35,546 bases of DNA, from positions 1 through 35,546 of IMG/VR virus record IMGVR_UViG_3300035183_000767; one strand, written 5' to 3'. Shown here piece after piece: positions 1-35,546 of this stretch. The notes under the pieces were generated by a model that was not told the origin of the DNA, did no database searches, and worked only from the letters and a program-made list of their open reading frames with translations. Both the position numbers and the translations under genes were made by a program. Numbering within the stretch: position 1 is the first letter of the stretch; each line of letters opens with the position of its first letter. This DNA is from a virus.

Positions 1-36
1 GGTTGGAGGAATTACAAAAAGATGGGTTAGTGATAA
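1..36. repeat. Terminal direct repeat, left copy (assembly overlap)
   Basis: These 36 bases are identical to 35511-35546. A gene reads open across the junction when the ends are joined, so the repeat is best explained as the overlap left when a circular or circularly permuted genome is assembled. A true 36-bp terminal repeat is the less likely alternative. Confidence 0.9.
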
Positions 37-317
37 TGCAATATACTGGACTAAAAGATAAAAACGGAAAAGAAATATATGAAGGGGATATAGTTTATTG
101 TGACTATTATAAAGAAATCTTTAAGGTGACGTGGGGATATTTTGAGGATTGCTGTGTTGAGGGTGAGACTTGGGTGTTAGATGGTCTTATTTTTGAACCG
201 ACTGTCTACTATTATTCTTTAGATAAGGAAGTAGAGGTTATTGGAAATATTTATGAAAATTCTGAACTTGTAAATAAGCTAAGAAAAGAGGTGAAAAATG
301 AAAAAAAACAAAAATAA
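1..317 (+). CDS. YopX-family protein, 3' part (gene continues from 35405)
   Basis: This is the C-terminal portion of a 140-residue protein that starts at 35405 and crosses the circular junction. The segment QYTGLKDKNGKEIYEGDIV is the hallmark of the YopX family, small proteins common in phages of Gram-positive and other bacteria. Their biochemical role is not established. The protein ends with a charged Lys-rich tail. It is the next-to-last gene of the early plus-strand operon, and a small basic ORF (298-408) overlaps its 3' end. Family assignment is firm; function is unknown. Confidence 0.9.
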   Translation, partial: LEELQKDGLVIMQYTGLKDKNGKEIYEGDIVYCDYYKEIFKVTWGYFEDCCVEGETWVLDGLIFEPTVYYYSLDKEVEVIGNIYENSELVNKLRKEVKNEKKQK

Positions 318-408
318 AAAGATAAAAAAGAAAAGATTAATTACTCTATCAATGCTCATCGCGCAATTATTAGGAGGAAGACCTAAAGATTATAAGATTA
401 TAAAATGA
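298..408 (+). CDS. Small basic protein, 36 aa, unknown
   Basis: The ORF starts at ATG 298 with an AGAGGTG ribosome binding site just upstream inside the YopX gene, and overlaps the YopX stop by 20 bases. The product begins with a run of Lys and Asn (MKKNKNKKIKKKR) and ends in a short hydrophobic stretch followed by GGRPKDYKIIK. I recognise no family. The binding site and its place just before the operon terminator support expression, but the short length leaves doubt. Confidence 0.5.
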   Translation: MKKNKNKKIKKKRLITLSMLIAQLLGGRPKDYKIIK

Positions 409-448
409 AAAAACAAAATTTACCTTCCTTGTATAAGATATGAGATTC

Positions 449-485
449 GCCTGTGAGGGACGTAAATCCCTCACAGGCATTTACT
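449..485 (+). terminator. Rho-independent terminator of the early plus-strand operon
   Basis: A perfect 12-bp stem (449-460 with 467-478) has a 6-base loop CGTAAA and is followed by an interrupted T-rich tract. It sits 40 bases after the last plus-strand early ORF and 20 bases beyond the end of the convergent minus-strand gene. The T tract is only on the plus-strand side. Confidence 0.85.
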
Positions 486-499
486 TTTTTACTTTTACG

Positions 500-910
500 T
501 TAGGCTTCGTTGGCTGTTAGATTAGCTTCTTCATCCTCAAGCATCTTCTGCATTTTCCTTTCTTCTTTCTCTTTCTCAAGAACATAGAGAAGAGTATCTC
601 GACTTTCTTCATAGTCATCGAAAAGCCACCTTTCAAAATCCCGCTGATAGCCGCCTTCAATTACAACACTCATTGGATCCTCTCCCTTTTCTGCGTTGTC
701 ATTTTCTAGATCGATCCAAGTATCTTTTTCCTCGTCGAATTTGAAACCAAAAGCCTCGAGCCATTTTTCACAGAGATCGTTTACCTCTTCAAAAGAGAAA
801 GCGTCTTGCGCTTCGTATGAAAGTAAAGAAGCAGAATTCCAGAGAGCGTCGTGGATGATCTCTCTTTCTTCCTCGTCTAAAGTCCCATAGTGTATTTTTT
901 TATAATTCAT
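500..910 (-). CDS. Acidic hypothetical protein, 136 aa
   Basis: The start is ATG at 910, preceded by a strong AGGAGGTG site; the upstream in-frame GTG lies inside that site and is not the start. The product is strongly acidic (many Glu and Asp, such as LDEEEREI and DLENDNAEKGED) and ends with a charged helical tail KEKEERKMQKMLEDEE. I recognise no domain. It is second in a minus-strand operon after the 241-aa gene, separated by about 100 bases that hold an RNA structure. Early acidic phage proteins often act as host-protein inhibitors or DNA mimics, but nothing here proves that. Confidence 0.75.
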   Translation of the reverse strand: MNYKKIHYGTLDEEEREIIHDALWNSASLLSYEAQDAFSFEEVNDLCEKWLEAFGFKFDEEKDTWIDLENDNAEKGEDPMSVVIEGGYQRDFERWLFDDYEESRDTLLYVLEKEKEERKMQKMLEDEEANLTANEA

Positions 911-946
911 TTTTTTCACCTCCTTTTTATTTTGTTTTTATTTTGT

Positions 947-1014
947 GTCGAGCGGAGGATTTGCACCTCCTGCGGGCTTGCACCGGAGTTCCTAAAGTTT
1001 GTTACCCTCTCGAC
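947..1014 (-). ncRNA. Intercistronic RNA structure, tRNA-like outline with two UGCAA-loop hairpins
   Basis: On the minus strand a 6-bp closing stem (GTCGAG with CTCGAC) starts directly after the TAG stop of the upstream gene. Inside it are two tandem hairpins, CGG-TGCAAGC-CCG and GGAGG-TGCAAAT-CCTCC, each with a 7-base loop starting TGCAA. The second hairpin and closing stem resemble a T arm plus acceptor stem, but the T-loop reads TGC instead of TTC and no proper D or anticodon arm can be drawn. It may be a processing or translation-control element between the two genes, or a decayed tRNA. Confidence 0.4.
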
Positions 1015-1739
1015 TAGATTTTTAGAGAATCTCTGGCAATTTCCGTGATCTCCCCTTTTGCTTCTCCTGGTGAAAAATCGTAATCGGTAAGATTATGCCT
1101 GGCGTAGGCGTTTAGAACCTTTTCTAAGATATATTCTGTCTCAAAATTTACTGCGAATTCAGGGTCGTTTTTATATTTATAAGAAATGCCTCGATTTGTA
1201 TAATTTTCATAAATTGCATTAGTTATGATTTTTAATTTTTCTGAATTTAGTGCTTTTCTTTCCTCGAGAAATTTCATGATTGATTCTATGCTGAAGATTT
1301 CTTTTTCAAAGAAGACAATTTTTGCTCTTTTGTTAGTTTTTAGAAAGTCGGCTGCAACTTGTGGTAAGCTTTCAAGAAGTTTAGAAAACTTTTCTTTCTT
1401 TTCTTTTATAGTTTTCTCTCGTTTTTCTTTGCGTGCCTGTGCCGTTTTTTTCAATTCTTCTTTTCTTTCTTCTTTTTTCTTCTCGATTAGCTTTCGAAGA
1501 AATTCTTGATCTTCTTCTGGGATTTTTTTCGCCGCTGCTGAATTTAGGAGAAATTCTATTCGCTGAAATGGAGCGTCGATTATTTTTTTTAATGGAAGTA
1601 CGTATTCTTTCACACCCCACTCTGAACTCCATGTAGGATAGATCCTAAAGAGTCTTGCTACTTTTCTTATATCATCGTCTACCTCCCACTCACGTCTGAA
1701 TGAAGATAAAGTGTAGTTGTTGTCTAAGTCGATTTTCAT
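1014..1739 (-). CDS. Hypothetical early protein with central charged coiled coil, 241 aa
   Basis: The start is ATG 1739 behind AAAGGAG. The N-terminal third is a compact region with conserved-looking aromatic residues (IYPTWSSEWGVKEYVL), residues about 80-120 form a long Lys/Glu helix (KKKEERKEELKK and following), and the C-terminal half is a mixed helical domain. No family is recognised. It is first in a minus-strand operon driven by a strong TTGACA-17-TATAAA promoter, divergent from the packaging genes, which suggests an early role. Confidence 0.75.
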   Translation of the reverse strand: MKIDLDNNYTLSSFRREWEVDDDIRKVARLFRIYPTWSSEWGVKEYVLPLKKIIDAPFQRIEFLLNSAAAKKIPEEDQEFLRKLIEKKKEERKEELKKTAQARKEKREKTIKEKKEKFSKLLESLPQVAADFLKTNKRAKIVFFEKEIFSIESIMKFLEERKALNSEKLKIITNAIYENYTNRGISYKYKNDPEFAVNFETEYILEKVLNAYARHNLTDYDFSPGEAKGEITEIARDSLKI

Positions 1740-1765
1740 TTTTTCTCCTTTCTTCTTTTGTTTTC

Positions 1766-1794
1766 TTTATAACACATTTAATGATATTTGTCAA
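1766..1794 (-). promoter_or_regulatory. Promoter of the minus-strand early operon
   Basis: On the minus strand, TTGACA (1789-1794) and TATAAA (1766-1771) are separated by exactly 17 bases. The -35, spacer and -10 closely match the promoter at 31906-31934: about 31 of 35 positions agree, including spacer bases that a sigma factor does not need. That points to a shared operator. The -35 lies inside an inverted repeat, AACAC with GTGTT. Confidence 0.85.
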
Positions 1795-1800
1795 GTGTTA

Positions 1801-1874
1801 TTTTTAAGGCTAATTTTGAAAAAATAGATTGATTTATCAACCTAAATGCATATTTTTGAGGCTAAATTTCAAAA
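1801..1874. repeat. Two 22-bp direct repeats flanking a palindrome in the divergent control region
   Basis: The copies at 1801-1822 and 1853-1874 differ at 3 of 22 positions and share the core AGGCTAA. They are 52 bp apart centre to centre, close to five helical turns. A short palindrome with arms TTGAT and ATCAA (1829-1840) lies almost midway. The right copy overlaps the -35 of the TerS promoter. The arrangement suggests a regulator binding cooperatively, or a packaging (pac) recognition site beside terS. Confidence 0.55.
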
Positions 1875-1896
1875 GTTTATAAGTGTATGTTATAAT
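1868..1896 (+). promoter_or_regulatory. Late promoter ahead of terS
   Basis: TATAAT at 1891-1896 is preceded by TGT (extended -10) and, 17 bases upstream, by a weak -35 TTCAAA. The terS ATG is only 7 bases after the -10 box, so the transcript would begin at or next to the start codon. Confidence 0.7.
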
Positions 1897-1903
1897 ATTT
1901 AAA

Positions 1904-2296
1904 ATGAATAATAAGTTGCGAAAGCATCCTGGCGGACGACCCACTAAATACATACCAGAGGTAATCTATCCGAAAATCGAAGAGTATATCTCTCGATGTG
2001 GAAGAGAGCAAACTTCACTTCCTACGATTGAGGGATTAGCTTTATATCTTGGTGTAAACCCTGACACTTTATTTGAGTGGGACAAGAGACATCCTGAGTT
2101 TTCCGAGTCTCTAAAGAAAATCCTAGCTCTTCAGAAAAAACAACTAATCGACGATGGCTTGTATGGAGGGAAAGAAGTAAATGCAGCGATGGCTATTTTT
2201 CTCCTAAAAGCGAATCATGGGATGAAAGAAGAACCTCAAGTACAGGTAAACGTAGGCGTCTTCAATCTTATAAGAGACAAATATGGCGAATTTTAA
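1904..2296 (+). CDS. terS: Terminase small subunit
   Basis: TerS recognises phage DNA and recruits the large subunit to start packaging. The N terminus HPGGRPTKY, a helix-turn-helix segment (PTIEGLALYLGVNPDTLFEW, residues about 42-62) and the C-terminal block AIFLLKANHGMKE are typical of phage small terminases of the GRPTKY type. The start at 1904 is chosen because it lies 7 bases after a TATAAT box; the earlier in-frame ATG (1883) would lie upstream of the transcript. The 130-aa length is usual. The gene overlaps the terminase ATPase gene by 14 bases. Confidence 0.88.
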   Translation: MNNKLRKHPGGRPTKYIPEVIYPKIEEYISRCGREQTSLPTIEGLALYLGVNPDTLFEWDKRHPEFSESLKKILALQKKQLIDDGLYGGKEVNAAMAIFLLKANHGMKEEPQVQVNVGVFNLIRDKYGEF

Positions 2297-4364
2297 AAAT
2301 TCTGAAAAATATTTAAGGTTTATCGAAGACAATTTTCTAATCGTTTCCAAAGATGGGAGAATTCAGAAATTTAACGAGAACGAAACACATTGGAATTTGC
2401 AATCTAAATTTCTCTTAGAAGATGCGACAGGACGAGATGTGATCTTGAAAGCACGGCAAATGGGATTTTCATCGATAATCCTTGCAATCTTTACAGTTGA
2501 TTTTATTGCAAAACCTAATTCTTATTCGATGGTGATTTCAGACAAGTCTGACAACTCAGAGGATTTATTACAACGAGTAAAATTTTACTTAAAAAGTTTT
2601 GAAGAACTAAATAAAATTCAAATCAAATTGAAATATAACTCAAAGTATGAGCTTTTTAATGAAGAAATCAATTCTATTTATAAAATAGGAACTGCAGAAA
2701 ACAAAGAGGTTGGAAGAAGTAAAAGTCTTTCAGGTTTACATCTCTCAGAGGCTGCGTATTTTCCAGATTTTGAGGCTATTTTGCGATCTGCACTGCAAGC
2801 GGTTGTCCCAGATGGGAAAATATTTATCGAGAGTTGTGTTAGTGGAGACACTTTAGTTTTCTCTAATAAAGGGATAAAGAAAATTAAAGATTTTTTTCCA
2901 AATACAATAGAGAAGAAGGGTTTTCTGTCAGTAGAAAATAAAATACTACTATATGGAAGAAAAGAAATAAATGAGGTTTCTGCTTTATTTTTTAATGGAT
3001 TTTCTAAAACAAAAAAAATAATTACAAGAAAAGGTTATTTTTTAGAAGGAACTTTCAATCACCCAATTTTAATAATGAAGGATGGGTTTTTAAAGTGGAA
3101 AAAAATTAATGAAATAAGAGAAGGTGATGAAGTAGTTATTCAATATAATCAAAATCTTTTTGGAAAAAATGAAATAGATAACGATTTGGCTTATTTATTA
3201 GGACTGTATATTTCAGAAGGTTATATCAGAGATAAAGGAAGAACTTGGTATATGGTTATTACAAGTGAAGATGAAGAAATACACCAATTTTTAAAAGAAA
3301 AATTTAATGCTTATAAAGATAAAGGAGACATTTTTCATTCAAGGATAGTAAATAAAACTCTAATAAAAAAAATAAAAGATTTAGGTTTTGATTTTTCAAA
3401 AAAATCATTTCAGAAAGAAATACCAGATTTTATATTAGGATTAAAAAAAGAAAACTTAAAAAATTTTATTTCTGGGATATTTGATGGCGATGGGAGTGCA
3501 AGAAGAGATAGGGGGAGTATAAATTATGTTTCAACCTCGTTAAATTTAATAAGAACAATACAAATAATTTTATTAAACTTTGGGATTGTTTCTGTAGTTA
3601 GAAAAAATACTCCACCTAAAAAGAAAAGTTTTATAAATGGGAGATATTTTATAGGAAAAAGAAATTGTTACACTCTTGAAATTAGTGGATATTTTAGCAA
3701 GATTTTTTTTGAAAAGATAGGATTTAGGTTGAAACGAAAACAAGAAGTTTATAATATTTTGAAAAACAAAAAATTTAAAAGAGTTATTTTGTTACCTTTA
3801 TATAGAAGATTAAAAGAAGATTTAGAAAAAATAAAAATTGATATAAAGGGATTATATAGAAATTATAAAATAAGTTCAGAGTGGTATTTGAACAAATCAA
3901 AAATAGAAAAGAAAACATTAGAGAAAATAATTAAAACTTTTAATATTAAAGGGTATGAAGAAATATTAAATTCTTTTTATTTTATAGATACTGTTAAAAA
4001 AATAGAATTTAGTGAAAATTATACTTATGATGTTACAGTACCAAATACCCATTCGTTTTTTTCAAATGGATTTATTTCTCATAATACTGCTAACGGCTTT
4101 AATTTCTTTAAGACCTTTTGGGATGAATGTACATTAGGAAAGCGCAACTTTCATCCCATCTTCTATCCTGCCTCCTTTTTTTACGATCATGAGTTTTTAG
4201 AGAGTAAACGAGGTGAGTTAGGAGAGGCTTTTACTCAAGAGTATCCTAATGAAGCGGCAGAGGCGTTTCTAACTACAGGGGAGACGTATTTTGAAAAAGA
4301 GGCGCTAGCGTGGTATTTAGAAAATTACAAAGCACCTTTGAGAATTTCAGAACGCTATGTTTAA
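2283..4364 (+). CDS. terL: Terminase large subunit, ATPase part, interrupted by an intein
   Basis: This is the packaging-motor ATPase. The extein halves are residues 1-184 and 602-693 (276 aa after splicing). Motifs: Walker A-like KARQMGFSS near residues 58-66, Walker B LHLSEAAYF near 151-159, and the coupling motif ES/TANG that the intein splits. The nuclease domain normally fused at the C terminus is absent and is encoded by the next gene, which overlaps by 8 bases in another frame. Splicing is required for a working ATPase, because the insertion lies within the coupling motif. The intein part is much more AT-rich than the extein parts. Confidence 0.92.
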   Translation: MANFKNSEKYLRFIEDNFLIVSKDGRIQKFNENETHWNLQSKFLLEDATGRDVILKARQMGFSSIILAIFTVDFIAKPNSYSMVISDKSDNSEDLLQRVKFYLKSFEELNKIQIKLKYNSKYELFNEEINSIYKIGTAENKEVGRSKSLSGLHLSEAAYFPDFEAILRSALQAVVPDGKIFIESCVSGDTLVFSNKGIKKIKDFFPNTIEKKGFLSVENKILLYGRKEINEVSALFFNGFSKTKKIITRKGYFLEGTFNHPILIMKDGFLKWKKINEIREGDEVVIQYNQNLFGKNEIDNDLAYLLGLYISEGYIRDKGRTWYMVITSEDEEIHQFLKEKFNAYKDKGDIFHSRIVNKTLIKKIKDLGFDFSKKSFQKEIPDFILGLKKENLKNFISGIFDGDGSARRDRGSINYVSTSLNLIRTIQIILLNFGIVSVVRKNTPPKKKSFINGRYFIGKRNCYTLEISGYFSKIFFEKIGFRLKRKQEVYNILKNKKFKRVILLPLYRRLKEDLEKIKIDIKGLYRNYKISSEWYLNKSKIEKKTLEKIIKTFNIKGYEEILNSFYFIDTVKKIEFSENYTYDVTVPNTHSFFSNGFISHNTANGFNFFKTFWDECTLGKRNFHPIFYPASFFYDHEFLESKRGELGEAFTQEYPNEAAEAFLTTGETYFEKEALAWYLENYKAPLRISERYV
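2835..4085 (+). mobile_element. Intein with LAGLIDADG (DOD) homing endonuclease, 417 aa, in TerL
   Basis: The intein starts at Cys (CVSGDTLVFSNKG, block A), has block B GTFNHPIL, two dodecapeptide endonuclease motifs (LAYLLGLYISEG and ISGIFDGDG), and ends NTHSFFSNGFISHN followed by Thr+1. All splicing residues (Cys1, block B Thr and His, penultimate His, terminal Asn, Thr+1) are present, so it looks active. Its codons are strikingly A/T-rich, as low as about 17% GC around 3361-3420, consistent with separate ancestry. Confidence 0.95.
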
Positions 4365-4995
4365 AATTTATCGTGAGTTGGAAAAAGGAGAGCTTATTGC
4401 AGTAGGCGTTGATTCGTCTATGGGTCTTTCAGATTTTACCACAGCGCAATTTGTCTCGAAGACGAAATTAGATGTGCCTATCGTTTTTCACTCTTCTGAG
4501 ACGATGACTGCTTTTACGCCTCTTCTCCACGAAGCGCTGGAGAGGGTTTTTGATATTACAGGTACACAGCCTTTAGTTGCTATCGAGCGGGCGAATGGGG
4601 GAGCGTTCGAGCTAGATCGTTTAGCGGCGTTAAATAGGCTAGGAAAGTACCAGATCTTTAGGATGCCTCCAGATGGATTGAAACTTGGATGGGATACTAA
4701 TCTCGCAACTCGTCCAAAAATGCTTTTAGATTTAAAAGAAATGGTAGATAATCGAGTATTGAAGATTTTTGATAAAGCAACAATCGAGGAGCTTTTTGCT
4801 TTTGTAAAGGTAAGGACGTCTGCTTCAATTAGAGCGCAGGCAGAGAGAGGATCGCACGATGATCTAGTTATGGCTCTTGCCATTGCCGTGCAAGTACTAC
4901 AGGATCTTCAGCTTCAGACACAATCTCATGTTGTCTCTTACGAGGTAAAGGAATCTGTTAGAAGAATCGCTAAGAAAATGCAGGGGTTTTACTGA
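4357..4995 (+). CDS. terL: Terminase large subunit, nuclease part (separate gene)
   Basis: This is the RNase H-fold nuclease that cuts concatemeric DNA during packaging. Likely metal ligands are visible: Asp19 in GVDSSMG, Glu near residue 77 in AIERANGG, and Asp168/Asp169 in GSHDDLVMALAIA. In most phages this domain is the C-terminal half of TerL. Here it begins at its own ATG, overlapping the ATPase ORF by 8 bases in the +1 frame. Either TerL is a true two-gene complex or a frameshift joins the two. The domain itself is intact. Confidence 0.9.
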   Translation: MFKIYRELEKGELIAVGVDSSMGLSDFTTAQFVSKTKLDVPIVFHSSETMTAFTPLLHEALERVFDITGTQPLVAIERANGGAFELDRLAALNRLGKYQIFRMPPDGLKLGWDTNLATRPKMLLDLKEMVDNRVLKIFDKATIEELFAFVKVRTSASIRAQAERGSHDDLVMALAIAVQVLQDLQLQTQSHVVSYEVKESVRRIAKKMQGFY

Positions 4996-5324
4996 TGAGA
5001 AATTTACCCTTTTTCATTAGATTAGATTATCTTTTGAATAAGCTGAAATTTGGGAATATCAATTTCACGGCAAAAATCGATGATGGCAAGATAGCGTATG
5101 TTCAGTTTTGGGGAGAGGAGAGAAGATTCTTCAACAGGTCAGAATTAGATACAAATGGAAATGAGGAAGGGGTAAAATATTTGGTAAATAAGATCGTTGA
5201 ATTTTTGGAGAAGAATCAGGGTGAGAAGATAACTATTGAAATATTTGCGCATAAACAGAAGATTAGAAAAGTAAACATTTTAACTGAGACGAAAATAATC
5301 GTTGACAAAAATGATCTAAAGTGA
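4995..5324 (+). CDS. Hypothetical protein between terminase and portal, 109 aa
   Basis: The ATG overlaps the stop codon of the nuclease gene (ATGA), which implies translational coupling. The product is a small mixed alpha/beta protein, with strands such as INFTAKIDDGKIAYVQFWG and a C-terminal basic stretch AHKQKIRKVNI. I recognise no family. Its position suggests a packaging or head-assembly accessory. The portal promoter lies within its last codons. Confidence 0.75.
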   Translation: MRNLPFFIRLDYLLNKLKFGNINFTAKIDDGKIAYVQFWGEERRFFNRSELDTNGNEEGVKYLVNKIVEFLEKNQGEKITIEIFAHKQKIRKVNILTETKIIVDKNDLK

Positions 5325-5331
5325 GTACAAT
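5302..5331 (+). promoter_or_regulatory. Promoter ahead of the portal gene
   Basis: TTGACA (5302-5307) and TACAAT (5326-5331) are separated by 18 bases. The ATG at 5339 follows the -10 box by 7 bases, so the transcript would be leaderless. The promoter is inside the 3' end of the previous gene. Confidence 0.75.
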
Positions 5332-5338
5332 CAAGACG

Positions 5339-7168
5339 ATGTCTGACGCTGATAAATTAGACGTTGATAAATTAATAGAACAGTATCAAGAGGATAAGGC
5401 TGAGGTTGAGAAGTTTTATCCATCTTGGGAGGCAAAGGAAAAAATTATTCTTAGCGTCCCTTACGATGCTGTTTCTGTATATGAAACGAAATCAAAGGTT
5501 GTAGATCCAACACTGTTAACATCGATCATTAGGCAAAATAATTCTCTAATGGCTCAGTTACCAACTGGAAAGGTTATCGCTCTATCGTCGCAGAATAAAG
5601 GCAAGTCCATTCTTATGGATTTAATCTTCCATAATCAGATTTTACCTCATGCTAATTTACAGTTTGATGTTTTTACAAAATTTTGGCTATTGTCTTTTTA
5701 TAGGAAAGTTTATGGGTCTTTTGGCGTTTTAGTGGATTTTGTAACACATAAAAATTATTCACAACCCGATTTTAGTTTGATACCGATTCGTAATTTAATC
5801 CCTCAAAGAGGTAAAGTATCAGTTGAGGATTCAGATTATATTTTTGTTCGATCGTATGTAACAAAGGAGTGGTTAAAAAGGAGAGATAAAAACATTTGGA
5901 AAAATATTGACGAGCTCGTTGCTTCTAATGAGGATAACCTAAAGGATCAGAGTTTTGTTGAGAAGAAAACACAAACTGGAAAAGGAGAAAAATATGAGCT
6001 TATTACTAAATACGAACATGGTCGTTGGGAAACTTTTAGCCCAAAGATACGCAAGATTTTAAGAGATATAAAGAATCCTCAAAATAACGATGAGTTGCCA
6101 GTTGTGATGTGTTATGCCTATCCTTTGATTGATCGATTTTTTGGCTTGGGCGAGTTTGAGAGGGGAGAGACTCTCCATCTTGCGGCATCATCTCTTATTA
6201 ACCTTTATCTTGATGGCGTAAAACTTGGTATCTTCCCACGATTTAAGATCGATCCAATGTATATTGAGAATTGGGATGATTTTGACTCAGGGCTTGGACC
6301 TGGGCAAATCATTCTCATGAAGAGAGGGTTTTTTGACGCTCTAGAGCAGATTCAAGGGAATCCTGCTGGGTTACAAACCTTTCAGTCAACCTATAATTTT
6401 CTCAAAGGAGCGATTATGACTGTTGCTAATACTACGGATACTACTCTTGCGGCAAGTGCTGATGTCAATTTTGGGAGAACTCCACAGGCTCTTCGCATGC
6501 AGGAGGCAATTATGGGTGCGCAAACTAATTTTGATCGTCGTATGCTGGAGAAAGCGATTGAGAAGATTTATGATCGTATGATTGATTTAATGGTTAAAGT
6601 TGGTAAAAAAGATGAGGCGATGACTATTTATCTTAAAAAAGATGATTTACAAAAGATTGCAGATATTAACTCAGATGTTTTGGAAATGTTTGAGTATGGA
6701 GATATGGGAAAAATAACTATTAAACATCAGGAGTTTGCTGATGTTGAGTATAGGTATGAACTTGATTCAGAAACTACAATGAAGAAAGATGCAATTTTGG
6801 AAAATGCCTCTTTAGAGGAGATTTTAGCGTTTATTTCAAAATTGCCAAATGTAGCTGATGCTTTGGTAGGAAATGGCATAATTCAGCTTGGTTCAAAACA
6901 GCTTGATCTTGGTGAGTTAATTAAGCGTTGGATTATCACTAAAGGCATAAGTGATTGGAATAAGATAATTATAGATAATCCAAATGGAGTTGAGAATGTA
7001 GATGAGAAAGAGACTCAGGAGGAGAATACACTGAATATGGCAAATCCGCAAATAGCAAATAATGTACAGGATGCTTTTAGTAATATGCAGATTACTGATC
7101 CGCAGATTGCAAAGATTTTTAATCAAATTCAGAATGATCTCTATGATGGAGGGGGCAATACACGCTAG
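5339..7168 (+). CDS. Portal protein
   Basis: The portal forms the dodecameric ring at the head vertex through which DNA enters and leaves. The 609-residue length, its place between terminase and scaffold, and segments such as PVVMCYAYPLIDRFFGLGEFERGE, LPNVADALVG and a Gln/Asn-rich C-terminal tail fit a podovirus portal. A GTG 18 bases upstream (5321) is also in frame. I prefer ATG 5339 because it lies 7 bases from a good -10 box and the GTG lies inside the promoter spacer. Family-level identity is by context and size rather than a diagnostic motif. Confidence 0.8.
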   Translation: MSDADKLDVDKLIEQYQEDKAEVEKFYPSWEAKEKIILSVPYDAVSVYETKSKVVDPTLLTSIIRQNNSLMAQLPTGKVIALSSQNKGKSILMDLIFHNQILPHANLQFDVFTKFWLLSFYRKVYGSFGVLVDFVTHKNYSQPDFSLIPIRNLIPQRGKVSVEDSDYIFVRSYVTKEWLKRRDKNIWKNIDELVASNEDNLKDQSFVEKKTQTGKGEKYELITKYEHGRWETFSPKIRKILRDIKNPQNNDELPVVMCYAYPLIDRFFGLGEFERGETLHLAASSLINLYLDGVKLGIFPRFKIDPMYIENWDDFDSGLGPGQIILMKRGFFDALEQIQGNPAGLQTFQSTYNFLKGAIMTVANTTDTTLAASADVNFGRTPQALRMQEAIMGAQTNFDRRMLEKAIEKIYDRMIDLMVKVGKKDEAMTIYLKKDDLQKIADINSDVLEMFEYGDMGKITIKHQEFADVEYRYELDSETTMKKDAILENASLEEILAFISKLPNVADALVGNGIIQLGSKQLDLGELIKRWIITKGISDWNKIIIDNPNGVENVDEKETQEENTLNMANPQIANNVQDAFSNMQITDPQIAKIFNQIQNDLYDGGGNTR

Positions 7169-7472
7169 TTCTGATGCGATTGTTGCATCGTTTCAGGAAA
7201 TAAAGCAAAATAAAAATATTGCAAAAGCCAAAGAGTGGCAGAAAAGCCTCTCTCGTCTTGCGACTAACTCTGATTTTAAGACCCTCGTTAAGATTATTGA
7301 TGAACAGATAGCAGGATTAGAGAGTTTGAGAAAATTCCAATACAAATCTGATACTGTTGAGAGTTTTGGTTTTAGGTGCATGGCAGCTGAGTTAGTAATT
7401 GAGTATTTGCAGGAGATTAAAAGTCTTCCTGAGAGATATAAAAAATTGAAAGATGAAGCCAACAAAGAATGA
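7143..7472 (+). CDS. Hypothetical helical protein between portal and scaffold, about 109 aa
   Basis: The reading frame is open from inside the portal gene, but the plausible start is ATG 7143 (or 7146), 26 bases before the portal stop. The product is mostly helical (SFQEIKQNKNIAKAKEWQKSL, LPERYKKLKDEANKE) with a single Cys. No family is recognised. Such small helical genes next to the portal are frequent in podovirus head modules. It overlaps the next gene by 20 bases, indicating a coupled operon. Confidence 0.7.
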   Translation: MMEGAIHASSDAIVASFQEIKQNKNIAKAKEWQKSLSRLATNSDFKTLVKIIDEQIAGLESLRKFQYKSDTVESFGFRCMAAELVIEYLQEIKSLPERYKKLKDEANKE

Positions 7473-7689
7473 TGATGAGTTGATTGAAGAAGTCTCCTCA
7501 GGTATTACGGAGGAGGAGCTTTTAAAAATCCGTCAGGAAGCAATACCGCAGAGACATGATTGGTATCAACAGGGAGTTTGGCTTAAATGCCGATCCTGTA
7601 AACTTAATCACGGATCATATATTGGAACAGAGTATATTCTAATAGGTATTGATGAACATAATAAACCAATACTTGACAAAATTAGTTAA
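7453..7689 (+). CDS. Small protein with a CxxC pair, 78 aa
   Basis: The ATG lies within the end of the previous gene. The product has an acidic N-terminal half and a C-terminal half with one CRSCKLNHGSYIGTEY motif. A single CxxC with a nearby His could be half of a zinc site or a redox motif. I recognise no family. Its last codons contain the -35 box of the scaffold/coat promoter. Confidence 0.65.
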   Translation: MKPTKNDDELIEEVSSGITEEELLKIRQEAIPQRHDWYQQGVWLKCRSCKLNHGSYIGTEYILIGIDEHNKPILDKIS

Positions 7690-7701
7690 ACAAAATACAA
7701 T
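7673..7701 (+). promoter_or_regulatory. Promoter for scaffold and major coat genes
   Basis: TTGACA (7673-7678) and TACAAT (7696-7701) are separated by 17 bases, placed directly before the genes that need the highest expression. It is one of the few promoters here with a true 5' leader, about 40 bases. Confidence 0.8.
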
Positions 7702-7748
7702 TCTCAAATAGGAGAGGACGACCCTTGCCGCAACGGGTCTGAGAGATA
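7702..7748 (+). promoter_or_regulatory. Structured leader of the scaffold/coat transcript
   Basis: An outer stem TCTCA (7702-7706) with TGAGA (7740-7744) encloses an AGGAGAGG ribosome site (7710-7717) and an inner hairpin GACCCTTG (7720-7727) with CAA-C-GGGTC (7731-7739, one bulged C). The ribosome site is about 30 bases from the ATG at 7748 in linear distance, but the hairpin would bring it close. A stabilising 5' hairpin with looped-out spacer is the likely role. Confidence 0.5.
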
Positions 7749-8425
7749 TGGCTGATATAGATCAGGCAACGCCACCTGAAAACACACAAGATCTTTCTTT
7801 TGAGGAGAATAATACTCCTGTTGAAAATGTCTCTTTTGATACGGATACACAGACGCAACCTTTAGAAGAGGAACAGAATGTGTCTAAAATGGAAGAGCCT
7901 CAACAGGAGAAAAAGATTTCTCGAGCGGAGAAGAGAATAAAGCAGATCTTGGAGAAGAAAGATACACCCGTTGCAGATGATTACATTGAGCTTGAAGAAG
8001 ATGTCTTTAAGCAGACGATTCAAAGAGAAGTGCAAAAAGCAATCGAGCTGGATCGAGCTAAACAGGCATATGTTCAGAAAGCTCAAGAACATCAGCAGGA
8101 TATTGAACAGATTCAACGAACAGGCTTGCCTAAGGCAATTGAGGATCTTGCGACGAAGCAATATTATTCTGTAAATTTTCAGCATGATCCTTTTACGGGC
8201 AAAGATGTATTTGTGCCTGTAGTAAAATTCTCTGAGATCGTGAAGGATATTCAGGATAAGCTTACTCTTGCGGCAGCGGAATTTGCTAAAAGTGGGCAGG
8301 AGTATAGAAGACAGGTCGAGAACCTATCAGCCATCTCTCCCACTGCCAAAGAGTCCTCTTCTTCCATAGTCAGTGAGGATACAACTGATTTTAAAGCTTT
8401 TGAGAAAGCTTACTCCAAACGCTAA
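7748..8425 (+). CDS. Scaffolding protein (putative)
   Basis: The gene lies directly upstream of the major coat gene, where P22-like phages encode the scaffold that guides procapsid assembly and is then released. The product is 225 aa, very acidic in the first 60 residues, helical and charged in the middle (EKRIKQILEKK, QTIQREVQKAIELDRAKQAYVQKAQEHQQ over two helices), and ends with a short basic segment AFEKAYSKR, which in scaffolds often contacts the coat protein. No sequence motif proves this; the call rests on position and composition. Confidence 0.75.
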   Translation: MADIDQATPPENTQDLSFEENNTPVENVSFDTDTQTQPLEEEQNVSKMEEPQQEKKISRAEKRIKQILEKKDTPVADDYIELEEDVFKQTIQREVQKAIELDRAKQAYVQKAQEHQQDIEQIQRTGLPKAIEDLATKQYYSVNFQHDPFTGKDVFVPVVKFSEIVKDIQDKLTLAAAEFAKSGQEYRRQVENLSAISPTAKESSSSIVSEDTTDFKAFEKAYSKR

Positions 8426-8470
8426 CCTCCTTATAAGAAAGCTCTTGTGGGCTTGAAAGGAGGTGAAAAT

Positions 8471-9703
8471 ATGGCGAATACATATACACAGACTCAGAAA
8501 GTCGCAAATGTTTTTCTTCTACTTCTTAAGAATTCTCTGGTAATGGGTAAATTGGTCAATACTTCTTTTGATCAAGAGTGGAGTAAAGAAGAAGTTGCGA
8601 TAGGCGACACTGTGAAAGTGCGACGTCCTCCTGAGTTTACGGTGAGAACTGGGGCTACTGCATCAGCGCAAGATGTCAATGTTGGTTCAGTTTCAATCAC
8701 TATTGACAAGCAGCGGGGCGTAGATGTTCAGTTGACATCCAAAGAGAAAACATTGGATGTTGATAAGCTGCTTGAGAATCAAATCCTTAAAGCAAAAGCA
8801 GCAGCTCTTGCTCAACAGATTGATGCTGATGTCATTGATACAGCTTTGGGCTTTCCTCATTGGGTAGGTACACCAGGGCAAACGATCAATTCGTTCTCTG
8901 ATTTTGCCATTGGTCCTCAACGCATGGATGAATTGGCAATTCCTAATGACAGCAGGTATGCCGTTTTAGCTCCCGCTGATTATTGGGCTTTGGCTGCGAA
9001 CTTTACTTCACTTGCAGCTTCTGACACCACTGTGCGCACAGCACTAGAGAAGGCAAAACTTCCTATGGTTGGGAATGTAGAGGTTTACATGTCTCAAAAC
9101 GTCAAAAACGTTACTACAGGGACACGAACCAACGGCACGATCAGCGGTGCAAATCAGAACGTAACGTACGATGCGGTAAAGTCAACCTACACACAGACAC
9201 TCAATGTCTCAGGTGTTGGGGCTAACGCAACGATCAAGCGGGGCGAGGTCTTTACCATTGCCAACGTCAACGCAGTCAATCCTAGATCCAAAGCCGATCT
9301 TGGTTATCTGCAGCACTTCGTTGTGCTTGCTGACGCAACCGCTGATGGGACGGGCAACGTTACGTTGACGATTGCCAACCCAATTATCACTTCAGGAGCA
9401 TACCAGACTGTAACAGCCGCTCCCGCAAACGGAGCAGCCGTTACCTGGATTGGTAGTGCCAGTACTTCCTACAGGCAAAACTTCCTTTTCCACAGGGAAG
9501 CAATTGCTTTGGTTGGTGCAAGACTGGCAGAGCCAAAGACTGGGGTGTACTCCTATGCAACTGATCCTGATACAGGGATCACAGTTCGCTATTGGGAGTC
9601 ATCTGATGTTGTCAACGACACTCATTTAGCTCGCTGTGATGTGCTTTATGGTGTCAAGTTGATTGATAGTAGACTCGGCATCAGATTAAGCGGTACACCA
9701 TAA
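8471..9703 (+). CDS. Major capsid protein, P22 coat (gp5) type
   Basis: The 410-residue product builds the icosahedral head. The start is ATG 8471, behind a near-perfect AAAGGAGGTG; an in-frame GTG upstream lies before this site and is rejected. The N-terminal region, with a helix then SFDQEWSKEEVAIGDTVKVRRP and VDVQLTSKEKTLDV, is typical of P22-type coat proteins. An inserted domain around residues 210-330, rich in Val, Thr and Asn, matches the accessory domain of that family. GC content is clearly higher than in neighbours (about 52% at 9121-9180), as expected for a heavily expressed gene. Confidence 0.9.
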   Translation: MANTYTQTQKVANVFLLLLKNSLVMGKLVNTSFDQEWSKEEVAIGDTVKVRRPPEFTVRTGATASAQDVNVGSVSITIDKQRGVDVQLTSKEKTLDVDKLLENQILKAKAAALAQQIDADVIDTALGFPHWVGTPGQTINSFSDFAIGPQRMDELAIPNDSRYAVLAPADYWALAANFTSLAASDTTVRTALEKAKLPMVGNVEVYMSQNVKNVTTGTRTNGTISGANQNVTYDAVKSTYTQTLNVSGVGANATIKRGEVFTIANVNAVNPRSKADLGYLQHFVVLADATADGTGNVTLTIANPIITSGAYQTVTAAPANGAAVTWIGSASTSYRQNFLFHREAIALVGARLAEPKTGVYSYATDPDTGITVRYWESSDVVNDTHLARCDVLYGVKLIDSRLGIRLSGTP

Positions 9704-9721
9704 TGACCGCTTGAGGAGAGG

Positions 9722-10060
9722 GTGAGTTCACCTTCTTCTCCTAGCAGGCAAGTATTTTTGTCTGCTAGCAGAAGTATGAGTGATATTTTGAAGGCGGAAA
9801 GAGAGATTTTTAATCAGGTTTTTGCTATTGATAAGTTAAGGGTTTCCTCGTTTACAGGTGAGATGGCATTAAGAATTGATGAGGCGGATGCAAATACAAT
9901 ATATATTGGTAAAGCAAAAGTGGGATCCTCGTCTTCTTCACCTTTATGGCAGATTCAAAAAATTGTTGTTTCAGGAACAGTAACAAATTTTTTATGGGCA
10001 GATGGAGATATGAATTTCGATAATATTTGGGATGATAGAACAACCATATCTTATTATTAA
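9722..10060 (+). CDS. Small structural protein, 112 aa
   Basis: The start is GTG 9722, behind GAGGAG; ATG 9776 is an alternative without a clear ribosome site. The C-terminal block (YIGKAKVGSSSSSPLWQI, then NFLWADGDMNFDNIWDDR) looks like a compact beta protein, and its position straight after the coat gene fits a head decoration or head-tail protein. Function is not established from sequence alone. Confidence 0.65.
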   Translation: MSSPSSPSRQVFLSASRSMSDILKAEREIFNQVFAIDKLRVSSFTGEMALRIDEADANTIYIGKAKVGSSSSSPLWQIQKIVVSGTVTNFLWADGDMNFDNIWDDRTTISYY

Positions 10061-10112
10061 ATGGGTATTGCAAATGTTTTTTTAAATATTATAATAAAGG
10101 AGGTGAGATAAA

Positions 10113-10595
10113 ATGGCTAGTTTTAAAGAAATAAAATTAACTCAGGGCAAAACAGCAATAGTTGATGCGGAAGATTTTGACTTCCTAAATCAATTTAAGT
10201 GGTATTATCATAATGGTTATGCTAGAGCGAAAATTGGGGGGAAACAAATACTTATGCATAGGTTGCTTTTACAAGCTGGTCCTAACGATATATTGGACCA
10301 TATAAACGGAAATGGATTAGATAATAGAAAGGAAAATTTGCGTTTTGCGAACAAAACTTTTAATAAAGCAAATGAGAAGTTAAGGGGTGATAACAAAACG
10401 GGTTTTAAGGGTGTTTATATGAAAAAGGATTCGCCCTATAGACATAAGAAATGGGCGGCAAAAATAGGTTTTATGGGACATCAAATACATATTGGATACT
10501 TTTACAACAAGGAAGAAGCCGCAAGGGCATATAATGAAATGGCGAGAAAACTTTTTGGTGAATTTGCGTTATTAAATCAAATAGAAAGGGGGTAG
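10113..10595 (+). mobile_element. HNH homing endonuclease with AP2 DNA-binding domain
   Basis: The 160-aa protein has an HNH_3-type nuclease half (MHRLLL, then ILDHINGNGLDNRKENLR) and a C-terminal AP2 domain (GFKGVY, WAAKIGFMGHQIHIGYF, EEAARAYNEMARKLFG). This is the standard form of free-standing phage homing endonucleases that cut intron- or gene-lacking alleles and spread by repair. It has a strong AAAGGAGGTGAG ribosome site. It sits exactly between the 112-aa gene and the start of the next structural gene and shares that gene's reading frame, its TAG being six bases before the apparent AUC start at 10602. Both begin with the residues ASF after the start. Confidence 0.92.
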
Positions 10596-10601
10596 AGTAA
10601 C

Positions 10602-11159
10602 ATCGCATCTTTTACTTGGACTGCACAACTAACAACTGGAACGCTCACAATCGGAGCAACTGATAAGGTTGGGTTTTATGGCACAAACTTTGGAGATGCT
10701 ATTACTGTCAACTCCTATCAGGACTCAACTCATATTGAAAATTCTTCTGGAACGCATCAGTGCACTACTAATCACGTCCATAATACTAAATATTTGACAT
10801 CAACAACTGTCTCAATAGATGGGGGTGCTTCGCAAACTCTTGGCGCAACAGTCCCAACCACAGCACAATGTCCACTCAAGATTAACTTTTCTCACACTTC
10901 AGCCGTTGCTACATCTGCTGGAAAATTCTGGGCTGATAATGGAAGCGATACGGCAACCGCACCAACTGATGTGGACTTCAAGGCTGGGGAACAGTCAAAC
11001 ACTAGCTGGACATCTGCCGCACCTAAAGCGAATGCTGTTGCTCTTGCCAATCAAGCATCGGCAACATCGCATGATTTTTATATCTTTTGCTCGGCATCGC
11101 CAACCGCAGTTGGAGACAAGACAGCGTTTAGATTGGGAATTGAGTTGACCTATCAATAA
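10602..11159 (+). CDS. Structural beta protein, 185 aa, with apparent AUC start
   Basis: The frame is open from directly after the HNH stop (TAG 10593-10595) to 11159 with no ATG, GTG or TTG before 10794. An AAAGGGGG ribosome site at 10585-10592 sits 9 bases before an ATC codon at 10602, giving (Ile/Met)ASFTWTAQLTTGTLTIGATDKVG. Reading from here gives a continuous Thr/Ser/Gly-rich beta protein; a TTG start at 10794 would discard a third of it. The AUC start may be genuine, a G-to-C sequencing error, or damage done by the homing gene. The product is probably a virion surface or tail protein. Family unknown. Confidence 0.65.
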   Translation: MASFTWTAQLTTGTLTIGATDKVGFYGTNFGDAITVNSYQDSTHIENSSGTHQCTTNHVHNTKYLTSTTVSIDGGASQTLGATVPTTAQCPLKINFSHTSAVATSAGKFWADNGSDTATAPTDVDFKAGEQSNTSWTSAAPKANAVALANQASATSHDFYIFCSASPTAVGDKTAFRLGIELTYQ

Positions 11160-11160
11160 T

Positions 11161-11364
11161 ATGGAAAAAGAAAAAGTTTATACAATCAAAGAAATCTTAG
11201 ATTTGGTTGGGGCTGATAAAAAGTATTATCAGATGGCTGGTAAGGGATTGAATGTCGGTGGTATTAATGTAGCGGATCTTGAAGAAAGTATCAAAATTCC
11301 TGAAAGCGCTGAAAAGTTAGTTATTTTTGCACCTGAATTAGATCCTATTGAAATAGATCTTTAG
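11161..11364 (+). CDS. Hypothetical protein, 67 aa
   Basis: The ATG is two bases after the previous stop, so translation is probably by re-initiation. The product has a DNA-binding-like start (YTIKEILDLVGADKKYYQMAGKG) but no full HTH can be shown, and an acidic C terminus. No family is recognised. It lies within the virion gene block. Confidence 0.6.
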   Translation: MEKEKVYTIKEILDLVGADKKYYQMAGKGLNVGGINVADLEESIKIPESAEKLVIFAPELDPIEIDL

Positions 11365-11388
11365 TCTTGGTGATGAACCAATGATGAT

Positions 11389-11835
11389 ATGAGTAAAATA
11401 GTGAGTCGATGGCTCGCTTCGCTAAGTGATGGAAGCGTTGCTATTGAAGGCAGATATCCATTTGAAGAAATACCTAACGAACCCTCGTCCTGGCAGAGGC
11501 TTCTTTTGCATTTAGCCAAAAACAAACTTCAGATTACAGGACTTCGCATTCAGATTGAGAAAGAGGGAGAGCCTGTTAGAACTTTCAATCTTCCCTCAAA
11601 ATCTCCTAAACAGAAATGGGCTGATCTAAAACCTCTAATTCCTATTGGTTTTAATTATTTTCGACGTGTTCAAAGGAGTATGGAGCCAGTAGATGGTGAT
11701 TTTGGTAATTTGAGGCTTGGAAATGAGTATCACTTTATTGAAATTCACGCAATTTATGATGATTTTACTCTCGTTTTAATAGTTGATGAAAATACGGGAA
11801 ATGAAAGCTGGAGTTTAGTTTTGGAAAGGGGGTGA
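11389..11835 (+). CDS. Hypothetical virion protein, 148 aa
   Basis: The product has charged and aromatic segments (RLLLHLAKNKLQITGLRIQIEKEG; PLIPIGFNYFRRVQRSM) and a beta-rich C terminus (YHFIEIHAIYDDFTLVLIVDE). No family is recognised. It lies between two beta-rich structural genes, with its end overlapping the AAAGGGGGTGA ribosome site of the next gene. Confidence 0.65.
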   Translation: MSKIVSRWLASLSDGSVAIEGRYPFEEIPNEPSSWQRLLLHLAKNKLQITGLRIQIEKEGEPVRTFNLPSKSPKQKWADLKPLIPIGFNYFRRVQRSMEPVDGDFGNLRLGNEYHFIEIHAIYDDFTLVLIVDENTGNESWSLVLERG

Positions 11836-11839
11836 TAGT

Positions 11840-12265
11840 ATGGCGACAACAACAAATAGATATTTATGTTACCCCGCTGCTGCGGCGGGAGTTAGCCGTG
11901 CTTCATCTGGTTCAGCTTGGACAAACAGTGCTTGGACTGAAGTTGTACCTGCAAATACAATTACTAGCACATTTTATATTGCTGGTATTACTTGGATGTG
12001 GTGGACGCCTTTGGCAGCGGCTGATACCACTTATGAGATAGAGTTAGCTTTGGGAATAGGGAATGCTGGTTTTGAAACCGAAATTATAGTTATTCCGGCA
12101 AGTGTAAGAGCTGATACTTTGGTGGGACATATGCCAACGAACATAGTGATATTGCCAGAGCCGAGACAGGTGGCGGCAAATACAAGAGTGGCCGTGAGCC
12201 TTCGCTATGGAACAGCGGCTTCGGTAACTGTTACTGCTATTAAAATTCTTTATCAGATAGCGTAA
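11840..12265 (+). CDS. Beta-sandwich virion protein, paralogue of the next gene's N-terminal domain, 141 aa
   Basis: The protein is rich in Ala, Thr and aromatic residues. Its C-terminal half (VRADTLVGHMPTNIVILPEP, then AANTRVAVSLRYGT and TAIKILYQIA) aligns clearly with residues about 85-135 of the 847-aa protein that follows (VRPDTTTYGHYLPP, RVWLPEP, PANTRIAVRV, NGIKLIYEE). The pair looks like a gene duplication. Position suggests a tail, fibre or capsid-surface component. It has a good AAAGGGGGTGA ribosome site. Confidence 0.7.
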   Translation: MATTTNRYLCYPAAAAGVSRASSGSAWTNSAWTEVVPANTITSTFYIAGITWMWWTPLAAADTTYEIELALGIGNAGFETEIIVIPASVRADTLVGHMPTNIVILPEPRQVAANTRVAVSLRYGTAASVTVTAIKILYQIA

Positions 12266-12269
12266 TTAT

Positions 12270-14813
12270 ATGGCAAATATTAAAAGTGTACCAACGCAAT
12301 CAGCAGGTGTTAGTGCTAGTTCTACCACAACAGCGTGGTCTTTTGGGTCGTGGGTTCAAATCACATCAGGATTATCTGTTGTATTAAAAGTAATCGGTAT
12401 TCAGTTTCAGGAAAGTCAAAATAATCCCGCTGTTGACACTACGATAGAGAGGCTTTTTGAGATAGGGATTGGCGCTTCTGGTTCAGAGGTTACTAAACTC
12501 CAAATACCCAGTTCGGTGAGACCAGATACTACTACCTATGGACACTATTTGCCTCCAGTTAACAGAGTTTGGCTTCCAGAGCCTTATTTTATTCCAGCAA
12601 ACACGAGAATAGCAGTAAGGGTAACAGACAGTACTACGACAGCCGTTACTTACAATGGAATTAAGTTAATTTATGAGGAAGATTTACCACCTAGTGTTAT
12701 TCTTAATTCTCCAAATGATAATGCAATAACTGGTACTACCCCAACCTTTGATTTTACGGGAACAGATCCAAATGGAGATGACGTGGAGTATGAGATACAA
12801 ATATCAAATGATAGTAATTTTACTACTTCTATTACAAACACCATATCCGCAGGGGGAAACGATTTTAGGTGGTATTACAATGCTCTTTATTTTACCAACT
12901 CACAACCCGATATTGGATGGGGATATGGGGATAGTACCTATCAGGCAAACCATTCGGGATTACGATTTACAAATGTTACAATTCCTCAGGGACGTGCAAT
13001 TGTTAGTGCAAGGATTGACGTTGTAGCCTCTCAGAGCAAATCAACCAATGCAATAGCTCGAATTTATGGTGTAAATGCCGATAATGCCGCAGCCCCAACA
13101 ACTTACTCAGAAGCAGAAAATGCACCCCTAACTAGTGCTTACGTAGATTGGAGTAATCTGCCTTCATGGATCAATGATTCTACTCAATCAACACCCGAGA
13201 TAAAAGCAGTGGTGCAAGAGATAGTAAATAGAAGCGGTTGGTCAAGCGGTAACGCAATGACAATTTATATTAAAGATAACGGAACTGAACAAGTTCCTGG
13301 CACAGAACGTAAATTTTGGGCATATGATGGTAATGCATCTAAAGTTGCGAGTCTTGTGGTTGAGTATGCAACAGGAAACCAGTTTTATAGTAAGAACTCA
13401 GGAATAGATGGGGGTTTTGTCAATCCAAATAATCAACAAGATACAAATCCATTTACTTCAGGAAATAATATACAATATACAATTCAATCGCCCCTGTCTG
13501 ATTCAACTACTTATTATTGGCGAGTTAGAGCCAAAGACCCATCAGGAAGTAATACTTGGGGAACGTGGAGCGCTACAAGGAGTTTTACAGTACAGGCGGG
13601 GACAACTACCTCAGACAATCGTTCAGCAAGAACAAAAGGTTACGCTACTACCGCTGATAATCGTTCTGCTAGAACTAAAGGAGTTGCTACTACCTCAGAT
13701 ACAAGATCTGCTAGAACTAAAGGAGTTGCAATTTCTTCTGATACAAGATCTGCTCATACTAAAGGAGTTGCCACAACTTTTGATAATAGGAATGCGAGAA
13801 CAAAAGGGATGGTGACAACCTCTGACACAAGAGGGGCTCGTACTAAAGGAATAGCTACAACCTCTGATACAAGATTTGCTCGAATTAAGGGAGTTGCCAC
13901 AATATCGGATAATCGTTCAGCCAAAACTAAAGGCGGAATAATAGTAACAGATAATCGTTTGGCAAGAATAAAAGGTGTATCAACAGCAGTAGATAATCGT
14001 TCTGCCAGAATAAAAGGAGTAGATACAATCTCAAATACAAGAAATGCAAGAACGAAAGGGATTGCTAGTACATCGGATACAAGATCTGCAAGGATAAAAG
14101 GAGTTGCTACAACTTCTGATATAAGGAATGCAAGGATTAAGGGTTATCTTGTTACATCAGATACCAGAAACGCCAGAACAAAAGGTGTAGCTACTATCTC
14201 TGATACCAGAAATGTAAGGATTAGAGGTGTTGCTACGACACAAGATATAAGAGGAGCAAGAATCAAAGGGATTGCTACTACTTCAGATACTAGGGGGGCA
14301 CGAACAGTTGGGAGTAGTGCTGTTGTGTCTGATTCTCGTTCAGCGAGAATTAAAGGGATTGCGGTGGCTTTGGACAATCGTTCAGCAAGAACAAAAGGTT
14401 ATGCTACAAACTCTGATAATCGTTTGGCAAGAACTAGAGGAGTATCAACGATTTCTGACACAAGAAATGTCAGAATTAAAGGAATAGCAACAACTATCGA
14501 TACAAGATCTGCAAGAACTAAGGGACTGGATATTGCTGGAGACACTAGAAACGCAAGAACTAAGGGTTATTTTACAACCTTAGATACTAGAGATGCTAGG
14601 ATAAAGGGTAAATTAACAATATCAGATACTAAAGACGCACACATTAAGGGAGAGGAGACAATTTCAGATACAAGAGGGGCAAGGATTAAAGGAGCAATAG
14701 CAAGTTATAGAAATGCAAAAGTAAAAGGTCCTGTGGTTACTTATCCTAAATTTATTTTTGTGGATGGAGACTTAGCTATACATTTATTTGGTAAGTTTTA
14801 TATGAAGATATAG
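12270..14813 (+). CDS. Large surface protein: beta domain, fibronectin-like domain, 27 basic 14-aa repeats
   Basis: Domain order in 847 aa: residues 1-135, a beta domain paralogous to the preceding gene; about 140-200 and 385-440, parts resembling a fibronectin III or Ig-like fold (PPSVILNSPNDNAITGTTPTFDFTG; STTYYWRVRAKDPSGSNTWGTWS) around a jelly-roll-like insert; 444-820, twenty-seven tandem 14-residue repeats; and a short C-terminal tail. The repeats carry two Arg and one Lys against one Asp, so the rod is strongly basic. A fibre or surface adhesin is the likely role, with the repeat rod acting as a spacer or as a binder of acidic polymers. No enzymatic motif is visible. Confidence 0.75.
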   Translation: MANIKSVPTQSAGVSASSTTTAWSFGSWVQITSGLSVVLKVIGIQFQESQNNPAVDTTIERLFEIGIGASGSEVTKLQIPSSVRPDTTTYGHYLPPVNRVWLPEPYFIPANTRIAVRVTDSTTTAVTYNGIKLIYEEDLPPSVILNSPNDNAITGTTPTFDFTGTDPNGDDVEYEIQISNDSNFTTSITNTISAGGNDFRWYYNALYFTNSQPDIGWGYGDSTYQANHSGLRFTNVTIPQGRAIVSARIDVVASQSKSTNAIARIYGVNADNAAAPTTYSEAENAPLTSAYVDWSNLPSWINDSTQSTPEIKAVVQEIVNRSGWSSGNAMTIYIKDNGTEQVPGTERKFWAYDGNASKVASLVVEYATGNQFYSKNSGIDGGFVNPNNQQDTNPFTSGNNIQYTIQSPLSDSTTYYWRVRAKDPSGSNTWGTWSATRSFTVQAGTTTSDNRSARTKGYATTADNRSARTKGVATTSDTRSARTKGVAISSDTRSAHTKGVATTFDNRNARTKGMVTTSDTRGARTKGIATTSDTRFARIKGVATISDNRSAKTKGGIIVTDNRLARIKGVSTAVDNRSARIKGVDTISNTRNARTKGIASTSDTRSARIKGVATTSDIRNARIKGYLVTSDTRNARTKGVATISDTRNVRIRGVATTQDIRGARIKGIATTSDTRGARTVGSSAVVSDSRSARIKGIAVALDNRSARTKGYATNSDNRLARTRGVSTISDTRNVRIKGIATTIDTRSARTKGLDIAGDTRNARTKGYFTTLDTRDARIKGKLTISDTKDAHIKGEETISDTRGARIKGAIASYRNAKVKGPVVTYPKFIFVDGDLAIHLFGKFYMKI
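13599..14729 (+). repeat. 27 tandem 42-bp (14-residue) repeats
   Basis: The consensus unit is V-A-T-T-S-D-T-R-S-A-R-(T/I)-K-G. Units are 14 residues except the 18th (15) and the last (12). Asp6, Arg8, Ala10, Arg11, Lys13 and Gly14 are nearly invariant, while residues 1-5 and 9 vary. The DNA copies have diverged at synonymous sites, so the array is old or under protein-level selection rather than freshly expanded. Confidence 0.95.
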
Positions 14814-14860
14814 TAAGGAAAAGTTATGTATAAAATCTCCAAAAACTATTAAATTTTTAT

Positions 14861-15334
14861 TTAGAATGATCGAAAAAGTTGTACAGCGTAGGTATCATCC
14901 GTTTGAATACAGGAATTTGTATAGTTATCTTTGAGATTGGCAGCGTGAGAAGCGCTTTTGAGCCAGGCATCGAGGACTGCTGTTTCATCCGTGTAGCCTC
15001 TAGCAAGGTTCTCCGCATATTTGCTGTATCGGGAGGGTAATCGATTTAGCCAGCCGTTGTGACTCCAGTCTTTTTTGATTTCAGGAAGCCTCATGCGGGC
15101 TAGAATACAGAGTTCTTCATCTTTGATATATGGTGTAAGGTTGTTTGCTATCCTCCAATCCTGCACGGTGTCCCATAGTTTATCCTCATTTAGTGTGTCA
15201 AGTTTAATAAATACTACTTTCTTTTCTTTCAAAGAAGAGTTGAGTGATCGTATATAAAATACAAAAAGCACATTAATTAAAAAACTACAGCAGAATAGTA
15301 ATGCTATTATTATTTTTGTAATTTGTTTTATCAT
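14861..15334 (-). CDS. Secreted or membrane-anchored CAP/SCP-domain protein
   Basis: The 157-aa product has one N-terminal membrane segment (residues 8-28) and a CAP-superfamily domain: NGWLNRL, AENLARGY, AVLDAWLKSASHAANL, YAVQLF. The classical CAP residues are visible as His92, Glu108 and His130. The bacterial family is extracellular, with roles from lipid or glycan binding to proteolysis still debated. It is encoded opposite to the surrounding late genes with its own -10 (TATAAT, 15341-15346) six bases before the ATG. That is typical of a moron-type cargo gene, which may alter the infected cell surface or block superinfection. Confidence 0.85.
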   Translation of the reverse strand: MIKQITKIIIALLFCCSFLINVLFVFYIRSLNSSLKEKKVVFIKLDTLNEDKLWDTVQDWRIANNLTPYIKDEELCILARMRLPEIKKDWSHNGWLNRLPSRYSKYAENLARGYTDETAVLDAWLKSASHAANLKDNYTNSCIQTDDTYAVQLFRSF

Positions 15335-15340
15335 GTTTAC

Positions 15341-15381
15341 ATTATACTATATCTTGTCAATTACTATGATTTTGTTATAAT
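15341..15381. promoter_or_regulatory. Overlapping divergent promoters between the CAP gene and the 116-aa gene
   Basis: On the plus strand, TTGTCA (15354-15359), a 16-base spacer and TATAAT (15376-15381) lead to ATG 15388 six bases later. On the minus strand, TATAAT (15341-15346) lies six bases before the CAP gene ATG, without a good -35. Both transcripts would be leaderless. The two promoters overlap, so they may compete. Confidence 0.7.
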
Positions 15382-15387
15382 TGGGTT

Positions 15388-15738
15388 ATGGGTATTCCCA
15401 ATCTTATCATTCTCATTCGCAAGTCTGTAGTTGGCGATAGCGGTTATGGAGCATTTGATGAGGATTTTGAGCTTCCCACTCCTTTTCCACAGCGTGATTT
15501 TAGTACTCCTGCTAATTTTGGTTTTGAAAAAGAAGGACGATATTTTCAAACTCCGCAGGAGTACTTAAATTACAAGAAACAGCAAAGGGGTGGGGATGAT
15601 CATGTTCAATTTGATAAAGAGGCAAAACGGGTAACGGAGGAATTAAGCGGAAGCGATACCAAAAACAATAGGAAAATAACTAGTCTTGAGGAATTAAAAC
15701 TAGAGATCATGCGAATTTTGGACAGAATACCATCTTGA
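15388..15738 (+). CDS. Hypothetical protein, 116 aa
   Basis: The gene starts six bases after a TATAAT box. The product has a hydrophobic start (MGIPNLIILIRKSVVG), a Phe/Pro-rich middle (DFELPTPFPQRDF, YFQTPQEYLNYKKQQRGG) and a charged helical end (SLEELKLEIMRILDRI). No family is recognised. It comes before the ejection-protein genes and carries its own promoter. Confidence 0.7.
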   Translation: MGIPNLIILIRKSVVGDSGYGAFDEDFELPTPFPQRDFSTPANFGFEKEGRYFQTPQEYLNYKKQQRGGDDHVQFDKEAKRVTEELSGSDTKNNRKITSLEELKLEIMRILDRIPS

Positions 15739-15762
15739 TTTTGTTTTGGGCATTGGTATAAT
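15735..15762 (+). promoter_or_regulatory. Promoter of a short leader RNA before the ejection-protein genes
   Basis: TTGATT (15735-15740), a 16-base spacer and TATAAT (15757-15762). The RNA would start near 15770, form a hairpin (15777-15783 with 15788-15794) and meet a terminator at 15801-15825, just before the next gene. Confidence 0.75.
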
Positions 15763-15800
15763 AAAAGAGATCTTTTTCTGTTTTTGGAAACAGAATGAAA

Positions 15801-15825
15801 GACGCAAGAAATTTGCGTCTTTTTT
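15801..15825 (+). terminator. Leader terminator abutting the next start codon
   Basis: Stem GACGCAA (15801-15807) with TTGCGTC (15813-15819), followed by six T (15820-15825). It lies between a promoter and the 43-aa gene it should serve, so downstream expression needs readthrough or antitermination. The same plan recurs at 24189-24281. Confidence 0.85.
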
Positions 15826-15832
15826 ATGATTT

Positions 15833-15964
15833 ATGCCATTTAAGAAAGTAGGTAAAAACAAATACATTAGTCCTAGCGGAAAAAAATATACCGCTAAACA
15901 GGTTAGATATTATTACGCAACCTCTGGTTTTAAAAATAAGAGGGTACGAAAGGGGGTGAAATAG
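15833..15964 (+). CDS. Small basic protein, 43 aa
   Basis: The ORF starts at ATG 15833, eight bases after the T tract of the leader terminator, and ends at TAG 15962-15964. The product is very basic and rich in Tyr (MPFKKVGKNKYISPSGKKY, then QVRYYYATSGFKNKRVRKG), resembling small phage DNA-associated or virion proteins. Its last codons contain the AAGGGGGTG ribosome site of the next gene. An earlier ATG (15826) opens only five codons. Confidence 0.65.
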   Translation: MPFKKVGKNKYISPSGKKYTAKQVRYYYATSGFKNKRVRKGVK

Positions 15965-15968
15965 CATT

Positions 15969-17147
15969 ATGCCAATTGGACATACTGGATCATGGGGTCT
16001 TCCTGATTTGGGGATTACTGAGTTCTTCTCAGATCTTTTGGGCAAACCTAGAACACCACAGCGTGGATCTTCGTTGTTTGATGATAAGCCTTCACAAAAA
16101 AAAGATAATTCTTCACAAGGAATAAATTATATTGATCAAGATACGATGCTAAAGTTGTTTAATTTTGATAATACGCAACAAAATAATATGAAAAAGGATG
16201 TTTTAGGACTTAATACGCAAGCTGTTCCTAAAACAGGGACAAATCAAAATACTAATCAGGATCTTTTAAATCTTCAGAATGAGTACGAAAAACAACGCAA
16301 TGCCGCAAGAGGTGAAATAGAGTCAGGATTTGGCGAATATGAAAGGCGTCTTGGTGATCTCTTCAGTCTTTATAATCAGCAGCAAAGCGGCGCTGAGGAG
16401 GGAATAAATAGAACGTATGATGAGATTATGAAAGGTCTTGAACAGCAAAAACAATCCTCTGAGGAAAAGCTGGCAGCAGGTCGTGAACAGGTTAAAGCAC
16501 GAGGAGCGCAATCACTAGAGGATCTTAAGCGCAATTTAGACGAGGTTGTTCGCAGTATGAGTATGAAGCTGGGAGCGTTAGGAGCAGGCGATAGCTCGGC
16601 AACACAGGTCATGCTGCCGTATGCTTATACCAAACTTGCTGGTGTGCAAGGCGGAGCGATTCAACGACAAGTCAATGATCAGTTGTTTGAGATTGATCAA
16701 AAGCAGCGTGATCTTGAGAATCAGTACATTCAGCTTTTGACACAGACAAAGGTTGAGAAAGAAAATACGCTAGATCAAATTAGAAGTGATTATGGTCAGA
16801 AACTTGCGCATATTCGCTCTCTTCAGGCGTCTTTGCCTCGTGAAAAGGCAGAAGCTCTTAGCACTCTTGCTCGTGAGTTGAAAAATGAGGCGTTAGGAAG
16901 GCTTGTTTCACTTGAGAATTGGTATAGACAGCGTGAAGCGGATCTTACCAGTTGGGCGAATGACCGCATGAATGTGTTGCAAAGCTATAAACAACAGCTG
17001 TCTCAGACTAGCGATTTTAGTCCTCAGGATATTATTTGGAATAATCTGAAACCTGTCGACAATAGCGGAGGAACTGGTACGGAAGTATATACTCCTTCAC
17101 AGCTTCTTGCGCTGGCAAAACGACGAAGAGAGGAGCTGATAGGTTAA
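15969..17147 (+). CDS. Coiled-coil virion protein, probable DNA-ejection component, 392 aa
   Basis: The N-terminal 90 residues are Gln/Asn-rich and look disordered. From about residue 95 on the protein is a long helical coiled coil (EYEKQRNAARGEIESGFGEY and IDQKQRDLENQYIQLLTQTK), interrupted by a Gly/Ala/Ser-rich segment (MKLGALGAGDSSATQVMLPY). This resembles the internal or ejection proteins of podoviruses, which lie in the capsid and travel with the DNA. It comes directly before the giant 1462-aa protein, a common pairing. Not recognisable by motif; the call is from composition and place. Confidence 0.65.
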   Translation: MPIGHTGSWGLPDLGITEFFSDLLGKPRTPQRGSSLFDDKPSQKKDNSSQGINYIDQDTMLKLFNFDNTQQNNMKKDVLGLNTQAVPKTGTNQNTNQDLLNLQNEYEKQRNAARGEIESGFGEYERRLGDLFSLYNQQQSGAEEGINRTYDEIMKGLEQQKQSSEEKLAAGREQVKARGAQSLEDLKRNLDEVVRSMSMKLGALGAGDSSATQVMLPYAYTKLAGVQGGAIQRQVNDQLFEIDQKQRDLENQYIQLLTQTKVEKENTLDQIRSDYGQKLAHIRSLQASLPREKAEALSTLARELKNEALGRLVSLENWYRQREADLTSWANDRMNVLQSYKQQLSQTSDFSPQDIIWNNLKPVDNSGGTGTEVYTPSQLLALAKRRREELIG

Positions 17148-20100
17148 ATGATTCTTGCTGACCTTTTAGGAAAGATCAAAAAATCTCTTGAGGATGACGA
17201 AGGTTTATTTCAACATGGTCATCTTCAACTTACACCCCGTATTGTCTCTCCTATTCCGCAAGATCAGATTGTTTCTCCTATCCCGAAAGATCAGATTGTT
17301 TCTTCTGTTCCAAAAAGTCAGACGCCGCAATTAACTCCGTTGGATAAGCTGAAAAATGCAATTGGTGAGTCTATTAGTTCAACTACTGAGGGTATTAAAA
17401 GTTATTTCGATCCTACAAAATCAGGAACAAAAGGCTTTTGGGGCACACCACTAGCGAGAGGAGCGGCGAATTTTCAACGGAGTATAGAACAAAAAACATT
17501 ACCTATGGTAAATTTAACTCAGTATGCTAAAGGTATTAAAGAACCAGTGCCAAGATTTGGTGCTGAGTTAGGACTTGGTGTTGCTGAAGATATCCTTAAT
17601 ATTCCACAAAGACTTTTATATGGTGTTGGAAGAACAGAACAGGATTTACGCACAGTATTGGGTGGTGGAAAAATTACACCTGAGAGAGCTATTGGAACAG
17701 CCGCAGAGGTAGCATTACCACTGATTGATATTTATACACTTGGTCGAGCAAGTGCAGTTGAAAGATTAGGAAATAAGTTACTCGGACAAGCGGCAAAAGA
17801 GGGATTAAAAAATACAATTAAAAGAAATGCAATTGAAGGAGGATTATTAGGTATAGGTTATGGGGCGTTAAGAGGTGCAGCAGAAGGAGATGAAGCAAAA
17901 CTAGGTAATGTTTTAAAGAATGCCACTGTTGGAGGATTGCTTGGTGCAGGGATTGGGGGTACTGTGGGTGGTGTAGGTGGAATTATAGGTTTGCTTAAAA
18001 GGTCTCCGCAGGTTGAAAAAGAGCTTATACAAAGAGCCAGAACTCAACCAAGAGATCTTAAAACAGGTCAATGGGTTACGACCAATCTTAAAAAACCTAA
18101 AGGTATGACCCAAGCTCAATGGGATTTTCAATTAAAGTTTAATAAGAAATATGGTCGAAATCCTTATGATCCTGTTTATTATGGCGATGTAGCAAAGGCG
18201 ATAGAGGAAGAATTGAAAAAAAATACGAAAGATAGAAGTATAGGTTTGTCTATTAGAGATGTTAGTAAAGATGTATCTCCTTTCGAAGAAAAAGCAACAG
18301 GACAAGTAGCAGAAAAAGTTAAACCAAAGGTTTCGGCTGTCCAAAAAGCAATTTCTCCCGAATTTGAACCATTAGCAGAATGGTTAAGAAACGAAATAAA
18401 GGCGGGAAGAATTAAGAGTGCGGAGGAGTTTGTGAAGGCATATAGACCATCAAGCGTAAGAGGTCCATCTGCTGAAAAAATTGAACAAGCAATTTCAAAA
18501 CAACGAGAAAACCTTGTCCCCTTCAATGGTCCGGTTGGAAAAGTAACGATTTACAGAGGTGGTACTGGAAAAGATATTGTTCCTGGAGATTTTGTTACAA
18601 CAAATAAAGAAGTTGCCTCTTTATTTAATAAAAATGTTGTCTCTAAAATAGTGGATAGTAATGATTTAATGCAAAACTACAAGGGTGACCTTGTATATGC
18701 CCCAAATGGAATTAAATCTCTCACCGACTTCTACAACCTCGTCACTAAAGGAATAGAAGAAGTTAAACAAACTCCCCAAGAAGCACCATCGGTTAATGTT
18801 CCTCCTGTGAGTGAAAAGGCAAGTCAAGTGGAGGTGCCTGTGGGTCGTAAATTATCTCAACAGGTTGAGAAAGCCACCAAACCAGCAGAGCAAATAGCAG
18901 AATTGCCAAAAGAACAACCAATAATGGGTGGCGGTCAACAAACTCCTCCATCAGAAAATACTATATCACAAGGCTTCAAGGAAAGGGGAGTAATGAGAAC
19001 TATAAGGACATCTGAAACAACTCCACCCGAATTAACAAAAGAAATTGAGAAAATTACTGGTTCAACCAGATTTTACAAACCATATTCTGATATTGCCTCC
19101 CTTAAAGATGCTCAATCAAGAATTGCCACAGAAGGAGTTGATAATGTTAAAAAGGCTGTTTTAGAAGGTGAATATTCTAAAGAGAATGTGGCGGCTGGTG
19201 AGATTTTAGTCTCGAAAGCCTTAAATGAAGGAAGAATTGATGAGGCAACAGAGATTATTAAAAATTTGTCTATGAAAGCAACTCAAGCTGGTCAGGCAAA
19301 TCAGGCATGGTCTATGTGGTCAAGAATGACACCTGCTGGATTTTTGAAATATGCAGAAAGTGAGGTTGCAAAAGCGGCAGAAAAGATGGGGTCTATTACT
19401 AAAAGTATCAGAGGTGTATTTGGCAAAAAACCACCAGAACTTACTACTGAAGATAAAAAGATTATCAAGGATTATATGACTAAAGCAAACCAAGCGGCAA
19501 CTGATGAGGAAAAAGCCAAGTTTGTTAAATTAGCAATGCAAACTGTGGCTGATAAAATTCCTCTTGGAGTATCTGATGTTCTTGATGCTTATCGCTATAA
19601 CAATATGCTTTCAGGACTTCCAACTCACGAGAGAAACTTTTTCAACAATGTTTGGAATACTTTTATTACCCCAGCTTTGACTCTGGCAGCTGAAGGAAGA
19701 CCCAAACAGGCTATTTTGTATGAATTTAATGCTATTAAGAACATTCCCAAAGGATTGGATATGTTTGTTAAGTCTATGCGACGGGAAATTCCTATTGATC
19801 TGGGTAAAATTGATCTTTCAATGGAAAGAGTGAAATATGAGAAATTGCCAAGACCCTTGACTATTTTTAGCGATTTAATGGAGGCGTCAGATAAATTATT
19901 TAGTGGGATTATTGAATCCTCTATGGTTGCGGCTGGCAAGACTCCAGAGGAAGCAGCAAGATTGGCGCAGGAATATTTAGTAAGAACGCCCTTACAAGCA
20001 AGAGGATATGGATTTTTATCTGATAAAGTGGTAAGAGCAATGGGGGATGGAATTCAGGCATTTGGCAATAAATTTAAACCAGTAAAATGGGCTGTGCCAT

Positions 20101-21536
20101 TTTTGAGATCTCCTTTTAATTGGGCGGCTATGCAACTTGAATATTCTCCTCTGGGGATAGCCAATTTAGTAGGTGAAAATTTAAATAAAAGAACAACTAT
20201 TGCAAGAGCATTATTGGGGTCAGGAGCAACTCTTATAGGTGCAAAATTAGCATTAGAAGGAAGAACGACTTGGGCTGCTCCTACAGATCCAGAAGAAAAG
20301 AAATGGTTTTATGCAACTGGTAGAAAGCCTTTTTCAGTTAAAATAGGAGATAAATGGATACCAGCATATTATTTTGGTCCTTTTGCTTTTGCTATTCTTT
20401 TACCAGCGGCGGCTCATTATTATTATAAAGAAGCCCCAGATGCTTTATCGGAGGGAGATTGGGAAAAATTAGGAAAGACTATTGCATCGGCAATATATTA
20501 TTGGTCTCAATCATCTCCTTTAGCAGGATTGGGTGGGTTTGTTAGAACATTGGAAGGAGATATAGATTATTCTTTTTCTAAAAATCTTGCCTTTAATGTT
20601 TCACAGATAATTCCTTTCTCTTCAATGTTAAGATATATTACTAATATTTTCGACCCAATTTATCGAAAGCCGCAGGATTTTGTTGAACAATTAAAGACTA
20701 ATATACCTGGTCTCTCGCAAACTATTCAACAGACTTATCAAGAACCAACGGGAGAGCCCGCAAGACGGGATATAACTAATTATATTTTGCCCTGGGCAAT
20801 AGGGACAGAAACACCAGAAAGTCAATTATATGAACCATTTTATCGAGAAAGACAACAAGAAAGGCAGCAAACAAGACTTATCAATACTCTTAAAAAACAA
20901 ATTGAGGAAGGGCAGCCTATAGGAGAAGAAGAGGCAGCTTTATTGTATGGAAAACAGATAGAAAAAACAGGAGAACCGCTTTCTGTTTTGGCAGAAAGAG
21001 TCAAACTTCAAGCACAATATAAAAAAGCAAACGATCTTTTTGAGTTATATTTGAAGGCTCCTGATGAAGCAACACGAACCAAAATTGAACAAAGTATTGC
21101 TAAAATGGGAATTGATCCAACAGAAGGTTTATATAATTACTTAACTACTCAAGAGACAGATCCCAAAACTGATTATATTAAGGCAATCATTGCTCAAAAT
21201 CCTGATACTGATATTATAGAGCTTCTTTCTCCATATCGTAAGGAAGGAATTGCTTCTGGTAAACCGCTTTTGTCTGATAGTGTTATTGATAATCTTTATG
21301 ATGAAGAATTAATTACTGCAGAACAAAAAAAATATCTTAGAAGTCTTAAATGGGATGCAAAACAAAAAAAAGTAATTTTGAAAAGAAAAGGAACTGCCAA
21401 AACCCCGAAAATCCCGAAGGTTGTCATCAAAAAAGCCCAGCCTATAAAAATTGCTAAGAAGATTAAAATACCATCCTCTTCACAAAAGAGAAAAATTAGG
21501 ATTAAAATAAAGAAGCTGAAGGAGGTGAAAGTATGA
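17148..21536 (+). CDS. Giant internal virion / polyvalent ejection protein, 1462 aa
   Basis: Features in order: a Pro-rich N terminus with three 9-residue repeats; Gly-rich hydrophobic stretches near residues 225-285 (GGLLGAGIGGTVGGVGGII) that could insert into membranes; near 457-520 a segment (KVTIYRGGTGKDIVPGDFVT, then VVSKIVDSNDL) resembling the ADP-ribosyltransferase-like domain of phage polyvalent proteins; from about 810 a conserved helical region (NNMLSGLPTHERNFFNN; VPFLRSPFNWAAMQLEYSPLG) typical of large polyvalent or internal virion proteins; and a basic C-terminal tail. It probably forms a conduit or delivers activities with the genome. The catalytic claim is tentative. Confidence 0.7.
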   Translation: MILADLLGKIKKSLEDDEGLFQHGHLQLTPRIVSPIPQDQIVSPIPKDQIVSSVPKSQTPQLTPLDKLKNAIGESISSTTEGIKSYFDPTKSGTKGFWGTPLARGAANFQRSIEQKTLPMVNLTQYAKGIKEPVPRFGAELGLGVAEDILNIPQRLLYGVGRTEQDLRTVLGGGKITPERAIGTAAEVALPLIDIYTLGRASAVERLGNKLLGQAAKEGLKNTIKRNAIEGGLLGIGYGALRGAAEGDEAKLGNVLKNATVGGLLGAGIGGTVGGVGGIIGLLKRSPQVEKELIQRARTQPRDLKTGQWVTTNLKKPKGMTQAQWDFQLKFNKKYGRNPYDPVYYGDVAKAIEEELKKNTKDRSIGLSIRDVSKDVSPFEEKATGQVAEKVKPKVSAVQKAISPEFEPLAEWLRNEIKAGRIKSAEEFVKAYRPSSVRGPSAEKIEQAISKQRENLVPFNGPVGKVTIYRGGTGKDIVPGDFVTTNKEVASLFNKNVVSKIVDSNDLMQNYKGDLVYAPNGIKSLTDFYNLVTKGIEEVKQTPQEAPSVNVPPVSEKASQVEVPVGRKLSQQVEKATKPAEQIAELPKEQPIMGGGQQTPPSENTISQGFKERGVMRTIRTSETTPPELTKEIEKITGSTRFYKPYSDIASLKDAQSRIATEGVDNVKKAVLEGEYSKENVAAGEILVSKALNEGRIDEATEIIKNLSMKATQAGQANQAWSMWSRMTPAGFLKYAESEVAKAAEKMGSITKSIRGVFGKKPPELTTEDKKIIKDYMTKANQAATDEEKAKFVKLAMQTVADKIPLGVSDVLDAYRYNNMLSGLPTHERNFFNNVWNTFITPALTLAAEGRPKQAILYEFNAIKNIPKGLDMFVKSMRREIPIDLGKIDLSMERVKYEKLPRPLTIFSDLMEASDKLFSGIIESSMVAAGKTPEEAARLAQEYLVRTPLQARGYGFLSDKVVRAMGDGIQAFGNKFKPVKWAVPFLRSPFNWAAMQLEYSPLGIANLVGENLNKRTTIARALLGSGATLIGAKLALEGRTTWAAPTDPEEKKWFYATGRKPFSVKIGDKWIPAYYFGPFAFAILLPAAAHYYYKEAPDALSEGDWEKLGKTIASAIYYWSQSSPLAGLGGFVRTLEGDIDYSFSKNLAFNVSQIIPFSSMLRYITNIFDPIYRKPQDFVEQLKTNIPGLSQTIQQTYQEPTGEPARRDITNYILPWAIGTETPESQLYEPFYRERQQERQQTRLINTLKKQIEEGQPIGEEEAALLYGKQIEKTGEPLSVLAERVKLQAQYKKANDLFELYLKAPDEATRTKIEQSIAKMGIDPTEGLYNYLTTQETDPKTDYIKAIIAQNPDTDIIELLSPYRKEGIASGKPLLSDSVIDNLYDEELITAEQKKYLRSLKWDAKQKKVILKRKGTAKTPKIPKVVIKKAQPIKIAKKIKIPSSSQKRKIRIKIKKLKEVKV
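17241..17321 (+). repeat. Three tandem 27-bp repeats
   Basis: Three copies encode IVSPIPQDQ, IVSPIPKDQ and IVSSVPKSQ near the N terminus of the giant protein. They form a Pro-rich linker, suggesting a flexible or cleavable segment. Confidence 0.9.
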
Positions 21537-22228
21537 TAGTAAAAGAGGTTATAGAAAGAGTTTATCGTGAATATGAACAGGATGTGGATTATCCGCCTTT
21601 TACTGATGATGATCCGCAGTTGTGGTTTGGTTATCTTAAAGATAGTTTTCGAGAATGGGTAAAACATTTTCCAGCTGCCTTAAGAGAGGGATATTTGCGT
21701 CTTGCTGATGCTGTGGATGGAAGCAAAACGACCATTGCCAATCAAGATAGTTATAACGTTCCTTCTAATTTTTTGAGATCAGCGTCATCTCCTACTATTA
21801 ATGGAGAGTATTATTATTTTGTGCCAGTTCAAAAACTAGAGTATCAGAAAAAGAATAATGCGACTGCAAAATTAGTCTCTTTAGTTGGATTTGAGGGAGC
21901 ATATAAATTGCTGTTTTATCCAACACCAGCGTCCTCAGGTCTTCCTATTGAGTATAATTATTTTGGTTATTTGGATTATCCAACAAATGAAAATAGTGTT
22001 ATTCCGATAACACATCCTGATTTTTGCGTTTATTATATTCTTTATAGGCTATATGTTGATGATCTTGCAAAGAAAGATTTAGCGGAAAAATATGAACAGA
22101 AGATGCTTGATGAGGTAAGGCTTGAAAAGATTGATCAGATTAGAAAGCCTTTTGGGCAGTTTGTTAAGACAGAGGATCTTTCTGGTTTTGGCTTTGGAGT
22201 AAAATCGCAAGGAGTTTTAGATGGCTAA
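21533..22228 (+). CDS. Head-tail adaptor / tail tube protein, podovirus gp4-like
   Basis: The 231-aa product has an N-terminal helical part (VIERVYREYEQDVDYPPFTDDD; WFGYLKDSFREWV) and a beta-rich part with YNVPSNFLR and YNYFGYLDYP, then a helical C terminus. This layout, and its place immediately before the tail hub gene, matches the adaptor that plugs beneath the portal in P22-like and related podoviruses. The start overlaps the previous stop by four bases with a strong AAGGAGGTGA site inside the preceding gene. Confidence 0.7.
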   Translation: MIVKEVIERVYREYEQDVDYPPFTDDDPQLWFGYLKDSFREWVKHFPAALREGYLRLADAVDGSKTTIANQDSYNVPSNFLRSASSPTINGEYYYFVPVQKLEYQKKNNATAKLVSLVGFEGAYKLLFYPTPASSGLPIEYNYFGYLDYPTNENSVIPITHPDFCVYYILYRLYVDDLAKKDLAEKYEQKMLDEVRLEKIDQIRKPFGQFVKTEDLSGFGFGVKSQGVLDG

Positions 22229-24188
22229 AGGATTTTCATTTGATCACAATCTTGATACCTTTAATGGTGGATCAATTTCTGTTATTTCTGAGGCTAGGCT
22301 TGGGAAGAAAACGAATAATGTGCGATTTGCTGTTGAGGCTGTAAATTTACAGCAGTATGAGGATGGTATTTGGGGAGTTCGACCTGGCACGGGTTACTAT
22401 GGATCGGCTGTGCCTGGAACTGGCATTTTACATCTTACGGAGTTTGTTAAACAGGATAAAACTCGTGAATTGATTGTAATTTCACAAAATGGTAATGGCT
22501 ATAAAAGCTCAGATGATGGCAAGACCTGGACTGCGATTACAGGAGCTTCTTTTACTTCCAATACGGATTTTACTTCAATACAGTTTAAGAATCAGCTTTG
22601 GATCTCAAATGGGGTTGATCCGCTAACCATTTATAATGGGACATCGTTTCAACAATTTACGGCGATTGCCGATCCAACAGTAGCTCCAAGTTATACACGT
22701 GGAAGTGGTCTTTCTTCTGGATCGTTTACTTATTATGTTAGATACACAGCAAACAATACAGTTGGCTATACCAATCCATCTCCTGCTGTTACGGTTACAG
22801 TGAATAAACCGCGTGAGGCGTGGAAAGATAACAATACAGAGTATATCGATTTTACGATTACGGCTATTCCTGGAGCTACAAGTTATGATCTGTGGCTGGG
22901 AGAGATTTCAGGACAGGAGTTTTATCTTGGTAGAACAACAACGACTACTTTTAGAGATTTTGGTGATCCGTTAAATACTTTTCAGGAACTTCCAGATGAT
23001 AATACTACAGCTGCTCCCCGTGTAAAATCGATGGAGATCTCAGGATCACGATTGTGGGCAACAAATGACTCGGATAATTTCTGGCGTGTTTACGGAACGG
23101 GAACAGGTCCGTATCTGGGTTATTTTTCACCTTTTTACGAAGGATTTTTTATTGATATTGAAAGGGGAGGAAAATTTTATCCGATAAGCGTAGTGCATTA
23201 TCGCACTGGCAAAGGAGATCCTGTTGCAACTATTTTGTGCTCCTCATCGGATGGCAAAGGGACTATCTATCAGGTGGAGCTAAGCTCGATTACAGTTGGG
23301 GATGTCAACATCGTTGTCCCGATTGCCTACAAGGTGGTTGGCTCAATGGGCGCAGATGCTCCTAAAACTGTGGTGAAGTTTGGGGATAATATTGCTTTTT
23401 TGAATAAAAGAGGAGTCTTTTTTCTGCGAAATAAAGAACAGCTATTCAATATTTTGGCAACAGATGATATGACTGTTCCTATAAGGGATAAGATTGAGTC
23501 TATCTCACCAACACTTTTTGATCGCTCCATTGCTTATTGGAAGCCGCCTCGTTTGTATTTTTCTGTTCCAATCTCAAAAGCTAACGACACAACATTTATT
23601 TGGGACGATGAAAAACGCAACTGGAGTTATGCATGGACGATTGGTTTCAATGAGTTTTTGGAGTACACGGACAAAAATAATACCACACGCTTTCTGGGGA
23701 TAAGAAATGATCTTCCCAACATTATTGAGATTTCAAACGCTTATTTTGGCGATCTTGGAGAAAAAATCCTCTGCCAATATCAGTCTCCGCTTATTCCTGT
23801 TGAGTCTACAGATCATCGAATACAGGCTAGAATTAGAGAAGTGATTTTTGAGTTTTCTGATCTTAGAGGATCTGTGGATGTTACTTTTTTGGGAAGAACA
23901 AAAACGCAGGATGTGATCGAGGTGAAAACCTCAACAATTTCCTCATCAATTTCTAATTCAGGAGTTGGTGATGATTTTGCGTCTGACGTATCTGCTTCTA
24001 ATACAAATGATACACCTAAGACTTTCTTTTCAATTTCTAAAAAACGTTCTATAAAACCAAGAAAGAAAGTTTATGCTTTTAAGTATAGAGTGAAAAGTTT
24101 TGGGAATAATAATTTTTGGAAACTCTTATCAATTCAGGCTCACGGAACGTATTTGTTCAAAAAATCTCCTTCATTATGGCGCAAATAG
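22221..24188 (+). CDS. Tail hub / nozzle protein, beta-propeller type
   Basis: The 655-residue protein contains repeated beta-blade sequences (LIVISQNGNGYKSSDDGKTW; IQFKNQLWISNGVDPLTIYNG; SGSRLWATNDSDNFWRVYG), an inserted fibronectin-like segment (FTYYVRYTANNTVGYTNPSP) and a C-terminal beta region. This is the pattern of podovirus tail nozzle proteins that cap the portal channel, comparable in role to P22 gp10. It overlaps the adaptor gene by eight bases. Confidence 0.78.
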   Translation: MAKGFSFDHNLDTFNGGSISVISEARLGKKTNNVRFAVEAVNLQQYEDGIWGVRPGTGYYGSAVPGTGILHLTEFVKQDKTRELIVISQNGNGYKSSDDGKTWTAITGASFTSNTDFTSIQFKNQLWISNGVDPLTIYNGTSFQQFTAIADPTVAPSYTRGSGLSSGSFTYYVRYTANNTVGYTNPSPAVTVTVNKPREAWKDNNTEYIDFTITAIPGATSYDLWLGEISGQEFYLGRTTTTTFRDFGDPLNTFQELPDDNTTAAPRVKSMEISGSRLWATNDSDNFWRVYGTGTGPYLGYFSPFYEGFFIDIERGGKFYPISVVHYRTGKGDPVATILCSSSDGKGTIYQVELSSITVGDVNIVVPIAYKVVGSMGADAPKTVVKFGDNIAFLNKRGVFFLRNKEQLFNILATDDMTVPIRDKIESISPTLFDRSIAYWKPPRLYFSVPISKANDTTFIWDDEKRNWSYAWTIGFNEFLEYTDKNNTTRFLGIRNDLPNIIEISNAYFGDLGEKILCQYQSPLIPVESTDHRIQARIREVIFEFSDLRGSVDVTFLGRTKTQDVIEVKTSTISSSISNSGVGDDFASDVSASNTNDTPKTFFSISKKRSIKPRKKVYAFKYRVKSFGNNNFWKLLSIQAHGTYLFKKSPSLWRK

Positions 24189-24216
24189 TTGACAAAACAA
24201 TTAATTTTATTATAAT
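24189..24216 (+). promoter_or_regulatory. Promoter of a short leader RNA before the fibre gene
   Basis: TTGACA (24189-24194), a 16-base spacer and TATAAT (24211-24216), starting at the stop of the hub gene. The RNA would form a weak hairpin (24229-24233 with 24242-24246) and then meet a terminator. Confidence 0.85.
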
Positions 24217-24253
24217 GAGATTGTTCTTCTTCCACAAAACAGGAAGTGTAGAG

Positions 24254-24278
24254 ACACGAGTGTAGCTCGTGTTTTTTT
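24254..24278 (+). terminator. Leader terminator directly before the fibre gene
   Basis: Stem ACACGAG (24254-24260) with CTCGTGT (24266-24272), loop TGTAG, then seven T ending two bases before the ATG at 24281. There is no ribosome binding site between hairpin and ATG. The plan repeats that at 15735-15833. Confidence 0.88.
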
Positions 24279-24280
24279 GT

Positions 24281-25363
24281 ATGGCTGAAACAACAGATAA
24301 ATTTATCAAAACGAAAAGACTTTGGGTAGGGCAAGTTGGAGCTGGCGGTGTATCTTCTCCTTCAGCAACTACGATTCCTTTTACAGGATCTGGCTTGAAT
24401 AATGATGAGGTTTACACAGTTGTTATTAATAGAGTTGATGCGAATGGTAATAAAATCACTCCACGTAACGATGAGGTGTTTATCGGCAAGGTTCAATCTG
24501 GCAATTTCATCAACTGTATTCGAGGTGTTGAGGGAACAGCAGCTGCGTGGGTGGCTGGTACTGTCCTTGAAATTCTTATAACTGAAACTCAAATGAATCG
24601 CATGGTTGATGGAATTACTATTGAACATGCTCAAGATGGAACACATAAAATAGGGGCGGCAATTTATGATGCAAATGGCAATGAAATTATTGAGACACCT
24701 GCTACAGCCTCAGCGGTTAATAATATAAAAGTCATCAATGCGACAACGGGTAATGCACCACAGATTACAGCTAGTGGAAATGATACAAATATTAATCTTA
24801 AGATTTCTGGTAAAGGAACAGGAAAAGTTGTATTGGGGAGTGGTAATTTATTATTTCCCAATAGCGATGGTACTTCAAATCAGGCTTTAGTAACAGATGG
24901 CAGCGGAAATTTGAGTTTTGCTACGATCAATAAGCCTGGTGTATTGTTGACGAAAAGTGCTGCACAATCTATTTCAAATACAACTTGGACTCTAGTATCG
25001 TGGGATCAGGAACAGTATGATACAGATACTATGCATGATAATACTACGAATAATACGAGAATTACAATAAAGACAGCAGGGGTTTATCTTTTTACTTTCA
25101 GCGGTGAGTGGGCGGTAAATAGTACGGGTGTTCGTTTGGCTGCGTTCAGTGTTAATAGTGGACAGCGAATAGTACAATCGCTATCTCCTGCAACTAGCGA
25201 TTCGAGAGGGGCATTCAATCTTAGCATGATCAGAAAATTAGCTGTAAATGATTATGTTGAAGTATCAGTTTATCAAAATTCTGGCGGCAATTTGAATCTT
25301 GTTCATACGAATCCTCCTGAATCACAAACTCAATTTGCAGCTCAAATGATTGGACCAGCATAA
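24281..25363 (+). CDS. Tail fibre / receptor-binding protein with TNF/C1q-like C-terminal domain
   Basis: The start is ATG 24281 (MAETTDKFIKTKRLWVGQVG). The N-terminal 120 residues are a virion-anchoring beta region common to phage fibre proteins (FTGSGLNNDEVYTV; ITETQMNRMVDGI). The middle has Gly/Asn/Thr-rich fibre repeats (ISGKGTGKVVLGSGNLLFPN). The C-terminal 135 residues look like a trimeric C1q/TNF jelly roll (TAGVYLFTFSGEWAVN; AAFSVNSG; VSVYQNSGGN). It follows the tail hub and precedes lysis genes. It is the best candidate for host recognition. Confidence 0.8.
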   Translation: MAETTDKFIKTKRLWVGQVGAGGVSSPSATTIPFTGSGLNNDEVYTVVINRVDANGNKITPRNDEVFIGKVQSGNFINCIRGVEGTAAAWVAGTVLEILITETQMNRMVDGITIEHAQDGTHKIGAAIYDANGNEIIETPATASAVNNIKVINATTGNAPQITASGNDTNINLKISGKGTGKVVLGSGNLLFPNSDGTSNQALVTDGSGNLSFATINKPGVLLTKSAAQSISNTTWTLVSWDQEQYDTDTMHDNTTNNTRITIKTAGVYLFTFSGEWAVNSTGVRLAAFSVNSGQRIVQSLSPATSDSRGAFNLSMIRKLAVNDYVEVSVYQNSGGNLNLVHTNPPESQTQFAAQMIGPA

Positions 25364-25365
25364 AT

Positions 25366-25557
25366 ATGAAAAACGATTCTGTAACACTCAAAGATATTTA
25401 CGACGCCATAAATAGTCTCAGAGAGGAGATCTCCGAGAACTACGTTACCAAGCAGGAATTTTGGCCAGTGAAATCTATCGTTTATGGCGGGGCAGGAATT
25501 GTGTTGACGGCAGTTTTATCAGCAATCCTAGTTCTTATTATGAAAATTAAGATATGA
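25366..25557 (+). CDS. XhlA-like small membrane protein, holin candidate
   Basis: The 63-aa product has a helical, charged N-terminal part (VTLKDIYDAINSLREEISENYVTK over two turns) and one C-terminal membrane segment (SIVYGGAGIVLTAVLSAILV). This is the shape of hemolysin XhlA-type lysis accessory proteins. It sits directly before the endolysin. One membrane span means it may be an accessory rather than the pore former. Confidence 0.7.
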   Translation: MKNDSVTLKDIYDAINSLREEISENYVTKQEFWPVKSIVYGGAGIVLTAVLSAILVLIMKIKI

Positions 25558-25606
25558 GAAATCCTTTTATCTCAGATTTCAAAATTACCCATTAGTATTT
25601 TAAAAA

Positions 25607-25617
25607 TATGATATATT
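25607..25617 (+). promoter_or_regulatory. Extended -10 promoter of the endolysin gene
   Basis: TGA followed by TATATT (25612-25617), six bases before the ATG at 25624. There is no clear -35. It is again leaderless. Confidence 0.5.
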
Positions 25618-25623
25618 ATCAAT

Positions 25624-26151
25624 ATGCAATTGAATGAGTTTTTAGAGAAATACAATGGGAAATATATTGATGTAGATAATTACCCAGTCGGGAATAAGTT
25701 TCAATGTATGGATCTTTTACATCAATATGTTGTTGAGGTTTTAGGACTTACCGACCCTCGAATACTTGCCGCTCCCGCCGCAAGAGATTTATACAATAAC
25801 TTCGATAATATCTTTGGCAAGGAATACTTTGAAAGGATACCAAATACCCCAGATGGTGTGCCGCAAGAAGGGGATATTATTATATGGGGATATAATCCTT
25901 ACGGACACGTGGCTATTTTTGTTGAGGGGAATGTAAATAGTTTTAGGAGCTTTGACCAGAACCTACCCTTAGGCTCTCCCTGTCATATCCAAAACCATAA
26001 CTATAACAATGTCTTGGGGTGGTTAAGATTCAATCAGACTGTTAAGGTTACGCTTGATAGCAAGACATTCGAGAATTTGATATCAAAATTAGACAAACAA
26101 GAAAATTTACTTACTAAGATTAGTGATTTTTTTGATAGCGTTCTTTCTTAA
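25624..26151 (+). CDS. CHAP-domain endolysin
   Basis: The 175-aa protein has a CHAP peptidase/amidase domain: Cys28 in NKFQCMDLLHQYV and His95 in NPYGHVAIFVEG form the catalytic pair, and EGDIIIWG precedes the His as usual. It should cut peptidoglycan during lysis. The C terminus is a short helical tail (KLDKQENLLTKISDFF) rather than a known cell-wall-binding domain. The minus-strand HNH gene overlaps the last 45 bases in convergent orientation. Confidence 0.9.
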   Translation: MQLNEFLEKYNGKYIDVDNYPVGNKFQCMDLLHQYVVEVLGLTDPRILAAPAARDLYNNFDNIFGKEYFERIPNTPDGVPQEGDIIIWGYNPYGHVAIFVEGNVNSFRSFDQNLPLGSPCHIQNHNYNNVLGWLRFNQTVKVTLDSKTFENLISKLDKQENLLTKISDFFDSVLS

Positions 26152-26721
26152 TTTTGTAACTGTATGATAAAACATTTTTTCATAACATCTACGGCACATA
26201 CCTTTACTCATATGTGGAATTTCATTCGTTCCACAAGTAATACATTTATCAAATTTTTTTGCCCATTTTCCATTCAGGCGAAAATGTTCTCCAACATGTT
26301 CAGATTGAGAAATAAGTTTAAGATTTTCAATACGGTTATCACTTTTAATACCATTTATATGATGAACAATTTCATTTTTAGAAAGATAACGACCAAGATG
26401 TTTTTCCATTACAAGTCTATGTTCACGAACATAACCCATTTTATCTGCAAATGGGTGTTCTTTATTAAGAATGTGGACATATCCCTGTTCGTCAATATAT
26501 TTTCCGCCTTTCCACATATTGTTTTTTTCTCCAGCCATATACCCTTTCAGTCCTTTATTCCAGGGAATATTACCTTTCTTAAATCCTTGCAAGGGAGAAG
26601 TATGAGGATGTTTTTTCCCTGTCCAGTAACCAGGTTGTCCTTTATGAACATCACTCATATGTTGTCTATATTCAGGATTTTGCCAGAGTTTCTTCATTAT
26701 GAGAGAGCGATTTTTATCCAT
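26107..26721 (-). mobile_element. HNH homing endonuclease (HNH_3 with NUMOD-like modules)
   Basis: The 204-aa protein has NUMOD3-like DNA-binding repeats (GYWTGKKHPH; NIPWNKGLKG), an HNH_3 nuclease core (REHRLVMEKHLGRYL, then VHHINGIKSDNRIENLKL) and a C-terminal zinc-binding pair (CITCGTN and CRRCYEK). It lies opposite to all neighbours and has its own promoter. Its 3' end runs 45 bases into the endolysin gene. It is probably a recently arrived selfish gene in the lysis cassette. Confidence 0.9.
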
Positions 26722-26731
26722 AATAGGTATT

Positions 26732-26760
26732 TTTATATCATAAATGGTGGACTATGTCAA
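26732..26760 (-). promoter_or_regulatory. Promoter of the minus-strand HNH gene
   Basis: On the minus strand, TTGACA (26755-26760), a 17-base spacer and TATAAA (26732-26737), with ATG 10 bases later. The -35 overlaps the start codon of the plus-strand coiled-coil gene. Confidence 0.75.
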
Positions 26761-27248
26761 TAGACTATAATCAATTAGAAAACAAATTAAATCAAGTCTC
26801 TGCTAAATGGCAAGAAATTCGACGCAAATCTTCGATCTATGACCAGATAGTCCAAAAACTTGACATAGCTGACAATCAGGACATTGTGCTTGCTGAGATT
26901 GAGAAATTCTTAAAATATGAGGACGCTTTATTTGAAAAGCAACAACAGATAGATAGTGATAAAAATACAATAGAAAAACTACAATCTCAACTACAGGATT
27001 TACAGAATAATCTTAACCAGCTAAAGGAAGACAATCAAAATCTTCAAAATCAGGTTGAAGAACTTAAAAAGCAAAATCAGGAACTTGAAAACGAGATTGC
27101 AAAACAGGCGGTTACTATTCAGTTGAATATATCTGAGATCAATGATTTAACTTCTAAGTTAAATTCTCTAAAAGAACAACTAAAACAGAAGCCTTTGAGT
27201 GGATTTAAGTCTTTCTTATGGCGCATAATCCAAAGATATAGGAGGTGA
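26754..27248 (+). CDS. Coiled-coil protein with basic C terminus, 164 aa
   Basis: A long heptad-type coiled coil (IEKLQSQLQDLQNNLNQL; LQNQVEELKKQNQELENEI) runs from about residue 55 to 145, with a short basic amphipathic end (FKSFLWRIIQRYRR). There is no signal peptide. It lies within the lysis cassette, just before a membrane protein, so a lysis accessory or spanin-like bridge is possible, although a typical spanin would be membrane-anchored at its N terminus. Confidence 0.7.
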   Translation: MSIDYNQLENKLNQVSAKWQEIRRKSSIYDQIVQKLDIADNQDIVLAEIEKFLKYEDALFEKQQQIDSDKNTIEKLQSQLQDLQNNLNQLKEDNQNLQNQVEELKKQNQELENEIAKQAVTIQLNISEINDLTSKLNSLKEQLKQKPLSGFKSFLWRIIQRYRR

Positions 27249-27252
27249 GAAT

Positions 27253-27444
27253 ATGAAAGAAATAAAAAAAAGATTTTCTAGTCGCAAATTTATTCTTGCA
27301 TGCGTTGCGTCAGGCTTGATTTTTGCCAATAGCTATTTTGATTTAGGCTTAAGCCAATCTGATATTCAACAAATCCTAACCCCCATACTTACTTTTATGG
27401 GGATAGAGGGTTTAAATGATGTTATCAAAACAATAAGAAAATAA
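27253..27444 (+). CDS. Small membrane protein, holin-like
   Basis: The 63-aa product has a basic N terminus (MKEIKKRFSSRK), a hydrophobic helix (FILACVASGLIFANSYFDLG) and a second weaker hydrophobic region (IQQILTPILTFMGIEGLNDV). The pattern is common among small holin-like proteins in lysis cassettes. It has a strong AGGAGGTGAG ribosome site. Together with the 25366 gene it gives two small membrane proteins flanking the endolysin. Confidence 0.7.
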   Translation: MKEIKKRFSSRKFILACVASGLIFANSYFDLGLSQSDIQQILTPILTFMGIEGLNDVIKTIRK

Positions 27445-27447
27445 GGC

Positions 27448-28386
27448 ATGAAAGAACGCATGACAAGAAGAGACTCATTAAAACTGGGAGTCTCTCTTGT
27501 TCTCTCAACTCTAGGCACTGGTTTGGCTTTAGGTGGATTAGTATCTGAGAGTAACATTAAGCCGTATAAATTATCTACAACTTCAACTTCTGAGAATGAA
27601 CAGGAAATAGTACAAAACATCGAGCAGAAGAGGTTAGATGGGGCGTATACGCTTATCTGGGATAAAACAATTCCTATCAAAGGCGAGGATGCTTTTTTCT
27701 TGGATACGTACTATCAGCGTTTTGCAATGTATAGTATCCCATCAATTGTTAAGATCTCCCGTGAAAAGCCCCGTGAAAAGCCTTACAGCGGTATTCTGGA
27801 AGTGCCATATGATCTGTTTGAAAACTCTCCCCATCAGGAAAATATTCAAGGTATTGAGTTAACCCGTCTTCTTTTGCGATCTAGTGTTGATAAGGTATTA
27901 ATGACAGCTAAAAATCCCAATAAAATGCGATCTATTTCTGAGTGGATTTTTTTTTACTCCTATCAGCATAGCGATGGGATGGAGAAGGCAGATGATATTT
28001 TCAATCCCTATTATCAATGGAGGGGATACGAAGAAGAGTTTACTAAAACAAAAGATCTGATGCTTTCTCACCCTCTGGATTATTTTAGTGTAACTGTCTC
28101 ATCGATTGCTTACCACCCGCAAATGCTTTTTGAGTGGATAAATAGTCTTGCAACTACCAAAACGCTTGATAGAGATATATATTACCAGCCTGTTGAGGTT
28201 GAGATAGATGAGCCGTCCAAACGCTTTGCAAAACTAGTTCTTAAGGAAAGTTTTAATTTGTTATCAGAGCTTATTGTGCCAGAGGGAGAGCAAAAGGGAG
28301 ATGGATGGAAGGCACATTATGTTGAACAAACGCTTCCTGGATTCGCCAAACTGAGATTTGATTTAGGAGCTGATTCAGTTTATTAA
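27448..28386 (+). CDS. Exported protein with twin-arginine signal, unknown function
   Basis: The 312-aa product opens MKERMTRRDSLKLGVSLVL, with Arg7-Arg8 in a Tat-type motif followed by a Gly/Leu-rich hydrophobic stretch, so it is likely exported folded by the host Tat system. The mature part is a soluble domain rich in aromatic residues (FFLDTYYQRFAMYSIP; FFYSYQHSDGM; YYQWRGYEEEF). No family is recognised. Start could be ATG 27448 or 27460. An exported Tat substrate is unusual in a phage lysis region. Confidence 0.75.
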   Translation: MKERMTRRDSLKLGVSLVLSTLGTGLALGGLVSESNIKPYKLSTTSTSENEQEIVQNIEQKRLDGAYTLIWDKTIPIKGEDAFFLDTYYQRFAMYSIPSIVKISREKPREKPYSGILEVPYDLFENSPHQENIQGIELTRLLLRSSVDKVLMTAKNPNKMRSISEWIFFYSYQHSDGMEKADDIFNPYYQWRGYEEEFTKTKDLMLSHPLDYFSVTVSSIAYHPQMLFEWINSLATTKTLDRDIYYQPVEVEIDEPSKRFAKLVLKESFNLLSELIVPEGEQKGDGWKAHYVEQTLPGFAKLRFDLGADSVY

Positions 28387-28799
28387 TGAAGGAAAGAAGA
28401 AGAAATAATTTCTCTGAGTCGATCAAAAAAGATGTTCGAAGAAGTCAAAACTACCGCTGTGCTTATTGCGGCGAGTTTTGTCGTGGTCATGGATATAAAG
28501 AGCCTGTTTTAGAAATACATCATGTTTTACCTTTGTCCTTAGGAGGTGCAAACACAAGAGAGAATGCTATAGGTCTTTGTCCCTCTTGTCATAAAAGACA
28601 TAATCAGGAGGCATTGTGTAGGGGTAAACTTTTTTTTGAAACGCTTCTTTCGGAAGGAAGATTTTATGAAGTTAGGATGCTTCTTGATGTTGCTGGATTA
28701 CCTAAAAATGTAGCAGAAAAGCCATATCTTTTGTCTAAATATTTATCTCAAGAAGGAGTTATTTATAAGAAAAAAGAGGACGATTTTGGCTCTGAATGA
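28386..28799 (+). CDS. HNH endonuclease
   Basis: The 137-aa protein has a zinc-bound HNH core: CAYCGEFCRG, LEIHHVLPLSLGG, NAIGLCPSCHKRHN. The ATG overlaps the preceding stop by one base. It lies at the very end of the late transcript before a strong terminator. Circularly, this is well away from terS, so a HK97 gp74-like packaging role is less certain than for terminase-linked HNH genes. It may be homing or host-attack. Confidence 0.88.
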   Translation: MKERRRNNFSESIKKDVRRSQNYRCAYCGEFCRGHGYKEPVLEIHHVLPLSLGGANTRENAIGLCPSCHKRHNQEALCRGKLFFETLLSEGRFYEVRMLLDVAGLPKNVAEKPYLLSKYLSQEGVIYKKKEDDFGSE

Positions 28800-28850
28800 T
28801 AAAATATACTGCTGTCCCTCTAATCATGTCTTGTAGGGCATTTAGTGACG

Positions 28851-28897
28851 TTACAGGGGTATCGTAAAGATACCCCTGTAATTTGTATATTTTTTGT
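28851..28897 (+). terminator. Terminator of the late operon
   Basis: A perfect 13-bp stem (28851-28863 with 28869-28881) with loop GTAAA, followed by a T-rich tract. It lies between the last late gene and the convergent minus-strand operon. The T tract is on the plus-strand side. Confidence 0.9.
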
Positions 28898-28905
28898 TTT
28901 ACGGA

Positions 28906-29103
28906 TTATTTTAAAAATAAAAACCAAATTATAATAAATGATATTAATATTATAATAAATGATATTAATATACCAGAAAAATATGGTAAATAAGTTAAAA
29001 ACAAAAGAAACAAACCAACTCCAATAAGAATGATAATAATTTCATAAATTGTGTAGCGTTGAATAAGATTCTTTATTTGTTTTATTATTTCATCTTTTCT
29101 CAT
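28906..29103 (-). CDS. Small two-span membrane protein, 65 aa
   Basis: It starts behind AAAGGAGGTGA. It has a short basic helix (RKDEIIKQIKNLIQRY) and two membrane segments. The second contains a duplicated LISFIII heptapeptide caused by a 21-bp tandem repeat in the DNA near 28930-28975. It is last in the minus-strand operon. The function could be a holin, antiholin or membrane effector; sequence does not decide. Confidence 0.75.
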   Translation of the reverse strand: MRKDEIIKQIKNLIQRYTIYEIIIILIGVGLFLLFLTYLPYFSGILISFIIILISFIIIWFLFLK

Positions 29104-29150
29104 TTAGTTCACCTCCTTTCATTTTGTTTTTAATAGAATTGCTTTGATTT

Positions 29151-29615
29151 TCATTTATTTTTCAATACACGAACAACATTTTTTCTCTCTTTCAAAAGTG
29201 TTATGCCCTCAATCTTAGCCTCCTGAACTGCCATTTGCCAACTCATTCCTAACAAAATTCTTTTTTGTATAGGATGTCTTAATCTTCGTAACGCTTTTGC
29301 TTCAATTTGTTGAATTCTTCCTTTTGTCATTCCAAAAATTTTACCCACCTCTTCGCATGTTTTAGGCGCTCCATTTAGACCAAAGCGGTACTCTAAAATT
29401 TCTTTCTCTCTTACAGACAGCGTATTCAATGCTTCTTCTAAAGAATCTTCCCAAGTCTTAGCATCCCCTGAAGCATATTTAGAAAAAATAGCACGCAATA
29501 ACCTTAATTTCCCAACGTATAACATTAAAGGATTATATTCTTTCTCTAATTCTCGCAAAAGATAAGTAATTCTTCGTCTATTACTATTCATTTTTTCTTT
29601 ATTTTGTTTTTCCAT
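29151..29615 (-). CDS. Sigma-70 region 4 regulator
   Basis: Residues 61-118 closely match sigma region 4: [18 protein letters not shown], then a helix-turn-helix ([27 protein letters not shown] would contact the -35). Regions 2 and 3 are missing, so it cannot be a full sigma factor. It probably acts on host RNA polymerase as a transcription activator or antitermination-type late regulator. The C-terminal 35 residues are extra. The recurrent leader terminators upstream of late genes are candidate targets. There is no clear ribosome site; the start may be ATG 29615 or 29591. Confidence 0.88.
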
Positions 29616-29618
29616 TTT

Positions 29619-29987
29619 TTATTTTAAGTCATCAAAAATAATTATTTTTCCTTTTTTTCCCCAAAGTTTATAGGCGTGAATTAGCCAAATTTTCGAGTCG
29701 TTTTCTAGTAAAGCATCTAAAAATGCTTTGATGAGATTATCTAGATCTGGTTTTTGTAAGTGAGGGGTTGAATCTAGTTTTTCTTTTTCTTTCTCTGATT
29801 TAGATTTGGGAATGGGTAAAATAAAGGAGATATCTAAACGATTTCCGATTTTGTAGTTTTTTTGTCTCGCTAACAAACGTAACTCGTCCTTAAACGCATA
29901 GTATCTCTGAACGACTTCCCTTTTTTGCCATCTATCAGAAGAAGTCATACGTGGTTTTGCAATTGGATCTATGTCAAATTCTATCAT
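29619..29987 (-). CDS. rusA: RusA-family Holliday junction resolvase
   Basis: The 122-aa protein carries the RusA signature: N-terminal PIAKPRM, then KPDLDNLIKAFLDAL, with Asp81, Asp83 and Asp91 as metal-binding catalytic residues, and a C-terminal strand GKIIIF. It cuts branched DNA made in recombination or replication. Start ATG 29987 is preceded by AAAGGA; an upstream in-frame start at 30023 lies within the previous gene and lacks such a site. It pairs in function with the Rad52-like protein and the nuclease of the plus-strand early operon. Confidence 0.93.
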   Translation of the reverse strand: MIEFDIDPIAKPRMTSSDRWQKREVVQRYYAFKDELRLLARQKNYKIGNRLDISFILPIPKSKSEKEKEKLDSTPHLQKPDLDNLIKAFLDALLENDSKIWLIHAYKLWGKKGKIIIFDDLK

Positions 29988-30225
29988 TTGAATATTCCTT
30001 TCTTTTATAATATGGTAAACCATGGCATTGTGCGCAATATTTTTGAGAGGATCTAGATGGAAAAAAATTCTGTTTACACCATAAACATGTCTTTTCTATG
30101 AGATATCTGTCGTATTGATTTAATAGTTTATTTAGTTTTTTATAAGCTTTTTTAATTAGATTCGTGTTTTTACCATCCCAAAAATAATCGAAAAGGATTT
30201 TTTTTATTTCTAATTTTGTATTCAT
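29974..30225 (-). CDS. Small zinc-finger protein, 83 aa
   Basis: The N-terminal half is a basic helix (FDYFWDGKNTNLIKKAYKKLN). The C-terminal half has a zinc ribbon CLWCKQNFFPSRSSQKYCAQCH, split as CxxC then CxxC, found in phage DNA-associated proteins. It is first in the minus-strand operon. It lacks a free ribosome site: the sequence before the ATG is the 3' arm of a hairpin and the end of a 12-codon upstream ORF (stop TGA two bases before the ATG), so it is probably translated by coupling to that leader ORF. Confidence 0.75.
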   Translation of the reverse strand: MNTKLEIKKILFDYFWDGKNTNLIKKAYKKLNKLLNQYDRYLIEKTCLWCKQNFFPSRSSQKYCAQCHGLPYYKRKEYSNDRI

Positions 30226-30226
30226 T

Positions 30227-30291
30227 TCAAAGGAACGAAGGAGAAAAAAATACTGCCCATTTCATGCCAAGTGCCTCCCTCGTTCCTTTGA
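30227..30291 (-). promoter_or_regulatory. Leader hairpin and 12-codon leader ORF before the minus-strand operon
   Basis: A 17-bp inverted repeat with one mismatch (30227-30243 and 30275-30291) encloses 31 bases. On the minus strand a leader ORF (MKWAVFFSPSFL) starts at ATG 30265, behind GGGAGG which is itself in the 5' arm of the hairpin. It ends with TGA two bases before the zinc-finger ATG. Ribosome movement would open the arm that hides the downstream start. This is the layout of a translational attenuator. Confidence 0.6.
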
Positions 30292-30296
30292 CAGGA

Positions 30297-30380
30297 AAAC
30301 GCCATTTTTTTCGCATTGCTAGCTTGAAATATCTTTCAAATTAGCAATCCGTGTAGAAGTCGTAACTTCTACAGGTAATT
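30297..30380. other. Non-coding leader with two hairpins
   Basis: This is the minus-strand leader between promoter 30383-30411 and the leader ORF. Two hairpins are visible in plus-strand coordinates: ATTGCTA near 30315 pairs with TAGCAAT, with an inner TTGAAA/TTTCAA stem, and TGTAGAAGT near 30352 pairs with ACTTCTACA. No ORF is seen. Confidence 0.6.
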
Positions 30381-30382
30381 GT

Positions 30383-30411
30383 ATTACAACACAATTATTT
30401 GCATTTGTCAA
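30383..30411 (-). promoter_or_regulatory. Promoter of the minus-strand RusA/sigma operon
   Basis: On the minus strand, TTGACA (30406-30411), a 17-base spacer and TGTAAT (30383-30388). The -10 lies in an AATTGT...ACAATT inverted repeat, a likely operator. The -35 is only 16 bp from the -35 of the divergent plus-strand promoter. Confidence 0.8.
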
Positions 30412-30427
30412 GAGGAATTTTGGTATA

Positions 30428-30456
30428 TTGACAAAAATCAAAAGAAATGGTAGAGT
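30428..30456 (+). promoter_or_regulatory. Promoter of the HNH / early plus-strand unit
   Basis: TTGACA (30428-30433), a 17-base spacer and TAGAGT (30451-30456). Eight bases later lies ATG 30465, opening only M-S-K before TGA. The transcript start coincides with the first base of the structured leader. Confidence 0.8.
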
Positions 30457-30463
30457 TAAAAAA

Positions 30464-30574
30464 GATGAGTAAGTGAATTAGGGTCGAAAGTCCGTTTATT
30501 GTAGGGCTTAAAACCAAAGGCACGACCCTAAGCCTGCTTACTCATAAAAGTCCTACAATAAGCGGATTTTTGTT
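30464..30574 (+). promoter_or_regulatory. Attenuator leader RNA with interleaved helices and terminator
   Basis: Three helices are present: H1 30465-30473 with 30537-30545 (9 bp, covers AUGAGUAAG), H2 30478-30486 with 30523-30531 (9 bp), and H3 30491-30509 with 30548-30566 (19 bp, two G-U pairs) followed by TTTTTGTT. H1 and H2 are nested; H3 crosses both, so they form either a pseudoknot or two exclusive folds. H3 is the terminator; H1/H2 would act as anti-terminator. The HNH ATG follows at 30575. A ligand, protein or ribosome on the MSK mini-ORF could decide. Confidence 0.7.
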
Positions 30575-31060
30575 ATGAATTATAAACAATATTTAAATTC
30601 TACTCATTGGCAAAAAATAAAAACTACTGTTTATAAAAAAAGACGTAAATGTCAAATATGCGGAAAATCATTTAACCTTAATATTCACCACATAACCTAT
30701 GAAAGATTAGGAAAAGAACTTCTATCTGATTTAGTAGTTCTATGTCAATCTTGCCATTATAAGGCTCATAAAATAAATATGTATAAAGAAGGAGCAGAAT
30801 TTAAAGCAAAACATTATAATTTAAAATACAAAAAATCAACTAATCCAATAGCCTATCTTTTAGGTATTTATAGAAAAGCTCAACGTAACCGTAATTTTTC
30901 AACTGTAATTAGTTTTATAGATGAATTGAATAAATCTCAATTGACACCGCAAGACTTAAGACAATTGGAAGTAATAAAAAAGATAACCAACAAGTATAGA
31001 GTAGCATTAACAGCTACCCCCGATCAAAGCGGCAGTCTGACTAGGGGAGCGCAATACTAG
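30575..31060 (+). CDS. HNH endonuclease, 161 aa, flanked by structured RNA on both sides
   Basis: The N-terminal half is an HNH domain: LNSTHWQKIKTTVYKKR, CQICGKSFNLNIHHITYERLG, LVVLCQSCHYKAHK. The C-terminal half is helical and basic (YRKAQRNRNFSTVISFIDEL). The last 15 codons run into a GC-rich structured RNA. It has no ribosome site; the ATG follows the T tract of the leader terminator. Free-standing HNH genes tied to RNA elements include intron-encoded and HEARO/OMEGA-type systems, but this ORF is far shorter than IscB. The gene itself is about 22% GC, its RNA about 48%. Confidence 0.88.
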   Translation: MNYKQYLNSTHWQKIKTTVYKKRRKCQICGKSFNLNIHHITYERLGKELLSDLVVLCQSCHYKAHKINMYKEGAEFKAKHYNLKYKKSTNPIAYLLGIYRKAQRNRNFSTVISFIDELNKSQLTPQDLRQLEVIKKITNKYRVALTATPDQSGSLTRGAQY

Positions 31061-31320
31061 CGCTATAGAAAAAAAGGGTCAAGCAAGGGTACTGCTTACT
31101 GGTAAGCTACGGAAATACCAGTCTTATGCCGAAAAAGCAGAAAAAGTCGTTCTCTGTATGACGACACCCGACTAGCGGTGACACTTGGAAACGAAGAAAC
31201 CCGCTAAGAACATACAGATGCAGGAGGGCGGAGAGAAAACCGAATAAAACCTCCGAAGATATTAAAGGTCATAACTTTAAGAACGACCAATAAAGGGGAC
31301 TATCTTATCCGAAAAAGTAT
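31010..31320 (+). ncRNA. GC-rich structured RNA candidate downstream of the HNH gene
   Basis: About 300 bases without a credible ORF stand out at roughly 48% GC in an AT-rich region. Visible helices: 31048-31052/31060-31064; 31098-31104/31116-31122 (7 bp); 31146-31150/31161-31165, whose loop (31153-31160) pairs perfectly with 31211-31218 (8 bp), giving a pseudoknot; 31173-31178/31201-31206; 31223-31227/31250-31254 with inner 31229-31231/31240-31242; and 31267-31270/31285-31288. The motif CUUAU(G)CCGAAAAAG occurs twice (31123-31137 and 31304-31317). I could not fit a group I, group II, tmRNA or RNase P core. The RNA may be an intron remnant, a guide RNA or a new class. Confidence 0.65.
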
Positions 31321-31332
31321 ATAAAACTATAT

Positions 31333-31515
31333 ATGATTATGTCTTCTTATAATTTAAAAGATAAAATAGAAAATAGAATCTTATATTTAGAAAATCGACT
31401 TGCTGAAATTGTTAATGAGGCTAAATTTGCGACGGAGGAGAAAAAAGAGTTTTTAAGAGTTGGATATAAATTGTTGTTAGAAGAAAAGAGAAAGTTAGAA
31501 AAAACGGCGCAATGA
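31333..31515 (+). CDS. Small helical protein, 60 aa
   Basis: The product is a charged helix throughout (KDKIENRILYLENRLAEIVN; LLLEEKRKLEKTAQ), probably a short coiled-coil dimer. No family is recognised. Start may be ATG 31333 or 31339. It directly follows the structured RNA; the frame is open back to 31294. Confidence 0.6.
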   Translation: MIMSSYNLKDKIENRILYLENRLAEIVNEAKFATEEKKEFLRVGYKLLLEEKRKLEKTAQ

Positions 31516-31536
31516 AAAATTTTTTTACCTATTTTT

Positions 31537-31683
31537 ATGCAAGTGAAATTTAGATACGATAAAAAATTGATAAGGAGGTACCATAAAAGACTTAAAACTA
31601 TGCCGAAAGAATATCGTCCCGAAGTTAAAAACAGAAGTTTTCAAAAACAGGACGTTTGGTTAAATCTTGACAAAGAAGAATAA
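31537..31683 (+). CDS. Small basic protein, 48 aa
   Basis: ATG 31537 to TAA 31681-31683. The product is basic and Tyr/Arg-rich (FRYDKKLIRRYHKRLKTMPK; WLNLDKEE). No family is recognised and no ribosome site is visible. Its last codons hold the -35 of the next promoter. It could be a nucleic-acid-binding early peptide. Confidence 0.4.
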   Translation: MQVKFRYDKKLIRRYHKRLKTMPKEYRPEVKNRSFQKQDVWLNLDKEE

Positions 31684-31695
31684 ATATGATAGTAT
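31667..31695 (+). promoter_or_regulatory. Leaderless promoter of the first small HTH gene
   Basis: TTGACA (31667-31672), a 17-base spacer and TAGTAT (31690-31695), with ATG nine bases later at 31705. Confidence 0.75.
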
Positions 31696-31704
31696 ATAGA
31701 AGAT

Positions 31705-31872
31705 ATGAAATATTATAAGGTAAATGAAATAGCTACTATCTTAAATATATCAAAATCTACTCTTTACCGATTAATAAGACAAGGGAAAATTCCTGCCCAT
31801 TCTCTTGGTAAAGGCTACACAGTTTATATCCGCCTTGAGGATATACCAGAATATTTAAGAAAAGACTTATAA
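31705..31872 (+). CDS. Excisionase-type helix-turn-helix protein, 55 aa
   Basis: The complete product is a single HTH_17/MerR-like winged helix: YYKVNEIATILNISKSTLYR, then LIRQGKIPAHSLGKGYTVYI. Such proteins bind DNA as small regulators or excisionases. No integrase is present, so a regulatory role on early promoters is more likely. It has its own promoter and would be leaderless. A second, related HTH protein lies at 32156. Confidence 0.82.
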   Translation: MKYYKVNEIATILNISKSTLYRLIRQGKIPAHSLGKGYTVYIRLEDIPEYLRKDL

Positions 31873-31905
31873 GAATTTTGGTATAGTTTGATATAGTTTT
31901 ACCCC

Positions 31906-31934
31906 TTGACAAATTTAATTAAATGTGTTAAAAA
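31906..31934 (+). promoter_or_regulatory. Leaderless early promoter, sister of the 1766-1794 promoter
   Basis: TTGACA (31906-31911), a 17-base spacer and TAAAAA (31929-31934), with ATG eight bases later. Spacer and flanks match the minus-strand promoter at 1766-1794 at nearly every position, suggesting the same regulator binds both. Confidence 0.75.
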
Positions 31935-31942
31935 TAAAACAA

Positions 31943-32119
31943 ATGAAAAAAGCAATTCTGACAAAAAATGAATTAAAAGAGCCTATTTTTACAACTTGGG
32001 GAAGAATAAGAACTCTTATAGGTTATTCATCCGTTGTGAATACTCTTAAAGACGAAAGGCTTAGAGCTTTAATAGATAAATTTCAAAAAGATTTGGAAAG
32101 AGAAGTAAAAATTCTATAA
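31943..32119 (+). CDS. Hypothetical small protein, 58 aa
   Basis: ATG 31943 is preferred over the upstream GTG (31925), which lies within the promoter. The product has an amphipathic layout (KNELKEPIFTTWGRIRTLIG; LRALIDKFQKDLEREVKIL). No family is recognised. It lies between two HTH genes in the early regulatory cluster. Confidence 0.65.
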   Translation: MKKAILTKNELKEPIFTTWGRIRTLIGYSSVVNTLKDERLRALIDKFQKDLEREVKIL

Positions 32120-32155
32120 AAAATGGATCGTTTTTGAAAAGAAAGGAGGAAGAAA

Positions 32156-32344
32156 ATGAATCAGAAAGTTCAATTTTATACGATTGAGGAAGTTTCTAAA
32201 ATTCTCGGTGTTACTTATCATGTAGTTTATAAATGGATTAAACTTGGAAAATTGCCCAAATTTCAAATAGGTAAAAAATCTTCAATTCGTATTCCTGCTG
32301 ATGCGATAGAAAAAATTATTCAGGGAGGAGAGCGTGAAAAATAA
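32156..32344 (+). CDS. Helix-turn-helix (HTH_17) DNA-binding protein, 62 aa
   Basis: The protein is one MerR/excisionase-type domain: YTIEEVSKILGVTYHVVYKW, then KLGKLPKFQIGKKSSIRIP. An AAAGGAGG ribosome site precedes it. It is related in design to the 55-aa protein at 31705. The likely role is control of early promoters. Confidence 0.83.
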   Translation: MNQKVQFYTIEEVSKILGVTYHVVYKWIKLGKLPKFQIGKKSSIRIPADAIEKIIQGGEREK

Positions 32345-32446
32345 TAATTAAATTTAAGTATTTCGATCTTTAAGCAAAATCACTATCTTCTAACACTAAA
32401 AATAAGAATTCTTGCTATTGAATGTAAAATGAAACACTATAAGGTA

Positions 32447-32475
32447 TTGACAAAAGGGAATAAACATGTTATAAT
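32447..32475 (+). promoter_or_regulatory. Consensus leaderless promoter
   Basis: TTGACA (32447-32452), a 17-base spacer and TATAAT (32470-32475): both boxes are perfect consensus. ATG 32484 follows by eight bases, so the transcript should begin within a base or two of the start codon. Confidence 0.92.
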
Positions 32476-32483
32476 GTAAGTAT

Positions 32484-32813
32484 ATGAAAACAAATGTCAG
32501 TAAAACATTACAAAAAATAAGAGAGGAAGAGCTAAGAAGAATTTGTTTTGAAAATGGGCTGGATTTTGCAAAACTTCCTTCACAAATGCAATTTCTTCTT
32601 TCTTTGGCTTATGTGCGTGGGGGTATGAACGTCTTAAAAGTTTTAACAAAAGTCGAAGAAAAAGGCGAGAGATTGCAAGATGGGCATTACCCAGCGTGTG
32701 CGGAGCAGCCTCAGGGTTTTCCCTGCCGATGTGATGAGATCGCTGATGAGTTAAGAGAAAAAGAGATCGAAGCTCAGATCGAGGAGGCGTTAGCGGAATA
32801 TGAAAAAGATTGA
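32484..32813 (+). CDS. Hypothetical protein with Cys motif, 109 aa
   Basis: The product is helical and charged, with a segment HYPACAEQPQGFPCRCDEI (three Cys, one His) that could bind a metal, and a very acidic C terminus. No family is recognised. It is the first gene behind a perfect consensus promoter, so probably an abundant early protein. It overlaps the transglycosylase gene by 14 bases. Confidence 0.72.
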   Translation: MKTNVSKTLQKIREEELRRICFENGLDFAKLPSQMQFLLSLAYVRGGMNVLKVLTKVEEKGERLQDGHYPACAEQPQGFPCRCDEIADELREKEIEAQIEEALAEYEKD

Positions 32814-33345
32814 ATTTTTTAAAAAACGAAATCTAAAAAAGAGTATTTTTCTCTTTTTGTTATTTATAATGTTTGTTCTTATTGGATCTGTTATGTTTTT
32901 GAGATTTCTTGACTCTTTTTTTGATCGCTATTCTCTTTCTTTTTTCTCTCCTATCGAGATTAAACTACAACAACCTATAGTTGTTGTGGAGAGGAAGACT
33001 AAAATTGAGTACATACGGGAGTTTGCAGAAAGTCTTCCTATTCCTAAAACTCCTCTAGAAAAATACATCTGTGAGAAGTTTGGTAAAGAGTGCCAAATTG
33101 CACTTGCCGTTGCACTTGCTGAAAGCGGGATGCGAGAGGAAGCCATAAACGTTAATACGAATAGCACGATTGATATTGGCATATTTCAAATCAACTCAGT
33201 TCATTGGAAAAAAAACGGATGTTCTCCGAAAGAGTTGTTTGATAGTTATAAAAATGTTGACTGTGCTTATAAAATTTATTCTGCTAGCGGATGGAGTGCA
33301 TGGAGTGCTGTAAATAATGGATCATTTGCAAAATTCGTAAAATGA
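32800..33345 (+). CDS. Membrane-anchored lytic transglycosylase
   Basis: The 181-aa protein has one membrane segment (residues 15-37), a short linker and a lysozyme-like SLT domain: Glu108 in ALAVALAESGM is the catalytic acid, and GIFQINSVHW is the usual following motif; four Cys could form disulfides outside the cell. It cleaves peptidoglycan glycan strands. Placement among early genes, not in the lysis cassette, is odd. It may remodel the wall early, act from without as a virion enzyme, or block superinfection. Confidence 0.85.
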   Translation: MKKIEFFKKRNLKKSIFLFLLFIMFVLIGSVMFLRFLDSFFDRYSLSFFSPIEIKLQQPIVVVERKTKIEYIREFAESLPIPKTPLEKYICEKFGKECQIALAVALAESGMREEAINVNTNSTIDIGIFQINSVHWKKNGCSPKELFDSYKNVDCAYKIYSASGWSAWSAVNNGSFAKFVK

Positions 33346-33381
33346 AAACTTTATCTTAATTAAAAATTAAAAATAAATAAT

Positions 33382-34005
33382 ATGGCAGACTTAATAAAAA
33401 AAGAAGAAAATCTGTTAGTACCTCCTAAAACTTTATATACTGTGTTGAATAAAAAAACACCTCAAAAGTTTATTAAAAAAAGAATGGGACGAGGTGGAAA
33501 GTATTTTGATTATGTTGAGACAGGATATGTTATCGAGCAATTAAATAAGGCGTTTAATAACATGTGGGACTTTGAAATAGTTGATAAACAAATAGAGCAG
33601 GATAAAATTTGGGTTTTGGGAAAACTAACTGTTAAATTTATGACACCTTTTGGAATTCAAACTATATCAAAATCTCAGTTTGGCGGGTCAGATTTAAAAA
33701 AATCAAACGGTGTTATCCTTGATCTTGGAGATGACTTGAAAGCCGCCGCATCAGATAGTCTGAAGAAATGTGCTTCTCTTTTAGGCATAGCCAAAGATGT
33801 TTATTTTAGGGAAGATTATTCTGATGAGGAAGGAACAGTAGAGGAATTTGACAAATCAGTAGAAGAAACACAAGTAGCAACGGATAAGCAAAAATACGCG
33901 ATTAAAAATTTAATAAGAGAAGGAAAAATAAATTATAGCGGAGACGTTGAAAAACTGACAATGAGGCAAGCATCAGAGATGTTATCAGTTGCTTTGAAAA
34001 AATGA
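33382..34005 (+). CDS. Rad52-type single-strand annealing protein
   Basis: The 207-aa product matches the Rad52/22 family in its N-terminal 150 residues: FDYVETGYVIEQLNKAF, LGKLTVKFMTPFG, and DDLKAAASDSLKKCASLLGI. Such phage recombinases anneal complementary single strands during recombination-dependent replication and repair. The C-terminal tail is separate and charged. It overlaps the next gene by four bases and is followed by a nuclease, the usual annealing/exonuclease pair. Confidence 0.9.
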   Translation: MADLIKKEENLLVPPKTLYTVLNKKTPQKFIKKRMGRGGKYFDYVETGYVIEQLNKAFNNMWDFEIVDKQIEQDKIWVLGKLTVKFMTPFGIQTISKSQFGGSDLKKSNGVILDLGDDLKAAASDSLKKCASLLGIAKDVYFREDYSDEEGTVEEFDKSVEETQVATDKQKYAIKNLIREGKINYSGDVEKLTMRQASEMLSVALKK

Positions 34006-34442
34006 AAAATCAAATAATTATTTATCCAGATGAAATTACTAAATTAGCGTTAGAAGCTGGTAAATTAGTCTTTAAGAAAGAGGCAGAGGCAGAGTTGGTA
34101 AAATTATTAGAAATAAAAAAGAAAATAGATGAAGCGGTAGAAAAAGTAAAAGAGCAGATAAAGCAGGCGGGAGAGAGTATTTTGCCAAACTTCAAAGGAG
34201 TAGAAGGGAGAATGGTAAAAGCCGTTTACTCTTATCATGGGGCAAAATACGAGATAGAAGATAAAGAAAAAGCAAGAGGGTTTTATCAGGAGGTTGTTTA
34301 TATTAAGCCAGATACAAAAATAATTGATAATTATATTAAAGAAGTGGGAGAGTTGCCAGAAGGGATTATTACTAAAGAAAGGGAGAAAAGTTTATCTTTG
34401 AGACTTAAAGAGGAGGTTAAAAGTTTAGAAGAAAAAGTATGA
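34002..34442 (+). CDS. Helical protein in the recombination operon, 146 aa
   Basis: It overlaps both neighbours by four bases (ATGA). The product is a helical, charged protein (LLEIKKKIDEAVEKVKEQIK; SLSLRLKEEVKSLEEKV) with a central globular segment. Its role resembles, by position, the small accessory proteins found between annealing proteins and exonucleases. No family is recognised with certainty. Confidence 0.72.
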   Translation: MKNQIIIYPDEITKLALEAGKLVFKKEAEAELVKLLEIKKKIDEAVEKVKEQIKQAGESILPNFKGVEGRMVKAVYSYHGAKYEIEDKEKARGFYQEVVYIKPDTKIIDNYIKEVGELPEGIITKEREKSLSLRLKEEVKSLEEKV

Positions 34443-34975
34443 AGCTTAGACTTTCTTACACACTTTTGGATTTTTGGAGACGTGGAAGAGTAGATGATGC
34501 TTTGAATTATTATCTAGGATTAAAGGAGATTACCAGTAAAGAGATGGAGTTTGGGAAAGAAAAGCATAAAGAGAATGAGGATGTTGTTAAAACATTAAGT
34601 CGGTTATCAAAAGATTTTGGAGGGTTGAAACTCAAAAACCCAAAGTCAGAGTTAAAAATAGAAATGGATTATAATAAGTTATGGGATTTGGTAGGTGTTG
34701 TTGATGTCTATGATGATGGGGTTATCTATGAGCTAAAAACAGGAAAAATACCCTCTGTCTCTTTCTTATCAAGTCCTCAATTAGCAATCTACTCATTACT
34801 TTGCCAATCACAGAGACTGCCAGTTGAGAAGATATACGTTATCCGTTATGACGGAGTAAATACTGACTGGGCAATGAAATGGTTTTATGATGAAATGGTA
34901 GATGAGGCAAAAGATTTTATCGACGGTTTAGGATATGAAATCTATAAGTTTTTCAAAGAAAAGAAAATAATATGA
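34439..34975 (+). CDS. RecB/Cas4-like PD-(D/E)XK nuclease
   Basis: The 178-aa protein carries the RecB nuclease motifs: His43 in FGKEKHKE, Asp89 in GVVDVYDDG, Glu98 and Lys100 in IYELKTGK, and Gln114/Tyr118 in PQLAIYSLL. With the Rad52-like protein it would resect ends for annealing. No cysteine cluster for an iron-sulfur site is visible, so it is closer to a phage exonuclease than to Cas4. Confidence 0.88.
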   Translation: MKLRLSYTLLDFWRRGRVDDALNYYLGLKEITSKEMEFGKEKHKENEDVVKTLSRLSKDFGGLKLKNPKSELKIEMDYNKLWDLVGVVDVYDDGVIYELKTGKIPSVSFLSSPQLAIYSLLCQSQRLPVEKIYVIRYDGVNTDWAMKWFYDEMVDEAKDFIDGLGYEIYKFFKEKKII

Positions 34976-35097
34976 GAAAGAAAAGAATTTTCTTTTGTAA
35001 AGTTTGTAAAATCGCTATGGGATCTTCTTCTAAGATGGGGTTTTTATATCTTAAAAAACTATTTTTAGATTTTCATAAACATGGAAAAAGACGATGA
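34972..35097 (+). CDS. Small Cys-containing basic protein, 41 aa
   Basis: The ATG overlaps the preceding stop (ATGA) and the ORF ends 17 bases into the next gene. The product has one CxxC (RIFFCKVCKIAMG) and a His/Lys/Arg-rich end (DFHKHGKRR), as in small zinc-binding peptides. The tight overlaps support it as a gene. No family is recognised. Confidence 0.55.
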   Translation: MRKKRIFFCKVCKIAMGSSSKMGFLYLKKLFLDFHKHGKRR

Positions 35098-35401
35098 GGT
35101 TTCGACATTTCAGGATACATGGGCGATTCGACTTGATAAAACCTATAGGATGTATAAAGAGATTAGGTCGGATTTTCAACGATTTGGTGAGTATGAGATT
35201 ACGCTTTTTGATAATCTTAATAATCCTGTAGTAGTTTTCAAGGTGGATGAAAAATTTTTAGAAAATTGGCAACGTCGTTTTGTTGTGAATGTTGCAGAAG
35301 ATTTATCAACAACAGGTGCAATTGGAAAGGAGTTAGTGCGTGAGATTTTTTCTAACAAAAATAAAAATCGAAATCCGCTACGGGAGGAAGAATGGAGATG
35401 A
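35081..35401 (+). CDS. Hypothetical early protein, 106 aa
   Basis: The product is an alpha/beta protein (FQDTWAIRLDKTYRMYKEIR; FGEYEITLFDNLNNPVVVFK) with a basic end. No family is recognised. It lies between the recombination genes and yopX in a tightly packed operon, with only three bases to the YopX start. Confidence 0.7.
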   Translation: MEKDDEVSTFQDTWAIRLDKTYRMYKEIRSDFQRFGEYEITLFDNLNNPVVVFKVDEKFLENWQRRFVVNVAEDLSTTGAIGKELVREIFSNKNKNRNPLREEEWR

Positions 35402-35404
35402 AAA

Positions 35405-35546
35405 ATGCAAAGAGGAAATAGAATAAAATTTAGATTTTGGGATAAAAGAATAAAGAATTTTGTTATCCCCAAAGCAGAGGGAGACTTTGCTGGTCTTGAG
35501 TTCAATGACTGGTTGGAGGAATTACAAAAAGATGGGTTAGTGATAA
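35405..35546 (+). CDS. YopX-family protein, 5' part (gene continues at 1)
   Basis: ATG 35405 opens MQRGNRIKFRFWDKRIKNFV, the typical YopX N terminus (I-K-F-R-x-W-D). The frame continues through the 36-bp overlap into 3-317 of this window, giving 140 aa. The start is four bases after the previous stop. Function of the family is unknown. Confidence 0.9.
   Translation, partial: MQRGNRIKFRFWDKRIKNFVIPKAEGDFAGLEFNDWLEELQKDGLVI
35511..35546. repeat. Terminal direct repeat, right copy (assembly overlap)
   Basis: Identical to bases 1-36. Its removal leaves a 35,510-bp circle and restores the YopX reading frame. Confidence 0.9.

What the first reader, a model, noticed from the sequence alone, without database searches (positions are those of the whole stretch)
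30428..31330. Compact unit: promoter, switching leader RNA, HNH gene, then a GC-rich pseudoknotted RNA
A promoter feeds a leader with three interleaved helices and a terminator. It is followed by an HNH nuclease gene of about 22% GC and then about 300 bases of non-coding sequence near 48% GC with several helices and a pseudoknot. HNH genes tied to RNA are known from introns and from HEARO/OMEGA systems, but neither the ORF length nor any core motif I know fits here. This may be an undescribed RNA-associated nuclease element or a diverged mobile intron.
Basis: partly seen in the sequence, partly recalled or inferred. Interest (0 to 1): 0.85.

Follow-up and report, generated by a model that had tools for sequence, protein, structure and literature searches.

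The report
Hidden group I intron carrying HNH nuclease
In a phage genome, a small DNA-cutting (HNH) gene sits inside the two halves of a worn or unusual self-splicing RNA of the known group I type, related to introns of phage T4 but missed by the standard RNA library; it is a disguised member of a known kind of selfish element rather than a new RNA-guided system.

Summary
There is a strong promoter (30428-30456), a leader with interleaved helices (z -5.6), an HNH ORF and about 300 bases of GC-richer non-coding sequence. The 3' sequence alone folds only slightly better than chance (z -1.7).

The two RNA pieces are best read as the halves of one diverged group IA intron core, with the HNH ORF in the P6 loop, as I-TevI lies in T4 td. 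Two signatures taken from the T4 td and nrdB introns each occur once in the window, one on each side of the ORF and in the right order. They are otherwise almost absent from 2.8 Mb. P3-P9 can be drawn, including the bulged P7. Rfam misses it, but Rfam also misses the td intron in the same kind of scan.

The 5' splice site and P1 were not found. The promoter and an ATG sit where they should be. So it is either an intron with an odd 5' end or a truncated intron turned into an HNH expression unit. HEARO/OMEGA is not supported. No homologue of the RNA was found, so there is no covariation evidence. Splicing is not shown.

The parts
30428..30456 (+). sigma70-type promoter, TTGACA-17-TAGAGT
   Evidence: same type as 31667 and 32447 in this genome and in related phages
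30465..30475 (+). ATG AGT AAG TG(A): start codon at leaderless distance (8 nt after -10) followed by a stop after 3 codons; also 5' strand of helix A; 30468-30475 is the proposed 5' strand of P3
30468..30475 (+). P3 5' strand, pairs with 31093-31100 (8 bp, 2 G-U)
30476..30493 (+). P element: J3/4 AAUU, P4 5' strand, J4/5, P5 5' strand (AAUU-N6-GAAAGUCC, as in the T4 nrdB intron)
30494..30503 (+). P5 loop GUUUAUUGUA, perfectly complementary to loop 30554-30563
30504..30531 (+). Q element: P5 3' strand, J5/4, P4 3' strand (CGACCCUAA)
30532..30539 (+). P6 5' strand GCC(U)GCUU, pairs with 31027-31033; overlaps the 3' strand of helix A
30546..30571 (+). hairpin D (AAAAGUCC/GGAUUUUU) with kissing loop 30554-30563; alternatively 3' arm of the 25-bp C helix
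30575..31060 (+). HNH homing-endonuclease-type ORF (161 aa), no Shine-Dalgarno; its last ~17 codons run into the RNA core
31027..31043 (+). P6 3' strand AAGCGGC, J6/7, R element with P7 5' strand C[U]GACU(A)
31048..31064 (+). P7.1 hairpin AGCGC/GCGCU
31075..31084 (+). AGGGUCAAGC, the P7.2 motif shared with T4 nrdB (and AGGGUCAAG with td)
31093..31100 (+). P3 3' strand UGCUUACU
31106..31138 (+). P8 (GC..CGG/CCG..GC), weak
31139..31149 (+). S element: J8/7 AGAAAA and P7 3' strand AGUCG
31153..31311 (+). P9 domain: P9 31153-60/31211-18, P9.1 31173-78/31201-06, P9.2 31223-27/31250-54, further hairpin 31262-31280; tentative 3' end near G31311
   Evidence: the 3' end is inference
31294..31515 (+). 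downstream open frame (60 aa from ATG 31333), codon usage like a gene, no Shine-Dalgarno, weak -10 TATAAA only; candidate 3' exon or separate leaderless gene

Best explanation
The unit is a diverged group IA (IA2-like) intron core split by an HNH homing-endonuclease gene in the loop of P6, as in T4 td. The leader supplies P3 5', P4, P5 and P6 5'. The GC-richer 3' segment supplies P6 3', P7, P7.1, the P7.2 motif, P3 3', P8, P7 3' and a P9 domain. Inferred mechanism: the HNH protein cuts intron-less DNA and spreads the element by repair (homing), while the ribozyme core would remove the RNA from the host transcript. The promoter at 30428 starts transcription almost exactly at P3, so the HNH gene can be expressed without a host-gene promoter. 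Shown here: the sequence signatures, their order and the possible helices. Inferred: catalytic activity, homing and the 3' end. Not found: P1 and the 5' splice site. So it may be a 5'-truncated, promoter-driven derivative that no longer splices (I put continued splicing at about 0.3).
For: 1) A signature from the T4 nrdB intron (AATT-N3-8-GAAAGTCC) occurs once in the window, at 30476. A signature shared by T4 td and nrdB (GACTA-N8-45-GGGTCAAG) occurs once, at 31039. They flank the HNH ORF in the right order. In 2.78 Mb (both strands) of other loci the counts are 1 and 0 (the one lies in a coding gene). In 50,000 shuffles they occur 8 and 18 times. GAAAGTCCN0-2TTTAT is expected 0.02 times per window. 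2) A full descriptor (J3/4 AAUU, P4, J4/5, P5, P6, bulged P7 with C-G and G-C, A-rich J8/7, P3) is met by the window and by 4 of 20,000 shuffles (its limits were tuned after seeing the sequence). 3) All core helices can be drawn; P9 has 8 perfect pairs right after P7. 4) Rfam silence is weak evidence. In a permissive scan with the E limit at 0.5, RF00028 finds T4 nrdB (35.7 bits) and Baka (28.6 bits), both under its gathering score, and misses T4 td, whose ORF also lies in the core. 5) HNH of the homing type; the genome also carries a terminase intein and three more HNH genes.
Against: No RF00028 match even at E 10. No homologue of the RNA in IMG/VR, phage records, GTDB genomes or 80 TerL-relative loci, so no covariation test; the collections were mostly reached through proteins, not with the RNA itself. 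No convincing P1/U.G or 5' exon upstream of P3, and the upstream gene is divergent. J8/7 and P8 are atypical. P3 competes with helix A, which is longer. Gapped pairwise alignments to td and nrdB are no better than shuffles; only the short signatures stand out. MFE z of the 3' half is only -1.7.
Confidence: 0.8

Rival explanations
1. The element is a spliced intron inserted after codon 3 of a leaderless early gene: exon 1 is ATG AGT AAG(T), helix A is its P1 (exon paired with guide 30536-30545, U.G at the splice site), exon 2 is the ORF at 31294-31515.
For: In the window and relatives, ATGs 5-10 nt after a TTGACA-17-TANNNT promoter open at least 30 codons in 30 of 31 distinct cases; the one exception is ATG 30465. 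ORF 31294-31515 has gene-like codon usage but no SD and no good promoter. Helix A starts exactly at the AUG.
Against: In the group IA fold the same bases are the 5' strand of P3, so they cannot be exon. Frame, omega-G and U.G rules agree only for an odd 3' site (G31360). An ATG at that distance arises by chance fairly often (rough estimate 10%).
Confidence: 0.2
2. A free-standing HNH gene lies by chance between a phage regulatory leader (attenuator or small RNA ending at hairpin D) and an unrelated structured RNA.
For: The region upstream (30226-30450) is also rich in perfect inverted repeats; the leader alone is bistable; the mini-ORF ATG AGT AAG TGA lies exactly in helix A.
Against: Both halves carry T4-intron signatures in the right order and can be joined by P3 and P6.
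Confidence: 0.12
3. A new RNA-guided or RNA-associated nuclease (HEARO/OMEGA-like).
For: An HNH gene next to structured RNA on both sides.
Against: No RuvC or other nuclease domain, 161 aa, no HEARO or other Rfam match; the RNA is explained by group I elements; the best HNH relatives lack the RNA.
Confidence: 0.02

Closest known systems
T4 nrdB group IA2 intron (HNH endonuclease I-TevIII)
   Same: AATT-N-GAAAGTCC-TTTAT in P/P4-P5, GACTA...AGGGTCAAGC in P7-P7.2, HNH-type ORF in the intron
   Different: P4 longer, J8/7 AGAAAA instead of GUGAUAU, P7.2 hairpin not completed, no P1/5' exon found here
T4 td group IA2 intron (I-TevI)
   Same: ORF between P6 strands, GACTA...AGGGTCAAG; also invisible to RF00028 in the scan
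   Different: td has a clear U.G P1 and 5' exon and a GIY-YIG endonuclease
LittleE and Baka introns of cluster J mycobacteriophages (PMC3706429)
   Same: phage introns first seen as gene interruptions; the authors call the LittleE type unclear but most likely group I; LittleE has an endonuclease ORF in an ~820-bp insertion; Baka scores 28.6 bits, under gathering
   Different: splicing was shown there by RT-PCR; known intron-less relatives
HEARO/IscB (PMC9755519)
   Same: HNH nuclease gene with adjacent structured RNA
   Different: HEARO ORFs have RuvC and HNH domains and arginine-rich motifs; none here

Membership tests
group I intron (subgroup IA) | P, Q, R, S elements in order | tested here: met
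   shuffles 8 and 18 of 50,000 for two signatures
group I intron (subgroup IA) | P3-P8/P4-P6 core pairings with bulged P7 and G-C guanosine site | tested here: met
   can be drawn, 4 of 20,000 shuffles meet the descriptor; not supported by covariation
group I intron (subgroup IA) | P7.1/P7.2 between P7 and P3 3' | tested here: inconclusive
   P7.1 hairpin present, AGGGUCAAGC motif present, but the P7.2 stem is not completed
group I intron (subgroup IA) | covariance-model match (Rfam RF00028) | tested here: not met
   the control T4 td also fails, so this is weak evidence
group I intron (subgroup IA) | P1 with U.G at the 5' splice site, omega-G at the 3' end, exons that join in frame | tested here: inconclusive
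   no convincing P1 upstream; helix A has a U.G but overlaps P3
group I intron (subgroup IA) | splicing or catalysis | not testable with these tools
   needs RNA work
group II intron | domain V / RF00029 match | tested here: not met
   no GUGYG start
HEARO/OMEGA (IscB) | RuvC plus HNH protein and conserved HEARO RNA | tested here: not met
HNH homing endonuclease | zinc-type HNH domain matching curated families | tested here: met
   Pfam PF01844 E 8e-7, several PHROG HNH families

The most novel reading that the evidence does not exclude
A group I intron that has lost its exon-recognition end (P1) and been placed under its own promoter starting at P3, so that the ribozyme core survives as the flanks of an HNH gene, with a bistable element (helix A against P3+P6, and kissing loops L5 and D) that chooses between ribozyme folding and HNH expression.
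Probability: 0.15. Interest if true: 0.65.

Novelty: new member of a known kind. Interest (0 to 1): 0.35.

Why it matters
It shows that intron-borne HNH genes can hide from Rfam when the ORF splits the core, and gives short signature pairs that recover them. If the 5' end is really gone, it would be a case of an intron core turned into a stand-alone, promoter-driven homing cassette. The relatives also show a phage group whose early genes are consistently leaderless.

Tried and rejected
(1) Riboswitch or attenuator: bistable leader real but better explained as P3-P6 of the ribozyme. (2) Translational bypassing from AAG 30471 to AAG 30548: codons match and a stop follows, but it would happen at codon 3 and HNH relatives start at the ATG equivalent to 30575. 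(3) Intron after codon 3 with helix A as P1: kept as a rival. (4) Other group I cores lying wholly in the 3' segment: an automatic helix search finds td's core first but does not separate it from shuffles. (5) L067 3343-3450 as a homologue of the leader: 15 of 500 shuffles align as well, no structure signal. (6) L030 and L064, HNH genes followed by non-coding sequence: no alignment of the L030 RNA to the window RNA, no Rfam match for either. (7) L102 and L071 short matches: inside coding genes. (8) L036 signature hit: inside a coding gene. (9) Exon-2 homologues in relatives: none convincing.

Full report
Check of the observation. The window is one 35,546-base virus record of a podovirus-like phage (P22-type coat protein, about 33% identical to known phages). 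The promoter, leader helices, HNH ORF and GC-richer 3' stretch are all present. Corrections: HNH GC is 26-29% rather than 22%, the terminator is not a canonical one, and the 3' segment folds only weakly better than shuffles (z -1.7). The leader folds far better than chance (z -5.6). Its two main folds are almost equal in energy: A+B plus hairpin D (-37.7) and the 25-bp C helix (-39.0). The first contains two 10-nt loops that are perfect complements of each other.

Relatives. The HNH protein has many weak relatives, but the ones examined lack the RNA. The phage's own relatives were reached through its SSAP and terminase. None of the 147 loci pooled for this search (1.37 Mb), nor the 16 relative records searched whole with the 3' RNA, holds a convincing homologue. 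Covariation could therefore not be tested.

Leaderless genes. In this phage and its relatives, TTGACA-17-TANNNT promoters place an ATG 5-10 nt after the -10 box. In 30 of 31 distinct cases this ATG opens at least 30 codons. The exception is the ATG at 30465, which meets TGA after three codons. The frame 31294-31515 has gene-like codon usage but no SD and only a weak promoter. This first suggested an intron in a leaderless gene.

Identification. The Rfam group I consensus printed for control introns has its P, Q, R and S elements recognisable around the ORF: AGUAAGU-GAAUU-AGGGUCG-AAA-GUCC and CGACCCU-AA-GCC before it, CAGUCUGACUA and CAGAAAAAGUC after it. I then defined two signatures from the T4 td and nrdB introns and counted them. 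I chose them after seeing the resemblance in the window, so the counts are a guide to rarity, not a blind test. AATT-N3-8-GAAAGTCC occurs once in the window (30476) and GACTA-N8-45-GGGTCAAG once (31039), each on its side of the ORF. In 2.78 Mb of other sequence they occur once (in a coding gene) and never. Shuffles give 8 and 18 per 50,000. A wider descriptor is met by 4 of 20,000 shuffles; its limits were also set after seeing the sequence. The resulting core is P3 30468-75/31093-100, P4 30478-86/30523-31, P5 30488-93/30504-09, P6 30532-39/31027-33, P7 31037-42/31145-49 with a bulged U, P7.1 31048-64, P8 (weak) 31106-38 and P9 31153-60/31211-18. The HNH ORF lies in P6, as I-TevI does in td.

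Why Rfam is silent. In one scan with the E limit at 0.5, RF00028 found T4 nrdB (35.7 bits) and the Baka intron (28.6 bits), which has been shown to splice (PMC3706429), both below the gathering score of 50. It did not report the T4 td intron, which has a large ORF inside the core. The absence of a match is therefore weak evidence.

What does not fit. No P1 with a U.G pair was found upstream of P3. The upstream gene runs the other way, and the promoter starts transcription at about P3. Helix A pairs the P3 5' strand with the P6 5' strand, because P6 5' and P3 3' share CUGCUUACU, so the leader can misfold or switch. Either the 5' end is unusual or the element is a truncated intron that now serves as an HNH expression unit. 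Splicing, catalysis and homing are inference.

Verdict. A diverged group IA intron core carrying an HNH gene (0.8). It is a new member of a known kind, with an unexplained 5' end.

Noticed in passing
window 30302-30450: Four perfect hairpins inside one outer stem (cloverleaf) between divergent early genes, z -6.0 on + and -7.2 on - strand; the promoter's TTGACA is one arm of a hairpin. Origin, operators or a lost 5' part of the intron are all possible.
   Followed up: partly
window 30227-30291: A further 12-bp perfect inverted repeat ending just before the start codon of the leftward gene.
   Followed up: no
window 31667, 32447 and L067, L071, L078, L080 and others: Early genes of this phage group are leaderless: ATG 5-10 nt after a TTGACA-17-TANNNT promoter in 30 of 31 distinct cases.
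   Followed up: yes
window 2283-4364: Terminase large subunit carries an intein with a LAGLIDADG domain.
   Followed up: no
window 10113-10595, 26107-26721 (-), 28386-28799: Three more HNH-type genes (AP2-HNH, NUMOD3-HNH, HNH).
   Followed up: no
window 30494-30503 and 30554-30563: Two 10-nt hairpin loops perfectly complementary to each other (kissing loops), one in P5, one just before the HNH start codon.
   Followed up: partly
L030 3974-4884: Another phage HNH gene with a leaderless-type start followed by more than 350 bases of non-coding sequence without Rfam match; fold no better than shuffles.
   Followed up: partly
window 12270-14813: Tail-region protein with about 30 degenerate repeats of the type 'TTSDTRSARTKGVA'.
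   Followed up: no
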